DNA of 64,000 nt from Synechococcus sp. 8F6 (GTDB lineage: Bacteria; Cyanobacteriota; Cyanobacteriia; PCC-6307; Cyanobiaceae), in the NCBI RefSeq assembly GCF_002252665.1, contig NZ_NQKZ01000010.1, positions 1-64,000 on the forward strand, in the 5' to 3' direction. The notes beneath the pieces are model-generated. The model did not search any database, had not been told where the DNA came from, and worked only from the letters and a program-made list of their open reading frames with translations. Position numbers and translations under genes: made by a program. Below are positions 1 through 64,000 of the stretch, in pieces; positions within the stretch are counted from its first letter, which is position 1; each line of letters opens with the position of its first letter.

Positions 1-120
1 GGCGGTGGGGAACAGGAGCAGACCCGACCAACCCACAAATACGAAGCGGTCGCGCTTGAGCCAGTCATCGAGGATGTCGAACCATCCCCGCTGCGGCGCG
101 CGACCTAAAGCGATCGTCAT
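1..120 (-). CDS. psbD: Photosystem II D2 reaction-centre protein (5' part only)
   Basis: The first 40 codons are present and the gene runs off the left edge. The residues begin [20 protein letters not shown] and continue into [17 protein letters not shown], the highly conserved N-terminus of D2 just before its first transmembrane helix. D2 pairs with D1 in the thylakoid membrane and binds the photosystem II chlorophylls, pheophytin and QA. The ATG lies at 118-120. No good Shine-Dalgarno sequence is seen just upstream. In cyanobacteria psbC usually follows and would lie outside the window. Confidence 0.97.
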
Positions 121-139
121 GAGAGCGGCTTCATGAAGC

Positions 140-147
140 GTTACATC
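140..147 (+). promoter_or_regulatory. Possible HLR1-like half site in the psbD upstream region
   Basis: The 168-base gap between psbD and the next gene must hold the psbD promoter. It contains GTTACATC, which matches one half of the HLR1 element (a direct repeat of the type TTACA) bound by RpaB at light-regulated promoters. I do not see a properly spaced second half, so this is a weak call made because of the target gene and because rpaB lies nearby. Confidence 0.2.
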
Positions 148-288
148 AGGACTCTACGGGTCGCGGCCCTCGAAACGCGCATGCCCGACCGAAGCTGAGC
201 ACTTCTACTTAGCGCTCCAGCGCCCGGCGACGCGCGAACGCCAAGCGAGTCCCGATTCGCCACAGTGGGGCGAGTCCATTCCGGTTTC

Positions 289-552
289 ATGTACGTCGTC
301 GAGCTCTCCCTCAAGCTCAGCCCCATGCCCGTTGCCGTGCAGCGCAAAGAGCTGGCCGACGCCCAGGCCCTCTATGACCAAGTGCGCCAGGCACTGGATG
401 GCACTGGACCGCGGCTACTCGAGTTGACCTGCGAGAAGGAGGAGGAGAAGCGGATCAGCCTGCTGACCAGTGAAGTGGTGGCGGTGCAGCTGTATGAAAA
501 GTCGGCGATGGGCAGCGGCGGCAAGCGCCCCGGCTTCAGCTTCGAGGGCTGA
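289..552 (+). CDS. Small conserved cyanobacterial protein, UPF0367-like
   Basis: An 87-residue protein beginning [20 protein letters not shown], with a central [17 protein letters not shown] segment and ending [11 protein letters not shown]. From memory this pattern (SPMPVxVQRK, [21 protein letters not shown]) is the UPF0367 family of cyanobacteria, function unknown. No signal peptide or membrane segment. A GTG at 265 would add eight residues, but the ATG at 289 gives the conserved N-terminus. It sits 33 bases before an ABC ATPase on the same strand, so the two may be cotranscribed. Confidence 0.75.
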
Positions 553-585
553 ACCCCCGCCGAGCGATTTGGAGCCACTCCCGCC

Positions 586-1269
586 ATGACTCCTCCCCTG
601 ACGGTGGAGCGGCTCAGCTTCGCCTGGCCCAACGGTCGCCCGGCGCTGCGCCATTGCACGTTGCAGATCCCGCGGCCGGGGCTGTGGATGCTGGTGGGCA
701 GCAACGGCAGCGGCAAAAGCACCCTGCTGCGCCTGATCGCAGGGCTGCTGGAGCCCCGCAGCGGCCGCATCCACGCCCCCGGCAAGGCCGCCCTGGTGTT
801 CCAGAACCCCGATCACCAGTTGCTGCTGCCGAGCTGCGCCAGCGATCTGCAATTGGGCCTACCGGCCGACCTCAGCGACGCGCAACGGCACCAAAGGGTG
901 GAACAGGCCCTTGACCAGGTCAGCCTCCATGGGTTTGCAGAGCGACCAATCCACACCCTCAGCGGCGGCCAGAAACAACGCCTAGCCATCGCCGGCGCCC
1001 TGGCCAGCTCCGCCGACCTGGTGCTGCTTGATGAGCCCACCGCCCTGCTCGATCCCGACAGCCAGCACGAGGTGTTGCAGCTGCTCTGGCAGCTCACCCA
1101 CCGCGCCGACGCCCCACTCACGGCCCTGTGGATCACCCATCGGCTCGAGGAGCTGCAGCGTTGTGACGGCGCCGCGCTGATGGAGCACGGGGCCGTCGGG
1201 CGCTGGCAGGACGGCCCCGTGCTGGCCCAGCAGCTGGACCCCTTGCAGGCCGGCAGGCCTGAGGGGTAA
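586..1269 (+). CDS. ABC transporter ATP-binding protein, ECF/CbiO-like
   Basis: A 227-residue single ATPase domain. Walker A GSNGSGKST is at residues 38-46, the Q-loop region reads VFQNPDHQ near 71-78, the signature LSGGQ is at 125-129, and Walker B LVLLDE is near 145-150. The compact size and the FQNPDHQ Q-loop resemble the ATPases of energy-coupling-factor importers for vitamins or metals. No membrane component or substrate-binding protein lies beside it, so any partner is encoded elsewhere and the substrate cannot be named. A GGAG lies about ten bases before the ATG. Confidence 0.85.
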   Translation: MTPPLTVERLSFAWPNGRPALRHCTLQIPRPGLWMLVGSNGSGKSTLLRLIAGLLEPRSGRIHAPGKAALVFQNPDHQLLLPSCASDLQLGLPADLSDAQRHQRVEQALDQVSLHGFAERPIHTLSGGQKQRLAIAGALASSADLVLLDEPTALLDPDSQHEVLQLLWQLTHRADAPLTALWITHRLEELQRCDGAALMEHGAVGRWQDGPVLAQQLDPLQAGRPEG

Positions 1270-1298
1270 GTTCTTCGAACCGGTTTCGACCGGCGCAT

Positions 1299-1370
<72 letters not shown>

Positions 1371-1381
1371 CTTTTTTAATC

Positions 1382-1410
1382 AACCGCAACCCACAGGTTG
1401 CGGTTTTTTT
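1382..1410 (+). terminator. Rho-independent terminator after tRNA-Asn
   Basis: A perfect 10-bp stem (AACCGCAACC with GGTTGCGGTT) closes a CACA loop and is followed by an uninterrupted T run at 1404-1410. It lies 11 bases after the tRNA, behind a short T run at 1372-1377. It should separate tRNA transcription from rpaA. Confidence 0.9.
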
Positions 1411-1708
1411 ATGGCCGGTAGAGCGCCAGGGGCTGGGCAACTGACCCCAGCGCCCACCTGCTACAACAAAGAACTACGAAGAAATCCTTAAGATCCACCG
1501 GCTTGACTCGTCCCCCGGGACGCGGCAAACCCTGGCCAGTCGCGCCCTGAAGGCTCTTCGCCATGGGCCCTCGCCCACGCCAGGGTCCAATCCACGGCGC
1601 TCCACACGCAACGGGCCCTCGCCCAGGCAGCAAAACCGTAGAAAATGCCTGCAACTTCGCTGCAGCGGTAGCGATTGATTCACTCCCCGCCGCTCCCCGC
1701 CTGATCCC
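1411..1708. other. Intergenic region upstream of rpaA
   Basis: About 298 bases without a credible gene in either strand. It should contain the rpaA promoter. A TAAGAT hexamer at 1489-1494 could be a -10 element, but no matching -35 box is seen at the usual spacing. A short GCTGGG/CCCAGC hairpin lies near 1430-1455. No tRNA, riboswitch or mobile element is recognised. Confidence 0.4.
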
Positions 1709-2473
1709 ATGAAGCCCTGCATCCTGCTGATCGAAGACGACAGCGATATGCGCGAGCTGGTGGCAGGCCACCTCGAGCATGGCGGCTTCGACGTGCAGCG
1801 GGCTGATGACGGCATCAAGGGGCAGGCCCTGGCCCTGCAGTACAGCCCCGATCTGATCCTGCTGGATCTGATGCTGCCGAAGGTGGACGGGCTCACCCTC
1901 TGCCAGCGGCTGCGGCGGGATGAGCGCACCGCCAAGATTCCAATCCTGATGCTCACCGCCCTTGGCAGCATCAAAGACAAGGTGAGCGGCTTCAACTCCG
2001 GTGCTGACGACTATCTCGCCAAACCGTTTGACCTCGAAGAGCTGATGGTGCGGGTCAAGGCGCTGCTGCGCCGCAGCGACCATGCCCCCCTCTCCGCCAA
2101 GCACAACGAAATCCTCAGCTACGGCTGTCTCACCCTGGTGCCGGAGCGGTTTGAAGCCATCTGGTTTGATGTGGCGGTGCGGCTCACCCACCTGGAATTC
2201 GAGCTGCTGCACTGCCTGCTGCAGCGCCACGGCCAAACCGTTGCACCCTCGCTGATCCTCAAGGAGGTGTGGGGCTACGAACCCGACGACGACATCGAGA
2301 CGATCCGGGTGCATGTGCGCCACCTGCGCACCAAGCTCGAACCCGATCCGCGCAAGCCCCGCTTCATCAAGACGGTGTACGGCGCCGGCTACTGCCTGGA
2401 ACTGCCCAGCGACGATCAACTGACCGACCTGGTGCCCCTGATCCACCAGGCCCGCCAGGCCCAGGCCAGTTGA
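1709..2473 (+). CDS. rpaA: OmpR-family response regulator RpaA
   Basis: A 254-residue regulator with an N-terminal receiver domain (acidic D10 and D11, phosphoacceptor D53, T83, K105) and a C-terminal winged-helix DNA-binding domain. Diagnostic RpaA segments are [30 protein letters not shown] and [20 protein letters not shown]. In cyanobacteria RpaA is the output regulator of the circadian clock, phosphorylated by SasA, and affects phycobilisome energy distribution. It stands alone with its own upstream region and meets holB tail to tail after 18 bases. Confidence 0.93.
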
Positions 2474-2491
2474 ACTGAGCCCGCCAAGAAC

Positions 2492-3442
2492 TCAAAGGCC
2501 GGCCAGCTCGAGCAGGGCCACTTCCCAGGCAAGCCGGGGCTGCACGTAAGCCCGCAGCTGGCTACGCAGGCGCTCGAGGCGCTGCAGCTGGGCCACCGGG
2601 GCCTGGCGGCGCCAGAGGGCCAACTGCCACCAGTTGAGCAACCACAGCTGCTGCTCCCCATCCAGGGCCTCGGCCAGATCCCGGGCCAGCGCCAGGGCCT
2701 GCACAGGGTCCGCGGCCTTGGCCAAATCCAGGAGCCGCTCAACCAAACCCTCCGGCAGGGCGGCCCAGCTCTGGCGGCAGCGCAGCAACGCCCCCGGCGA
2801 GCCCGCCGCCAGCTCCAGCAGCTCCGGCGGATCGTGACTGGGGGCCGGCTGACCACACCGCTCCAGCACCGCCGCCAGCTGCTCGGAGCTGAGCCGGGTG
2901 AAGGGGATCTGCTGGCAGCGGGAGCGGATCGTACTGAGCAGCTGATCCGGAGCCGCCGCGATCAGCAGGACCAAGCCATCGCCGGGCTCCTCGAGGGTTT
3001 TGAGCAGGGCATTGGCCGCCCCTTCCGCCATCGCCTCAGCCCCCTCCAGCACCACCAGACACCCCTTGGCCTCCACGGCCCGGCGGGAGAGAAACCGCGA
3101 GACCTCGCGGATCTGGTCGAGCCGCAGCTGGGGTGCCGCCCGCCGCGCCAGCCCCAGCTCCTCGGCCTTGGAGGCGGGCACCAACTGGCCCTTGTCCTGA
3201 TAGGTGGGCTCGACCCAGAGCAGGTCGGGATGGTTGCCCTCCTGCAGCCGCCGCCGGATGCCGGCATCGCCCATCGGCCCCACCAACACTCCCTCGAGAA
3301 AGCGCAACGCCGCCAGCCGGCGGCCCACGCCATCCGGGCCGGCAAACAGATAGGCCGGCGCCAGGCGCCCTTGGGCCAGGGAGGCCTCCAGCAGGGCCAC
3401 GGCGCGCGGCTGACCCAGCAGATCCTCAAACAGAGCCGTCAC
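2492..3442 (-). CDS. holB: DNA polymerase III, delta' subunit
   Basis: A 316-residue clamp-loader AAA+ protein. The N-terminus MTALFEDLLGQPRAVALLEA and the later ANALLKTLEEPGDGLVLLIA and LLSTIRSRCQQIPF (sensor region) are typical of delta'. The P-loop region GPDGVGRR lacks the usual GKT, as expected for the non-hydrolysing delta' subunit. Its start overlaps the stop of tmk by four bases (ATGA), and the tmk-holB order is common in bacteria, so the two are translationally coupled. Confidence 0.92.
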   Translation of the reverse strand: MTALFEDLLGQPRAVALLEASLAQGRLAPAYLFAGPDGVGRRLAALRFLEGVLVGPMGDAGIRRRLQEGNHPDLLWVEPTYQDKGQLVPASKAEELGLARRAAPQLRLDQIREVSRFLSRRAVEAKGCLVVLEGAEAMAEGAANALLKTLEEPGDGLVLLIAAAPDQLLSTIRSRCQQIPFTRLSSEQLAAVLERCGQPAPSHDPPELLELAAGSPGALLRCRQSWAALPEGLVERLLDLAKAADPVQALALARDLAEALDGEQQLWLLNWWQLALWRRQAPVAQLQRLERLRSQLRAYVQPRLAWEVALLELAGL

Positions 3443-4131
3443 GAAACCGAGCCAGCCGCCAGGCCGGCCAATTGGCTGCGGCAGGACGCCGCCACCTGCT
3501 CCGGCAACTGGGTGGCATCAACGCGCCGCCAACCACGCTCGCGGGCCAGGGCCGCAAAGCCATCCGCCACCCGCTGCAGAAAGGCCTCCCCACTGGCCTC
3601 AATGCGGTCGGCGGAGCGGGCGCCCCGGCGGCGCAGCGATTCGGCCAGGGGCAACTCCAGCCACAGGGTGAGATCCGGCTCCAGACCGCCGGTGGCCAAC
3701 TGCTCCAACTGGGCGATGGTGGGCAGGTCGAGGCCGCGGCCATAGCCCTGGTAGGCGGCCGTGGAGCCGCTGAAGCGATCGCTCAGCACCCAGTGACCCG
3801 CCGCCAGGGCCGGGCGGATCACCTGCTCCAGATGCTGGGCCCGGTCGGCGGCATAGAGCAGCAGCTCCGCCATCGGCTCCGGCGCCGCCTCCCCGGGCGG
3901 ATGCAACAGCAGCTGCCGCAGGGCGGAGCCCAGGCCTGTACCCCCCGGCTCCCGGGTGACGATCAGCTGGGCACCCGGCGCCAGCAGGCCACTGCTGGGC
4001 AACCAGGTGCGCAGGGCTTCCAACTGGGTGGTTTTGCCGCAGCCGTCGATGCCCTCAAGCACCACGAACCGACCGCGGGGAGCCACTGCCGGTTCTGCCA
4101 CCTGGAGATCAACGGGAATCAGAGAACCCAT
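3439..4131 (-). CDS. tmk: Thymidylate kinase
   Basis: A 230-residue kinase that phosphorylates dTMP to dTDP. The P-loop EGIDGCGKTT is at about residues 26-35, the DR motif reads LSDRFSGSTAAYQGYGRG, and the lid region follows LTLWLELPLAESLRRRG. Length is slightly above the family norm because of a 20-residue N-terminal lead. Its 5' end overlaps the 3' end of the copper ATPase gene by 23 bases, and its 3' end overlaps holB, forming a three-gene run. Confidence 0.94.
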   Translation of the reverse strand: MGSLIPVDLQVAEPAVAPRGRFVVLEGIDGCGKTTQLEALRTWLPSSGLLAPGAQLIVTREPGGTGLGSALRQLLLHPPGEAAPEPMAELLLYAADRAQHLEQVIRPALAAGHWVLSDRFSGSTAAYQGYGRGLDLPTIAQLEQLATGGLEPDLTLWLELPLAESLRRRGARSADRIEASGEAFLQRVADGFAALARERGWRRVDATQLPEQVAASCRSQLAGLAAGSVS

Positions 4132-6439
4132 CCTGCAGCAGCAGGGCGTTGACCACCACCGTGATCGAGCTCAAGGCCATCAGCAGGGCCGCCAAGGGCG
4201 GGGTGAGCAGCACCCCGAATCCGGGCAGCAGCACGCCGGCGGCCAGCGGCAACACGATCAGGTTGTAGCCGAAGGCCCAAGCGAGGTTTTGACGCACTTT
4301 GGCCATGGCGCGCCGGGCCAACAGCAAGGCCCGCACAATGCCCTCCAGGCGATCGCCCATCACCACCAGATCCGCCGTGTCCTGGGCGATCTGAGTGCCG
4401 GTGCCCACGGCGATGCCCAGATCCGCCGCCGCCAGGGCCGGGGCGTCGTTGATGCCATCGCCCACCATCGCCAGGGCGCCGCGGGCCGGGTGCTGCAGGA
4501 TCCGCTCCAGCTTCTGCTCGGGCCGCAGCTCCCAGGCCAGCTCCGCCGGCGCCAACCCCAGCCGGGCTCCGAGCTGCTGCACCGGCTCCCGCCGGTCGCC
4601 ACTCAACAGACCCAGCTGCAGCCCAAGGCCCCGCAAGGCCTCCAGCACCGAAGCGGCATCGGGGCGGGGCTGGTCGTCCACCGCCACCAACCCCAGCAGG
4701 CCCTGCTGATCGGCCACCGCCAGCACGCTGGCGCCGTGGCACTCCAGCAGCGCCTGCCTGGCCAGCAACTCCGGCGTGGGGCAGGGATCCACCCAGGCCA
4801 ACCGTCCCACCCGCAAGCTGTGGTCGGCGATGCAGCCGCTGACGCCCTGGCCAGCCACGCTGTGGCCCTCCACCACCTCCAGCAGCTCCAGACCGCGCCG
4901 CTGGGCCTCCTGCAGCAAGGCAAAACCAAAGGGATGGCGGCTGCCCGCCTCCAGGCTGGCGGCCAGCTGCACCAAGCGATCGGGAGGCAGATCCCCCAGG
5001 GGTTCCACCGCCGCCACCAAGGGCCGCCCCAGGGTGAGGGTGCCGGTTTTGTCAAACAGCAGGGCTTCGATTCCGGCCGCGGTTTCAATCGCATCGCCGC
5101 CTCGAAACAGAAGGCCGGCGCGGGCGGCGCGACCGGTGGCCACCGTGATCGCCACGGGAGTGGCCAGCCCGAGGGCACAGGGGCAGGCCACCACCAGCAC
5201 GGCAATCGCCAGCTGCATGGCCAGGGCAAACGGGGTGTCGGCACCAGCCCCCAGCACCCCATGGCTGCCATGGTGCCCACCCATCACGCCAGACGCGTGA
5301 GCTGGGCTGAGCACCTGGGGCCACAGCTGGGTGCCCAGCAGCCACCAGAACAGCAAGGTGGCGACGGCCAGGGCCAGCACCACCAGGGTGAAGCGGCCCG
5401 CCACCCGATCGGCCAACCCCTGGATCGGCGCCTTGCGGGCCTGGGCCCGCTCCACCAGGTGGATGATCCGGGCGATGGCGCTGTCGGCGCCGCGGCGGCG
5501 CACCTCCAGCACCAGCGGGGCCTCCAGATTGAGGCTGCCCGCGGCCAGCTCGCTGCCCGCTACAGCCTGCAGCGGCAGCGGTTCGCCGGTGAGGCCCGAC
5601 ACATCCACCGCCGAGGCTCCCTCCAGCACCACACCGTCCACCGGCACGCGATCGCCGGGCAGCAGCTGAACGCGATCACCGGGACGCAGGCCGCCCACCC
5701 GCACCGGCCGGGGCGGCCCCTCGCCCAACAGCAGCAAGGCGGTGTCGGGTTGCAGCTCGGCCAGCTCTTCGAGGGCGCGGCCCGTGCGGAAGCGGGCCCG
5801 TTCCTCCAGGAAGCGACCCAGCAGCACGAAGCCCAGCAGCATCACTGGCTCGTTGAAGAAGCAGGGCCAACCTCCTTGGGGCCAGAGAAAAGCCACCAGG
5901 CTGGCCAGATAGGCGCTCAGCACCCCCAGCCCCACCAGGGTGTCCATGCTGGGCAGCCCCGCCAAGGCCGCCTGGACGCCCCGCACCAGGATCGAGCGCC
6001 CCGGCCCGGCCAAGGCCAACGTGGCCACCAGGGCATGAATCCACAGGGCATCCAGCCCGGTGCCGGGCAGATGGCCCAACCCCGAAACCAGCAGCAGCAC
6101 CAGGGCTACCACCAGCTGGCGCCAGTGCTGCCACCAGGTTTGGGTCTGCAGCCGCTCCCGCCGCGACGACAACGCGCCATCGCTGGGGCGCAGCCGGGCC
6201 TCAAACCCCAGACCCGCCAGGGCCGCTAGCAAAGCGGCCTGGTCGGCCTCGGCGGAGGCGAGGTCAACCCAGGCCGTACGGGTGAGCAGGTTGACGCTGG
6301 CCTGGCGCACGCCGGGCTGATCGAGCAGCCGTTGTTCGACGGCCCGCACGCAGCCACCGCACTTCATGCCCTCTATTTCCAGCAGGAGGGGCTCCAGCGG
6401 GAGAGGTTCCAGCGGGAGAGGCTCCTGGAGCGGGGACAA
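4109..6439 (-). CDS. Copper-translocating P1B-type ATPase (CtaA/PacS family)
   Basis: A 776-residue heavy-metal ATPase. An N-terminal metal-binding domain carries GMKCGGC (C27, C30). The transmembrane metal site is CPC in [13 protein letters not shown], the phosphorylation motif DKTGTLT, the HP site SRHPFG and [10 protein letters not shown] are all present. Such pumps deliver or export Cu(I); in cyanobacteria CtaA feeds copper to plastocyanin and PacS loads the thylakoid. The GMKCGGC motif leans to CtaA, but sequence alone does not settle it. The first 20 residues are a PLPLE repeat. It is the first gene of an operon with tmk and holB. Confidence 0.9.
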
Positions 6440-6516
6440 GGCCTGAAGGGGGCAACGATGGACTCACGTTAGGCAGATCCGCCAGGATGGGATCCACGCC
6501 GCTCACCGACGTCACC

Positions 6517-7038
6517 GTGCCCCGCAGCCAACGCAACGACAACTTCATCGACAAGAGCTTCACGGTGATGGCTGACCTGATCCTCAAGGTGCTGCCCACC
6601 AACCGGCGCGCCAAGGAGGCCTTCGCCTACTACCGCGATGGCATGAGCGCCCAGGCTGACGGCGAATACGCCGAGGCGCTGGAGAACTACGAGGAAGCCC
6701 TCAAACTCGAGGACGACCCCAACGACAAAGCCTTCATCCTCTACAACATGGCCCTGGTATTCGCCAGCAACGGCGAGCACGCCAAGGCCCTCGACTTCTA
6801 CAGCCAGGCCCTGGATCTCAACAGCAAGATGCCCCAGGCCCTCAACAACATGGCGGTGATCCACCACCACCTGGGCTCGATCGCCGAGGAGCGCGGCGAC
6901 GCCGATGAGGCCGACCGCTGCTTCGACCAGGCCGCCGACTTCTGGGGCAAGGCAATTCGCCTGGCCCCCAACAACTACATCGAAGCCCAGAACTGGCTCA
7001 AGACCAGCGGCCGCGGCAGCGTCGACGTGTATTTCTGA
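6517..7038 (+). CDS. ycf3: Photosystem I assembly protein Ycf3
   Basis: A TPR-repeat protein that acts as a chaperone for photosystem I assembly on the thylakoid membrane. The sequence [20 protein letters not shown] followed by tandem TPR units ([40 protein letters not shown]) and the ending NWLKTSGRG is diagnostic. A GTG at 6517 gives [10 protein letters not shown] and 173 residues, the standard Ycf3 length. The longer reading from ATG 6487 adds ten unconserved residues, so I prefer the GTG. Confidence 0.95.
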
Positions 7039-7044
7039 TCCGGT

Positions 7045-7476
7045 TCACAGATCGGCAGGGTTGAGCCAGCGCAGCGCTTTGAAGCGGGCAAAACCGCGGT
7101 CAAAGGAAACCCAGGTGGCATTCACCTCCAGGGCCGCTGCCGCCAGGTACACGTCGGTCATGTCGACAGAGCTGGGCCGATACTCCAGAACCAGCTGGCG
7201 GAACAGGCCCCAGTGCCTGGGCCCGGGATCAAGGATGGATACCGCTGGCGACGCCAAGAGACTGTCGATGAAGGCCAAGGCCGCCGCTGGATCGAGGGGC
7301 TCGCTGAAGACACGGCGATCGGTGGCCACCCGCAGAAAGCCGCTGACCACAACGGAGAAGAGACCCAGGCCTTCCGGGTCAGCGCGATGGGCCAGCAACC
7401 AGGAGTGGGCTACTGCGTGGCGCGGAGAAGCGGCCACACAGGCCTGCACCAGGACATTGACGTCAACGCAATGCAT
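7045..7476 (-). CDS. vapC: PIN-domain toxin, VapC family
   Basis: A 143-residue predicted Mg-dependent ribonuclease. It opens MHCVDVNVLVQ with the first PIN aspartate, contains GFLRVATDRR and DPGPRHWGLFRQL, and ends with DMTDVYLAAAALEVNATWVSFDRGF holding the later acidic residues. The pattern fits the VapC subfamily that carries the DVNVLL and GFLRV signatures. It follows the antitoxin gene by 24 bases on the same strand. It is probably silent until the antitoxin is degraded. Its 3' end meets ycf3 after six bases. Confidence 0.85.
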   Translation of the reverse strand: MHCVDVNVLVQACVAASPRHAVAHSWLLAHRADPEGLGLFSVVVSGFLRVATDRRVFSEPLDPAAALAFIDSLLASPAVSILDPGPRHWGLFRQLVLEYRPSSVDMTDVYLAAAALEVNATWVSFDRGFARFKALRWLNPADL

Positions 7477-7500
7477 CTTCGTCAGTCCAGATGATCCAGG

Positions 7501-7761
7501 TCAATGCAACTGATCCAGGGGCAGCCCTTCGTCGAGCAACGCCCGCACGGTGGAGAGGTCGTCAAGGTCGACACCTGGGCGCAGCATGCCACCGGCATGA
7601 ACAGGCAACGGGGGCAGCGCGGCCTGTTTCAGCAGGTGGGCACGATTCAGATAGGCCTGCAGCGCTGCCTCAAACACCGAGCCCACCGTGCTGCCTTCAC
7701 GAGCGGCCTGGACCTTTGCCTGCTCGTAGAGGGCGTCATTGATGGTGAGCGTCGTTCGCAT
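7501..7761 (-). CDS. vapB: Antitoxin, VapB-type ribbon-helix-helix
   Basis: An 86-residue protein starting MRTTLTINDALYEQAKVQAA, a ribbon-helix-helix DNA-binding start, with a C-terminal acidic tail (PGVDLDDLSTVRALLDEG) suited to wrapping the toxin. It precedes the PIN toxin gene, the usual VapBC order, and would repress its own promoter in the 37-base gap beside radA. Confidence 0.85.
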   Translation of the reverse strand: MRTTLTINDALYEQAKVQAAREGSTVGSVFEAALQAYLNRAHLLKQAALPPLPVHAGGMLRPGVDLDDLSTVRALLDEGLPLDQLH

Positions 7762-7798
7762 TAGTCCATCTTAGTGCGCAAGCCATGCATCTTGATGC

Positions 7799-9256
7799 TC
7801 AAACCCGATCATCTGCCGGGTTCACCCCCAGCGCCGCCACCAGCGCTTCGGCCACGGCACCGGCCTCCAGCAGCTGCAGGCCCAGTCCAGCGGCCGCCTT
7901 GGCCAGGCCAGAGCCCTTGGGCACCACCGCCCGGGTGAAGCCCAGCCGTGCCGCCTCCTGCAGCCGCAGCTCCAGCTGTCCCACGGGCCGCAGCTGGCCG
8001 CCCAGACCCAGCTCCCCCACCAGCACCGTGCCGGGCGGCAGGGTGAGGTCGCGGTAGCTGGCCACCACCGCCGCGGCCACGCCGAGATCCGCCGCCGGCT
8101 CCTCCACCTCCAGCCCGCCGGCCACCGCCAGGTAGCAGTCAAAGCGCGACAGGGGCAGGCCCAGGTGCTTCTCCAGCACCGCCAGGATCTGGTGCAGGCG
8201 GTTGGCGGCGATGCCGGTGGCACTGCGGCGCGGGCTGGCGTAGCTGGTGGTGCTCACCAGGGCCTGGAGCTCCACCACCAGGGGGCGAGTGCCCTCGCAG
8301 GCCACGATCGTGGCGGTGCCGGCACTGGGTTCGTCGCTGCCAAGAAACAGCTCGCTGGGGTTGGTCACCTCCGCCAGGCCCCGATCGCGCATCTCAAACA
8401 CCCCCAGCTCATGGGTGGCACCAAAGCGGTTTTTAACGGCCCGCAGCAGCCGGTGGCTGGCGAAGCGGTCCCCCTCGAAGGTGAGCACCGCATCCACCAG
8501 GTGTTCCAGCACCTTGGGGCCCGCCAGGGCACCCTCTTTGGTCACATGGCCCACCAGCAGCAGGGCCGTGTCCTGGCGCTTGGCGATGCGGGCCAGGGCA
8601 GCGGCACATTCCCGCACCTGGGACACCGAACCGGGGGCGCTGCCGAGTTCGGCGTCGTGCAGGGCCTGGATGCTGTCGATGATCGCCACCGCCGGCCGCA
8701 GGGCCTCCAGTTCCTGCAGCACCAGCTCCAGGTCGGTTTCCGAAAGCAGCTGAAAATCGGCCCCAGCTTCGGGTTCGCCGCCTGCATCAGAGTCGCCCGA
8801 GGCCACCTGGGCCAGCCGGCGCCAGCGCAGCTTCACCTGCTGGGCCGATTCCTCCGCACTCACGTAGAGCACGGACGCCCGGCCGGCCATGGCGCGGGCG
8901 CTCTGGAGCAGCAGGGTGCTCTTGCCGATGCCCGGGTCGCCGCCCACCAGCACCAGTGACCCGGGCACCAGCCCGCCGCCCAGCACCCGATCCAGCTCGC
9001 CGTAGCCGCTGCTGAGCCGCTGCAAAGGCCGCTCCCCCACCGCCTGGATCGGCTCGGAGCGCCGCGGCTGACCGGCGGCGGCCGCCAGCCCCGCGGACGA
9101 CTCCGCCAACGGCCGGCGGCGCCGGCTATCGGCAGCCGGCGCCGCCTTCTGCTCCACCAGGGTGTTCCAGCTGCCACAGCTGGCGCACTTGCCAAAAAAC
9201 TGGCGCGCCTGGGCCCCACAGCTGGTGCACACAAAAACGGAGCTGGGCTTGGCCAC
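7799..9256 (-). CDS. radA: DNA repair protein RadA (Sms)
   Basis: A 485-residue helicase of the RecA superfamily acting in recombination branch migration. Order of parts: C4 zinc finger (C10, C13, C24, C27), Walker A GGDPGIGKST, the RadA-specific KNRFG motif in VKNRFGATHELGVFEM, and a C-terminal Lon-protease-like domain. Full length. It is divergent from rpaB across 120 bases. Confidence 0.96.
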   Translation of the reverse strand: MAKPSSVFVCTSCGAQARQFFGKCASCGSWNTLVEQKAAPAADSRRRRPLAESSAGLAAAAGQPRRSEPIQAVGERPLQRLSSGYGELDRVLGGGLVPGSLVLVGGDPGIGKSTLLLQSARAMAGRASVLYVSAEESAQQVKLRWRRLAQVASGDSDAGGEPEAGADFQLLSETDLELVLQELEALRPAVAIIDSIQALHDAELGSAPGSVSQVRECAAALARIAKRQDTALLLVGHVTKEGALAGPKVLEHLVDAVLTFEGDRFASHRLLRAVKNRFGATHELGVFEMRDRGLAEVTNPSELFLGSDEPSAGTATIVACEGTRPLVVELQALVSTTSYASPRRSATGIAANRLHQILAVLEKHLGLPLSRFDCYLAVAGGLEVEEPAADLGVAAAVVASYRDLTLPPGTVLVGELGLGGQLRPVGQLELRLQEAARLGFTRAVVPKGSGLAKAAAGLGLQLLEAGAVAEALVAALGVNPADDRV

Positions 9257-9325
9257 GGGCAGGGCTGCGAGGAAGGGCTGGGAAGAGGGGCTGTATGAAG
9301 AAAGGTGGCGTTGATTGAAAAGTTT

Positions 9326-9351
9326 GCCCCTCTGGCCTTTTCAGTAGGGGC
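9326..9351 (+). promoter_or_regulatory. Short inverted repeat in the rpaB leader
   Basis: GCCCCT at 9326-9331 pairs with AGGGGC at 9346-9351, and inside it CTG pairs with CAG. It lies about 25 bases before the rpaB start in the gap shared with radA. It may be an operator or a leader hairpin; chance cannot be excluded at this GC content. Confidence 0.25.
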
Positions 9352-9376
9352 TATCTGATGTAGCAGCCCGGCTGCA

Positions 9377-10150
9377 GTGATGACGGCTTCCGCCCCCTCC
9401 ACCATCTCCGGAACCCACCACGGCAAAGAGACCATCCTGGTCGTCGATGACGAAGCCAGCATTCGGCGGATTTTGGAAACCCGGCTGTCGATGATCGGCT
9501 ACCAGGTGGTCACCGCCAGCGATGGCGTCGAAGCCCTGGAGCTGTTCAAGACCACCCAGCCCGACCTGGTGGTGCTCGACGTGATGATGCCCAAGCTCGA
9601 TGGCTACGGCGTCTGCCAGGAGCTGCGCAAGGAATCGGATGTGCCGATCGTGATGCTCACGGCCCTGGGCGATGTGGCTGACCGCATCACCGGTTTGGAG
9701 CTCGGCGCCGACGACTACGTGGTGAAGCCCTTCAGCCCCAAGGAGCTGGAAGCCCGCATCCGCTGCGTGCTGCGCCGCGTGGAGAAGGAAGCCGTGGCCG
9801 GCATCCCCAATTCCGGCGTGATTGCCGTAGGCGACCTGCGGATCGACACCAACAAACGCCAGGTGTACCGAGGCGACGAGCGCATTCGGCTCACCGGCAT
9901 GGAGTTCAGCCTGCTGGAGCTGCTGGTGAGCCGCAGTGGCGAACCCTTCAGCCGCGGCGAAATCCTCAAGGACGTCTGGGGCTACACCCCTGAGCGCCAT
10001 GTGGACACCAGGGTCGTGGATGTCCATATCTCCCGGCTGCGCTCCAAACTGGAAGACGATCCGGCCAACCCCGAGCTGATCCTCACGGCTCGCGGCACCG
10101 GCTATCTGTTTCAACGCATCGTTGACGCCGTTGCCTCCGAAGGAACCTGA
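9377..10150 (+). CDS. rpaB: OmpR-family response regulator RpaB (Ycf27)
   Basis: A 257-residue regulator with a receiver domain (phosphoacceptor D68 counted from this start) and a winged-helix output domain. The stretches DDEASIRRILETRLSMIGY and VMMPKLDGYGVCQELRKESD are nearly invariant in RpaB/Ycf27. RpaB binds HLR1 sites and controls high-light genes and photosystem genes; its kinase is NblS (Hik33). A second ATG at 9380 is an equally good start. The end overlaps plsX by 29 bases. Confidence 0.95.
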   Translation: MMTASAPSTISGTHHGKETILVVDDEASIRRILETRLSMIGYQVVTASDGVEALELFKTTQPDLVVLDVMMPKLDGYGVCQELRKESDVPIVMLTALGDVADRITGLELGADDYVVKPFSPKELEARIRCVLRRVEKEAVAGIPNSGVIAVGDLRIDTNKRQVYRGDERIRLTGMEFSLLELLVSRSGEPFSRGEILKDVWGYTPERHVDTRVVDVHISRLRSKLEDDPANPELILTARGTGYLFQRIVDAVASEGT

Positions 10151-11474
10151 CAAGCGCGCCAAGCCCAGCCGGGCCATCCGACGGCTGGTGATCTGGTATC
10201 GCCGCAACGCGGCGGTCACCAGCCTGGTGGACACCGCCGCCACCGCCGCCACCTCTGCCGCCAGCACCGCCGGGAGCATGGCGGGGACGATGGCCGGCAG
10301 CATGGCCGGAGCAGCCGGGGCCGCCACCAGCGCTGCAGGTAGCATAGCCAACACGGTGCTGCAGCCGTTGGTGTTTGATCCGCTGCGGCGCCTGCAGCGG
10401 GGGCTGGGCGGACCCGATGAGGACAAACCGATCAACGACGCCGACCGCCTCTGGGTGGCCGTCGACGGCATGGGAGGCGACTACGCCCCCGGACCGATCC
10501 TGGAAGGCTGCCTGAGGGCGGTGGAGCTGCTGCCCCTGCGGGTGCGGTTCGTGGCCGAAACAGACCGGCTGGACGCCGCCATGGCCGAAATGGGCCTCCA
10601 GGAGCAGCTCGATGCGGCCGTGGCGAGAGGCCTGATCCAGCTAGTGCCGAGCGGCCCCTCGGTGGGCATGGACGAGGAGGCCACGGTGGTGCGCAAAAAG
10701 CGCGACGCCAGCATCAACATGGCCATGGACCTGGTCAAACAGGGCCAGGCCACCGCGGTGTACTCCGCCGGCAACTCCGGCGCCGTGATGGCATCGGCAA
10801 TCTTCCGGCTCAGCCGGCTCAAAAGCATCGATCGCCCGGCCATCGGCGCCCTGTTCCCCACCAAGGACACCGAACAACAGGTGCTGGTGCTGGATGTGGG
10901 CGCCAACATGGATTGCAAGCCCAGTTACCTGCACCAGTGGGCCCTGCTGGGTCACATCTACAGCCGCGATGTGCTGCAGGTGGCCCGCCCCCGCATCGGC
11001 CTGGTGAACATCGGCGAAGAGGAGTGCAAGGGCAACGAGCTCTGCCTGCGCACCTACCCGCTGCTGGCGGAGGAGCAGCGTTTTGACTTCGCCGGCAACT
11101 GCGAAGGCCGCGACATCCTTTCAGGCAACTTCGATGTGGTGGTGTGCGATGGCTTCACCGGCAACGTGCTGCTGAAATTCCTCGAGAGCGTCGGGAGTGT
11201 GCTGCTGGATGTGATCAAGGAGGAGCTGCCCCGGGGCCGCCGCGGCAAGGTGGGCTCAGCCTTTCTGATCAACAACCTGCGCCGCATCAAAAAGCGCCTC
11301 GACCACGCCGAGCACGGCGGCGCTCTGCTCCTGGGCGTTGACGGAGTGTGCGTGATCGGCCACGGCAGCAGCAAGGCCCTCTCGGTGCTGAGCGCCCTGC
11401 GCCTGGCCCACTCCGCCGCCAGCCATGGCGTAATGGCCAACCTGCATGCCCTCTGTACAGCTGTGGTTGACTGA
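10122..11474 (+). CDS. plsX: Phosphate acyltransferase PlsX
   Basis: Catalyses acyl-ACP plus phosphate to acyl-phosphate, the first committed step of phospholipid synthesis. The catalytic part starts near residue 110 at VAVDGMGGDYAPGPILEG and includes GNSGAVMASA and FTGNVLLK. At 450 residues it is about 100 longer than most PlsX proteins: an N-terminal basic segment is followed by an Ala/Gly/Ser/Thr/Met low-complexity stretch (residues 34-80). The start is TTG at 10122, inside rpaB; no ATG occurs before the low-complexity region. It heads plsX-fabH-fabD-plsC. Confidence 0.9.
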   Translation: MTPLPPKEPDKRAKPSRAIRRLVIWYRRNAAVTSLVDTAATAATSAASTAGSMAGTMAGSMAGAAGAATSAAGSIANTVLQPLVFDPLRRLQRGLGGPDEDKPINDADRLWVAVDGMGGDYAPGPILEGCLRAVELLPLRVRFVAETDRLDAAMAEMGLQEQLDAAVARGLIQLVPSGPSVGMDEEATVVRKKRDASINMAMDLVKQGQATAVYSAGNSGAVMASAIFRLSRLKSIDRPAIGALFPTKDTEQQVLVLDVGANMDCKPSYLHQWALLGHIYSRDVLQVARPRIGLVNIGEEECKGNELCLRTYPLLAEEQRFDFAGNCEGRDILSGNFDVVVCDGFTGNVLLKFLESVGSVLLDVIKEELPRGRRGKVGSAFLINNLRRIKKRLDHAEHGGALLLGVDGVCVIGHGSSKALSVLSALRLAHSAASHGVMANLHALCTAVVD

Positions 11475-11495
11475 CCCCACTGTGGGCTGATCCCG

Positions 11496-12530
11496 GTGTC
11501 GCTCGGCGGAGTCAACACATCAGCGGGGCTGGGCGGCATGGCCCTGGTGGGCTCCGGCAGCGCCGTGCCGGCAGCCAGCATCAGCAATCAGCAACTCAGC
11601 GAGCGGGTTGACACCAACGACGACTGGATCCGCACCCGCACCGGCATCGGCGCCCGTCGGGTCGCCGGCCCTGGCGAATCCCTCACCTGCCTAGCCACCC
11701 GTGCCGCCCAGGCCGCCCTCGACCACGCCGGCTGGGCACCGGAGGATCTCGACCTGATCCTGCTGGCCACCTCCAGCCCCGACGATCTATTCGGCACGGC
11801 GCCGCGGGTGCAGGGGGCCCTGGGGGCCACCAACGCCGTGGCCTTTGATCTCACCGCTGCCTGCAGCGGCTTTCTGTTTGCGCTGATCACCGCTGGCCAA
11901 TACCTGGGCAGCGGCGCGATGCGACGGGCCCTGGTGATCGGCGCCGACCAATTGAGCCGCTGGGTCGACTGGGACGACCGCACCACCTGCGTGCTCTTCG
12001 GTGATGGAGCCGCAGCGGTGGCCGTGGAGGCCTGCGCGGCGAGCGACACGGGCCTGCTGGGCTTCCGCATGCGCTCAGACGGCAGCCGCAATGCCTGCCT
12101 CACCCTGGCCCAGGTGGATCGGCATGCCCCCCTGCTCGGCGGTCTCACGGCCCAACAGGGCGGCTTCGCCCCGATCCAGATGAACGGGCAGGAGGTCTAC
12201 AAATTCGCGGTGCGCGAAGTGCCGGCGATCCTCAGCGAGCTGCTGGAGGCCACCGGCACCGCCCCAGAGCAGCTCAACTGGCTGCTGTTGCACCAGGCCA
12301 ACCAGCGCATCCTTGATGCGGTGGCCGACCGCTTCGCCATGCCCCATGCCCAGGTGCTCAGCAACCTGGCCCACTACGGCAACACCTCAGCCGCCACTAT
12401 CCCGCTGATGCTGGATGAGGCGGTCAAAGACGGCCGGGTGCAGCCGGGCCATCTGCTGGCCAGCAGCGGCTTTGGCGCCGGCCTTAGCTGGGGCGCGGCC
12501 CTGCTGCGCTGGGGTGGGCCACAACCCTGA
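11496..12530 (+). CDS. fabH: 3-oxoacyl-ACP synthase III
   Basis: Initiates fatty acid elongation by condensing acetyl-CoA with malonyl-ACP. The catalytic triad is visible: C123 in AACSGF, H266 in HQANQRI and N296 in YGNTSAA. RTGIGARR near residue 48 is also typical. The GTG at 11496 is 21 bases after plsX; an ATG at 11538 (MALVGSGSAVP) is an alternative that removes 14 unconserved residues. Second gene of the lipid operon. Confidence 0.95.
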   Translation: MSLGGVNTSAGLGGMALVGSGSAVPAASISNQQLSERVDTNDDWIRTRTGIGARRVAGPGESLTCLATRAAQAALDHAGWAPEDLDLILLATSSPDDLFGTAPRVQGALGATNAVAFDLTAACSGFLFALITAGQYLGSGAMRRALVIGADQLSRWVDWDDRTTCVLFGDGAAAVAVEACAASDTGLLGFRMRSDGSRNACLTLAQVDRHAPLLGGLTAQQGGFAPIQMNGQEVYKFAVREVPAILSELLEATGTAPEQLNWLLLHQANQRILDAVADRFAMPHAQVLSNLAHYGNTSAATIPLMLDEAVKDGRVQPGHLLASSGFGAGLSWGAALLRWGGPQP

Positions 12531-12589
12531 CAAGGAGCGACGGGTGGCCGAGACCTAATCTCCAGCCGTCTTCCTCGGAGAGCGGCAGC

Positions 12590-13504
12590 ATGGGCATTGC
12601 CTGGGTGTTTCCTGGCCAGGGCTCACAAAAAATCGGCATGGCTGAGGCCGTGCTGGAGCTTCCTGGAGCCCAGCAGCGCTTCGAGCAAGCGTCAGCCCTG
12701 CTGGGCCGCGACCTGCTGGCCATCTGCGCGGGCACGGCAGACGGGTCATCCGAGGGCGAGCCATCCGACCTCAACGACACCCGCAACACCCAGCCGGCCC
12801 TGTTCGTAATCGAAAGCCTGCTGGCTGATGGGCTCAAGGCCCAGGGGCGCACGGCCCAGGTGGTGGCAGGCCACAGCCTCGGCGAGCTGGTGGCTTTGCA
12901 CGTGGCCGGGGTGTTTGACTTCGCCACCGGCCTGGCGCTGATGAAAACCCGCAGCACCTTGATGGCCGCCGCGGGCGGCGGCGCCATGACGGCCGTGATG
13001 GGCTTCGATCGCGGCGAGCTGGAGGCCCTGGTGGCCGCTAACGATGGCGTGGTGATCGCCAACGACAACAGCAGCGCCCAGGTGGTGCTCTCCGGCAGCC
13101 CGGAAGCGGTGGCGGCCGTGAGTGGCCAGCTCCAGTGCAAGCGGGCCATTCCCTTGGCGGTGAGCGGCGCCTTCCATTCCCCCTTCATGGCTGATGCAGC
13201 CGCCGCCTTTGCCGCCGAGCTGGAGGCGGTGCCCTTCGCCGATGCGGCGATCCCGGTGCTCAGCAACACCGATCCCACCCCGGAAACCAGCGGCCCAGCC
13301 CTCAAGGCCCGCCTGATTCACCAGATGACCACCGGCGTGCGCTGGCGCGAAACCATGGAGCAGTTCAGCGCCCTGGGCATCAGCACCGCTGTGGAGATCG
13401 GCCCCGGCGCCGTGCTCAGCGGGCTGATCAAGCGCAGCTGCGACGGCATCACCACCGCCCAGATCGGCGGCGGCGCTGACCTGGGGCTGGGAATCGGCCT
13501 GTGA
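12590..13504 (+). CDS. fabD: Malonyl CoA-ACP transacylase
   Basis: Transfers malonyl from CoA to ACP for fatty acid synthesis. The N-terminus MGIAWVFPGQGSQKIGMAEA, the nucleophile S96 in GHSLGE and H196 in GAFHSPFM are all in place. A GGAGAG sequence lies about seven bases before the ATG. The stop overlaps the plsC start (GTGA). Confidence 0.96.
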   Translation: MGIAWVFPGQGSQKIGMAEAVLELPGAQQRFEQASALLGRDLLAICAGTADGSSEGEPSDLNDTRNTQPALFVIESLLADGLKAQGRTAQVVAGHSLGELVALHVAGVFDFATGLALMKTRSTLMAAAGGGAMTAVMGFDRGELEALVAANDGVVIANDNSSAQVVLSGSPEAVAAVSGQLQCKRAIPLAVSGAFHSPFMADAAAAFAAELEAVPFADAAIPVLSNTDPTPETSGPALKARLIHQMTTGVRWRETMEQFSALGISTAVEIGPGAVLSGLIKRSCDGITTAQIGGGADLGLGIGL

Positions 13505-14253
13505 ATCGCCCTGTCGCTGCCGTTAGGCGGGCCCTGCGCCGCCGCAAACCGGCAGAGCCGCCGGCCCTGATCCGCACACCCCGGCCCAGCCTCACCTACC
13601 GGCTGATCAGCTACCTGCTGGTGTTTCCGGTGTACCGGTTGCTGTTCCGGGGCCGCACCGCTGGCAACGCCAACGTGCCGATGGAAGGCGCCTTGGTGGT
13701 GGTGGCCAACCACGGTTCTCACCTCGATCCACCGCTGCTGGGCCATGCCCTCGGCCGTCCCGTGGCTTTCATGGCCAAGGCTGAGCTGTTTCGGGTGCCG
13801 ATCCTGGGGCCGATCATCCGCGCCTGCGGGGCCTATCCGGTGTCCCGCGGCGCCAGCGACCGCGAGGCGATCCGCACCGCCACCGACCGACTGCTGGAGG
13901 GTTGGGCCACCGGCGTGTTCATCGACGGCAGCCGCCAGAGCAACGGCCGGGTCAACGATCCCCAGGCCGGTGCAGCCCTGCTGGCAGCCCGGGCCGGTGT
14001 GCCCCTGCTGCCGGTGGCGATCATCAACAGCCACCGGGCTCTCGGCCCAGGCCAGAAGGGCGCCCGCCTGGTGCCGATCCACATCCGCATCGGCACGCCG
14101 ATCCCACCACCCGCCTCGCGTCGCCGCCCCGACCTCGACGACGCCACCGCCGCCTGCCAGGCCCAGATCAATGCCCTCCTGGATCAGGGCCTGATCAGCG
14201 GGCGGCAGCTGGCCCCAGGCCTGGAACGCGCTGCGTTGCCGCCCAGCTCTTGA
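13501..14253 (+). CDS. plsC: 1-acyl-sn-glycerol-3-phosphate acyltransferase
   Basis: A 250-residue membrane-associated acyltransferase making phosphatidic acid. The HX4D motif is H71-GSHL-D76 and the acceptor-binding motif FIDGSRQSNGR corresponds to the family's FPEGTRS. The N-terminus is strongly basic. GTG start, four-base overlap with fabD, so coupled. Its last 59 bases overlap the end of a DUF218 gene on the other strand. Confidence 0.92.
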   Translation: MNRPVAAVRRALRRRKPAEPPALIRTPRPSLTYRLISYLLVFPVYRLLFRGRTAGNANVPMEGALVVVANHGSHLDPPLLGHALGRPVAFMAKAELFRVPILGPIIRACGAYPVSRGASDREAIRTATDRLLEGWATGVFIDGSRQSNGRVNDPQAGAALLAARAGVPLLPVAIINSHRALGPGQKGARLVPIHIRIGTPIPPPASRRRPDLDDATAACQAQINALLDQGLISGRQLAPGLERAALPPSS

Positions 14254-14827
14254 GGTCGCGGCCACTCAGCACCCACAGGGCCGCCCGAAGCCCATCGCCC
14301 CAGATCTTGCGGCGCCCCTCAGGCTGACAGCGATCGGCGCAGTCGACGGACTCGGGCGTGAGGTGAATGCCGCGGCTGCCCGCCACAATCCGGCCCACCA
14401 GCAGGGCCCGATCCATGTGGTCGCTGCTGGTCACCAGCAGGGCATGACGGATGCGGGCGCGGCGAAGATCGTCCACCAGAGAGGTGAAGTTGGAGAGGGT
14501 GTCGCGGGCGCGGTAGTCGAGTTGCACCTGGCTGGGCGGCAGCCCCTGGCGTTGCTCAAACAACCAGCGGGCGTACTCAGGATTGCTGCCGCCACTCACC
14601 ACCACCGGCAGGCCCTGACGGGCTGCCAGGGCCGCAGCCCGCTGCTCCCGCGCCACATCGCCGCCGAGCACCAGGATCATCTGGGGTGGCGGCGGGGCCG
14701 GCCTCCACCATCCGCGGGATAGCCAGATCAGGCCTCCCGCCAGCAGCAGCACCACCCCCACCCGGGGCCGGAGGAGCGGCCGACTGGAACGGCGGTGGCG
14801 CCGAGGCCGTTGGGGTGCTCGCCCCAT
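14195..14827 (-). CDS. DUF218 (YdcF/SanA-like) membrane-anchored protein
   Basis: A 210-residue protein beginning MGRAPQRPRRHRR, with one membrane segment at about residues 22-38 (VGVVLLLAGGLIWLS), then the DUF218 fold: MILVLGGDVAREQRAAALA, VVVSGGSNPEY, DYRARDTLSNF and LLVTSSDHMDRALLVG. The domain is linked to envelope functions but its chemistry is poorly known. The start overlaps the tsaB stop by one base (TGATG). The 3' end overlaps plsC on the opposite strand. Confidence 0.85.
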   Translation of the reverse strand: MGRAPQRPRRHRRSSRPLLRPRVGVVLLLAGGLIWLSRGWWRPAPPPPQMILVLGGDVAREQRAAALAARQGLPVVVSGGSNPEYARWLFEQRQGLPPSQVQLDYRARDTLSNFTSLVDDLRRARIRHALLVTSSDHMDRALLVGRIVAGSRGIHLTPESVDCADRCQPEGRRKIWGDGLRAALWVLSGRDLKSWAATQRVPGLGPAAAR

Positions 14828-15438
14828 CAGAGCCCGGCCACCGGCGAGGTGGGATAGAGCGGCAACACGGGCTGCCAGGGGGCCTCCAGACCCTGGACGT
14901 GGGCCCGCACGCTGAGCTCCAGCAACTGCGCCACATCGTCGGGCAGCTGGGCGGCGGATGGCAGCTGCGGGCCCGGCGGCACGGGCGTGCCCGGGGCGAA
15001 CAACCGCGGCGCCTCCAACTCGAGGCAGCCCGCCCCGGCACCGCCGGGCGCTGGGGCATAGAGGCCCGCCACCACACCGCGACGGGGCAGCTCCTGCACC
15101 AGCCAGGTGGGCTCCCTGATCCCCAGGCGCTGGGCCACCAGCAGAAAACTGCCCACCCCATCGAGGGGAAGCTGCAGCTGCTGGGCCAGGGTGCGGGCCA
15201 GCACCACGGTGAGCCTGGTGCCGGTGAAGCCCCCTGGCCCCGTGGCCACCGCCAGACGGGTGAGCTGGGGCCATTGGTGGGCCGGCAACACCTGCTCGAC
15301 GCAGCTGAGCAGCTGGTTGGAAAGGCCGCGACCGAGCGGGAAGGCACGCACCTCGCCGCCGCCCGAGCCGGCATCAAGCCAGCGCACCCCCACGCCGAGC
15401 ACCTCGCTGGAACTGTGCAAAGCCAAGACAGCACCCAT
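14827..15438 (-). CDS. tsaB: tRNA threonylcarbamoyladenosine biosynthesis protein TsaB
   Basis: A 203-residue ASKHA-fold protein that scaffolds TsaD and TsaE for t6A37 modification of ANN-decoding tRNAs. The start MGAVLALHSSSEVLGVGV and the family motif VATGPGGFTGTRLTVVLA are diagnostic. GTG at 15441 is one codon upstream of the ATG. It follows ycf34 by 10 bases and is coupled to the DUF218 gene. Confidence 0.9.
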   Translation of the reverse strand: MGAVLALHSSSEVLGVGVRWLDAGSGGGEVRAFPLGRGLSNQLLSCVEQVLPAHQWPQLTRLAVATGPGGFTGTRLTVVLARTLAQQLQLPLDGVGSFLLVAQRLGIREPTWLVQELPRRGVVAGLYAPAPGGAGAGCLELEAPRLFAPGTPVPPGPQLPSAAQLPDDVAQLLELSVRAHVQGLEAPWQPVLPLYPTSPVAGL

Positions 15439-15448
15439 CACCAGCACC

Positions 15449-15700
15449 TCATCGGGGCAGGGCAGCGCCGGGGCACAACCGCTGCCAGCGGCCTGCATCA
15501 CGCTGGAAGCTGGCGCAGGCCCGCACATCCCATTCCACGCCCACGCCGCCCTGGGGCAAATCCTGCACCTGCACGTGGATCCGCGGCTCCTCGGGCGTGA
15601 AATCGGGCTGGAGGGCAAGGTGGGGCACACCGTGCTGCCGCTCCACCGCGTGGTAGGCCTGACAGCGGTCGACCCAGCGGCAATCCACGCAGATGCACAT
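15449..15700 (-). CDS. ycf34: Ycf34 iron-sulfur protein
   Basis: An 83-residue protein starting MCICVDCRWVDRCQAYHAVE, the Ycf34 signature with closely spaced cysteines (C2, C4, C7, C13). Ycf34 binds an Fe-S cluster and is needed for efficient photosynthetic electron transport in Synechocystis. An upstream in-frame ATG at 15727 would add nine residues and destroy the conserved N-terminus. Its start is only 28 bases from the CCA-enzyme start on the other strand. Confidence 0.92.
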   Translation of the reverse strand: MCICVDCRWVDRCQAYHAVERQHGVPHLALQPDFTPEEPRIHVQVQDLPQGGVGVEWDVRACASFQRDAGRWQRLCPGAALPR

Positions 15701-15728
15701 GCTGCCCAGGCCGAGCCAGGCGCCCATT

Positions 15729-16997
15729 GTGACGGCTGACCGTTCTGCCGGCGAGGTGGCTCACCAGCTGTGGCAGCGCCTGCTGGCCGAGCCCTGGCCG
15801 CTGCCGCTGGCGGCGCTGCCACCAGGCACAGCCCTGGTGGGGGGCGCCATCCGGGATGCCCTGCTGGGCCGCCTCGCGCCCCAACCCGACCTCGACTTCG
15901 TGGTGGAGGGCGATGCCATCACCCTGGCCCGCCAGCTGGCCCGGCACCACGGCGGCAGCGCCGTGGTGCTCGATGCCGACCATGGCATCGCCCGGCTCGT
16001 GGTGAAGGGCTGGAACATCGACCTGGCCCAGCGGGACGGCGCGACCCTGGAGGCCGACCTGGGTCGCCGGGATTACACCGTCAATGCCATGGCCCTGCCC
16101 CTGCCCGCCAGCGCAGGCAGCCCAGCCGGCTTGGTGGATCCCACCGGTGGCCTCGCTCACCTGCAGCGCCACCAACTGGTGGCCGTGAGCGAAGCCAACC
16201 TGCTGGCCGACCCCCTGCGGCTGCTGCGGGGCATCCGCCTGGCCTGCAGCCTCGAGTTCAGCCTGGAGCCCACCAGCCAAGCCTGGATTGAGCGCCATGC
16301 GAGCCAGCTGAGCGCAGTGGCCGGCGAGCGGGTGCTGGCGGAGCTGGAGAAGCTGGCCGAGGCCCCCGCAGGAGAGCGGGGCTTGGTGCTCGCCCTGCGC
16401 TGCGGACTGGTGCAGGGCTGGCACGCCGATGCCGCCGCCGCCCCGGCCTTGAGCGCCCTCAGCCAGGAGCAGGCGCAGCGGCAGGGGCTGCTGGACGCCG
16501 AAGTGGCCTGGGCCCTGCCGCTGGCGCGGCTCAGCGCCCTGCTACCCCCCGAGGCCCTGATGGCACTGCGCAGCAGCCGAAAGCTGCAGCAGCGCTGCCG
16601 GGCCCTGCGGCGCTGGCGTGGGGAACTGGAGGATGCCGGCGGCTGGACTGGGCTGGCGGAGCCCAACCGCGTGGCACTGCATCGGGACCTGGACGGCGAT
16701 CTGCCCGCCCTGCTGTTGCTGCTGACCCAGCCCCCCGGCAACCTGTTGGAACGCTGGCGCAACCCCCACGATCCGCTGCTGCATCCACGCCCGCCGCTGG
16801 ATGGCCGCCAACTCCAACAGCAGTTGGGGATCCCGGCCGGACCCGAGCTGGGGCGGCTGCTGGATCACCTCACCCTGGAGCGGGCCTTCGGCCGACTGGG
16901 AGACGGCCCGAAGGAGCGCTCCACGGCCCTGGCGGCAGCACAACGCTGGTGGATGCAGCAGAAAGGGAGCGACGGGCTGGACAGCCGGCGTGATTAA
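15729..16997 (+). CDS. cca: CCA tRNA nucleotidyltransferase / poly(A) polymerase family
   Basis: Adds or repairs the 3' CCA of tRNAs. Class II motifs are seen in order: GGAIRDALLGR, DLDFVVEGDA, RRDYTVNAMALPL and DPLRLLRGIRLACSLEF. The C-terminal half is Leu/Gln-rich and more variable. I use GTG 15729 (MTADRSAGEV); an ATG at 15693 would run into the ycf34 start region. Some cyanobacteria split CCA- and A-adding activities between two homologues, which cannot be decided here. The local tRNA-Asn lacks an encoded CCA. Confidence 0.88.
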   Translation: MTADRSAGEVAHQLWQRLLAEPWPLPLAALPPGTALVGGAIRDALLGRLAPQPDLDFVVEGDAITLARQLARHHGGSAVVLDADHGIARLVVKGWNIDLAQRDGATLEADLGRRDYTVNAMALPLPASAGSPAGLVDPTGGLAHLQRHQLVAVSEANLLADPLRLLRGIRLACSLEFSLEPTSQAWIERHASQLSAVAGERVLAELEKLAEAPAGERGLVLALRCGLVQGWHADAAAAPALSALSQEQAQRQGLLDAEVAWALPLARLSALLPPEALMALRSSRKLQQRCRALRRWRGELEDAGGWTGLAEPNRVALHRDLDGDLPALLLLLTQPPGNLLERWRNPHDPLLHPRPPLDGRQLQQQLGIPAGPELGRLLDHLTLERAFGRLGDGPKERSTALAAAQRWWMQQKGSDGLDSRRD

Positions 16998-17050
16998 CTT
17001 TCTGAGCAAAGGCGCATCGAGAGGCTTCTCCTCGCCTGCAGAAAGTTTTT
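16996..17050 (+). terminator. Layered hairpin plus T run between cca and the RNA-binding protein gene
   Basis: Three nested perfect arms: outer 9 bp (16996-17004 with 17039-17047), middle 5 bp (17010-17014 with 17033-17037) and inner 4 bp (GAGA 17019-17022 with TCTC 17027-17030, loop GGCT). Five T residues run from 17046 to 17050. It begins at the cca stop codon and ends 14 bases before the next ATG, so it can end cca transcripts or act as an attenuator in the following gene's leader. Confidence 0.6.
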
Positions 17051-17064
17051 CCTACCCCTTCCCC

Positions 17065-17490
17065 ATGAGCATTCGCCTCTACGTCGGCAACCTGCCGCAG
17101 ACCTTCGATGCCAAGGAGCTTGAGGCTCTGTTCAGCGCCGTGGGCGAAGGGGTGCGCTTCAAGGCCGTCAACGATCGTGACACCGGCGCTTGCCGTGGTT
17201 TCGGCTTTGCCAACGTTGACGATCAGAAGCTGGCCGACACCGTGATCGAGCAGCTCAACGGCAAGGACTTCGGCGGCAACGCCCTGCGGATCGAGGTCTC
17301 TGAGCGCAAGGACAGCCGCAGCGCAGCCCCCAGCGAGCGCCGCAACGGCAGCGCTCCCACCGCAGCCCGCAAGGCCGTCAACAAGGTGGTGCATGCCGAC
17401 AACGTCGATAGCGAAGCCCCCGATCCCCGCTGGGCCGGCGAACTGGCCAAGCTCAAGTCACTGCTGGCCAACCAAACGGCCGCAGTCTGA
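17065..17490 (+). CDS. RRM-type RNA-binding protein (Rbp)
   Basis: A 141-residue protein with one RNA recognition motif at residues 1-80: RNP2 is LYVGNL (4-9) and RNP1 is RGFGFANV. A charged linker with Ser, Arg and Asn follows, then a short C-terminal helix ending LAKLKSLLANQTAAV. Cyanobacterial Rbp proteins bind mRNA, several are cold-induced, and some help mRNAs reach the thylakoid. The strong hairpin just upstream suggests control at the RNA level. The last codons overlap the probable CTG start of the next gene. Confidence 0.93.
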   Translation: MSIRLYVGNLPQTFDAKELEALFSAVGEGVRFKAVNDRDTGACRGFGFANVDDQKLADTVIEQLNGKDFGGNALRIEVSERKDSRSAAPSERRNGSAPTAARKAVNKVVHADNVDSEAPDPRWAGELAKLKSLLANQTAAV

Positions 17491-18431
17491 CCACCCCCAT
17501 CCCCTGGACCTGGCAAGACCACAGGATTCACTTGGTGGAGGCCGGCGATCCCGGCAACAGCACCAAGGTGCTGTTGATCCATGGCTTCGGCGCCTCCGTG
17601 GGTCACTGGCGTCACAACGTGCCGGCATTGGCGCGCCAGGCCCATGTTCTGGCGGTTGATCTGCTGGGCTTCGGTGCCAGTGACAAACCACGCTCCCGGC
17701 TGGCCGACGAACCCGAGCAGCCGGGCGCCGTGCAGTACAACTTCGACCTCTGGGGTCAGCTGGTGGCCGATCTGGTGCGCGAGCGGTTGCTTCCGCACGG
17801 GGCAGGTACAGCCCCACGCGTGCACCTGGTGGGCAACTCGATCGGCGCCATGGTTGCTCTGACGGCCGCCAGAGTGCTGTTGCGCGAGGGCACCCCACCG
17901 GCCCAGGTGGTGTTGATCGACTGCGCCCAGCGCACCCTCGACGACAAACGGGCCGCCCAACTCCCAGGCTGGGAGCGGGCCAGTCGCCCCCTGGTGAAAA
18001 GCCTGGTGCGGCAACGCTGGGTGATCGCCCCCCTGTTTCGCCTGCTGGCCAAGCCGGCTTTTATCCGCAGCGTGCTGGCGCGGGCCTACCCCAGCGGAGC
18101 CAACATTGACGACGCACTGGTGACCCTGCTGCATCGCCCCAGCACCGATCCCGGGGCCACCGAAAGCTTCCGAGGCTTCGTCAACCTGTTCAACGACCAC
18201 CTGGCCCCGCAGCTGCTCGCCGATCTCACTGCCGCCGACCCACCAGTGCCGGTACGGATGCTCTGGGGCGAAGCCGACCCCTGGGAAGATCCCGCCGAAG
18301 CCAGCCGCTGGGCTGACAGCTTTGCCTGCATCCAAGAGCTGAACGTGCTGCCAGGGCTGGGCCACTGCCCCCACGATGAAGCGCCTGAGCAGGTGAATCC
18401 AATCCTGCTCAACTGGATTGGCCAAGCCTGA
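17487..18431 (+). CDS. Alpha/beta-hydrolase family protein
   Basis: Hydrolase fold: LIHGFGASVGHWRHN (oxyanion region), LVGNSIGAM (nucleophile elbow, Ser in GNSIG), LWGEADPWEDP (acid) and GLGHCPHDE (His). TTG 17532 is the first standard start, but the same frame continues upstream as TTPIPWTWQDHRIHLVEAGD, which resembles the usual TWxWxGxxIHYVxAG beginning of this cyanobacterial family. The only initiator-like codon there is CTG 17487, which overlaps the preceding stop as CTGA. I therefore extend the gene to 17487 (314 residues). Substrate unknown. Confidence 0.75.
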   Translation: MTTPIPWTWQDHRIHLVEAGDPGNSTKVLLIHGFGASVGHWRHNVPALARQAHVLAVDLLGFGASDKPRSRLADEPEQPGAVQYNFDLWGQLVADLVRERLLPHGAGTAPRVHLVGNSIGAMVALTAARVLLREGTPPAQVVLIDCAQRTLDDKRAAQLPGWERASRPLVKSLVRQRWVIAPLFRLLAKPAFIRSVLARAYPSGANIDDALVTLLHRPSTDPGATESFRGFVNLFNDHLAPQLLADLTAADPPVPVRMLWGEADPWEDPAEASRWADSFACIQELNVLPGLGHCPHDEAPEQVNPILLNWIGQA

Positions 18432-18436
18432 TCAGC

Positions 18437-19348
18437 TCAGCGCGCCTGGGCGATCACAAACGACCGCGGCAGATCCAGAAATTTGCCTGAGGTGGGCACA
18501 TAGGCCCGGTGGTTGAACACGTCGTAATCCAGTTCCTCGATCACATCGAGGATGCCGCGATACAGGCGCAGCGATGCCCAAACCGGCCAGCGGGCATCGG
18601 GCGCCAGCCAGCGCACGCCTGCCTCTGAACGGGCGAACCAGTCGCGGGCGCGGGCAAGCTGAAACCGCATCAATTCACGCCAGCTGTCGTTGAGGGTGCC
18701 GGTCATCAGCTCAGCCTCGCTGTAGCCGAAACGGGTGAGGTCCTCCTGGGGCAGATAGATGCGGCCGCGGCCGCGATCTTCACCCACATCGCGCAGGATG
18801 TTGGTGAGCTGATTGGCGATCCCCAGCGCCACAGCGGCCTCGCTGGTGTCGGGCCGCGCACTCCATGGAGCTGAGGTGTAGGCGGGATCCACGCCCATTA
18901 CCTCCTGGGTCATCAGGCCCACGGTGCCCGCAACCCGATAGCAATAAAGCTTGAGCTGCTCAAACGTGGCGTAGCGGCTGGTGGTGAGGTCCATCCGCAT
19001 CCCCTCGATCATGTCGAGATAGGGCTGGATCGGTTGGGGGTAGCGCTCGATCGTGTCAACCATCACCCGATCCAGGCCATCCCGCACCTTGCCCGCGAAC
19101 AGTTCCCGGGTGCGCCGCTCCCAGCTGTCCAACCGGGCCGCCAGCTCCTCCACCGGGCGAGCCATCGCCTCCGGGCTGTCCATCAGCTCATCCGTGCGGC
19201 GGCACCACACGTAAATCGCCCAGATCGCCCGCCGCTTGGGAGAGGGCATCAGCAGGGTGCCCAGATAAAAGGTTTTGGCCCACTCCGCCGTCTCGCGGCG
19301 GCAGGCCTCATAGGCCTCCTCCAGGTTTGGAACCGAGGAAACAACCAC
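18437..19348 (-). CDS. crtB: Phytoene synthase
   Basis: Joins two geranylgeranyl diphosphates into phytoene. Both Asp-rich sites are present: DELMD in the first and NILRDVGED followed by RGRIYLP in the second; YCYRVAGTVGLM is also typical. The GTG at 19348 gives 303 residues beginning MVVSSVPNLEEAYEACRRET and starts two bases after the crtP stop. An upstream ATG in this frame lies inside crtP and gives a non-family N-terminus. Operon with crtP. Confidence 0.95.
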   Translation of the reverse strand: MVVSSVPNLEEAYEACRRETAEWAKTFYLGTLLMPSPKRRAIWAIYVWCRRTDELMDSPEAMARPVEELAARLDSWERRTRELFAGKVRDGLDRVMVDTIERYPQPIQPYLDMIEGMRMDLTTSRYATFEQLKLYCYRVAGTVGLMTQEVMGVDPAYTSAPWSARPDTSEAAVALGIANQLTNILRDVGEDRGRGRIYLPQEDLTRFGYSEAELMTGTLNDSWRELMRFQLARARDWFARSEAGVRWLAPDARWPVWASLRLYRGILDVIEELDYDVFNHRAYVPTSGKFLDLPRSFVIAQAR

Positions 19349-19350
19349 GC

Positions 19351-21252
<1,902 letters not shown>

Positions 21253-21256
<4 letters not shown>

Positions 21257-21957
21257 GCCGCTCCCGCCCGTCCGACTACGGCAATGGCCGCTCCGGCGGC
21301 AGTCGATCCAGCAGCGGTCGCTACGCCGAGGAGCGTTTTGACGACGACCGCTATGGCCCTGGGTCCTATGGGCGAGGAGAACCGCGGCGGCCAGCAGGGC
21401 GCAGCGGGGGTGGGGGCAAGGGCGCTCCAGGGGGCGGCCCCGGTGGCAACGGACCTGGTGGCAACGGCCCCTTTCAATTCAACGTAGGAACCCTGGCGAT
21501 CCTGGCCGGCGTGCTGGTGGTGGGCATCGGCATCGGCACTGCGATCTCCAGCACCACCCAGGGCGACCAGGGCAACATCGCCAGCTCCCAGCAGCTCGAC
21601 TTGGCTGTGCCCGATCCGGAATTCTGCAAGCAGTGGGGCGCCAGCGCCTTCGTGATGGACATCGAGCTCTACACGACCATGAACCCCAGCTCGAGTTTTG
21701 TGACCCAGCCGGCACTCAAGCCGGGCTGCGTGATCCGCCGGGAGAACTGGAGCGTGCTGCAGAAGGAAGGGGCCGTTACCGCCGAGCAGATGCGGCAGTG
21801 CAAGCAGCGGATGAACACCTTCGCCTACATCGGCTCGGTCAAGGACAAACCGATCGTGCGCTGCGTGTATCAGACCGACATCAGCGAGAACAAATTCCTC
21901 ACCAAGGGCGTCGCTGACGACACCGTGGGCATCACCCCTGAAGCCGATCAGTTCTGA
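21253..21957 (+). CDS. DUF3172 membrane-anchored protein
   Basis: A 234-residue protein in three parts: a very hydrophilic Ser/Arg/Gly/Asp-rich N-terminus (1-74) ending in a glycine-rich repeat ([12 protein letters not shown]), one membrane helix at about 78-98, and a conserved C-terminal domain with four cysteines ([29 protein letters not shown]). This matches DUF3172 of cyanobacteria and chloroplasts, function unknown. Coupled to ndhM by a GTGA overlap; it overlaps rbcR tail to tail by 10 bases. Confidence 0.82.
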
Positions 21958-22928
21958 GTGGCAGCGGCAGGGGTCTCCTGCTGCAGCGGCCGGCGCAGGG
22001 GGCTATCGGGGCTGGCGAACACCGGCAGCACCTCCTTGCGGAAGGCATCGGCGGCCCGTGAGCAATAGCGGGCCGGGTGGGTGATCAACTTCAACTGGCG
22101 GCGCACCAGCAGATCAGCCACCTGGGGGCGGTGCAGCGTGCCGGCCGAAAGCTCCCGCTCGATCGACACCACCGGCAGGAACGCAGCCCCCAAGCCCGAC
22201 TGCACGGCGTTTTTGATCGCCTCAAAGGAGTTGAGCTCCATCTCGATCTTGAGGCGGCCCACATCGAGGCCGGAGCGGGCCAGCAGCTGGTCGACCATCT
22301 TGCGGGTCGTCGACTGGGCATCAAGACAGACAAAGCCCAGTCGGTAGAGGTCGTCCTTGGTGAGCTCGGGCAGGCGGGCCAGGGGGTGCTTCACCGGCAG
22401 CACCAGGGCCAGTTCGTCGCTGGCATAGGGCACCACCTGCAGCAGCTCACCGAGCTCGGTGGGCAGCTCGCCGCCGATGATGGCCAGATCAACCTGGCCA
22501 TTGGCCACGCTCCAGCCCGTGCGTCGGGTGCTGTGCACCTGCAGCTGCACGGCCACCTCCGGGTATTTCTGGCGGAACAGGCCAATCATCCGCGGCATCA
22601 GATAGGTGCCGGTGGTCTGGCTGGCGCCCACGATCAACGAGCCACCGCGAAGATTGTGCAGGTCTTCCAGGGCTCGACAGGCCTCCTGGCACTGGCTGAG
22701 GATCCGGTCGCAGTAGCTGAGCAGCAGGTGGCCGGCCTCGGTGAGCTGGGCCTTGCGCCCACCGCGATCAAACAGGCTGACGCTCAGCTGCTTCTCCAGG
22801 TTCTGGATCTGCAGACTCACCGCCGGCTGGGTGACGTACAAACTGTCGGCGGCCTTCTTGAAGCTGCCCTCCGAGGCGATAGCCCGCAGGATGCGGAGCT
22901 GATCAAGGGTGAAAGGCAGATCTGCCAT
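21948..22928 (-). CDS. rbcR: LysR-type regulator RbcR
   Basis: A 326-residue LysR regulator: N-terminal helix-turn-helix ([40 protein letters not shown]) and an effector domain with [15 protein letters not shown]. The long match to the RbcR/Ycf30 group, which controls the RuBisCO operon in response to carbon metabolites, supports the name over CmpR or NdhR. It is divergent from the NnrU-family gene over 104 bases. Confidence 0.88.
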
Positions 22929-23032
22929 CGGGTTGCCTGGGTGGGCCTGGGCCTGCCGGCTGGCGAGGAGAAAACTCTAGGGGGGAAGTTGGGCAGCGAG
23001 AATCAGAAACTTCACAACTCCCCACCCGGCCT

Positions 23033-23770
23033 GTGCCCCCCAGCTCTCTCCACCACAGCAGTTGGGTGATGCTCGGCCTGCTGCTGGCCTTCGCCGTGAT
23101 CCACAGCGGGGGCGCCTCGCTGCGGGCCTGGGGCGTGGAGCGCATCGGTGAGCGGGCCTGGCGGCTGTTGTTTGCCGCCGTGAGCATTCCCTCGGCAGTG
23201 GTGGTAATCGGCTACTTCCTGGCCCACCGCTACGACGGCATCCGCCTCTGGAACCTGCAAGACCAGCCCTGGATCGTGCCGCTGGTGTGGACCGGCACCG
23301 CCATCAGCTTCCTGTTTCTGTATCCAGCCACCTACAACCTGCTGGAGATCCCGGCGGTGCTCAAACCCCAGGTGCGGCTCTACGCCACGGGAATCATCCG
23401 CATCAGCCGCCACCCCCAGGCCGTCGGACAGATCCTCTGGTGCGCCACCCACCTGCTCTGGATCGGCAGCAGCTTCATGGTGGCCACTTGCGCCGGCCTG
23501 ATCGCCCACCACCTGTTTGCGGTGTGGAACGGCGACCGTCGCCTGGCCAACCGCTTCGGGGCTGCCTTCGAGGAACTCAAGGCCAGCACCTCGGTGCTTC
23601 CCTTCAAGGCCGTGCTCGATGGCCGCCAGCAGCTGGTGCTCTCCGAATTCCTGCGGCCGGCCCAGCTGGGCATCGGCATTGCCGTGGCGGTGTTCTGGTG
23701 GGCCCACCGCTACATCGGCCTTGGAGCCACCGCCTTCTCCCGGTCGGCCCTGGGCCACTGGCTGGCCTGA
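23033..23770 (+). CDS. NnrU-family membrane protein, candidate 15-cis-zeta-carotene isomerase
   Basis: A 245-residue protein with about six hydrophobic segments and NnrU signatures: early HSGGASLRAWG, RISRHPQAVGQILWC and the HH in LIAHHLFAVWNGD, which can ligate heme. Plant Z-ISO, which isomerises the zeta-carotene made by phytoene desaturase, belongs to this family. crtP and crtB lie about 2 kb away, which supports but does not prove that role. GTG start at 23033. Confidence 0.7.
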   Translation: MPPSSLHHSSWVMLGLLLAFAVIHSGGASLRAWGVERIGERAWRLLFAAVSIPSAVVVIGYFLAHRYDGIRLWNLQDQPWIVPLVWTGTAISFLFLYPATYNLLEIPAVLKPQVRLYATGIIRISRHPQAVGQILWCATHLLWIGSSFMVATCAGLIAHHLFAVWNGDRRLANRFGAAFEELKASTSVLPFKAVLDGRQQLVLSEFLRPAQLGIGIAVAVFWWAHRYIGLGATAFSRSALGHWLA

Positions 23771-23854
23771 GGGTTGGCCTGATGGGCGCCCCCGCACAGG
23801 GCAGAGGCCCAACCTGAACGGCTGCCTACACTTCCCCCAACCAGCCTGCGCCGC

Positions 23855-25885
23855 ATGCCGTCAGCCGCCGAACTCGCCTGGTTGATCCCGGTGCTGCCCC
23901 TGGCCGGAGCCTGTCTGACGGGCCTGGGGCTGATCAGCTTTAACCGCACCGTCAATCGGCTGCGCAAACCCGTGGCCTGGCTGCTGATCAGCTGCGTTGG
24001 CGCCGCGGCGGTGCTCAGCTATGCCGTGCTGGCCCAGCAGCTGGCCGGAGCCGGCCCCACCGAGGTGCTGTTCAACTGGGCCAGCGCCGGCACGTTCAAC
24101 CTGCAGATGGGCTTCCGGGTGGATGCCCTCGGAGCGGTGATGCTGTCGCTGGTCACCACCATCGCCGTGCTGGTGATGGTCTATTCCGATGGCTACATGG
24201 CCCACGACAAGGGCTACGTGCGCTTCTTCACCTATCTGGCCCTGTTCAGCAGCTCGATGCTGGGCCTGGTGATCAGCCCCAACCTGCTGGAGATTTACGT
24301 GTTCTGGGAGCTGGTGGGCATGTGCTCCTACCTGCTCGTGGGCTTCTGGTACGACCGCGACGGCGCCGCCAATGCCGCCCAGAAAGCCTTCGTGGTGAAC
24401 CGTGTGGGCGACTTCGGCCTACTGCTGGGGATCCTCGGCCTGTTCTGGGCCACCGGCAGCTTCGGCTTTGAAGAGATCGGCAGCCGGCTGCAGGAGGCCG
24501 TGGCCGGCGGCAGTCTCTCCAACGCTGCGGCAATCCTGCTGTGCCTGCTGGTGTTCATGGGCCCGATGGCCAAATCGGCCCAGTTCCCCCTGCATGTGTG
24601 GCTGCCCGATGCCATGGAGGGCCCGACGCCGATCTCAGCCCTGATCCACGCCGCCACGATGGTGGCCGCCGGCGTGTTCCTGGTGGCCCGGTTGCAGCCG
24701 GTGTACGAGCCCTTCCCGGCGGTGCAGGCCACGATTGCGGTGATTGGCACGATCACCCTGTTTCTGGGGGCCTCGATCGCCCTCACCCAGATGGACCTCA
24801 AGAAGGGGTTGGCCTACAGCACCGTCTCCCAGCTCGGTTACATGATGCTGGCGATGGGTTGCGGCGCCCCGGTGGCGGGCATGTTCCACCTCGTCACCCA
24901 CGCCTTCTTCAAGGCGATGCTGTTTTTAGGCTCCGGCTCGGTGATCCACGCCATGGAAGAGGTGGTGGGCCATGAGCCGGTGCTGGCCCAGGACATGCGC
25001 CTGATGGGCGGCCTGCGCAAGTTCATGCCGATCACCAGCACCACCTTCTTCATCGGCTGCATTGCCATCAGCGGCATTCCGCCCTTGGCAGGCTTCTGGA
25101 GCAAGGACGAAATCCTGGGGGTGGCCTTCGGCCAGTTCCCGATCCTGTGGGTGGCCGGTTTCGTCACCGCCGGCATGACGGCGTTCTACATGTTCCGGCT
25201 GTACTTCCTCACCTTTGAAGGCGAGTTCCGCGGCGGCGACAAGGCGATGGCAGCCCAACTGATGGCGGCTGCCGGTAAAACCGCTGAGGACCACGGCGAT
25301 GACCATGGCCACAGCGAAGACCGTGGTCACAGCCAAGCCAAGCACCCCCACGAATCCGGCTGGCAGATGGCCATGCCCCTGGCGGTGCTGGCGGTGCCGT
25401 CGGCGCTGATCGGCCTGCTCGGCACCCCGTGGAACAGCCGCTTCGGCAATCTGCTGGATCCCCAGGAGGCCGCCGAAGTGGCCGAGCACTTCAGCTGGGG
25501 GGAGTTTCTGCCCCTCGCCGGAGCCTCGGTCGGCATCTCCGTGGCCGGCATCAGCGTGGCGGTGCTGGCCTACGCCCTGCACAAACTCGATCTGGGCACC
25601 GCGGTGGCGGCCCGCTTCCCGGCCGTCAACGCCTTCCTGGCCAACAAGTGGTATCTCGATGCCATCAACGACAAGTTGTTCGTGCAGGGCAGCCGCAAGC
25701 TGGCCCGCCAGGTGCTGGAGGTGGACTCGAAGGTGGTGGATGGGGTCGTCAACCTCACAGGCTTGGTGACCCTCGGCAGCGGCGAGGGTCTCAAGTACTT
25801 CGAAACCGGCCGGGCCCAGTTCTATGCCCTGATCGTGTTTGGCGGTGTCATCGCTCTGGTGGTGTTGTTCGGCTCGCTGGGCTGA
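23855..25885 (+). CDS. ndhF: NAD(P)H-quinone oxidoreductase subunit 5 (NdhF1)
   Basis: A 676-residue proton-pumping antiporter-like subunit with about 15 membrane helices. Conserved parts include YVFWELVGMCSYLLVGFWY, PLHVWLPDAMEGPTPISALI and KGLAYSTVSQLGYMMLAMG. The length and neighbouring ndhD fit the NDH-1L (respiratory/cyclic) form. A loop near residues 475-500 is unusually rich in His and Asp. The stop codon lies inside a long inverted repeat. Confidence 0.95.
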   Translation: MPSAAELAWLIPVLPLAGACLTGLGLISFNRTVNRLRKPVAWLLISCVGAAAVLSYAVLAQQLAGAGPTEVLFNWASAGTFNLQMGFRVDALGAVMLSLVTTIAVLVMVYSDGYMAHDKGYVRFFTYLALFSSSMLGLVISPNLLEIYVFWELVGMCSYLLVGFWYDRDGAANAAQKAFVVNRVGDFGLLLGILGLFWATGSFGFEEIGSRLQEAVAGGSLSNAAAILLCLLVFMGPMAKSAQFPLHVWLPDAMEGPTPISALIHAATMVAAGVFLVARLQPVYEPFPAVQATIAVIGTITLFLGASIALTQMDLKKGLAYSTVSQLGYMMLAMGCGAPVAGMFHLVTHAFFKAMLFLGSGSVIHAMEEVVGHEPVLAQDMRLMGGLRKFMPITSTTFFIGCIAISGIPPLAGFWSKDEILGVAFGQFPILWVAGFVTAGMTAFYMFRLYFLTFEGEFRGGDKAMAAQLMAAAGKTAEDHGDDHGHSEDRGHSQAKHPHESGWQMAMPLAVLAVPSALIGLLGTPWNSRFGNLLDPQEAAEVAEHFSWGEFLPLAGASVGISVAGISVAVLAYALHKLDLGTAVAARFPAVNAFLANKWYLDAINDKLFVQGSRKLARQVLEVDSKVVDGVVNLTGLVTLGSGEGLKYFETGRAQFYALIVFGGVIALVVLFGSLG

Positions 25886-25915
25886 GCGCAACCGCTCAGC
25901 CCAGCGAGCCGAACA
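25866..25915 (+). repeat. 23-bp perfect inverted repeat at the end of ndhF
   Basis: Left arm 25866-25888 and right arm 25893-25915 are exact reverse complements around a CAAC loop. The ndhF stop (25883-25885) is within the left arm. The stem is GC-rich and has no following T run, so it is not a textbook terminator; it would stabilise the ndhF 3' end or slow polymerase. Confidence 0.9.
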
Positions 25916-25983
25916 CCGCCGAGGGGCCGGCTCTCTAGCCAACCAGCACCCTCCCTCCAGCGCACAGAGCCCTCTCCCCCAGC

Positions 25984-26056
25984 TTTGCGCGCCCTTGGCC
26001 GTGCAGGCGGCGTGAGCGCGCAGCGCGTGACGCCAGCACGGCCAAGGGCGCGCAAA
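25984..26056 (+). repeat. 21-bp perfect inverted repeat between ndhF and ndhD
   Basis: Left arm 25984-26004 and right arm 26036-26056 are exact reverse complements. After one A-A mismatch the stem continues for four more pairs (26006-26009 with 26031-26034). The apex carries two copies of GCGTGA around GCGCGCAGC. It is followed by A residues rather than T, so it is not a simple terminator on the plus strand. Confidence 0.9.
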
Positions 26057-26144
26057 AAACCAACGGTCTGTGTGACTCCCCGCATCACAACAGGGACAGG
26101 CCGGCTGGAATTTCTACACTCCGCCAAACGGTGAGGCCTGGTTC

Positions 26145-27725
26145 GTGCCCTTCCCCTGGTTGAGCGCGTCGATCCTGTTCCCGATCGCCGCCGCCCTGCT
26201 CATCCCCTTCATTCCAGATGCCGGCGATGGCAAGCGTGTGCGCTGGTATGCCCTCGGCGTCGCACTGACCACCTTCCTGCTCACGGTGGGGGGCTACCTC
26301 AACGGCTACGACCCCTCGGTGGAGGGGCTGCAACTGGTGGAACGGGTGCAGTGGCTACCCAGCCTGGGTCTGGCCTGGTCGGTGGGGGCCGACGGCATCT
26401 CGATGCCGCTGATCTTGCTCACCAGCTTCATCACGGCCTTGGCGGCCCTGGCGGCCTGGCCGGTGACGTTCAAGCCGAAACTCTTCTTTTTCCTGCTGCT
26501 GGCCATGGATGGCGGCCAGATCGCGGTGTTCGCGGTGCAGGACATGCTGCTGTTCTTCCTGGCCTGGGAGCTGGAGCTGCTGCCGGTGTATCTGCTGCTG
26601 GCCATCTGGGGCGGCAAGAAGCGCCAGTACGCCGCCACCAAGTTCATCCTCTATACGGCCGGCAGCTCGCTGTTCATCCTGGTGGTGGGCCTGGCGATGG
26701 CCTTCTACGGCGGGGGCACTCCCAGCTTCGAGTACACGGTCCTGATGGCCAAGGACTTCTCGACGAAGTTCCAGCTCTTTGCCTATGCCGGCCTGCTGAT
26801 CGCCTTCGGGGTGAAGCTGCCGATCGTGCCGCTGCACACCTGGCTTCCCGATGCCCACGGCGAGGCCACGGCGCCGGTGCACATGCTTCTGGCCGGCATC
26901 CTGCTCAAAATGGGCGGTTACGCCCTGCTGCGCTTCAACGTGCAGCTGCTGCCGGAAGGCCACGCCCAGTTTGCGCCGCTGCTGGTGGTGCTGGGGGTGG
27001 TGAACATCATCTATGCCGCGCTCACCTCGTTTGCCCAGCGCAACCTCAAACGCAAGATCGCCTACAGCTCGATCAGCCACATGGGCTTCGTGCTGATTGG
27101 CATCGGCAGCTTCAGTGCCCTCGGCACCAGCGGCGCCATGCTGCAGATGATCAGCCACGGCCTGATCGGGGCCAGCCTGTTCTTCCTGGTGGGCGCCACC
27201 TACGACCGCACCCACACCCTGCAGCTCGACGAGATGGGCGGCGTCGGCCAGACGATGCGCAAGATGTTTGCTCTCTGGACCATCTGCTCCCTGGCCTCCC
27301 TGGCCCTCCCAGGCATGAGCGGCTTCGTGAGCGAGCTGATGGTGTTCACCGGCTTCGTCACCAGTGAGGCCTATTCCCTCAGCTTCCGCATCGTCATGGC
27401 GGCGCTGGCGGCGGTGGGGGTGATCCTCACTCCAGTCTACCTGCTCTCGATGCTGCGGGAAATCTTCTTCGGCAAGGAAAACGCCGAGCTGGCATCCCAC
27501 ACCCACTTGGTGGATGCCGAACCGCGCGAGATCTACGTGGTGAGCTGCCTGCTGGTGCCGATCGTGGGCATCGGCCTCTATCCCCGGATCATGACCGACA
27601 CCTACCGCGCCTCCATCGAAGCGCTGGTGCAACGGGAAACCACGGCGCTGGCCAAGGTGATCCAGCCCCCGCCGGGCGATCTGATCCGCCAGCCACTGCT
27701 GGTGGCCCCGCCCCTGCCGGCCTGA
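26145..27725 (+). CDS. ndhD: NAD(P)H-quinone oxidoreductase subunit 4 (NdhD1)
   Basis: A 526-residue membrane subunit of NDH-1 with about 14 helices. [56 protein letters not shown] and [15 protein letters not shown] are the antiporter-module signatures of NdhD. GTG start. It is separated from ndhF by 259 bases that contain the two hairpins and must include its own promoter if it is not cotranscribed. Confidence 0.95.
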
Positions 27726-27870
27726 CCCACCAACACCGGAGGGCGGTAACAAAACTGTGCAGATCGACGCCAGGACATGCCACCCCCGGCTGCCCTCCTT
27801 ACGCTCCTGCTCAGCTCTGGAGCTCCGCGCCACCCGCCTCTCCACCGCGACGCCCCTGGGAGACCCCGCG

Positions 27871-28278
27871 ATGAAACAGCTGAACTTCCTGCTGATCTTC
27901 AGCTTCGGCCTGGCCACGGTGATGTTCACCCTGGAAAACACGGCCCCCACCACGGTCCACTTCTTGCCCGGACTGAGCGGCACCCTGCCCTTGGCGGCGC
28001 TGCTGTTGCTGGTGGGCGGCGTCGGCGCTGCTGCCGCCTGGGTGTTTGCCGTGTGGACCGGCGTGGTGCGCAAGGTGGAAACACTGCAGAACCAGAGCGA
28101 ATTTGCCGCCCAGCAGGTGCGGATCCAGGAGCTGGAAAACGACCTCCAGCGCTATCGGGCCACCGTCGATGCCCAATTAGGACTGTTGCCCGCCGCTGGC
28201 GAGAGCTCGGCTCCCAGTGATCCTGGCCAGGCTGAAGAGGCCGCCCGCAGCGAGTCGATGACGGTGTCGGTGAGCTGA
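27871..28278 (+). CDS. LapA-domain (DUF1049) membrane protein
   Basis: A 135-residue protein: two membrane helices (about 4-22 and 35-60) with the DUF1049 pattern MKQLNFLLIFSFGLATVMFT and LENTAPTTVHFLPG, then a cytoplasmic coiled-coil-like segment (EFAAQQVRIQELENDLQRYR) and an acidic tail. LapA relatives in proteobacteria help assemble lipopolysaccharide; the cyanobacterial role is not known. An extended reading upstream begins with unconserved residues, so I start at ATG 27871. Confidence 0.8.
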   Translation: MKQLNFLLIFSFGLATVMFTLENTAPTTVHFLPGLSGTLPLAALLLLVGGVGAAAAWVFAVWTGVVRKVETLQNQSEFAAQQVRIQELENDLQRYRATVDAQLGLLPAAGESSAPSDPGQAEEAARSESMTVSVS

Positions 28279-28387
28279 AGGCCCAGCCCAGCGCAGGCAC
28301 CACCGGTAGTGGCCGGACGGCGCCGCTAGCCCGGTTCAGGCAATACCGGTAGCGTATCCATCATTCACATTGGATTGAAAGAGCGGA

Positions 28388-29278
28388 TTGGCTGAAGGAG
28401 GCGCCAGGCTGGCCATCCGTCTGCTGCAAGACGCAGCGGAGCGGGGCGAACTCGACCCGTGGGACGTGGACGTGATCGCCGTGGTGGATGGCTTCCTCGA
28501 CCAACTGCGCCAGCGCATCGAAGTGCCGCGCCTGGTGGCCGCGGCAGGGGCGAGCCGGGGCGGCAGCTACGAGCAGGATCTGGCCGAAACCAGCGAGGCC
28601 TTCCTGGCCGCTTCGGTGCTGGTGAGCCTCAAGGCCGAGGTGCTCGAGGCGGCCACCTTCCCGCCGGAACCCCTCGACGATCAGGACTTCGGCTTTGACT
28701 TCGACGCCGATGGCCAGGGCTGGCTGGTGAGCCCGGGGATGGAACTGCCGCAGCGTCCGGAACGGCACCTCTGGCGCCGCCCTGTGGCGCCCCCGCCCCT
28801 GCAGCGCCCCGTGACCCTGGGGGAGTTGATCCGCCAGCTGGAGGACATCGCCGAGCGGCTGGAGCAGGACGAGGGCCGCACCCGGCAGCGCCATCGCCCC
28901 AAGCGCTACAGCGAACGGGCCGCGATCGAACAGGTGGCCGCCCTGGCCCACCGCGAAAAACTGCCGGAAACCACCGCCGCGCTCAGCCAGTTCTTGCTCG
29001 GCTGGGAACCGGCCCATGACTGGGCTGCCTTCAACGACCTCGTGCAGGATTGGGCTGCCAACGTGGAGTCGCGGCGCGCCGATGCCGACTTAGACCGCGA
29101 TCGGGTGGGCGTGTTCTGGGCCCTGCTGTTTCTCTGCCACCAGGGCAAGGTGGACCTCGACCAACAGGGTGGGCTGTTTGGGCCGCTGCGGCTCAGGCGC
29201 CTGCTTAGCGCCGGCGAAAGCCGCCAGCTGCCCCTCGTGCCAGAGATCGGGGCGGCGGAAACGCTGATGGCAGCCTGA
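28388..29278 (+). CDS. scpA: Segregation and condensation protein A
   Basis: A 296-residue kleisin-like partner of SMC and ScpB. LAIRLLQDAAERGELDPWDVD followed by VDGFLDQL matches the N-terminal SMC-binding region, and the C-terminal winged helix includes VGVFWALLFLCHQGKVDL. A TTG at 28388 is the start; a stop at 28376-28378 limits extension and no ATG fits. GAAAGAG lies a few bases upstream as a possible ribosome binding site. Confidence 0.85.
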   Translation: MAEGGARLAIRLLQDAAERGELDPWDVDVIAVVDGFLDQLRQRIEVPRLVAAAGASRGGSYEQDLAETSEAFLAASVLVSLKAEVLEAATFPPEPLDDQDFGFDFDADGQGWLVSPGMELPQRPERHLWRRPVAPPPLQRPVTLGELIRQLEDIAERLEQDEGRTRQRHRPKRYSERAAIEQVAALAHREKLPETTAALSQFLLGWEPAHDWAAFNDLVQDWAANVESRRADADLDRDRVGVFWALLFLCHQGKVDLDQQGGLFGPLRLRRLLSAGESRQLPLVPEIGAAETLMAA

Positions 29279-29324
29279 GCAAGCCGACTAGGCTGGTTGC
29301 TCCGACCGATGTGAGCAAACGCCG

Positions 29325-30506
29325 ATGAAGGCGATGATCCTGGCGGCCGGCAAGGGAACACGGGTGCGTCCCATCACGCACACCATTCCCAAGCCGATGA
29401 TCCCCATCCTGCAGAAACCCGTGATGGAGTTTCTGCTGGAGCTGCTGCGGGAGCACGGCTTCACCGAGATCATGGTGAACGTCTCCCACCTCGCCGAGGA
29501 GATCGAAAACTACTTCCGCGATGGCCAGCGCTTCGGCGTGGAGATTGCCTACAGCTTCGAAGGTCGGATTGAAGATGGCGAGCTGATCGGCGACGCCCTG
29601 GGCTCAGCCGGAGGCCTCAAGAAGATTCAGAACTTCCAGCACTTCTTCGACGACACCTTTGTGGTGCTCTGCGGCGATGCCTTGATCGACCTGGATCTCA
29701 GCGAAGCGGTACGCCGCCACAAGGCCAAGGGAGCCATGGCCAGCCTGATCACCAAACGGGTCCCCAAAGACCAGGTGAGCAGCTACGGCGTGGTGGTCAC
29801 CGACGACGACGGTCGGGTGCGCTCCTTCCAGGAAAAGCCGGCGGTGGATGAAGCCGCCAGCGACATGATCAACACCGGCATCTACATCTTTGAGCCCGAA
29901 GTGCTCGACTTTGTGCCGAGTGACCAGCCCTTCGACATCGGCTCCGACCTCTTCCCCAAGCTGGTGCAAGCAGGGGCGGCCTTCTACGCCCTGCCGATGG
30001 AGTTTGAGTGGGTGGATATCGGCAAGGTGCCCGACTATTGGCAGGCGATCCGCAGCGTGTTGCAGGGCCAGGTGCGCCAGGTGCAGATTCCGGGCAAGGA
30101 AGTGCGCCCGGGGGTGTTTGCCGGCCTCAACGTGGCGGCTGACTGGGACCAGATCAAGGTGACAGGCCCCATCTATGTGGGCGGCATGACCCGCATCGAG
30201 AACGGTGCCACGATCATTGGCCCGGCGATGATCGGCCCCAACTGCCACATCTGCGAGGGGGCCACGATCGACAACTCGATCATCTTTGACTACTCGCGCA
30301 TCGGAGCGGGGGTGCGGCTGGTGGAGAAGCTGGTGTTTGGCCGCTACTGCGTCGACCGCAACGGCGACCACTTCGACCTGCAGGAAGCTGCCCTCGACTG
30401 GCTGATCACCGACGTGCGCCGTCAGGATGTGGTGGCTCCTTCACCCCAGCAGAAGGCCATGGCCGAGCTGCTCGGCACCGACCTGGCCCTGAGCAACGCC
30501 AGCTAA
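29325..30506 (+). CDS. Sugar-1-phosphate nucleotidyltransferase (mannose-1-phosphate guanylyltransferase type)
   Basis: A 393-residue enzyme with an N-terminal nucleotidyltransferase domain (MILAAGKGTRVRPITHTIPK, FVVLCGDALIDLDL, FEWVDIGKVPDYWQAI) and a C-terminal left-handed beta-helix (VGGMTRIENGATIIGP, AMIGPNCHICEG). The GDP-mannose pyrophosphorylase-like family is the best fit, but glucose-1-phosphate or other sugars are possible. It would supply polysaccharide or glycolipid synthesis. It overlaps the end of metF by four bases, tail to tail. Confidence 0.85.
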   Translation: MKAMILAAGKGTRVRPITHTIPKPMIPILQKPVMEFLLELLREHGFTEIMVNVSHLAEEIENYFRDGQRFGVEIAYSFEGRIEDGELIGDALGSAGGLKKIQNFQHFFDDTFVVLCGDALIDLDLSEAVRRHKAKGAMASLITKRVPKDQVSSYGVVVTDDDGRVRSFQEKPAVDEAASDMINTGIYIFEPEVLDFVPSDQPFDIGSDLFPKLVQAGAAFYALPMEFEWVDIGKVPDYWQAIRSVLQGQVRQVQIPGKEVRPGVFAGLNVAADWDQIKVTGPIYVGGMTRIENGATIIGPAMIGPNCHICEGATIDNSIIFDYSRIGAGVRLVEKLVFGRYCVDRNGDHFDLQEAALDWLITDVRRQDVVAPSPQQKAMAELLGTDLALSNAS

Positions 30507-31393
30507 GCAGGCTGCAGGGGGGCCAGGCCGGCCTGCTGCAGGATCGCTGGAATCTTTTCCTCGGCCTTGATCGCCATCAGGTGCACCCCCTGGGCGATCT
30601 GCAGATAGTCCGCCACCTGTTCCGCCGCAATCGCCACACCCTCAGCCGCCGGATCCGCCGCCGCAGCCAGCCTGTCGATCACGGCCTGGGGAATGTTGGC
30701 CCCTGGCACCACCCGGTTGATGAAGGCCGCATTGCGGGCCGACTTGAGCAGAAACACCCCGGCCAACACCGGCAGCTCCAAGGGGGCCGCGAGCTCGCCC
30801 ACAAAGCGCTTGAGGGCTTCGGCGTCCATCACCATCTGGGTTTGCACGAAGCGCGCTCCAGCCTGCTTCTTTCGCGCCAGGCGGCTCTTGAGGCCACTCC
30901 AGCTGGGCGACTGGGGATCGGCCGCAGCACCGGCAAACAGGGCGGTGGGCCCATCGGGCAACAGTCCCTGCACCGGATCCTCGCCCGCGTTGAACTGCTG
31001 CACCAACTGCAGCAGCCGCACCGCCTCCAGCTCATTCACCGGACGGGCTCCAGGCTGATCCCCGGCCCGCACCGGATCACCGGTGAGACAGAGCACATTG
31101 CGCACACCCAGGGCATGGGCGCCCAGCAGATCGGCCTGCAGGGCAATGCGGTTGCGATCGCGGCAGGCCAGCTGCAGCACGGGCTCGATCCCCGCATCCA
31201 GCAGCAGTCGACACAGGGCCAGGCTGCTCATCCGCATCACGGCGCGGCTGCCGTCGGTGACGTTGACAGCATGCACCCAGCCCCGCAGGGCCCCAGCGGC
31301 CTCCAGGGCACGGGATGGGTCTGCGCCTCGAGGCGGCATCACCTCGGCGGTGAGGGCTGGTTCACCGCTGGCCAGGGCCTGTTGAAACAGCAA
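30503..31393 (-). CDS. metF: Methylenetetrahydrofolate reductase
   Basis: A 296-residue TIM-barrel protein for 5-methyltetrahydrofolate, used by methionine synthase. EPALTAEVMPPRGADPSRAL, HAVNVTDGSRAVMRMSS, LQLACRDRNRIALQAD and NVLCLTGDP are the FAD- and folate-site motifs. The start is TTG at 31393 (MLFQQALASG); no ATG precedes the conserved part. It is divergent from the PedR-like regulator over 75 bases. Confidence 0.9.
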   Translation of the reverse strand: MLFQQALASGEPALTAEVMPPRGADPSRALEAAGALRGWVHAVNVTDGSRAVMRMSSLALCRLLLDAGIEPVLQLACRDRNRIALQADLLGAHALGVRNVLCLTGDPVRAGDQPGARPVNELEAVRLLQLVQQFNAGEDPVQGLLPDGPTALFAGAAADPQSPSWSGLKSRLARKKQAGARFVQTQMVMDAEALKRFVGELAAPLELPVLAGVFLLKSARNAAFINRVVPGANIPQAVIDRLAAAADPAAEGVAIAAEQVADYLQIAQGVHLMAIKAEEKIPAILQQAGLAPLQPA

Positions 31394-31468
31394 GCCAAAC
31401 CGTTCTTATCGGACCCATCATGGAACAACGCCCTGCCTACAGTGGGGTTCAGCCTGCGGCCTGGGCCA

Positions 31469-31759
31469 ATGGATTCCGATCGCTCCACGGCTGGCTCACT
31501 GGGCCAGGGCCGCCATGACCTCTCGGAGCGGGAAATCGAAATCATCGAGCTGGTAGCCGAGGGGCTCACCAACCAGGAGATCGCCGCTACGCTCACCATC
31601 AGCAAGCGCACCGTGGACAACCACGTGAGCAACATTTTCACCAAAACCGGCGCCAAAAATCGCGTAGCCCTGCTGAATTGGGCCATGGATCACGGCAAGA
31701 TCTGCCGGGATGGCTTCAATTGCTGCGCAATCGACGGCAGAAAGGCTCAGGCCAACTGA
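31469..31759 (+). CDS. pedR: Small LuxR-type regulator, PedR-like
   Basis: A 96-residue protein made almost only of a LuxR helix-turn-helix: LSEREIEIIELVAEGLTNQE, ATLTISKRTVDNHVSNIF, and a C-terminal GKICRDGFNCC with adjacent cysteines. This size and the Cys-containing tail match PedR of Synechocystis, which senses photosynthetic electron flow through thioredoxin. The name is by resemblance. The ATG at 31469 begins a short unconserved lead of about 17 residues. Confidence 0.78.
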   Translation: MDSDRSTAGSLGQGRHDLSEREIEIIELVAEGLTNQEIAATLTISKRTVDNHVSNIFTKTGAKNRVALLNWAMDHGKICRDGFNCCAIDGRKAQAN

Positions 31760-31762
31760 CGG

Positions 31763-31927
31763 TCAGGCAGCCGGGGCCGCCTCCAAGGGAGTGGATCCAT
31801 CATCGGCAAGCGCCGCCAGGCTGTAGCCATCAGTCCCGAGCCCGAACAACTCGGCATAGGCCAGGCAGTCGGCTTGATCACGCCCAGTAAAACGCAGCAT
31901 GCCCTGGTTGTCGTAGAGACCGGTCAC
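31763..31927 (-). CDS. 54-residue conserved-looking small protein
   Basis: A short gene on the minus strand, GTG 31925-31927 to TGA 31763-31765. The product begins MTGLYDNQGMLRFTGRDQAD and continues CLAYAELFGLGTDGYSLA, with a low-complexity Ala-rich tail. The compact, aromatic-rich start looks like a real small protein and I recall similar ones in marine Synechococcus, but I cannot name a family or function. It fills the gap between pedR and the CYTH gene; its stop lies three bases past the pedR stop, tail to tail. Confidence 0.65.
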   Translation of the reverse strand: MTGLYDNQGMLRFTGRDQADCLAYAELFGLGTDGYSLAALADDGSTPLEAAPAA

Positions 31928-31953
31928 GCAGCGTCTTTGGAATTTCTTCGGAT

Positions 31954-32520
31954 TTATCTTACGGCCTCAAGCAGCTCTCGCCGTTGAGCCTCAGGCCAAT
32001 GGGCCAGGGGGGAGCGCGCCAGGGCCGCATTGCTGAGTTCGTGGCGGCCGGTCAGTTCACGGACGCACCAGGCAGGGGGCTCCAGCTCCACCAGGCTGCG
32101 CTCCCATGTGGCGGGCGCCAGCTCCACTTCTGCCACCACGAGCGGGGCATTCTCCGCCTCAAACACATCCAGCACCCACTCACCGCCAGGCAGATCCAGC
32201 CCGTAGCGCCACTTGCTGAGCCGCTGGGGAGCCAGGGCCAGCAGAGCCTCGGCATCGCCGGCGGGAATGGGGTACTCGAATTCGTGGCGCACCAGGCCCT
32301 CCGGCAACGCAACCGCCGCCGCGGGCAGCCCCCCTGGTCGCGCCTTGAGGGTGAGCCAGGCTCCTGCCACGGCGGGCACCCCACTGGCGCTGCGCACCCG
32401 CACGGTGACGCCATCGGCCGCCGCCACCAGGTAGCCCTGCTGCAGCCAGGCCTGCCAGCGGATGTGCTGGCGCCAGTCGTCACCCTGAACCAGAAAGCGC
32501 CGTTCGATTTCCAGGGCCAT
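31954..32520 (-). CDS. CYTH-domain protein
   Basis: A 188-residue protein opening MALEIERRFLVQGDDWRQ, the ExExK-like CYTH start (here EIERRF), followed by beta strands with RVRSASG, LTLKAR, HEFEYPIP and KWRYGLDL. CYTH proteins hydrolyse triphosphates such as inorganic triphosphate or thiamine triphosphate in a tunnel fold. ATG at 32518-32520. It follows nadK by 20 bases on the same strand. Confidence 0.88.
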   Translation of the reverse strand: MALEIERRFLVQGDDWRQHIRWQAWLQQGYLVAAADGVTVRVRSASGVPAVAGAWLTLKARPGGLPAAAVALPEGLVRHEFEYPIPAGDAEALLALAPQRLSKWRYGLDLPGGEWVLDVFEAENAPLVVAEVELAPATWERSLVELEPPAWCVRELTGRHELSNAALARSPLAHWPEAQRRELLEAVR

Positions 32521-32540
32521 GGCACACCTCAGCAGGGGGC

Positions 32541-33476
32541 CTAATTGTGGGAGGGCTCGACAGCCGTAAGGCTGCCGGCCCAATGCAGCTTGTGGGTGAG
32601 GGTGCGGTAATACGACGGGCTCTGCTCCAGCAGCACCTGCAGTGCGGGATGGGGACTGCGCTCCACCACGGCCCGATCCCCCGGCTCCAGCACCGTGGCA
32701 TGGGCGCCGTCTTTCCAGAGCTTCACCCGGCGGCTGGTTTCCCCCAGGGGCCACACCGAAAGCTGGGCCCGCGGCGGCACCACCACAGCGCGGCTGGAGA
32801 GGCTCATCGGGCAGATCGGATTGACCACGATCGCCTCGATACCGGGGTGGAGGATGGGCCCGCCAGCCGCCATCGAATAGCCGGTGGAGCCGGTGGGGGT
32901 GGCAATGATCAAGCCGTCGCCGCGGTATTGATCCACCACTTCGCCGTCGATCTCCAGCTCGAGCACGCAAGTGGGAGACACCTCATCGAGGCAGGGCCGA
33001 AAATAGAAATCGTTGAGGGCCAGGTGGGGGCCATCGGCCTGGTCCACCCCATCACCGCGGTCGATGTGGGCTTGCAGCATCATCCGGCGCTCAAGAGCAA
33101 ACCGGTCGTTGCGCAGACGCTCCCAGAGGCTCTCCTCCTCCGACTTGCCGGCATCAGCGCTGAGGCGCAGGAAGCGGCGGTCGTGGGTCAGAAAACCCAG
33201 GTGGCCACCGACATTGAAGCTGAGGATCGGCACATCCAGGGGGGCCAAATGACGGGCGGCACCAAGCACGGTGCCATCACCGCCCAGCACCAGGGCCAGA
33301 TCGGGCAGATGGGCTTCGGTGGCCAGCAGGCCGGGAAAGGGGTTGCGGGCCAGGCCACTGGAGGCCACCACCACATGCACCCCCTGGGCCGCCAGGTCTT
33401 CGGCGCAGCGCTTGGCCTGGCGATGGGCAGCCTGGCTGCCCGACCGTGAAATCAACCAGACCCTCTCAAGCCGCAT
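32541..33476 (-). CDS. nadK: NAD kinase
   Basis: A 311-residue kinase making NADP. The GGDGT motif is in [18 protein letters not shown], the substrate loop [15 protein letters not shown] follows, and [21 protein letters not shown] is the conserved C-terminal glycine-rich site. It follows ndhE by 15 bases, placing NADP synthesis in the same transcript as NDH-1 subunits. Cyanobacteria often have two NAD kinases; this is one of them. Confidence 0.94.
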
Positions 33477-33491
33477 CGGGGAAGGGCCGGG

Positions 33492-33821
33492 TTACCAACG
33501 CAGCAGATTGAAGCGCTCCATGTCAACCGTCTCCCGGTTGCGGTAGAGGGAGAGCAGGATTGCCAGACCCACAGCCGCCTCCGCCGCCGCCACGGTGATC
33601 ACGAAGATGGCAAACACCTGACCGCGAATCAGCTGGCCATCGAGATAGCTGGAGAAGGCCATCAGATTGATGTTCACCGCATTGAGCATCAGCTCAATGC
33701 TCATCAACACCCGCACCGCATTGCGGCTGTTGATCAAACCCCAGACTCCCGTGCAGAACAACACGGCAGCCAGGGCCAGATAGGCCTGCAGGGGGATGGT
33801 GCTGGGAAGGGTGATCTCCAT
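33492..33821 (-). CDS. ndhE: NAD(P)H-quinone oxidoreductase subunit 4L
   Basis: A 109-residue subunit with three membrane helices. [20 protein letters not shown] carries the conserved membrane glutamate and [20 protein letters not shown] the second. ATG 33821 gives the standard length; the frame extends 15 codons further without conservation. Third from last in the gltA-ndhAIGE-nadK run. Confidence 0.94.
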
Positions 33822-33890
33822 GGAGCTGGGGGGGATGAGCAGATGGGTCGGTGGGGACTGGATCAAGCAGACGGGGGATCAAACGCCCCC

Positions 33891-34493
33891 TCAACGGGGA
33901 GACTTTTCCAGCAGCAACGGAGTGCGCTCCTTCTCGATCAGGCCCTGATCCGCCGCTTCGCCGGTGATCACATCGCTGCTGAGCACATCGCGGCGCGCCA
34001 GCACGATCGCACCGATCATCGACATCAACAGCAGCACCGAGGCCAGCTCAAAGGGCAGCAGATAGTCGCTGAACAGGTGTTCGCCGATCCGGATGGTCGC
34101 CTCCTCACCAACCGGCTCGGGTCCAGGCAGGGCCCAGGGCGTGGTGAAGGCCACCCGGATCAGCAACACAAACAGACCACCGCAGACGGCGCCCGACAAC
34201 AGACGACGCACCCCCAGGCCTGGAATGGCCGCGAGGTTTTCCTTCTTGTTCACGAGCATGATCGCGAACAGGATCAACACGTTGACAGCGCCCACATAGA
34301 CGAGCACCTGGGCAGCTGCCACGAAGCTGGCATTGAGCAGCAGGTACAGACCCGCGACCGACAGAAACACCCCGCCCAGCAGAAAGGCGGAGTAGACGAT
34401 GTTGGGCAGCAAAACCACCCCAAGGGCCCCGAGCACAAGCGTGGCGGAGAGGGCCACGAAACAGATCAGCTGGGTGGTGGAGGCGATGGTCAT
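33891..34493 (-). CDS. ndhG: NAD(P)H-quinone oxidoreductase subunit 6
   Basis: A 200-residue subunit with five predicted helices. [20 protein letters not shown] and [20 protein letters not shown] are typical of the NuoJ/NdhG family. ATG 34493 overlaps the ndhI stop by four bases (ATGA). The C-terminal soluble tail is 30-40 residues long. Confidence 0.94.
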
Positions 34494-35116
34494 GACGCGT
34501 CTCCGCTGGGCTGGGAGGGAGCTTTGGGCTCGGCTTTCGGCAGGGTTTCGAGCACCTGCTCCGGCAGTTTGCCGGCGCGGGGGGCTGTGTCGGGCACGCC
34601 GTGGGGATCCATCACTCCCTTGGGCAGGTAGACCAACTCCCGCAATGGCACCACCGCAGGGTCGCTGGTCACGCTGGTGGGCAGACGACCCAAGGCAATG
34701 TTGTCGTAGTTGAGGCTGTGGCGGTCGAAGGTGGACAGCTCGTATTCCTCGGTCATCGATAGGCAGTTGGTGGGGCAGTACTCCACACAATTGCCGCAGA
34801 AGATGCACACCCCGAAATCGATCGAATAGTTGCGCAGCTCCTTCTTCTTGGTGGCCTTGTTCATCACCCAATCCACCACCGGCAGATTGATCGGGCAGAC
34901 CCGCACACACACCTCGCAGGCGATGCACTTGTCGAATTCGTAGTGGATCCGGCCGCGGTAGCGCTCCGAGGGGATCAGCTTCTCGTAGGGGTACTGGACG
35001 GTGACCGGCCGGCGCCGTAGGTGGTCAAAGGTCACCGCCAGACCCTGGGTCATGTACTGGGCCGCACCCACAGCATCGCGGGTGTAGTCGCCGACTTTCT
35101 TGAGGAACCCAAACAT
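34490..35116 (-). CDS. ndhI: NAD(P)H-quinone oxidoreductase subunit I
   Basis: A 208-residue ferredoxin-like subunit that carries two [4Fe-4S] clusters near the ferredoxin-binding side of NDH-1. Cluster motifs are [12 protein letters not shown] and [13 protein letters not shown]-terminus [19 protein letters not shown]. It lies 95 bases after ndhA and is coupled to ndhG. Confidence 0.96.
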
Positions 35117-35211
35117 GGAGCTGGCTCTGAGGGGGAATGCGGTCGGAGAGTGTCAGCCCATGATGGCTGGTCTGGAGTGGGGCCGGGCCGGAGGCCTGCC
35201 GAAACAGGGGG

Positions 35212-36342
35212 TCAACCGCCGAAGGCCATCGGGAAGGCGAGCTTGAGGGCCGCGGTGATCAGCAGGTTGACGAGGGCAATCGGCAGCAGAAACTTCCAGC
35301 CCAAGTCGAGCAGCTGGTCGATCCGCACCCGCGGTGTGGTCCAGCGCAGCAGGATGGCCAGAAACACCAGCAGGTAGGCCTTGAGCACGGTCATGACGAT
35401 GCCCACGGAGCCGGTGATCAGCTGCACCAAGGGCGCATCGATCGGCTGACCCAGCCAACCGGCCAGCCACTCCACCGGAATCGGGAAGCCCCAGCCACCC
35501 AGGTAGAGCACCGACACCAGCAGGGCCGAGAGCACCAGGTTGATGTAGCTGCCCAGATAGAAGAGGGCAAACTTCATGCCGGAGTACTCGGTCTGGTAGC
35601 CAGCCACCAGCTCCTCTTCGGCCTCCGGTAGGTCAAAGGGAAGGCGCTCGCATTCAGCCAGGGCGCAGATCCAGAAGATCACGAAGCCCACCGGCTGGCG
35701 CCAGATGTTCCAGCTGAGGATGCCGGCCCCGGTCTGCTGGTTGACGATGTCAACGGTGCTGAGCGAGTTGCTCATCATCACCACCGCCAGCACGGCCAGG
35801 GCCAGGGGGATCTCGTAGCTGATCGACTGGGCAGCGGCTCGCAGGCCACCTAAAAGGGAGTACTTGTTGTTTGAGGCATAGCCGCTCATCAGCAGGCCGA
35901 TCGGCTGAATGCTGCTGAGCGAGATCCACAGGAAAATGCCGATCCCCACGTTGCTGATCAGCAGGTGCTGCCCGAAGGGCACCACCAGCCAGCTGAGGAT
36001 CACCGGGATCAGCACCAGCACTGGCCCCAGGGTGAACAGCAGGCCATCAGCCTTGGCCGGGATGATGTCTTCCTTGAAGACGAGCTTGATGCCGTCAGCG
36101 ATCGGCTGCAGCACACCGAGGGCACCGGCATATTCCGGGCCGATGCGCTGCTGCACGGCGGCGGAGATCTTGCGCTCCAGCCACACGTTCACCAGCACAC
36201 CCACCACAGCGGCGACCAGCACCAGCACCATCGGCAGCGGCAGCCAGAGCATGTGGGCCGCAGCCGGGCTCAGCCCTAGCCCTTGCAGGGCCTGCTCAAA
36301 GCTGGCTTCCAGATCCAGGCCTGGAGCCGTGTTGGTCAGCAT
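35212..36342 (-). CDS. ndhA: NAD(P)H-quinone oxidoreductase subunit 1
   Basis: A 376-residue membrane subunit that forms much of the quinone chamber. [38 protein letters not shown] and [20 protein letters not shown] are the hallmark loops. Eight or nine helices. It starts 24 bases after the gltA stop, so gltA and the ndh genes probably share a transcript. Confidence 0.96.
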
Positions 36343-36366
36343 GGCGGCAGCTCAGATGGGGGCAAC

Positions 36367-37521
36367 TTAGCGGGCACCAATGGGCTGCCAGTCTCTCCCA
36401 GCCTCACCGGTATAAATCTGGGAGGGTCGATAGATGCGGTTGGCACCCAGCTGCTCCTTCCAATGGGCCAGCCAACCAGCTGTGCGGGCAATGGCGAAAA
36501 TCGGCGTGAACAGGTCTTCCGGGATGCCGAGCTTGCGATACACCAGGCCTGAATAGAAGTCGACGTTGGGGAAGATGCCCTTGGGTCCCAGGCGCTGGGT
36601 GGCGGCCTCCTCGAGCTTACGGGCCAGGTCGTACATCGGGTCGTGGCCGAAGCGATCGAACAGCTCCTCAGCCAGTTTCTGCAGGATCACGGCCCTGGGA
36701 TCCTTGACCTTGTACTCACGGTGGCCGAAACCCATGATCTTCTGCTTGCCAGCGATCGCCCGATCCAGCCAGGGCTCCACCTGATCTTCCGTGCCGATGC
36801 TCTCCAGCATCTCCAGCACGTCTTCGTTGGCTCCGCCGTGCAGGGGGCCCGCCAGGGTGCCCACCGCCGAGGCCACCACGGCGTAGGGGTCGGTGAGGGT
36901 GCTGGCCGTCACCCGGGCGCTGAAGGTGCTGGCATTGAGGCTGTGCTCGGCGTGCAGGATCAGGCAGGCATCAAAGATGCGGGCCGCCAGGGGGTCGGGT
37001 TCCCGCTCCGTGAGCATGTAGAGAAAATTGGCCGCATAGGCCAGGTCGTCGCGGGGCTGGATCGGGTCCTGGCCCTTACGGATCAGCTGGAACGCCGCCA
37101 CCATCGTCGGGATCTTGGCGATCAGCCGCACCACCGCCGAAACGATGTATTCGGGGTTGTCCAGAGCGCGCCTGGAATAAAAGAGCCCCAACGACGCCGC
37201 ACTGCTCTGCAGGGCATCCATCGGATGTCCGCCTGAGGGGAAGCACTTCATCATGTCGCGGATGCGGAAGCTCACCCGCCGGTGCATCTGCACCTCGTGC
37301 TCAAACTCCCGCAACTGATCCGACGTGGGCAGCTCACCCCAGATCAGCAGATAGGCCGTTTCCAGGAAGGTGCTCTGAGAGGCCAGCTCATCCACGCGGT
37401 AGCCGCGGTAGGTCAACACCCCCAGCTGGCCGTCGATGTCGCAGATCGACGACTGGGTGGCCGGCACCCCTTCCAACCCAGGGCGAAAAAGGCTCGGGGC
37501 CTGAGCTCCGCTTGCTGCCAT
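36367..37521 (-). CDS. gltA: Citrate synthase
   Basis: A 384-residue enzyme. Catalytic histidines occur in HAEHSLNASTF and GPLHGGANEDVLEML, and the conserved MGFGHREYKVKDPRA precedes the acidic residue region near PNVDFYSGLVYRKLGIP. In cyanobacteria it supplies 2-oxoglutarate for nitrogen assimilation as well as the modified TCA cycle. It sits directly before ndhA and 25 bases after the sixA-like gene. Confidence 0.95.
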   Translation of the reverse strand: MAASGAQAPSLFRPGLEGVPATQSSICDIDGQLGVLTYRGYRVDELASQSTFLETAYLLIWGELPTSDQLREFEHEVQMHRRVSFRIRDMMKCFPSGGHPMDALQSSAASLGLFYSRRALDNPEYIVSAVVRLIAKIPTMVAAFQLIRKGQDPIQPRDDLAYAANFLYMLTEREPDPLAARIFDACLILHAEHSLNASTFSARVTASTLTDPYAVVASAVGTLAGPLHGGANEDVLEMLESIGTEDQVEPWLDRAIAGKQKIMGFGHREYKVKDPRAVILQKLAEELFDRFGHDPMYDLARKLEEAATQRLGPKGIFPNVDFYSGLVYRKLGIPEDLFTPIFAIARTAGWLAHWKEQLGANRIYRPSQIYTGEAGRDWQPIGAR

Positions 37522-37546
37522 GCGCGACGCGATCGATGCTGCGAAC

Positions 37547-38038
37547 CTACGGCGACCGGCGCGACGACTGCCGTAGCCGCAGCAACCGAGGGCCGATCAG
37601 GGCCTCCAGGCGGGCACCAGCCGCCCCGAGCCTGATCATCACGATGCCGGCCTTGCGGAGGGTGAGCGTGCCCGCCGGTACCCCCAGCAGGCTGGAGGCC
37701 AGGTGGCCCAGATCCGGCTCATGGCCCACCAGGCCCAACCGCCGCCAGGCGCCTGGCTGCAGCAGCGGCCGCGGATCGCCCCCTGGGGCCAGGCTGGCCT
37801 CCACCACGAAACCGGCGGCCAGGCCAGCTGCCACGCCCAGCTCCGCGGTCTGCACCGCCCGCCGCAGGGGACTGCTCAGCAGCTGATCGCAATCGAGCTG
37901 CAGCCGGTGCAGCTGCTCCGCCACCGCCGCCGTGCGGCGGATCCCCTCGGGCGTGAGGGCCCTCGCGCTATCCGGGAGGTCGGGGTGACGCTCCTCGGCC
38001 AGGCCATGGCGCCAAAGCAGCAGTTCGCGCTCAGCCAA
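37547..38038 (-). CDS. SixA-like phosphohistidine phosphatase
   Basis: A 163-residue histidine-phosphatase-superfamily protein. The RHG motif is in LLLWRHGLAEERHPD, then ARALTPEGIRRTAAVAEQL, SSPLRRAVQTAE and LVGHEPDLGHLASSLLG with the second catalytic His. SixA acts on phosphohistidine in phosphorelay proteins. No ATG fits; a TTG at 38038 (MAERELLLWRHG) overlaps the end of the DUF3352 gene by eight bases. Confidence 0.82.
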   Translation of the reverse strand: MAERELLLWRHGLAEERHPDLPDSARALTPEGIRRTAAVAEQLHRLQLDCDQLLSSPLRRAVQTAELGVAAGLAAGFVVEASLAPGGDPRPLLQPGAWRRLGLVGHEPDLGHLASSLLGVPAGTLTLRKAGIVMIRLGAAGARLEALIGPRLLRLRQSSRRSP

Positions 38039-39653
38039 AACCCAGGCGCGCCTTGAGGTGCGCACCGGCTCCCCCGTCGGGGGGGGCATCTGGGGCCGCG
38101 GCGAGGCCGAGGCTGAGCCCCTGCACCCCCGGAGCCAGGGGATGGCCCGCCAAGCCCGAGAGCAGCTGCCAGGTGCTCCAGCGCTGCAACAGAGACCGGG
38201 CCCGCTCACCACCCATCGCCCATTGCAGCGGCGCCTGGGGCAGATCGAGAGCGGCAACTTGCTCCAGCCGCAACCGGGGAGGCTGGCGGGAGTCGCGCTG
38301 CTCCTGAAGCACCGCCAGGGTCTGCCCCCACCAAGCCAGGCGCCCCTGGCTGGAGCGGGCACCGGCCAGGCTCGCCTGGAGCTGGTCTGACTCGGCCCGC
38401 GTCGCACGACGACCGCCCTGCGGCGCCTCCAAGCGGGTCCAGACCCGAACGCTGGTGTCACCCTCCACAGGCAGGGGGGCAGCAATCAAGCCCTCAGCGG
38501 CCAGGGCCCCATCGAGCACGGCGGGATCGGGTTGGTCGGCGGCGGTGCCGAGCAACCAGCCCTGGCGGCTCTGGCTCCACAGCAGCGGGCCGGCATCGGC
38601 CGCCGCCACCTGCGCTGGCAAGGATCCCTCGGGCACCTGGAGCACCGCCGCCAGCAGCGGTTGCCAGAGCGCGGGCCAGGCCGCGGGCTGTTGCACGAGC
38701 GCCAGGCTGTCGGAAGGGGCCTGCAGGGCCTCCAGCAGGGCGGCACCGGTGGCAGCGCCTGCAGCGGGGACGGGCAGAAGAGCCTTGGGCTCAACATCCG
38801 GGCCGACCTGCAGCCAACCATCCAGCACCAGTGAGCGGCCATCGGGGCGCAGGCTGGCCACCAGCTCCTGCACGGCTCCCGGCGCCGTGAATGCAGGAGG
38901 CAGGCCCAGCCAGGACCCCAGGGCCTCCGGGCGGGCCGTGAGCAGGGCAGCACCCTGGCCCAGGCGCTGGACGGCCTGGCGGAAGCGGGGGCTGGCGGCC
39001 TGGTTGAGTTCGTCGATCTGGGACACGTCGAGGGCCTGCTCGAGCACGCCGCGGCCGGAGGCGATCAGCACCAGGTCGTCGTTGATCAGCGCGGTGGCGA
39101 TCGGCACCGGCGTGGTGCCCACCAGGGCGCCGCGGCCACTGATCAGCCCCATGCCGCGGTAGCTACTGATCTGCAGATCGGTGCCGGCCAGGCTGCGGGT
39201 CTGCCAGAAGCGCTGCAGGAAGCGGCGGGCCCCATCGGCATCGCGGCTGCGCAGCGACAACAACCAACCATCGGGGGCCGCACCAGGCTCGGAGGCCAAC
39301 AGGGCCAGGCCCAGTTCGCGGCCCAGCCAGGGGGCCAGCTCGCCGGGGTAATTCAGGCCTGCCGCCGCGAAGGCGCCGTCCCGCAGGCCTGCTACCGCCG
39401 CCACAGCCGCCCGCCGCTCGCGGGTGGGCGCCACCGCCCGGGCGTAGGCCACAGGTTGCTCCCCATCGGTGAGCAGGTAGAGGCTCAGCGCGGCCTGCCG
39501 GGGCACGAATCGGGCCGCCTGCGGCGGAACCAGGGCCTGATGCTGCAACTGCAACGGGGAGCGCTGCAGCACCAGCCACCAGCCGCCGGCCGCCAGGCTC
39601 AGCAACAGCAACGCTACCGCCAGCACGACCGCCAGAAACGGGCGGGCCTTCAT
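38031..39653 (-). CDS. DUF3352 protein with N-terminal membrane anchor
   Basis: A 540-residue protein. Residues about 5-28 (FLAVVLAVALLLLSLAAGGW) form a signal anchor. The rest is a mixed, Ala/Leu-rich, mostly periplasmic region containing VPRQAALSLYLLTDGEQP and LALLASEPGAAPDGWLLSLR, which match the cyanobacterial DUF3352 family. Function unknown. First gene of a long minus-strand run (DUF3352, sixA-like, gltA, ndhA and onward). ATG 39653 is preferred; further upstream codons run into an unrelated gene on the other strand. Confidence 0.78.
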   Translation of the reverse strand: MKARPFLAVVLAVALLLLSLAAGGWWLVLQRSPLQLQHQALVPPQAARFVPRQAALSLYLLTDGEQPVAYARAVAPTRERRAAVAAVAGLRDGAFAAAGLNYPGELAPWLGRELGLALLASEPGAAPDGWLLSLRSRDADGARRFLQRFWQTRSLAGTDLQISSYRGMGLISGRGALVGTTPVPIATALINDDLVLIASGRGVLEQALDVSQIDELNQAASPRFRQAVQRLGQGAALLTARPEALGSWLGLPPAFTAPGAVQELVASLRPDGRSLVLDGWLQVGPDVEPKALLPVPAAGAATGAALLEALQAPSDSLALVQQPAAWPALWQPLLAAVLQVPEGSLPAQVAAADAGPLLWSQSRQGWLLGTAADQPDPAVLDGALAAEGLIAAPLPVEGDTSVRVWTRLEAPQGGRRATRAESDQLQASLAGARSSQGRLAWWGQTLAVLQEQRDSRQPPRLRLEQVAALDLPQAPLQWAMGGERARSLLQRWSTWQLLSGLAGHPLAPGVQGLSLGLAAAPDAPPDGGAGAHLKARLGFG

Positions 39654-39707
39654 GCGCCCCACGCAGGATGGGCCCATCTTGACCCCAACCCACCCCCCGT
39701 GCCCGAG

Positions 39708-40076
39708 ATGCACCATCCAGACCGCCCCGAGGCCGGCACGCCGCAGACCATCCGGGCGCGCGAGCTGCAGGCCCGACTGGAGCAGGGCGAGCCGATCCAG
39801 CTGGTGGATGTGCGCGAAGACGCCGAACTGGAGTTGGCCCAACTGGCTTGCCCCGTGGTGCACCTCCCCCTGAGCCGCTCCGCCGACTGGATCGGCAACC
39901 TCCACCAGCTGCTCGACCGCGACCGCCCCGTGGCGGTGCTCTGCCATGCGGGCGTGCGCAGTTGGCACCTGGGCTGCTGGCTGATCCAGGAACACGGCTA
40001 CGGCGCAGTGTGGAACGTTCAGGGGGGCATCGATGCCTGGAGCATCGAAGTGGATCCCGGCGTGCCCCGCTACTGA
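39708..40076 (+). CDS. Rhodanese-like domain protein
   Basis: A 122-residue single rhodanese domain: IRARELQARLEQGEPIQLVD, VREDAELELAQL, and the active-site loop VAVLCHAGVRSWHLGCWL with the catalytic Cys, ending NVQGGIDAWS. It could carry sulfur or act on arsenate-like substrates; nothing nearby identifies the substrate. GTG 39699 is an alternative start giving three more residues. Divergent from the DUF3352 gene over 54 bases. Confidence 0.88.
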   Translation: MHHPDRPEAGTPQTIRARELQARLEQGEPIQLVDVREDAELELAQLACPVVHLPLSRSADWIGNLHQLLDRDRPVAVLCHAGVRSWHLGCWLIQEHGYGAVWNVQGGIDAWSIEVDPGVPRY

Positions 40077-40146
40077 GACCAGCGGTGTCTGCCTACGATC
40101 GCCGCACCCCTGCAGCGTTCGCTTGCAGTCTCCGTCCCCCCGCCCC

Positions 40147-41112
40147 TTGCCTCTTCGGCAGCAGGAGGTGCTCCAGCTCGCCGTGCGGCACTACGTGGAC
40201 ACCATGGAACCGGTGGGCAGCCAAACCCTGGTGCGGCGCTTTGGGCTGCAAGCCAGTCCGGCGACAGTGCGCTCGGCGATGGGGGCCCTGGAGCAACGCG
40301 GCCTGCTCACCCAGCCCCACACCTCCGCCGGCCGGATCCCCAGCCAGCAGGGCTACCGCACCTATGTCGACCAGCTGCTGCCCGCCCCCGGCGCAGCGGC
40401 CCTGCAGCTCGAGCGAGAGCTCACCGGGCTGAGCCTGCAGTGGGCGGCCCTCGACGACCTGTTGCTGCACCTGAGCCGGCGCCTGGCCGATCTCACCGGC
40501 CTGCTCAGCCTGATCACCCGCCCCCAACGCCACCAACCCCAGCTGCAGGCGCTGCGGCTGGTGGCCAGTGGCGAGCGGTTGTTGGTGTTTCTGGTGGAGG
40601 GGGGCGCGACCGCCAGCAGCCTCAACCTGCGGCTGCCCGCCCAGGCCGTAGCCGAGCTGGCCGCCCTGGAGCGCTGGGTCAGCGCCCAGCTCCAGGGCGG
40701 GGCGATCGACTGGGGCACCTTGCCGTCCCATCTGCGCAGCAGCGGCGCCGTGCTGCGCCAGGCCTTGACCAGCCATGGGCAATCGCGGCAGCTGGAGGGT
40801 GAAAGCGCCGTCACCACCGGCCTGGCGGGCCTGCTGGCGCAACCGGAATTCAGCCAGACCCTCAGCCTGCGGCCCCTGGTGGAGCTGGTGGAGGATGCCC
40901 CCCAACAGCTCCTGCCCCAACCGGGCATCTGGATTGGCGCCGAGCATCCGCACCGGGCCCTGCATCAGTGCGCGGTGGTGCAGGCCGACTACCGCAGCGG
41001 CGATGGCGGCATCGGCCAGGTGGCCCTGGTGGGTCCGATGCGGATGGCCTATGCCACTGCCCGGGCCGCGGTGCAGTCGGTGGCACAGGTGCTGGAACGG
41101 CTGTTGGGTTAG
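40147..41112 (+). CDS. hrcA: Heat-inducible transcription repressor HrcA
   Basis: Represses groESL and related operons by binding CIRCE and is kept active by GroEL. The N-terminal winged helix reads [40 protein letters not shown] and [18 protein letters not shown]; the C-terminus has [19 protein letters not shown]. No ATG is available: TTG 40147 gives [10 protein letters not shown] and TTG 40123 adds eight residues. No CIRCE element is seen beside it. Confidence 0.9.
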
Positions 41113-42398
41113 CCCCCCATCTGATCACCGAGCTTCTCGGCCACGGTGTTCACGTCCTTATCGCCGCGACCCGACAGGTTGAGCACCACCTCGGTGCCGG
41201 GGGCCAGGGTGGGGCAGAGCTTCTCCAGCCAGGCGAAGGCGTGGGCCGTTTCCAGGGCCGGGATGATGCCCTCCAGGCGGCACAGAAGTTGCAGGGCCTC
41301 GAGGGCCTCCGCATCGGTGACGGCGCCGTATTCGGCGCGGCCGATGGTTTTCAGGTAGCTGTGCTCCGGGCCCACCCCGGGGTAATCGAGGCCGGCGCTG
41401 ATCGAGTGGGCCTCCTGCACCTGGCCCTCCTCGTCCTGCAGCAACAGGCTCATGGCGCCGTGCAACACGCCCACCCGCCCCTCGGTGATGGTGGCGGCGT
41501 GGCGGCCGGTGGCCACACCATCGCCGGCCGCTTCCACGCCCACCAGCCGCACGGATGTGTCGGGCACGAAGGGGTGGAACAGACCCATGGCATTGGAGCC
41601 ACCGCCCACGCAGGCCACCAGCACATCGGGATTGCGGCCGAAGGCCTCGTGGCACTGGCGCTTGGTTTCCTCACCGATCACGGCGTGGAAATCGCGCACC
41701 AGCATCGGGAAGGGGTGGGGGCCCGCCACCGAGCCGAGGATGTAGTGGGTGGTCTCCACGTTGGTCACCCAGTCGCGGATCGCCTCACTGGTGGCGTCCT
41801 TCAGGGTGGCGGTGCCGGCCGTCACGGGTTGCACCCTGGCCCCCAGCAGGCGCATGCGGAACACGTTGAGGGCCTGACGGCGCATGTCTTCGGCGCCCAT
41901 GTACACCACGCAATCCAGGCCGAAGCGGGCGCACACGGTGGCGGTGGCCACGCCGTGCTGGCCGGCGCCGGTTTCGGCAATGATCCGCTTCTTGCCCATG
42001 CGCAGAGCCAGCAGCGCCTGCCCGAGGGCGTTGTTGATCTTGTGGGCACCGGTGTGGTTGAGGTCTTCGCGCTTCAGCCAGATGCGTGGGCCGCCCTCGG
42101 CGCGGCGGTAGTGCTCGCTGAGCCGCTCCGCTTCATAAAGAGGATTGGGCCGCCCCACATAGGTGCGCAGGAGGTGGTTGAGCCGGTCGGTGAAAGCCGG
42201 ATCCTTCCAGGCCTCGGCAGCGGCCTGCTCCAGCTCCGCCAGGGCAGGGATCAGGGTTTCCGGCACGTACTGACCGCCAAACTGGCCATAGCGACCCAGG
42301 CCATTGGGGCGGGCGGCGAGCTCGAGGGCGGCGGGATCGGGGCCGGTAGCCGAAGACAGGCCGCCAGCAGACGACACGGGGGGGACGGTGCTGGTCAC
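41109..42398 (-). CDS. trpB: Tryptophan synthase beta chain
   Basis: A 429-residue PLP enzyme joining indole and serine. The PLP lysine is in [19 protein letters not shown], the phosphate loop is [11 protein letters not shown], and [17 protein letters not shown] is typical. GTG at 42398 starts [10 protein letters not shown] with about 30 variable residues before [14 protein letters not shown]. It is divergent from the SUI1 gene across 39 bases and overlaps hrcA by four bases at the 3' end. trpA is not nearby. Confidence 0.95.
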
Positions 42399-42437
42399 CA
42401 GCGGCGGAGCAAGATCAGTGCAGCGTAAGAAGCAGCC

Positions 42438-42770
42438 ATGGCCAAGGGCGGCTGGCAGGAATTCAGCAAGCCGGAAAGCCTGCAACGCGCCGCGGCCGGC
42501 AGTGCCGCTGGCGGGCCCAACCCCAAGGCCCAGCAGCGGGTGCGGGTGCAGCGCACCAAGGCGGGCAAGGGCGGAAAACTGGTGACGGCGATCACCGGAC
42601 TGGAGGCGCTGGAAGCCGAACTCAAGACCCTGCTCAAGCAGCTCAAGGCTGCCGCCGGCACGGGCGGCACCGTGAAAGACGGGGTGATTGAGCTCCAGGG
42701 CGACCAGGTGGCGCCGGCCCTGGCCGCCCTGGAGAAGGCCGGCTACCGACCCAAGCAGGCGGGAGGCTGA
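42438..42770 (+). CDS. SUI1/eIF1-like translation factor (YciH type)
   Basis: A 110-residue protein with a basic N-terminal lead and the SUI1 fold: [39 protein letters not shown] and [20 protein letters not shown]. Homologues are related to eukaryotic eIF1 and bind the ribosome; the bacterial role is not settled. Located 60 bases before cysC on the same strand. Confidence 0.88.
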
Positions 42771-42830
42771 GCACTCGGGCCCGCGCCGGCAGCGGGGGAT
42801 ACTTGGCCCATCAGCCTGCAGCAGAGCGCG

Positions 42831-43493
42831 ATGGCCGCCTCCCCAATCCCGCCAACGGTCCCCTACGGCGAACTCACCAACCAGGGAGCCTCCACCAACA
42901 TCGCCTGGCACCACACCTCCGTGGACCGGGCTGCCAGGGCCGAGCAGCGGGGCCACCGCAGCGCCATTCTCTGGTTCACCGGCCTCAGCGGCGCCGGCAA
43001 GAGCACCCTGGCCAATGCCGTGAATTCGGCCCTGTTTGAGCGGGGGCTGGCCTGCTACGTGCTGGATGGCGACAACATCCGCCACGGCCTCTGCAAAGAC
43101 CTGGGCTTCTCCGACGCCGACCGGGAGGAGAACATCCGCCGCATCGGCGAGGTCAGCAAGCTGTTTCTGGATGCGGGCGTGGTGGTGCTGACGGCGTTCG
43201 TGTCACCGTTCAAGGCCGACCGTGACAAGGCCCGTGACCTGGTGGACGCCGGCGACTTCATCGAGATCCACTGCGCCGCCAACCTGGACGTGTGCGAGCA
43301 GCGCGACACCAAGGGGCTCTACGCCAAAGCGCGGGCCGGCGAGATCAAGGAGTTCACCGGCATCTCCAGCCCCTATGAGGCCCCCGAGCAGCCCGAGCTG
43401 CGGGTGGACACCGGCAGCCAGAGCCTGGAGGACTCGGTGGCGCAGGTGCTCAGTTACCTGGCAAGCCAGGGCGTGATTCCCCAGGCGGGCTGA
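42831..43493 (+). CDS. cysC: Adenylylsulfate kinase
   Basis: A 220-residue kinase converting APS to PAPS in sulfate assimilation. [16 protein letters not shown] is the P-loop, [20 protein letters not shown] the nucleotide and APS site, [16 protein letters not shown] and GIKEFTG-like [15 protein letters not shown] complete the family pattern. Its last 44 bases overlap the permease gene on the other strand. Confidence 0.95.
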
Positions 43494-44556
43494 GCGACTC
43501 CCCAGCCCGCAGCTGGTCGCCCCAGGCATCGAGGAAAGTCTTGGCGCAGCTGGCCGTGGGCACCGCCAGCAGCAGGCCCAGTAGATCGCCCAGCCCCAGC
43601 AGGCTGCCCAACCGGGCCCCCACCGGCAGGCTGATCAGCAGCCAGGCCGGCTGCAGGCCAACGATCAGTCCCATCAGCCGGGGCTGGATCACCTGATCGA
43701 CCACCTGGCCCACACTGATGGCGGCCGCCAGCACCTCCAGGCCGGTGCGGGGATCGTCAAGGGCCAGGAGCAGGCTGACCACCACGATCGTCAGGGCGCT
43801 GGCGTAGGGCACCAGGGTGGTGAAGCCGATCGCCACCGCAAACAGCACGCCATAGGGAATGCCCAGCAGCGTGAACACCACGATCTGGGCGGCGCTGAGG
43901 ATCAACGCCAGCACCACCTGGCCGGCGAAGTATCCCCGGAAGGTGCGATTGAGGGTGGTTACCACCAGCTCCCGCACCTTTGGCGGCAGCCACTGGGCGA
44001 GGCCCGCACTGATGCCCTCCCCGCCCAACAGCAGAAACACCGCCAACACGAGCACGATCACGGTGTTCACCGTGAGACCCACGGTGGCGCCGAGCAATCC
44101 GAGCAGCTGCTGACTGACCTGACGGGCCAGCAGGCTGGTGCGCGTGAGCAATTCGCTGCTGAGGTCGCCGAAATCTGTGGGCAGCCCCCGGGTGCCAGCC
44201 CAGGCCTGCAACTGCTGCAGCAGCGTTTCGCCCTGGGCCAACCAGCCGGGCAAGGCCGTGATCAGCTCGCCCAGCTGCTCAATCAGCCGCGGCACCAGCC
44301 AGACAGCCGCCAAAGCAAGCAGCCCGAAACTGAGACCCACCACCAAGGCGGTGGCCAGCCAGCGCGGCAGACCGCGGCCCATTAGCCAGCGGCTGGGTAA
44401 ATCGAGCAGGAAGGCGATCAGGGCGGCTCCCACAAACAGCGCCGGGAAGGGGGCGAGGGGTAGCAGCAGCTGACGCAGCACCCAGAGGTTGAGCACCAGC
44501 AGGGGCAGGGCCAGGCCGGCCTTCAACCAGGGGGGCAGGACAAGGCGCTCGAGCAT
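43450..44556 (-). CDS. AI-2E family transporter (PerM/UPF0118)
   Basis: A 368-residue membrane protein with seven or eight helices in the AI-2E pattern: an N-terminal pair, a central amphipathic region (ELITALPGWLAQGETLLQQL), and C-terminal GYFAGQVVLALILSAAQIVV, LLGIPYGVLFAVAIGFTTLV and VVDQVIQPRLMGLIVGLQP. Members export small molecules or sodium; no substrate can be assigned. The start overlaps the purE stop by one base (TGATG). Confidence 0.88.
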   Translation of the reverse strand: MLERLVLPPWLKAGLALPLLVLNLWVLRQLLLPLAPFPALFVGAALIAFLLDLPSRWLMGRGLPRWLATALVVGLSFGLLALAAVWLVPRLIEQLGELITALPGWLAQGETLLQQLQAWAGTRGLPTDFGDLSSELLTRTSLLARQVSQQLLGLLGATVGLTVNTVIVLVLAVFLLLGGEGISAGLAQWLPPKVRELVVTTLNRTFRGYFAGQVVLALILSAAQIVVFTLLGIPYGVLFAVAIGFTTLVPYASALTIVVVSLLLALDDPRTGLEVLAAAISVGQVVDQVIQPRLMGLIVGLQPAWLLISLPVGARLGSLLGLGDLLGLLLAVPTASCAKTFLDAWGDQLRAGESLSPPGESRPGLPGN

Positions 44557-45137
44557 CAGCCCATCTGCTCCAGGTAGGCGCGGCTGCCGAGCTCCACCAG
44601 GCGGCGGTCCTTGCTGGTGACCTGGGCGTGCAGCTCAGCGCGATAGGCCGCGATGGCGGCCGCCAGGCGTTCGTCAGCGGTGGCCAGGATCTGCACAGCC
44701 AGCAGGCCGGCGTTGGTGCCGTTGCCGATGGCCACCGTGGCGACGGGGATGCCCGCCGGCATCTGCACGATCGAGTGGAGCGAATCCACCCCGGCGAGCG
44801 CCCGGCTCTGCACGGGCACGCCGATCACCGGCAGGGTGGTGAGCGCGGCCACCATCCCGGGCAGGTGGGCGGCCCCACCCGCGCCGGCAACGATGACTTT
44901 CAGGCCGCGGCCAGCGGCCTGCTGGGCAAAATCCATCATCTCGAGCGGCGTGCGATGGGCCGAGAGCACCCGCACTTCCACCACCACCCCGAAGCGCTCC
45001 AGCACCTCCACCGCCGGCTGCATGGTGGGCAGGTCGGAATCGCTGCCCATCACCACCGCCACGCGGGGGGCGGGATCCGGCGCAGACGATCCAGGGGAAG
45101 GAAGCGCAACCACGCAGGCGCAGGCAGAGAATGGCAT
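44556..45137 (-). CDS. purE: N5-carboxyaminoimidazole ribonucleotide mutase
   Basis: Purine biosynthesis enzyme. The signature begins [20 protein letters not shown], then [18 protein letters not shown] and [20 protein letters not shown], with [20 protein letters not shown]. The core starts about 35 residues into the reading from ATG 45137 (193 residues); a GTG at 45113 gives 185 and is also reasonable. Divergent from nagA. Confidence 0.94.
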
Positions 45138-45182
45138 TGTCACGTCTGACCGCCCAGACGCCACACCTGCGCTCCTCTGCCC

Positions 45183-46349
45183 ATGCACTGGCTCAGCAAC
45201 GTTCGCCTGCCCCAGGCTCGGCGCTGCAGCCACGGCGCCGAGCAGCGCTGGCGCATTGGCCTCGACGACGACAACCTGATCGCCCTGGTGGAACCCCTGC
45301 CGGATGGCAGCCGGGCCACCGGTGACGACTGGGGCGGCGACTGGCTCAGCCCGGCCGGGGTGGACCTGCAGATCAACGGCGGCCTGGGGCTGGCCTTCCC
45401 GGAACTCACCGCCACCGATCTACCTCAGCTGGAGCAGCTGCTGGAGCTGCTCTGGCGCGATGGCGTCGAAGCGATCTGTCCCACCCTGGTGACCTGCGGC
45501 GTCGCGCCGCTGCGCCAGGCCCTCACCGTGCTGGCCGAAGCACGCGCGCGGCATCGCCCGGGCCGCTGTCAGCTGCTGGGGGCCCATCTGGAAGGCCCCT
45601 TCCTGGAGCCAACGCGGCGCGGCGCCCATCCCGCCCAGCACCTGGCCGCCCCGAGCCTGGCGGCGCTGCTGGAGCGCATCGACGGCTTCGAGGACGACAT
45701 CGATCTGGTGACCCTCGCCCCGGAGCTCGACGGAGCCGAAGCGGTGATCGCCGCCCTGGCCGAGCGAGGCATCGTGGTGAGCCTGGGCCACAGCGCCGCC
45801 AGCGAAACCCAGGCCGAAGAGGCCTTTGCGCGCGGGGTGACGATGCTCACCCACGCCTTCAATGCCATGCCCGGCATGCACCACCGGGCACCGGGGCCGG
45901 TGGCGGCGGCCGCCCTGCGGGGCGACGTGGCGATCGGCCTGATCGCCGATGGGGTGCACGTGACCCCCACCATGGCGGTGCTGCTGCAGCGGCTGGCCCC
46001 GGAGCAGGTGGTGCTGGTGAGCGATGCCCTGGCCCCCTACGGTCTGGGGGAGGGACAGCACCGCTGGGATGAGCGGCTGCTGATCGTGCAGGACGGCAGC
46101 TGCCGGCTGCAGGACGGCACCCTGGCCGGGGTCACCCTGCCGCTGCTGGAGGGGGTGCGGCGTCTGGCGCAGTGGACCGGCGAACCCGGCCGCGCCATCG
46201 CCGCGGCCACCGTGCTGCCGCGCCGGGTGCTGGGGGATGACCGCAGCCTGCCCCAGCTGCTGCTGGGCACGCCCCTGGTCGAGGCCCTGCGCTGGCATGC
46301 GGGGGCTGAGGGTCTGGTGTGGCAGCGGGCCGTGGCCGCCTCCATCTAG
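45183..46349 (+). CDS. nagA: N-acetylglucosamine-6-phosphate deacetylase
   Basis: A 388-residue amidohydrolase-fold enzyme for amino-sugar recycling. Metal and substrate motifs: [65 protein letters not shown] and [11 protein letters not shown], where the last Asp corresponds to the catalytic residue. In cyanobacteria it likely serves peptidoglycan turnover. No nagB is adjacent. Confidence 0.9.
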
Positions 46350-46501
46350 GCGCTGCAGTCCTTCCTACGGATTCATGGCATCAGCGATGCCTCGATGGCG
46401 CTGGCCTGACGGAGGTGGCGGCCATGCAGGCCAGCTCGAGGGGTGTTGCAGTACGAGCAAAGCGTGGATAGGACAGGACAGCCGACGACCAACCGGGCAC
46501 C

Positions 46502-47452
46502 ATGGCGTTTCACGACCTGGCTTCCCTGCCACCCGCTGCGGTGCGGGCCGTTGCCCAAACCTGTGAGGCCCTGATCAGCGCCGAGGGGAAAGAGCGCCCA
46601 ACGGAGCGGGAGCGCGAACTGCTGGCGACGCTGTTCCCCTCCTTGTTGGGCCAACCCTGGCCCAAAGATCCAGCCGCCACCATCCCAGTGGGGTTATCGG
46701 GGCTGGTGCTCAGCCGCCGCCAGCGGCAGGAGGTGATGCAACTGCTCACGCTGCTGGCCTTCCTGGAGCCTCGGCTCGATCAGGCCAAGGTGCAGCTCCT
46801 GATGCGCATCGCCGTCGAGCTCCAGGTGGAGCCCGAAACGATGGCCGATCTGGAGGAGGTGTGCCGCGGGCACGTGCTCAAGAGCTTCGGCGACATGTAC
46901 CGCCGCACCTTCCATGCGCTCAACAACGATGGCGTGGTGCAGGGCTATGCCCGCTTCATCCTGCCAATGCTGGGCGTGGGCATCGATCGGGAACACGAAA
47001 GCCGCTACGCCGCCCTGAATGCGGCACCAGCCGGCAGCTTGGGGGCAGGCCTGCACGCTTACTACATTGACAACAACTTCCCTTACCCCGGGAGTCGCAG
47101 GGGCCTTCCTTACGCCTATGTGGCCATCCACGACCTGCACCATGTGATCGGCGGGTACGCCACCGATCCCAACGGCGAACTGCAGGTGCTGGGCTTCACG
47201 ATGGGCTTGTTCCCGGACCACGCCCTGCTGATTGGCCTGCCAGCACTGTTGCAGTTCCAGATGGGCATCGCCGATCCCCTGGCGGGAAGCGTTGCACCAA
47301 AACTGAAAGATCAGCTCGATGCCCCTACCTTCGCGCAGGCCCTGCAGCGCGGCGGCGCTACAACCGGGCCGATCCGCGATTTCCACTGGGACTTCTGGCC
47401 CTGGATCGAACGCCCCTTGGCAGACGTGCGGCGTGAACTCCAGGTGCTCTGA
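46502..47452 (+). CDS. Two-part protein: TerB-like helical domain plus Coq4-like domain
   Basis: A 316-residue protein. Residues 1-125 are helical and charged (AEGKERPTERERELLATLF, LLTLLAFLEPRLDQAKVQLL), resembling TerB-like modules. Residues 130-300 contain HDLHH at 210-214 followed after 11 residues by E226, exactly the HDxxH-x11-E metal motif of COQ4, with surrounding IGGYATDPNGELQVLGF. COQ4 acts on the quinone head group. Cyanobacteria lack ubiquinone, so the substrate is unknown. It precedes chlM by 53 bases on the same strand. The TerB assignment is tentative; the Coq4 motif is strong. Confidence 0.75.
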   Translation: MAFHDLASLPPAAVRAVAQTCEALISAEGKERPTERERELLATLFPSLLGQPWPKDPAATIPVGLSGLVLSRRQRQEVMQLLTLLAFLEPRLDQAKVQLLMRIAVELQVEPETMADLEEVCRGHVLKSFGDMYRRTFHALNNDGVVQGYARFILPMLGVGIDREHESRYAALNAAPAGSLGAGLHAYYIDNNFPYPGSRRGLPYAYVAIHDLHHVIGGYATDPNGELQVLGFTMGLFPDHALLIGLPALLQFQMGIADPLAGSVAPKLKDQLDAPTFAQALQRGGATTGPIRDFHWDFWPWIERPLADVRRELQVL

Positions 47453-47505
47453 GAAGGGGTAGCTCCCTAGGATCCGGCCCATCCAGAGGCCCATTGCCCC
47501 GCTCG

Positions 47506-48210
47506 ATGCATATCGCAGCCGAAACAGCAGCCGAAAAAGCCGAGGTGAAGGGCTATTTCGAAACCACCGGTTTCGACCGCTGGAACCGCATCTACAGCGA
47601 GTCCGAGGACGTCAACCGGGTGCAGCGCAACATCCGCATCGGCCACCAGAAAACGGTGGACAACGTGCTGGCCTGGCTGCAGGAGCAGGGCAACCTGGGC
47701 GAGCGCAGCTTCTGCGACGCCGGCTGTGGCGTGGGCAGCCTGACCCTGCCCCTGGCCCAGCTGGGGGCAGGATCGATCGCCGCCTCCGACCTCTCGGCCG
47801 CCATGGTGCAGGAAGCCGAGCGTCGCGGCGTCCAAGCCGGCATCGCCCCGGGCCGCATCCACTTCCTGGCCTCCGATCTGGAGAGCCTCAGCGGCCGCTA
47901 CGACACGGTGATCTGCCTGGATGTGTTCATCCACTACCCGCAGGCCCCTGCAGAGGAGATGGTGCGCCATCTGGCTGGCATGGCGGAGCAGCACCTGATC
48001 GTGAGCTTTGCCCCCTACACGCCGCTGCTGGCGCTGCTCAAGGGCATCGGCCAGCTGTTCCCGGGCCCCAGCAAAACCACCCGGGCCTACACCCTGCGCG
48101 AGGCGGGCATCGTGGCCGCCGCCGCCGAGGCCGGCTTCCGGCCCGTGCGCCGCAGCCTCAACAAGGCGCCCTTCTATTTCTCCCGCCTGATCGCCTTCGA
48201 ACGGGCCTGA
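47506..48210 (+). CDS. chlM: Magnesium protoporphyrin IX methyltransferase
   Basis: Methylates Mg-protoporphyrin IX in chlorophyll synthesis. EVKGYFETTGFDRWNRIYSE and NRVQRNIRIGHQKTVDNVL are diagnostic, followed by the SAM site CDAGCGVGSLTLPLAQLGA. ATG 47506 (MHIAAETAAEKAEV) gives 234 residues; a TTG at 47494 would add four. It meets the AlkB homologue gene directly, with no gap, tail to tail. Confidence 0.95.
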   Translation: MHIAAETAAEKAEVKGYFETTGFDRWNRIYSESEDVNRVQRNIRIGHQKTVDNVLAWLQEQGNLGERSFCDAGCGVGSLTLPLAQLGAGSIAASDLSAAMVQEAERRGVQAGIAPGRIHFLASDLESLSGRYDTVICLDVFIHYPQAPAEEMVRHLAGMAEQHLIVSFAPYTPLLALLKGIGQLFPGPSKTTRAYTLREAGIVAAAAEAGFRPVRRSLNKAPFYFSRLIAFERA

Positions 48211-48900
48211 TCAGACCTGCGCGCCTGAGCGCACCACCCGAAAGGTGAGGTTGAGGCGCTCCTGTCGGACGCGCAGGCGCTTGGGCAGGGCGTGCTGCCA
48301 CCAAAGCTGGGTGGGGGGGTCCATCAACAGCAGATCGCCGTTGTGCAACGCGATGTTGAACGGCGCGCAGGGGTCGCCTCGCCTGATGCCCTCCTCGCCA
48401 TACCCGTCGGGCAGCGGGGCACCAGGCGGCCGGCGGGGGCTGGGCCGGGGCCGCAGGCGGAAGTCGCGGGGGGCCCCGAAGCTGAGCGAGGCGATCGGCG
48501 CAGCGGGATCGAGCTCGGGTTCGTCGTCGGCATGCCAGCCCATGGCATCGCGGCCGTCGCGGTAGCGGTTGAGCAGCAGGGAGTTGAAGCGCCAGCCGGT
48601 GAGCTCCTGCAGGGCCTGGCGCAGCTCGGCGGCGGCCGGCGACCAAGACTCAATCGCGTTGGCCAGGCCGCTGTAGCGGTAGCCGCAGCCCGGATCAGCC
48701 ATCCAGCAGGTGAGCCGCGGCAGCAGGTGACGGCGGCCATAGAGCGTGATCGCCTCCTGCTTCCACGGCACCTCGGCCTGCAGCGCCGCCAGGAGCTCGG
48801 CCGCCCGGGCCGGCGGCAGCCAGGCCGGCCAGTGGCGCAGGTGCAGACCAGGGCGTTCAACAGTCTGTTCAACAAGCCCCGAATGCAAAAACTCAACCAT
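48211..48900 (-). CDS. AlkB-like 2-oxoglutarate/Fe(II) dioxygenase
   Basis: A 229-residue dioxygenase of the DNA/RNA dealkylation family. TLYGRRHLLPRLTCW, NSLLLNRYRDGRDAMGWHAD (iron ligands H and D), LLLMDPPTQLWWQHALPK (second iron His) and RLNLTFR (2-oxoglutarate Arg) are all present. Likely repairs methylated bases. The start at 48900 overlaps the end of the pseudouridine-synthase-like gene by eight bases. Confidence 0.88.
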   Translation of the reverse strand: MVEFLHSGLVEQTVERPGLHLRHWPAWLPPARAAELLAALQAEVPWKQEAITLYGRRHLLPRLTCWMADPGCGYRYSGLANAIESWSPAAAELRQALQELTGWRFNSLLLNRYRDGRDAMGWHADDEPELDPAAPIASLSFGAPRDFRLRPRPSPRRPPGAPLPDGYGEEGIRRGDPCAPFNIALHNGDLLLMDPPTQLWWQHALPKRLRVRQERLNLTFRVVRSGAQV

Positions 48901-49927
48901 CGGCGGCACCGCGCAGGGCCTCGGGCAATGGCGCCTCCAACTCGAGCAGGCCGCCATCGGGGCAGGCCAACTGCAGCCGATGGGCATGCAGGTGGTAGCC
49001 CCCATCCCCCGGCAGGGCCCCCGCCTGGGCGCCACCGCCAGGGCCATAGAGCGGATCGCCCAGCAGCGGGGCCCCGGCGGCGGCGGTGTGGATGCGGATC
49101 TGGTGGGGGCGGCCGGTGGCGATCGTGACCTCCACCGACCAGGCCCGCTCGCGCCGCTCCAGCAGGCGCAGCACGCTCAAGGCCGGCAGTGCGGCGGGAT
49201 CCGCAGGGGCGGCAGGGGCGGCAGGGGCGGCAGGGGCGGCAGCCCAGATGGTGCCCAGGCTCCCATGGGCACAGCGACCGATCGGGGTGGTGAGGCTGAG
49301 CAGCTCGCCGGGCTCCAGCGCCAGCAGAGGCGAGCCGGGGGCGGGTGGCTGCAGCAGGGCCCGGTAGGTCTTGCGGCAGGGGCTCACCAATGTGGTCACA
49401 GTTGTGGAGCTTTTTTGAAGGCGCTGTTGTTGTGCCGTGCTCTCCCGCAGCTGGGCGCTAAGCCAGGCGCGGGTGGCGCTGCGGCGGGCGCAGATCAGCA
49501 GCCCCGAGGTGAAGCGTCCCAGGCGGTGCACGGGCCGAGCGTCAGGCCAGCGGGCCTGCAGCTGGGCCAGCAGGGTGTGCTCCAGAAAGCCACCGGCCGG
49601 CAGCACCGGCAGGCCACTGGGTTTGTCGAACACCAGCAGGTCGCCGTCGTCGAACAAGGGGCCGGGCAACACCGGCACGGCGGCTTCCTGCCAGGGGGGC
49701 CGATGCCAGATCAGCCCATCCCCGGCTGCGAGGGCGACATCGGCCTGGAGCTGTTGGTTGTTCCTGCAGATCTCGCCGGCGGCGAGCCGTTGTCGCCACA
49801 CCGCCGCACTGGAATGGGGGTAGCGGGCTGCGTAAAACGCGCTCAACAACTGGCCCCCGTCGCGGGGAGTCACGCGATCGCGGTAGGCGTGGCCCCGGTT
49901 GAACGCCGCTGGCAGCTCAATCCACAA
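48893..49927 (-). CDS. RluA-family pseudouridine synthase homologue lacking the usual catalytic Asp
   Basis: A 344-residue protein. An N-terminal S4-like segment (AVWRQRLAAGEICRNNQQL) precedes the synthase fold: LLVFDKPSGLPVLPAGGF and HRLGRFTSGLLICAR. Active RluA enzymes read HRLD in this place; here it is HRLG (Gly codon 49517-49519). ATGRPHQIRIHTAAAGAPLLGDPLYG, the other conserved block, is intact. An Ala/Pro insertion comes from a 9-bp repeat. It may be inactive, may use another residue, or may only bind RNA. Confidence 0.82.
   Translation of the reverse strand: MWIELPAAFNRGHAYRDRVTPRDGGQLLSAFYAARYPHSSAAVWRQRLAAGEICRNNQQLQADVALAAGDGLIWHRPPWQEAAVPVLPGPLFDDGDLLVFDKPSGLPVLPAGGFLEHTLLAQLQARWPDARPVHRLGRFTSGLLICARRSATRAWLSAQLRESTAQQQRLQKSSTTVTTLVSPCRKTYRALLQPPAPGSPLLALEPGELLSLTTPIGRCAHGSLGTIWAAAPAAPAAPAAPADPAALPALSVLRLLERRERAWSVEVTIATGRPHQIRIHTAAAGAPLLGDPLYGPGGGAQAGALPGDGGYHLHAHRLQLACPDGGLLELEAPLPEALRGAADG
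49204..49242 (+). repeat. 9-bp tandem repeat inside the pseudouridine-synthase-like gene
   Basis: Four exact copies plus three bases of the unit CAGGGGCGG. The unit is a multiple of three, so copy-number change keeps the frame and changes the number of Ala-Ala-Pro units in the product. It may vary between strains. Confidence 0.95.
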
Positions 49928-49933
49928 GACGGT

Positions 49934-50677
49934 TCAGTCCACAAGACCGTGCTCGAGGGCGTAGCGCACCAGCTCGGTGCGGCTGGCCGTGCCGGTTTTG
50001 ATGAACAGGCGGCTGACGTACTTCTCGACATTTCGGATCGAGGTTTCCAGGCGCCGGGCGATCTCCTTGTTCATCATTCCCTCGGCCACCAGCTGCAGCA
50101 CGCTGGCCTCCCGCGGCGTGAACACATGCTCCGAAGTGGTGGCCGGCTTCTTGGTGCCACCGGTGGCGAGCAACGAGCGGATCTCGGTGATCTGCTTGGA
50201 GAGCTGGCCGATGTCGGCGTCGGCGAAGCGGGCGGCCTCGGCCAGCAGACGCTGCTGACGGTTCACCACGTTGTGAACCCGGGCCACCAGCTCGTCGGGA
50301 TCGAAGGGCTTGGGGATGTAGTCGTCGCAGCCGGCCTGGAAGCCAGCGATGCGATCGGCGGTCATGCCCTTGGCGGTGAGGAAGATCACCGGCGTGCCCC
50401 CCAGGCGCTCATCGGCCCGCAGCTTCTTGAGCAGGCCGTAGCCGTCGCAGCGCGGCATCATCACGTCGCTGAGGATCACATCGGGCAGCAGCTCCTGGGC
50501 CACCGTCCAGCCCTCCTCGCCGTCGTTGGCGGTGGTGACCGCGAAGCCCACATCTTCCAGATAGGCCTTCACGGCGGTGCGCAGGCCGGGCTCGTCGTCG
50601 ACCAGCAGCAGGCGCACGGGCGTGGCCGGGGTTTCCGGAGCCGCGGTGGCCTGGGTGGGATCGGATTCAAGGTTCAT
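49934..50677 (-). CDS. NarL/LuxR-type response regulator, Rre1/Ycf29-like
   Basis: A 247-residue regulator: receiver domain (VRLLLVDDEPGLRTAVKAYL, PDVILSDVMMPRCDGYGLLK, FLTAKGMTADRIAGFQAGCD, YIPKPFDPDELVARV) and a C-terminal LuxR helix-turn-helix (FTPREASVLQLVAEGMMNKE, RLETSIRNVEKYVSRLF). The receiver sequence matches the Ycf29/Rre1 group, which with kinase Hik2 responds to stress and redox state. No kinase is adjacent. Confidence 0.82.
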   Translation of the reverse strand: MNLESDPTQATAAPETPATPVRLLLVDDEPGLRTAVKAYLEDVGFAVTTANDGEEGWTVAQELLPDVILSDVMMPRCDGYGLLKKLRADERLGGTPVIFLTAKGMTADRIAGFQAGCDDYIPKPFDPDELVARVHNVVNRQQRLLAEAARFADADIGQLSKQITEIRSLLATGGTKKPATTSEHVFTPREASVLQLVAEGMMNKEIARRLETSIRNVEKYVSRLFIKTGTASRTELVRYALEHGLVD

Positions 50678-50697
50678 GGCCGCAAGTCTGCAGGCGC

Positions 50698-51198
50698 TCA
50701 GCGGGGCCGTCCAGGCAACACCTGCTCGGATTCCCGAAGCATGCCGCTGTAGCCCAGCTGGAGCGCCAGAGCCGCCAGGCCGGCCGGATCCTTGCCCGCC
50801 TGCTCGGGGAAGCAGGTGGCCCACCACACCAGGTGGTCGATGCGGTTGGCCGGGGTGATTGGGCCGCCGGGGTTGAGTTCGCGCAGGAAGAGGTAGGCCC
50901 CATTGCTGGTGACCCGCATCGGTGCGGCCGGGCTGCAGCGGACCGTTTCGCTGCGCACCTTCACATCCTTGGGCTGCTCGTCCCAAAACTTGATGCGCCA
51001 CAGGCCGGGGCTGCTGGGATCGGCCACGACGTTGTAGATGCCGACCGCCTGCATGCCGCCCAGGCCGGGGCGCTCCTGCAGCAGGATCAGCCCCGGCGGC
51101 CGGGCGTCCTGAGGCCGCACCCCACCGCCCTCCGCCCAGGCAGGCGATGCCAGCAAAGCGGCCAGGGCCACCAGGGTGAGGGTTCTGGTTGGCACCAT
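50698..51198 (-). CDS. Secreted protein of unknown function
   Basis: A 166-residue protein with a clear signal peptide (TLTLVALAALLASPAWA, cut after AWA). The mature part contains VVADPSSPGLWRIKFWDEQP, two cysteines (VRCSPAA, WATCFPEQ) and a Trp-rich segment LVWWATCFPEQ. I do not recognise a family. It is 20 bases before the Rre1-like gene on the same strand and overlaps no other gene; it is divergent from the cysteine desulfurase. Confidence 0.7.
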   Translation of the reverse strand: MVPTRTLTLVALAALLASPAWAEGGGVRPQDARPPGLILLQERPGLGGMQAVGIYNVVADPSSPGLWRIKFWDEQPKDVKVRSETVRCSPAAPMRVTSNGAYLFLRELNPGGPITPANRIDHLVWWATCFPEQAGKDPAGLAALALQLGYSGMLRESEQVLPGRPR

Positions 51199-51218
51199 GG
51201 AGTTCTAGAAGCACCTCC

Positions 51219-52352
51219 ATGCTCGCCTACCTCGACCACCACGCCACCACGCCCTGCGATCCGGCGGTGGTGGCGGCGATGGCGCCCTGGTGGAGCGAGC
51301 ACTGCGCCAACCCCGACAGCCGGCTCTACCGCCCGGCCCTGGAGGCCGCTGCCGCCGTGGAGAGGGCCCGCGGCCAGCTGGCCCGCGCCCTGGGCGCCGC
51401 CCCGGAGGCGGTGATCTTCACCAGCGGTGCCACCGAAGCCAACAACCTGGCCCTCAAGGGGGTGTGCGAGGCGGCTCTGGAGCAGGGCCATCCCCGCCGG
51501 CGGCTGCTGAGCCTGGTGAGCGAGCACCGGGCCGTGCTGGATCCGCTGGCCTATCTGGGACGCCATGGCTTTCCGGTGCAGCTGCTGCCGGTGGGCCCCG
51601 ATGGCCTGGTGGATCTCGCCCAGCTCGAAGCCGCTCTGGGCGACGACGTGCTGCTGCTCAGCGTGATGGCCGCCAACAACGAGATCGGCGTGCTTCAGCC
51701 CCTAGCCGCCATCGGCGAGTTGTGCCGCCAGCGGGGGGTGCTGCTGCATGTGGACGCCGCCCAGGCCGCCGGCCACATCCCCCTGGCCATGGACGCCCTG
51801 GGCATCGACCTGCTGAGCCTGAGCGGCCACAAGCTCTACGGCCCCAAGGGCGTGGGGGCCCTGCTGGTGAGGCCGGGGTTGCGGCTGGCACCCCAACTGC
51901 ACGGCGGCGGTCAACAGGACGGGCGCCGGGCCGGCACCCTGCCGGTGCCCCTGATCGTGGGACTGGGGGAGGCGCTGACGCAGGCGGAGGCCGACCGGGA
52001 GGAGCGGGCCGGGCGGCTCGGGGCCCTGCGGGACCAGCTCTGGGAGGGCCTGCAGGCCCTCGGGGGCATTGAGCTCAACGGAGGCCTGACGCCCCGGCTT
52101 CCCCACAACCTCAACGTGACGGTGCAGGGCGTCGACGGCCAGCGGCTGCACCGGCTGCTGCGCGGGCGGATCGCCGTGAGCAGCGGCTCGGCCTGCAGCC
52201 AGGGGTCGCCCTCGCATGTGCTGGCGGCCTTGGGCCGCAGTCGCGCCCAGGCCGCCGCCTCGATTCGCTTCGGATTGGGCCGGGAAACCAGCCCGACCGA
52301 CATCACCCTGGCAATCGACGCGGTGGCAGCGGCAGTGCGGGAGCTGCGCTGA
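51219..52352 (+). CDS. Cysteine desulfurase (NifS/IscS family)
   Basis: A 377-residue PLP enzyme supplying sulfur for Fe-S clusters and tRNA thiolation. YLDHHATTPCDPAVVAAM, FTSGATEANNLALKG, PLP lysine in LSGHKLYGPKGVGALLV, and catalytic Cys in VSSGSACSQGSPSHVL. ATG 51219; the frame extends ten codons further without conservation. Cyanobacteria carry several homologues, so which system it feeds is open. Confidence 0.93.
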   Translation: MLAYLDHHATTPCDPAVVAAMAPWWSEHCANPDSRLYRPALEAAAAVERARGQLARALGAAPEAVIFTSGATEANNLALKGVCEAALEQGHPRRRLLSLVSEHRAVLDPLAYLGRHGFPVQLLPVGPDGLVDLAQLEAALGDDVLLLSVMAANNEIGVLQPLAAIGELCRQRGVLLHVDAAQAAGHIPLAMDALGIDLLSLSGHKLYGPKGVGALLVRPGLRLAPQLHGGGQQDGRRAGTLPVPLIVGLGEALTQAEADREERAGRLGALRDQLWEGLQALGGIELNGGLTPRLPHNLNVTVQGVDGQRLHRLLRGRIAVSSGSACSQGSPSHVLAALGRSRAQAAASIRFGLGRETSPTDITLAIDAVAAAVRELR

Positions 52353-52436
52353 GGAGCGCTACTTCCATCAAAGCTTCACAAAGCGGATGCGCCCTTGTGT
52401 GTCCATCGCTACCGTCCGGGCCATCTGCCCTTGGTC

Positions 52437-53204
52437 ATGGCCCTCACCCCCTCCGACAACAGCCGCCTGCACATTCTCCAAGCCGTTGAAGACGGGTGGG
52501 GCGCCTTCTGCCGGGCTCCCTGGGCCTTCCTGCTGTTTCAGGCCCTGGCGGGCCTGATCCTGCTGCCCTTTGCCGCCCTGACCGCCGTCGGTGCCGCCCG
52601 CCTGGCCAAGGTGGAGGAGCTGATGGTCGTGCACCCCGTGGGTGGCTGGATCGCGCTGATCGCGGGCGTGATCGGCTACGTGATCGTGGCCCTGTGGACC
52701 GTGGTGGGCCTCACCCGTGGTGCCTGGCTGAGCCTGGAGGGCCGCAAGCCCTGCTTCGCCGACTTCACCCGCTGGGACCGTCCCGCCAGCGCCCGCCTGC
52801 TGGGCTCGGCAGTTCTGCTGGCGATTGTGGTGGCCGTAGCCGGCGCCATCGCTGCCCTGATCGGTGCTGGCCTTGGCAAGCTCAATGAAGCCCTCTCCGT
52901 CATCCCGATGATCGTGGTGGCGATCTTTTATGTGTGGCTGCTGGTCACCCAGAAGTTCCTGATCCAGGTGTCGCTGCTGGGCACCTCCAAGGCCACCAAC
53001 ACGCTTGGATCAGGCGTGAACGTGGTGAACCCCAGCTGGTGGATGGTGCTGTGGCTGGGCATTGTCGAAGGTGTCATCCACGCCATCGGCGGCCTGTTCA
53101 GCTACGGCGGCCTGCTGGTGGTGGTGCCGGTGGTGCTGTGCATCTCCACCGCCGCCTACCGCCAGCTGTTCGGCGCCGAAGACCGCACCGGCCTGCTCAG
53201 CTGA
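52437..53204 (+). CDS. Multi-pass membrane protein, uncharacterised
   Basis: A 255-residue protein with about six hydrophobic stretches, among them [20 protein letters not shown] and [20 protein letters not shown] and the C-terminal [20 protein letters not shown]. The ending [10 protein letters not shown] and inner segments resemble the glycerophosphoryl-diester/YciC-like membrane families with repeated helix pairs, but I cannot assign one. ATG 52437. It meets rsmH tail to tail with an eight-base overlap. Confidence 0.7.
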
Positions 53205-54069
53205 GCCGCCGCGCAATCCGCAAGCGGGCGCTGCGGCTGCGGGGGTTGGCCTCCGCTTCCTCAGGGCTGGCCTGAATCGCCTTGCGCGTGACCCGCTCCA
53301 GCCGCTCATCGGCCAGAAAGGCCGTCTTCACCCGACGGTCTTCAAGGGAGTGAAAGCTGATGATCGCCAAAAGCCCCCCAGGCACCAACCAGTCCGGGGC
53401 GCTGTGCAACAACTTGTCCAACACGCCCAGCTCGTCGTTCACGGCAATGCGCAGGGCCTGAAACGTGCGCGTGGCGGGATGAATGCGGCCCCGGCGGGCC
53501 TGGGGTGGGTAACAGCCGGCCACCAGATAGGCCAGCTCAGCGGTATCCCGCGGGGCCCACGGGCCCTGCTCTTTGACGCGCCGAGCGATGCGGCGCGAGA
53601 GCCGCTCCTCGCCGTAGGCGTAGATCAGATCGGCCAGCGCCGTCTCGTCGAGCCGATCGATCAGCTCACCAGCGGTCTCACCGGCCGTGGGATTCATGCG
53701 CATGTCGAGCGGGCCGGCCAGCCGGAAGCTGAAGCCCCGCGCCGCCACATCCAGCTGCGGACTGCTCACCCCCAGGTCGGCCAGCACCGCCACAGCCAGC
53801 TCAGCTGGCACGTAATCGGCGAAGTTGGTGGCCACGATCGTGGCGCGATCGCCAAACGGGGCGAGGCGCTCGGCGGCGGCGGCACGGGCGCTTGGATCCT
53901 GGTCCAGCCCCACCACGCGCAAGCCGGGATGGGCCTGCAGCAGCAACGCACTGTGGCCGCCGCCGCCGAGGGTGCAGTCGATCAGCGTGCCGCCGCCACC
54001 CGGCAGCGCCGCCAGCAGCGGCTCGGCCAGCACGGGCACGTGGGCGAAGGCCCCAGGGGAATCGAACAA
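53197..54069 (-). CDS. rsmH: 16S rRNA (cytosine1402-N4)-methyltransferase
   Basis: A 290-residue methyltransferase modifying the ribosomal P site. [39 protein letters not shown] (SAM site), [20 protein letters not shown] and [14 protein letters not shown] are typical. No ATG fits well: TTG 54069 starts [14 protein letters not shown], while the next ATG upstream overlaps the ndhH start. The 70-base gap to ndhH should hold both promoters. Confidence 0.9.
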
Positions 54070-54139
54070 GCGGGAAGCCGGGAACGGCGGGCGCTTCCTT
54101 CCTAAGATCCCGGCATTCGACCCCTTAGGCCACGGCCCC

Positions 54140-55324
54140 ATGACGCAGCTGGAGACGCGCACGGAGCCGATGGTGGTCAACTTCGGCCCCCACCACCCCT
54201 CGATGCACGGGGTGTTGCGGCTGGTGGTGACCCTCGACGGCGAGGACGTGGTGGACTGCGAGCCGGTGATCGGCTACCTCCACCGCGGCATGGAGAAGAT
54301 CGCCGAAAACCGCACGAACGTGATGTTCGTGCCCTATGTGAGCCGCATGGACTATGCGGCCGGCATGTTCTACGAAGCGATCGTGGTCAACGCCCCCGAG
54401 CGGCTGGCCGATGTGCCGGTGCCGAAGCGCGCCAGCTACATCCGCGTGCTGATGCTGGAGCTCAACCGCATCGCCAACCACCTGCTCTGGCTTGGCCCCT
54501 TCCTGGCGGATGTGGGCGCCCAGACGCCGTTCTTCTACATCTTCCGCGAGCGGGAGATGATCTACGACCTGTGGGAAGCGGCCACCGGCCAGCGGCTGAT
54601 CAACAACAACTACTTCCGCATCGGTGGCGTGGCGGCGGATCTGCCCTACGGCTGGCTGGAGAAGTGCCTCGACTTCTGCGATTGGTTCGGCCCCAAGATT
54701 GACGAATACGAGAAGCTGATCACCAACAACCCGATCTTCCGCCGCCGGATCGAGGGACTGGGCGTGATCAGCCGCGAGATGGCGATCAACTGGAGTCTTT
54801 CGGGCCCGATGTTGCGCGCCTCCGGCGTGCCCTGGGACCTGCGCAAGGTGGACCACTACGAGTGCTACGACGACTTCGACTGGGATGTGGCCTGGACAAA
54901 AGAAGGGGATTGCTTCGCCCGCTACCGGGTGCGCGTTCAGGAGATGCGCGAATCCCTCAAGATCGTGCGCCAGGCCTGCCAGATGATCCCGGGCGGCCCC
55001 ACCGAAAACCTGGAAGCCCAACGGATGGCCGAAGGCAAGGGGGGGCCTTCCTCGGCCTTCGATCTGCAGTATGTGGCCAAGAAAGTGGCCCCCACCTTCA
55101 AGATCCCCGAGGGTGAGCTCTACACCCGCCTGGAATCCGGCAAGGGCGAGATCGGCGTGTACATCCAGGGCAACAACGATGTCACCCCCTGGCGCTTCAA
55201 GATTCGCGCCGCCGACTTCAACAATCTGCAGATCCTGCCCCACATCCTCAAGGGGGCCAAGGTGGCCGACATCATGGCCATCCTCGGCTCCATCGACGTG
55301 ATCATGGGGTCGGTTGATCGCTGA
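54140..55324 (+). CDS. ndhH: NAD(P)H-quinone oxidoreductase subunit H
   Basis: A 394-residue peripheral-arm subunit near the quinone site. [20 protein letters not shown] and [19 protein letters not shown] are hallmark sequences, as is the C-terminal [22 protein letters not shown] 54140 gives the standard length. A TAAGAT-like hexamer lies some 35 bases upstream. Its stop overlaps the next gene by 11 bases. Confidence 0.96.
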
Positions 55325-55769
55325 TTCAAGCGCCTGGTTGCTGCTCTGCCGCACGGTGCGCTTTGGCGACACCGATGCCGCTGGGGTGATGCACTTCCAG
55401 CAGCTGCTGCGCTGGTGCCACGAGGCCTACGAAGAGAGCCTGGAACGGTTCGGTCTTGCGGCCGCCGATGTCTTCCCGCGGCCGGGGCACACGCCCGCCG
55501 TAGCCCTGCCCATCGTGCATTGCAGCGCCGACTTCCTCGCCCCTCTGGCCTGCGGCGATCCCCTGGCCATCCAACTGGAGCCCCAGCGCCTCGATCCCGG
55601 GGCCTTTGAAGTGCGCTACAGCTTCCAGAGCGGTGATCGCAGCGTGGCGCTGGGGCTGACCCGGCATCTGGCCATCAGCGCCGGCAGTCGTCAGCGCTGC
55701 CCTTTGCCCGAACCCATCAACCGCTGGCTGGAGGCCTCGAGCCTGGGACAGGGCATTCAGCCGCTTTAG
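55314..55769 (+). CDS. 1,4-dihydroxy-2-naphthoyl-CoA hydrolase (hotdog thioesterase)
   Basis: A 151-residue 4-hydroxybenzoyl-CoA-thioesterase-type hotdog protein. The active region is [20 protein letters not shown], with the catalytic Asp in GDTD and a helix ending [12 protein letters not shown]. In cyanobacteria this family releases DHNA from its CoA ester for phylloquinone. The other men genes lie 0.4-5 kb downstream, which supports the role. TTG 55314 overlaps ndhH by 11 bases. Confidence 0.85.
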
Positions 55770-55957
55770 GGCCGGCGGAACACGTAGAGCAGCGCCGCCA
55801 GCTGGAGCGGCAACAGGGCTGCCATGAGGGCCATCGGATGCAGGCCATCGTGGGGAATGCTGCCGGCCGCAACAAAGCTGATAGCCCCGGCAAGGGCCAA
55901 CAAAACAACGAGCGTCAGCCGTTGGGCCGACGACTCAGAACCAGTCTTTCTCAGCAT
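55766..55957 (-). CDS. Small two-helix membrane protein
   Basis: A 63-residue protein beginning MLRKTGSESSAQRLTLVVLL with two hydrophobic stretches and the tail [11 protein letters not shown]. No family recognised. ATG 55957 overlaps the TM2-protein gene by 23 bases; an earlier start would overlap it further. The C-terminus overlaps the thioesterase gene by four bases, tail to tail. Moderate support only: mainly its length and coherent membrane pattern. Confidence 0.5.
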   Translation of the reverse strand: MLRKTGSESSAQRLTLVVLLALAGAISFVAAGSIPHDGLHPMALMAALLPLQLAALLYVFRRP

Positions 55958-56201
55958 CGAGATACTCAGCTCGAAATTCGTCGTTTGATTTGGTGAGATA
56001 AATGATCCCCTCAATAATGCCAATCACCTGAAAAACGAAATAACCCACTCCGCAGGTCAACAGCGACACCACCAACATGATGATGGCCGGCTTGTTGTAG
56101 CCCAGCACAAACTTGTGCACACCAAAGGCACCCAGGAAGATGCCGGTGAGTCCCGCCGCCAGCTTCTTGTTGCTGATTTCGGTGTCAGAGAGAGTCGACA
56201 T
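55935..56201 (-). CDS. TM2-domain protein
   Basis: An 88-residue protein with the TM2 pattern: NKKLAAGLTGIFLGAFGVHK, then FVLGYNKPAI, a second helix (IIMLVVSLLTCGVGYFVFQV) and a charged tail (KSNDEFRAEYLDAEKDWF). The FGVHKFVLG is diagnostic. Function unknown. The gene is AT-richer than its neighbours. It overlaps the end of menE by 17 bases on the same strand. Confidence 0.85.
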   Translation of the reverse strand: MSTLSDTEISNKKLAAGLTGIFLGAFGVHKFVLGYNKPAIIMLVVSLLTCGVGYFVFQVIGIIEGIIYLTKSNDEFRAEYLDAEKDWF

Positions 56202-57420
56202 CGGCCGATGTGGGTCGGGACTTCTGATTTGCTTCTAGCTCATCCATCCAATCCCGCCAACGGCTGCGTTGCCATTTGCCCAGCGCGGTGGGGGCCAGCT
56301 CGGGGCAGCACAGCCAACGCGTCGGGCGCTCGGCCGGCGCCCAGGGCTCACACAGCTGCCGCAGCTGGCGCTGCAGATCCGGCCAGGGCTGCATCCCCTC
56401 AGCCCGCACCAAGGCCACCAGGCGCTGGCCCCACTCGGGATCATGCATAGGCAGCAGCAGCAGCGCCTGCACGGGCAGACCGGCCGCCTGGGCCAGCGCC
56501 AGCAGCTGGGCCTCCAAAGGCTCAGGAAAGACGGTTTCACCACCGCTGTGGATGGCGCTATCGAGACGCCCCACCACGACCAGGCCCGCCGGCCCCAGGC
56601 GGCCGGCATCACCGCTGCGCCACCACCCGTCGGCGGAGCGGGGCAGGGGTTGCAACTGGCCGTTCGCCAGCCAACCCGGGCTGAGCCGCCCGCTGCGCAC
56701 CTCCACGGCCCCATCCGGGCCCAATCGCAGCTCCACATCCACCAGGGGCGCACCGCAACCGGCTGCAGCCGCCAGAAAGCGCTTGGGGGGGAGGGCACAC
56801 ACCATGGCAGCCGTTTCCGTGGCGCCATAGCAAGGGGCAAGCCGCAGCCCCGCCTGACGCGCCCGCACTGCGAGCTGGGGAGGCAGCGGCGCCCCGCCCA
56901 CCCAGATCAGCCCCAACTGCTGCAGCCAGGCCACACCCTCTGGAGCCGCCATCAAGCGCTGCAGCTGGGTGGGCACCAACGACAGCAGGGCGGGGCGAGT
57001 CGGATCCACGGGCGCAACGGCCGCCAACAGGGCCGGATCGCGCAGCCAGGCCGGCTGCAGGTGCCGGTGGGCAGCGCCCCACTGCTGCGCCCGCAGCCAG
57101 GGCAGCAGGCCGCTGACATGGTGCAGCGGCAGGGGGTTGAGATGCAGGCAAGCCGCCGGGTTCAGCCCCTGCTGCTCCAGCCACGAGCCCGTGGCCGTGG
57201 CGGAGGCTTGCAGGTGAGCCAGGGGTTGGAGGCACCAGCGCCTCCCGCCGCTACTGCCGCCGCTGCCCAGCACCACTCCAGGGCCCCACTGCCGCTGCAA
57301 GGGATCCAGCCCCTGGGGCCCGATCGCCGCGGCCAGCGCCTCCTGATCGCGCGGAGCAGGGCCCGCCAGCGCCACGATCTGGCCGGCCGCCCAAGCCTGC
57401 TGCAGCTGCTCGAATCTCAT
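56185..57420 (-). CDS. menE: o-Succinylbenzoate-CoA ligase
   Basis: A 411-residue acyl-adenylate-forming enzyme of phylloquinone synthesis. VVLGSGGSSGGRRWC is the P-loop-like AMP motif (usual TSGTTG replaced by GSGGSSG), APCYGATETAAM and GDAGRLGPAGLVVVGRLDSA are the other core motifs, and TALGKWQR carries the catalytic Lys. ATG 57420 overlaps the menC stop (ATGA). Confidence 0.9.
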   Translation of the reverse strand: MRFEQLQQAWAAGQIVALAGPAPRDQEALAAAIGPQGLDPLQRQWGPGVVLGSGGSSGGRRWCLQPLAHLQASATATGSWLEQQGLNPAACLHLNPLPLHHVSGLLPWLRAQQWGAAHRHLQPAWLRDPALLAAVAPVDPTRPALLSLVPTQLQRLMAAPEGVAWLQQLGLIWVGGAPLPPQLAVRARQAGLRLAPCYGATETAAMVCALPPKRFLAAAAGCGAPLVDVELRLGPDGAVEVRSGRLSPGWLANGQLQPLPRSADGWWRSGDAGRLGPAGLVVVGRLDSAIHSGGETVFPEPLEAQLLALAQAAGLPVQALLLLPMHDPEWGQRLVALVRAEGMQPWPDLQRQLRQLCEPWAPAERPTRWLCCPELAPTALGKWQRSRWRDWMDELEANQKSRPTSADVDSL

Positions 57421-58388
57421 CGAGCCTCCACTCCAGCAGACGGCCCTGCGGCGGCCCACACCGTTTCAGGATCGGCACTGGCGAGGCCCCCCGGCGCCTG
57501 CCAGCCCGGCGCCAGACCCGGCGCCACGGGCGTGGGGCCCTCGGCCTGCAGGGCCGCCAGATGGTCGAGCCAGCGCCAACCGATGCCGGTTTCAAAGGCG
57601 GTGCTCAGCATCAGCCGCGGGGCACCCCGCTCCAGGGCCGCCAGCAGCTTCCGAGGATCTCCCTCCTGGCTGGGCCGGCGCACCTGCCAGCCGGGCCAGC
57701 TCTGGCGCAGGGCTGGCTGGCATTGCAGCGATTCATCGAGGGCCACCGGCAGGCGATCGGCCAGGGCCGCCAGACCGGCCTGGTCGGCGGGATCGAGGGG
57801 CTGCTCCAGCCACTGCAGCCGCGGCTCGCGGGACAGCCGCTCGGCCCAAGCGGCCGCGGTGGGCCGGTCCCAGCCGCCATTGGCATCGAGGCGCAACCGC
57901 GCCGCTGCCGGCAGCCGCTGAAGCAGCTGCTCCAGCAGCTCCCGCTCGAGGGGATCAGCAAACACGGCCACCTTCCACTTGAACACGGTCGCCGGGGCGC
58001 CGCGATCGAGGGCCTCCAACACCGCCGGCCCGGCCGGCAGCAGCTGGGCCGATGCCGGCGCCGCCAGCCAGCGGCGCTGCGGCAGTCCATCGAGCTCCGC
58101 CAGGGCGGCTCCCAGGGCGAAGGCAAGGGCAGCTGGCAGATCGCCGGCCGTCAGCGCTGCCTCCAGGCCGTGGCGGGGATGGCTGGATCCGAGGGCCTCG
58201 ATCACCGCGGCCACCGGCTCCAGCTGCCCATCCAATGGGGCCGCCTCGCCCCAGCCTGCGCCCCCCTGCTCCCCCTGCAGCCGCAGCAGCCAGCCGCGCC
58301 GCTGGTGCACCGTGCCCGCCGCCGTGGCCAGGGGCTGGGGCAGGGCAAAGCCAAAGGGCCGCCACTGCAGGCGGATCAAGCCGGCCAC
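57417..58388 (-). CDS. menC: o-Succinylbenzoate synthase
   Basis: A 323-residue enolase-superfamily enzyme. FKWKVAVFADPLERELLEQL contains the catalytic-Lys strand, RLRLDANGGWDRPTAAAWAE and WLEQPLDPADQAGL hold metal-binding acids, and ALDESLQ follows. GTG 58388 starts MAGLIRLQWRPFG; TTG 58379 forms a TTGA overlap with the menA stop and is also possible. Coupled to menE. Confidence 0.9.
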   Translation of the reverse strand: MAGLIRLQWRPFGFALPQPLATAAGTVHQRRGWLLRLQGEQGGAGWGEAAPLDGQLEPVAAVIEALGSSHPRHGLEAALTAGDLPAALAFALGAALAELDGLPQRRWLAAPASAQLLPAGPAVLEALDRGAPATVFKWKVAVFADPLERELLEQLLQRLPAAARLRLDANGGWDRPTAAAWAERLSREPRLQWLEQPLDPADQAGLAALADRLPVALDESLQCQPALRQSWPGWQVRRPSQEGDPRKLLAALERGAPRLMLSTAFETGIGWRWLDHLAALQAEGPTPVAPGLAPGWQAPGGLASADPETVWAAAGPSAGVEAR

Positions 58389-59329
58389 CAGCGCCCCAGG
58401 GCCAGACCCAAGGCCAACCCCAACCCATTGAGCGCCTGGAAGCGCAGGGCAAGAAACTTGCTGCCGGCGATGCGCTCCGGGTGGCGATGCTGCTGCTGCA
58501 GCAGGCGAATCAGATCCCGGGCCGGCGGCAGACCCACCACCCCCAGCAGGGCCGTGAGGGGCCACTGGCCCACCAGCACCGGCGCCCATTGCAAGGCCAG
58601 GGCACCGGCCACAAACCAGGGCACCAGTGCCGCCGCAAGGCCCGTGCCCAGGTGCACCACGGGCGAGCGCTTGCCGTTGGCGGCGTCCTCCTCCACCTGG
58701 TGGAAATGAGAGCAGAACAGCACCAGGGTGGTGGCCAGGGCGGGACCGCTGCCCAACAGCAGGGCCGTGCCCCAGGGAATGGCCAGGGTGCTGGCAGCGC
58801 CAGACGGCGCCAGAGCGAGCAGGGCGGCGGCGGTGGCCAGCGGACCGAAGGCGATCCAGCAGAGGGGCTCCCCGAGGCCGCGGTAGCCCAGGCGAAAGGG
58901 CGGCCCCTGATACACATACCCAAGCCCGCAGCAGGCCAGCACCAGGGCCAGCACCGCCGGCGTGCTGCGCCAGGCCACCAGGGCCATCAGGGCCAGGCCC
59001 AGCAGCAGGCAGCCGTTGGCCAGCAGGGCCACCCGATCCCGCCGCCCGGTGAGATTCACCACCGAATGGGGTTTGCCGTGGGTGTCGACGCCGGTGTCGG
59101 CATCAAACACATCGTTGGCCAGGTTTTCCCAGACCAGTAGCAGCACTGCCGCCAGCAGGAACAGCAGCAGCTGCTCGACGCGCACCTGCTCTCCCCGGCC
59201 AAAGCGCCAGCCGGCGGCCAGCAGCACCGGCATCACCGCCACGGCATACATGGGCCATTTGATCGCCGCCTTCCAAAGCAGGCGTCGATCCGGGTGGCTG
59301 GCGTAACGGCTTGCGACGACCTTGGACAC
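58376..59329 (-). CDS. menA: 1,4-dihydroxy-2-naphthoate phytyltransferase (UbiA family)
   Basis: A 317-residue membrane prenyltransferase attaching the phytyl chain in phylloquinone synthesis. The first Asp-rich motif is NLANDVFDADTGVDTHGKP; the second region reads HFHQVEEDAANGKRSPVV. About eight helices. GTG 59327-59329 start. Divergent from menF across 44 bases. Confidence 0.92.
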   Translation of the reverse strand: MSKVVASRYASHPDRRLLWKAAIKWPMYAVAVMPVLLAAGWRFGRGEQVRVEQLLLFLLAAVLLLVWENLANDVFDADTGVDTHGKPHSVVNLTGRRDRVALLANGCLLLGLALMALVAWRSTPAVLALVLACCGLGYVYQGPPFRLGYRGLGEPLCWIAFGPLATAAALLALAPSGAASTLAIPWGTALLLGSGPALATTLVLFCSHFHQVEEDAANGKRSPVVHLGTGLAAALVPWFVAGALALQWAPVLVGQWPLTALLGVVGLPPARDLIRLLQQQHRHPERIAGSKFLALRFQALNGLGLALGLALGRWWPA

Positions 59330-59373
59330 AGGGATGGGGGCCGCAGGCGGCAGCCGCTGCAGGACCCATACAT

Positions 59374-60843
59374 TTGAGCAGCTCTTCGTCGCGGCAACGG
59401 CCCCTTCTGGTGCAGGCCTCCCCTTCCTTCACCGATTCCTCGGGTGATTCGTTCACCCAGCTGCTGGCCCTCGCCAACGAACAGGCACGCCAGCTGGAGG
59501 AGGACGGCGTGCTCAGCCTGGCGCTGCCCCTGGCCGGCGGCGACCCGATGCTGCTGCTGCCCCACCTCGAACCCACCGGTGGCGACGGCTTCCGCTTTCT
59601 CTGGGATGGCGCTCCCGGGCTCTGCATCGCCGCCGCCGGCCGCACCAACAGCCTGGAGCTGAGCGGGCCCCGACGCTTCGAGCTGGCCCAACGCTTTGCC
59701 AGTGCCAGCCTCAGCCGCCTGGCCACCGCTTCCCAAGGGCCGCCCCTGGCCAGGCCGCGGGTGCTGCTGGCCTTCGCCTTCTTCGATGCGCCCCTGCAGA
59801 GCGAACCGGGTGGGGTGCCGGGAGTGCAGGCCGTGCTGCCGCGCTGGCAACTCAGCCGCCAGGGCCAGCATTGCTGGCTGCGTCTGCAGCGTGCCATCGG
59901 CGGCGAGGTGACGCCGCGGCAGCTGGCCGAAGAGCTCTGGGAGCAGGCTCGCCGCCTGGAGCGGCTGGTGGTGGATCCCATCCCAGCCGATCGTGCACAA
60001 GCCAACCGGGTGGGCCTGCGCTGGAGCTCCAGCTGGCAGGAGCGCTACCGCTCCGCCGTGGCGGAGGCCCTGGCCCGGGTGGATCGGGGCGAACTGGAAA
60101 AAGTGGTGCTGGCCGTGCGCCAGGAGCTGCGCCTTGACGCCACTCCCGACCCCCTGGAGCTGCTGAGCCCCCTGCGGCGCCACCAGAGCGGCAGCTGCCG
60201 CTTCCTCTGGCAGCGGTGTCAGGGAGCCGCCCTGATCGGGGCCTCACCGGAGCGGCTGCTCACGGTGCGGCAGGGTCAGCTGCGCTGCGATGCCCTGGCA
60301 GGCACGGCCCCAGCAGGCGATCAGGCCGCGGCCCTGCTGCACTCCGACAAGGATCGCCACGAACACGAGCTGGTAGTGGACACCATCACCGCCGTGCTGG
60401 CGCAAGTGGGCCTCCGCCCCCGCCGGCCACGCCACCCGCGCCTGGCGCGCCACGGCCAGCTGGTGCACCTGCACACCCCGATCACGGCGGCCCTGGGCCC
60501 GCAGCAACCCCTCGCCATCGCCGCGGCCCTCCATCCCACCCCCGCCGTCGCCGGGCTACCGCGGCGCGAAGCCATGGCCTGGCTGCGCAGCCTGGAGCCG
60601 TTTGAGCGGGGCCACTACGCCGCACCGATCGGCTGGATCGACAGCGCCGGCGACGCCGACCTGCGGGTGGCCATCCGCAGCGGCACCCTGCGGGGCGATC
60701 GGCTCGAACTCACCGCAGGGGCGGGGCTGGTGCGGGGCTCCACGGTGGAGCGGGAGCTGCAGGAGGTGGCCCTCAAGCTGGGTGTGCTGCAGCAGCAGCT
60801 CAACCTGCCAGCTCAGCTGCGCAGCAGCCGCTCGATCACCTGA
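59374..60843 (+). CDS. menF: Isochorismate synthase
   Basis: A 489-residue chorismate-utilising enzyme that opens the phylloquinone branch. [49 protein letters not shown] and [17 protein letters not shown] match the family; [15 protein letters not shown] and [20 protein letters not shown] complete it. TTG 59374 ([10 protein letters not shown]) is the most likely start. It overlaps the gshB end by 31 bases, tail to tail. Confidence 0.92.
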
Positions 60844-61775
60844 TCTGCCAGGGGAATCCCCCCCAACCGCTCCACCTCCCGCACACCGGTGGGGCTGGTC
60901 ACGTTGATCTCACTGAGCCGGCCATCGATCACATCGATGCCCACAAAGAACAGGCCTTCGGCCTTCAGGGCCGGCGCCAGTTCGGCGCAGATGTGGCGCT
61001 CCTGATCGGTGAGCTCGGTGGCCTCGGGCTGGCCGCCCACGGCCAGGTTGCTGCGGAATTCGCCGCCGCTCGGCACCCGGTTGACCGCCCCCAGCGGCTC
61101 CCCATCCACCAACAGGATCCGCTTGTCGCCAGCGCTCACTCCAGCCAGGAAGGACTGCACCATCACCGGCAGCTGCTCCTGGCCTGTCACCAGCTCCAGC
61201 AGCGCCCGCAGGCCTGGGGTGCTGGCGGAGGCAAACACCACCCCCTGACCGGCCCGCCCGCCCAGAGGCTTGAGCACCACCTCGCCGTGCTCGGCCGTGA
61301 AGGCAGCCAGCGTTTCCACCCGGCTGGCCACCAGGGTGGGCGCCATCAGGTGGCTCCAGCGCAGGGAACTGAGCTTCTCGTTCCAGGCTCGCAGCCCCGC
61401 CGGGCTGTTCAGCACCCGCACCCCCTGGCGCTCACCCAGCTCCAGCAGATGGGTGGCATAGAGGTAGGCCTCATCCACGGGCGGGTCCTTGCGCATCCAC
61501 ACGCGCGGAAAGGCCGTGAGGGGGAGGCGCTGCGCCTCCCCCAGGCGATACCAGGGTTCGCCGGCCTGGGGCTGGCCTTCGGGCCGGGATTCCAGAGGCT
61601 GGGCCACCACCCAGGCGCCATGGCCTCCAGGCGCATCGGCCGCCGACAGATCCGCCAGGTTGCACACCCACACCTGCTCGCCAGCCCGGAGGGCCGCCTG
61701 CATCAGGGCGACGCTGGAATCCTTGGCAGGGTTGAGCCGCGCAATCGGATCGATCACGAACAGTTGGGAAGCCAC
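60813..61775 (-). CDS. gshB: Glutathione synthetase
   Basis: A 320-residue ATP-grasp enzyme joining glycine to gamma-glutamylcysteine. [57 protein letters not shown] (ATP loop) and [20 protein letters not shown] are typical. It starts three bases after grxC, so the two glutathione genes form an operon. Confidence 0.95.
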
Positions 61776-61778
61776 CGC

Positions 61779-62039
61779 TCAGCTCGCCAGCAGGGCGTCG
61801 AGCTGGCCGGAGCGCTCGAGGGCATGCAGATCGTCGCAACCGCCCACGTGCTGGCCGTTGATGAACGCTTGGGGCACGCTGCGCCGCCCCCCGCTCTTGG
61901 CGGCCATCGCCGCGCGGGCCGCCTCATCGCCATCGATCACGTGCTCGGTGTAGGCCACACCCTTGCGATCGAGCAGGGCCTTGGCACGAATGCAAAAGGG
62001 ACAAAACCGCCAGGTGTAGATCTCAACCGTTGCCGCCAT
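61779..62039 (-). CDS. grxC: Glutaredoxin 3
   Basis: An 86-residue dithiol glutaredoxin: EIYTWRFCPFCIRAKALLDR with the CPFC active site, RSVPQAFINGQHVGGCDDLH with the cis-Pro and GG glutathione site. Reduces disulfides and glutathionylated proteins. First gene of grxC-gshB. Confidence 0.95.
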   Translation of the reverse strand: MAATVEIYTWRFCPFCIRAKALLDRKGVAYTEHVIDGDEAARAAMAAKSGGRRSVPQAFINGQHVGGCDDLHALERSGQLDALLAS

Positions 62040-62097
62040 CGGGGCCTCTGTGCAGGTGCACTGATCCTAGAAGTGACCCGAGTGAGGTTTCTGAGCA

Positions 62098-62117
62098 ACC
62101 ATGGTCAGTACCATGGT
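62098..62117 (+). promoter_or_regulatory. Paired ACCATGGT palindromes before the antitoxin gene
   Basis: Two perfect eight-base palindromes ACCATGGT (62098-62105 and 62110-62117) lie 12 bases apart, about one DNA turn, and CCATGGT recurs at the antitoxin start (62151). Phd-family antitoxins repress their own operon through short paired palindromes, so this is a plausible operator. Confidence 0.45.
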
Positions 62118-62151
62118 CATCACGACCTCCAGCTATCACGGGAGCAGCGCC

Positions 62152-62382
62152 ATGGTCCGGCAGATCAGCGCCAGCCAGTTCAAGGCCCGCTGCCTTGGTC
62201 TGATGGACGATGTCGCCCGCAGTGGCGAAACCCTGGTCATCACCAAGAACGGGCAGCCCGTAGCGGAGCTGCATCCCTGCCGAGGTGGTCGCCGCACCGA
62301 TCCTTTTGGCCTGCACCTCTCCACCCGCCTCGACGGTGACGTGATGGCGCCCCTGGATGAGCCCTGGGATGTTCTGCAGTGA
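62152..62382 (+). CDS. Phd/YefM-family antitoxin
   Basis: A 76-residue protein: MVRQISASQFKARCLGLMDD, VARSGETLVITKNGQPVAEL, the Phd fold that binds DNA, then a flexible tail RTDPFGLHLS for toxin binding. ATG 62152 gives the family N-terminus; two ATGs 40-51 bases upstream are in the operator-like repeats. The stop overlaps the toxin's GTG start (GTGA). Confidence 0.88.
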   Translation: MVRQISASQFKARCLGLMDDVARSGETLVITKNGQPVAELHPCRGGRRTDPFGLHLSTRLDGDVMAPLDEPWDVLQ

Positions 62383-62780
62383 TCCTGCTGGACACCCACG
62401 TGCTGCTGTGGCTGGACCGTGATGACGCCCAGCTCGGTAGCCAAGCCAGACAGGCCATCCGCGAAGCCTGGGAGCACGGTCAAGTGGCCGTCAGTGCCAT
62501 CAGCTTCTGGGAGGCCGCCATGCTGGAACGCCGAGGGCGCATCCAGCTCGGCCTGCCGCCCGCGCGCTGGCGCGCCGATTGGCTGGAAGCCGGCCTGCTC
62601 GAACTGCCCCTCGAGGGCGGCGTCGCCCTGCAAGCCGTGGAGCTGGACGCCTTCCATGCCGATCCTGCGGACCGCTTCATTGCGGCCACGGCGATCTGGC
62701 ACCGCGCCACCCTGCTCACAGCGGATCAAGCCATTCTCAACTGGGCAGGCTCCCTGGAGCGATTGGACGGGCGCCACTGA
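62379..62780 (+). CDS. PIN-domain toxin paired with a Phd antitoxin
   Basis: A 133-residue PIN ribonuclease: MILLDTHVLLWLDRDDAQLG (first Asp), ISFWEAAMLERRG (Glu) and DPADRFIAATAIWHRATLLT (later Asp residues). This subtype usually partners Phd-like antitoxins, as here. GTG start coupled to the antitoxin. It is unlike the VapC at 7045 and so a separate acquisition. Confidence 0.88.
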   Translation: MILLDTHVLLWLDRDDAQLGSQARQAIREAWEHGQVAVSAISFWEAAMLERRGRIQLGLPPARWRADWLEAGLLELPLEGGVALQAVELDAFHADPADRFIAATAIWHRATLLTADQAILNWAGSLERLDGRH

Positions 62781-62828
62781 TGGCGCCACTGATACGGTCA
62801 GACCATCAGCAACCCTGCGCACCCCGCC

Positions 62829-63984
62829 GTGACCGCCGCCAGCACCCCCGCTGCCGCCCTGCTCGACCTCACCGACTTCAAACGCGACCTCTCCGAGCTC
62901 ACCGACCGCCTGGGCAACGCCCAGGACTGTCTTTGACGTACCGGCACTGAAAGCACGGCAGCAGCACCTCGAGCAACTGGCCTCCCAACCCGACTTCTGG
63001 GACGACCAGAAGCAGGCCCAAGCCAAGATGCGCCAGCTCGATGAGGTGAAGGCCCAACTCGAACAGCTGGGCCAGTGGCAGGCGGCGGTCGCCGACGGCG
63101 AAGCCACCCTGGAGCTCTACGGCCTGGAGCCCGACGACGACCTGCTGGCCGAATCCAACACCGCTCTGCAGAAGCTGCGCGCCGACCTCGATCGTTGGGA
63201 ACTGGAGCGCCTGCTCTCCGGCCCCTACGACAAGGAGGGCGCCGTGATCAGCATCAACGCCGGCGCCGGCGGCACCGACGCTCAGGACTGGGCCCTGATG
63301 TTGATGCGGATGTACACCCGCTGGGCGGAAGACCACGGCATGAAGCTGACCGTGGACGAACTCAGCGAGGGGGAAGAAGCGGGCATCAAAAGCTGCACGA
63401 TCGAGATCGAGGGCCGCTACGCCTACGGCTACCTACGCAACGAGAAGGGCACGCACCGGCTGGTGCGCATCAGCCCCTTCAACGCCAACGACAAGCGCCA
63501 GACCAGCTTCGCGGGTGTGGAGGTGATGCCCAACATCGAGGCGGAGGTGAAGCTCGACATCCCCGACAAGGACCTGGAAATCACCACCTCGCGCTCGGGT
63601 GGAGCCGGCGGCCAGAACGTCAACAAGGTGGAAACGGCCGTGCGCATCCTGCACATCCCCACCGGCCTGGCCGTGCGCTGCACCCAGGAGCGCTCCCAGC
63701 TGCAAAACAAAGAGAAGGCGATGGCCCTGCTGATGGCCAAACTGCTGGTGATTGCCCAGGAGCAGCGGGCCGCCGAGATCGCCGACATCCGCGGCGACAT
63801 CGTGGAAGCGGCCTGGGGCAACCAGATCCGCAACTACGTGTTTCACCCGTACCAGATGGTGAAAGATCTGCGCACCCAGCACGAAACCACCGATGTGCAG
63901 GGCGTGATGGACGGCGACATTGATCCCTTCATCCAGAGCCTGCTGCATGCTGGCGTCGAGGTGGGAGCAAGCGGCGATGACTGA
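62829..63984 (+). CDS. prfB: Peptide chain release factor 2, with programmed +1 frameshift
   Basis: A full RF2 read as two segments, 62829-62933 then 62935-63984, 384 residues. The first segment starts at GTG ([20 protein letters not shown]) and stops in frame at TGA 62934-62936; shifting one base past CTT at 62931 continues as [20 protein letters not shown]. The GGQ motif for peptide release is in [12 protein letters not shown], and SPF for stop recognition in [10 protein letters not shown]. The ATG at 63028 is internal to RF2, not its start. Overlaps the next gene's start. Confidence 0.95.
62931..62937 (+). other. prfB programmed frameshift site
   Basis: CTT TGA C, the standard RF2 slippery site, with AGGA at 62923-62926 acting as the internal Shine-Dalgarno-like stimulator four bases before it. 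Low RF2 makes the ribosome pause at TGA and slip +1, giving autoregulation. Confidence 0.93.
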
Positions 63985-64000
63985 CGACCCAGGCCCTCCG
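63977..64000 (+). CDS. Start of the gene after prfB (cut by the window edge)
   Basis: ATG 63977 overlaps the prfB stop by eight bases and reads MTDDPGPP before the sequence ends. Overlap of this kind is common here, so a coupled downstream gene is likely; eight residues cannot identify it. Confidence 0.4.

Follow-up and report, generated by a model that had tools for sequence, protein, structure and literature searches.

COQ4 has been studied as a ubiquinone protein, and its chemistry was assigned only recently. To our knowledge, cyanobacteria contain no coenzyme Q (CoQ); they make plastoquinone from prenylated 4-hydroxybenzoate. A reconstructed ancestral (tetrapod) COQ4 was reported to catalyze Zn2+-dependent decarboxylation of the C1 carboxylate of a CoQ precursor, double mutants of its metal motif gave no product, and COQ4 is described as belonging to the COQ metabolon (PMC7615680). 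In the COQ4 homologue Alr8543 from Nostoc (PDB: 6E12), oleic acid is reported to be bound and Mg2+ to sit at the motif (PMC9774615). A figure legend also notes Coq4 in a prochlorosin gene cluster of marine Synechococcus (PMC10783134), and the likeness of that system to the gene described here is a Coq4-named protein in picocyanobacteria.

The window analyzed here is a 64,000-nucleotide stretch of Synechococcus sp. 8F6 (contig NZ_NQKZ01000010.1). It carries a gene whose product (focal protein P0001), judged by profile comparison, is a real fusion of a TerB module with a divergent COQ4 module. The protein scores under both Pfam thresholds and is therefore not counted as a member of PF05019 or PF05099. 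The gene is flanked on the same strand by a nagA-like gene upstream and by chlM downstream, the latter supported by TIGR02021 (212.3 bits, cut-off 158.9) and PF07109. The distance of 53 bases to chlM given in the earlier note holds for the chlM ATG, and becomes 41 bases with the TTG. Further along, AlkB-like (48211-49047) and pseudouridine-synthase-like (48893-49927) ORFs overlap on the same strand by 155 bases (window 48893-49047) when their first start codons are used, so at least one of these starts probably lies further in.

Table 1 Features of the TerB-COQ4 locus, in window positions.
Feature	Position	Strand	Evidence
nagA-like gene (N-acetylglucosamine-6-phosphate deacetylase)	45183..46349	+	TIGR00221 210.1 bits, under cut-off 225.65
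TerB-COQ4 fusion gene (316 aa, focal protein P0001)	46502..47452, stop included	+	ORF, dN/dS
TerB-like helical module, residues about 1-125	46502..46876	+	hhalign, model match 2h5n_C
COQ4-like module, residues about 168-316	47003..47449	+	hhalign, PDB profile matches
HDLHH-x11-E metal site (predicted), H210 D211 H214 E226	47129..47179	+	invariant in alignments A1 and A2
chlM, Mg-protoporphyrin IX methyltransferase	47494..48210, start 47494 TTG or 47506 ATG	+	

Six close orthologues, 67–86% identical to the focal protein, were found in Cyanobium usitatum, Cyanobium sp. FGCU6, two Vulcanococcus MAGs and two unclassified cyanobacterial MAGs; two C. usitatum loci (L003 and L057) show the same identities and appear to be from the same genome. 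More distant full-length relatives (about 310–370 residues, about 19–33% identity) were also detected, both within this family and in a few cyanobacterial families besides. Two alignments were prepared, A1 with the seven focal orthologues (the window gene and the six others) and A2 with 19 fused proteins. A search of 373 cyanobacterial genomes with the A2 profile gave three classes of match, covering both halves, positions ~4–122 only, or positions ~170–313 only. These separate N-half-only and C-half-only matches in other cyanobacterial proteins argue that the protein consists of two modules. Both halves were matched in at least 18 of the 373 genomes (matches from position ≤40 to ≥280, fragments excluded, up to six candidates scored per genome), and some genomes held two or three fused copies. 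TerB-COQ4 fusions are found in a minority of cyanobacteria. No relatives of the fused protein were found in viral contigs or, by tblastn, in plasmids and phages, and a full-text literature search, judged by titles and abstract openings, found no report of a TerB-COQ4 fusion.

The metal motif was examined by script, which located H210, D211, H214 and E226 in the exact HDxxH-x11-E arrangement proposed from the sequence alone, with one HDxxH only in the protein. The motif is invariant in all seven aligned rows of the window gene and its orthologues. With exact spacing, it is present in 37/37 distinct fused ORFs including the focal one, in 33 of the 37 COQ4-only ORFs (some of which are fragments) and in none of 18 TerB-only ORFs, counts that describe conservation within the family rather than an unbiased survey, as the loci were retrieved because they resemble the focal protein or the profile of its family. 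Profile–profile alignment placed the motif of the focal orthologues in the same register as that of standalone COQ4. A chance origin of the motif is ruled out by its invariance among orthologues, its presence in every fused ORF and this shared register. Between fused subfamilies, the two middle letters of HDxxH vary (HDCCH, HDWIH, HDVHH, HDMTH and others). Comparison of the window gene with its six orthologues gave dN/dS values of 0.166–0.257 (0.156–0.257 over all 21 focal-orthologue pairs), with the C-terminal half lower than the N-terminal half in 6/6 comparisons with the window gene. On these values, the focal gene is under purifying selection and looks functional.

At E 1, neither Pfam nor NCBIfam gave a match to the focal protein alone, and as a single sequence it returned chance-level PDB matches plus 6e12 at E 0.51. 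Matches to matrilysin (best E 0.18, single sequence) were rejected as chance similarity around a histidine-glutamate stretch. Stronger matches were obtained with profiles. The standalone COQ4 set comprised 13 proteins, six of which were individually scanned with Pfam and all six passed; hhalign comparison with this set gave a probability of 99.3 for A2 and of 98.9 for A1, the metal ligands being in register in both. Against the PDB, the A2 profile matched 3msq (E 9e-11) and 6e12 (Alr8543, E 3e-9), which the standalone COQ4 profile matched far more strongly. Among the short COQ4-only relatives, six of the seven scanned exceeded the Pfam Coq4 cut-off of 22.9 bits (L044, at 19 bits, was under it), one of the six, from the window's own genome (L002), reaching 65.5 bits with PF05019. 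All nine distant fused relatives scanned scored 10.8–21.7 bits, under 22.9, and no PF05019 match was found for the focal protein or its orthologues L054–L056; the focal protein is too divergent for this Pfam family.

The matched chains of 6E12 and 3msq (titled "putative ubiquinone biosynthesis protein") contain a COQ4-type module like that of the focal protein, but are COQ4-only, with 225 and 224 residues, whereas the focal protein adds TerB in front. Alr8543 is reported to carry the same HDxxH-x11-E motif (PMC9774615), and the metal motif and spacing reported for eukaryotic COQ4 (PF05019), a Zn-dependent C1 decarboxylase, are also the same (PMC9774615, PMC7615680). A further likeness to PF05019 lies in the GSLG and C-terminal PL...R segments common to the focal protein and the standalone cyanobacterial COQ4 set. 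An AlphaFold model built with seven close sequences had a mean pLDDT of 54.6 over the full length, with values mostly below 50 in the COQ4 half, and the mean was 41.1 when that half was modeled alone. Foldseek with this model gave no match at E 0.001 or better, and COQ4 chains were absent from the structure-match listings, an absence that, with so poor a model of this half, does not speak against a COQ4 fold. As modeling of this half failed with the seven close sequences, the COQ4 fold of residues about 168–316 is predicted from sequence profiles only. The earlier note's reading of the second half as COQ4-like is borne out at this level, with homology detected over the COQ4 core to accepted members of the family.

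Standalone COQ4 genes have neighborhoods of their own. One in the window's genome (L098:5004-5681) lies between two SulP-like transporter ORFs, with no quinone gene recognized nearby (both by eye). Within a single cyanobacterial family (f28), four genomes have a standalone COQ4 of about 173–185 aa together with a CRR42-like ORF (PF11347, scanned in L143 only) and a peroxiredoxin-like ORF named by eye (L143, L145, L148 and L149), possibly a conserved partner set.

For the N-terminal module, 16 loci with N-half-only matches were re-examined, and 16/16 matched the N half alone. Four of these proteins were scanned, and all gave Pfam TerB (PF05099) at 37.9–40.5 bits (cut-off 24.4) followed by Mo-nitro_C. 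An alignment of 12 such TerB/Mo-nitro_C proteins (A3, including the four scanned) matched 2ou3 (COG3793, "tellurite resistance protein") in the PDB with E 2.6e-8 and, at E 0.15, 2jxu, a structure of TerB. Comparison of A2 with A3 by hhalign gave a probability of 98.1 and E 1e-13 over residues 1–125, while the seven close orthologues alone gave a probability of only 9.7 (E 0.0033), with nearly the same register. Residues 4–120 of the AlphaFold model matched 2h5n_C with Z 9.7, an rmsd of 3.4 and 106 aligned residues (next row 3.9), a Z that helical folds may reach without kinship according to the tool's warning. The entry 2h5n is titled as a protein of unknown function and was not returned by the A3 TerB profile search; we take it to be TerB-like. 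Because of the low probability for the close orthologues, it is the wider family and the model that carry the TerB assignment for the focal clade.

On this basis homology to the TerB domain is supported for residues about 1–125, in agreement with the separate helical TerB-like module that had been proposed for the first 125 residues. TerB (PF05099/COG3793; 2ou3, 2jxu) and the TerB-Mo-nitro_C proteins have the same N-terminal helical module (probability 98.1 for the wider family), but in the focal protein it is joined to COQ4 rather than Mo-nitro_C, and it falls under the Pfam TerB gathering score of 24.4. The focal protein had no TerB match, and among 12 other fused proteins scanned, TerB was listed for L005 only, at 19.5 bits. 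TerB ahead of Mo-nitro_C (PF06967; four scanned) recurs in cyanobacteria (L150 and L152–L166), and from these architectures TerB looks like a reused front module in this phylum.

A tree of 66 COQ4 domains, consisting of 37 fused rows and 29 of the 37 COQ4-only ORFs, placed the fused rows on one side of a branch with support 92/75, the first value meaning that the branch was found in 92% of 200 bootstrap trees. The COQ4-only ORFs left out were four without the motif (including L116), L019 and L020, and L040 and L041 (length). The standalone row nearest the fused side was L044, which is long-branched, and the tool cautions on long branches. Such a topology would fit a single fusion event and later diversification. 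At least two fused copies are broken by internal stops (L099, G235:C1:2039027-2039782; L100, G189:C1:1551050-1551571), and occupy a site where relatives such as L113 keep an intact gene.

Proximity to Nif11-type precursors, as in prochlorosin clusters, was considered and judged incidental: a home-made Nif11 profile matched one of the 33 neighborhoods L088–L120 (L091) and none in L169. In genome G416 a Nif11 cluster lies next to a fused gene (C1, about 1654.8–1663.8 kb; gene L168:6823-7893, precursor ORFs 8238-15828), and in G329 another fused gene is about 4.5 kb away from one. The G416 cluster includes transposase-like ORFs (by eye), and a related fused gene in G410 has the same transporter neighbors on one side with no Nif11 ORF in L169. 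An ORF of 118 aa upstream of L044 appeared Nif11-like by eye, and was rejected since neither a Pfam match nor a Nif11 match in that genome was obtained.

The position of the gene before chlM had suggested a tetrapyrrole as the ring on which it acts, and in the window the focal gene is on the same strand as chlM, 41–53 bases upstream. The order nagA-focal gene-chlM is shared by three of the seven orthologues (the window's, L052, and L057, which comes from the L003 genome). As far as their contigs reach, the remaining four lie away from chlM, with no chlM within 5 kb of L053, L055 or L056, and none on the 3,981-base contig of L054. By eye, a helicase-like ORF adjoins L053; L055 and L056 have a different neighborhood in common; and L054 follows DUF1778-like and acetyltransferase-like ORFs. 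The chlM loci of the family were then collected from the best-scoring 30 of 55 genomes with a match (61 searched), one locus being the window's own. Of the 29 others, 27 have a same-strand nagA upstream of chlM (25 of them at a distance of up to 190 bases), and 0/29 contain the focal gene within about 1.5 kb each side, a comparison in which genomes without any orthologue cannot show linkage. By these gene orders nagA-chlM is an old pair, and the focal gene would have entered, or survived there, in a few genomes; its presence looks like an insertion. With four orthologues away from chlM as far as their contigs reach and 29 other chlM loci lacking the gene in the fetched stretches, conserved linkage to chlM was rejected, and the hint of a tetrapyrrole role is not supported. 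The adjacency is most likely a coincidence of position.

Another neighborhood bears on the same question. Among 31 fused-gene neighborhoods (L088–L120 minus the COQ4-only L098 and L101), hemC was present on the same strand in the fetched stretch in eight, spanning three motif subfamilies (HDCCH, HDCVH, HDWLH) and including the two broken copies L099 and L100; the other 23 had no hemC in the fetched stretch, and L113 has a gene on the opposite strand between hemC and the fused gene. The eight loci, all from close marine, Synechococcus-like relatives (L097, L099, L100 and L112–L116), have fused genes or broken copies near ppa-, L,D-transpeptidase- and hemC-like genes, names assigned by eye. For comparison, 30 hemC loci of the family were examined (the 30 best among 52 genomes that gave a match, about 1.5 kb each side). 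Of these, 25 had ppa near hemC with no fused gene between them, four had neither, and one contained a broken fused copy (L172, genome G189). The recurrence near hemC is a weak hint to a tetrapyrrole, the gene again lying in an old neighborhood. It slightly raises our estimate, which we nevertheless keep very low: action of the fused protein on a tetrapyrrole seems highly improbable.

The earlier note's broader proposal, that the protein works on another ring, stands in its plastoquinone part as a possibility. UbiD was present in the window's genome and in 34/36 genomes searched; the two genomes without a match are 85% complete. The plastoquinone C1 decarboxylase is therefore not missing in this organism, and a role on a plastoquinone precursor is possible but not needed to fill a gap. 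One option is a backup for UbiD, with the fused protein serving as an alternative C1 decarboxylase in the plastoquinone (prenyl-4-hydroxybenzoate) pathway. In cyanobacteria that pathway runs through prenylated 4-hydroxybenzoate, which would suit such an activity. With Zn2+, the reconstructed animal COQ4 is reported to remove the C1 carboxylate from the ring of the CoQ precursor (PMC7615680). Against this, UbiD occurs in nearly every genome searched while full-length fused proteins were found in at least 18/373, and no quinone gene was recognized by eye beside the printed fused loci. Since UbiD is the usual decarboxylase and the fusion is sporadic, the fused COQ4 would be at most accessory, and we regard the backup role as improbable. 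Compared with eukaryotic COQ4, the focal protein has a host with UbiD, and its decarboxylase activity is putative.

With all four ligands kept, and in view of the published properties of COQ4 and Alr8543, the protein is best read as having a divalent-metal, lipid-binding role. We propose that H210, D211, H214 and E226 would coordinate one or two divalent cations next to a hydrophobic groove, in the manner of Alr8543 (6E12), in a divergent but intact COQ4-type module joined to an N-terminal TerB-type all-helical module. Its site of action may be the membrane, and its substrate a long-chain or prenylated lipid whose head group is acidic. The most specific proposal is acid-lipid (de)carboxylation, plausibly metal-assisted as reported for the reconstructed animal COQ4, with the TerB module docking or sensing. 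Its role would be accessory and sporadically kept; it would be neither a chlorophyll-synthesis step nor the sole plastoquinone C1 decarboxylase available. Among the fused-family neighborhoods examined, there was no shared operon partner that names the substrate. Taken as a whole, this explanation strikes us as evenly poised between right and wrong.

A rival explanation is a non-enzymatic lipid or quinone carrier or scaffold, in which the COQ4 module binds an isoprenoid lipid, the metal is structural, and TerB docks to a membrane complex. The reported membership of COQ4 in the COQ metabolon (PMC7615680) and the lipid and Mg2+ reported in the Nostoc homologue 6E12 (PMC9774615) are consistent with this, and the sporadic and sometimes broken fused copies fit an accessory role. 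However, retention of the four ligands in 37/37 fused ORFs, with the middle letters of HDxxH free to change, suits a catalytic or at least functional metal site, and we consider such a carrier or scaffold rather unlikely.

A bolder reading concerns the family as a whole. The fusions may constitute an undescribed TerB-COQ4 enzyme family, which arose by one fusion and then split into subfamilies acting on different prenyl-lipids or lipid acids outside ubiquinone synthesis, with TerB coupling activity to metal or membrane state; we offer this as a doubtful but possible scenario. The result corrects a tempting context clue, the neighboring chlM. A diverse COQ4-like family in organisms without ubiquinone, in which the metal site is fully kept, would mean that the COQ4 module does something more general, and the two-domain protein offers a testable partner for it in TerB.
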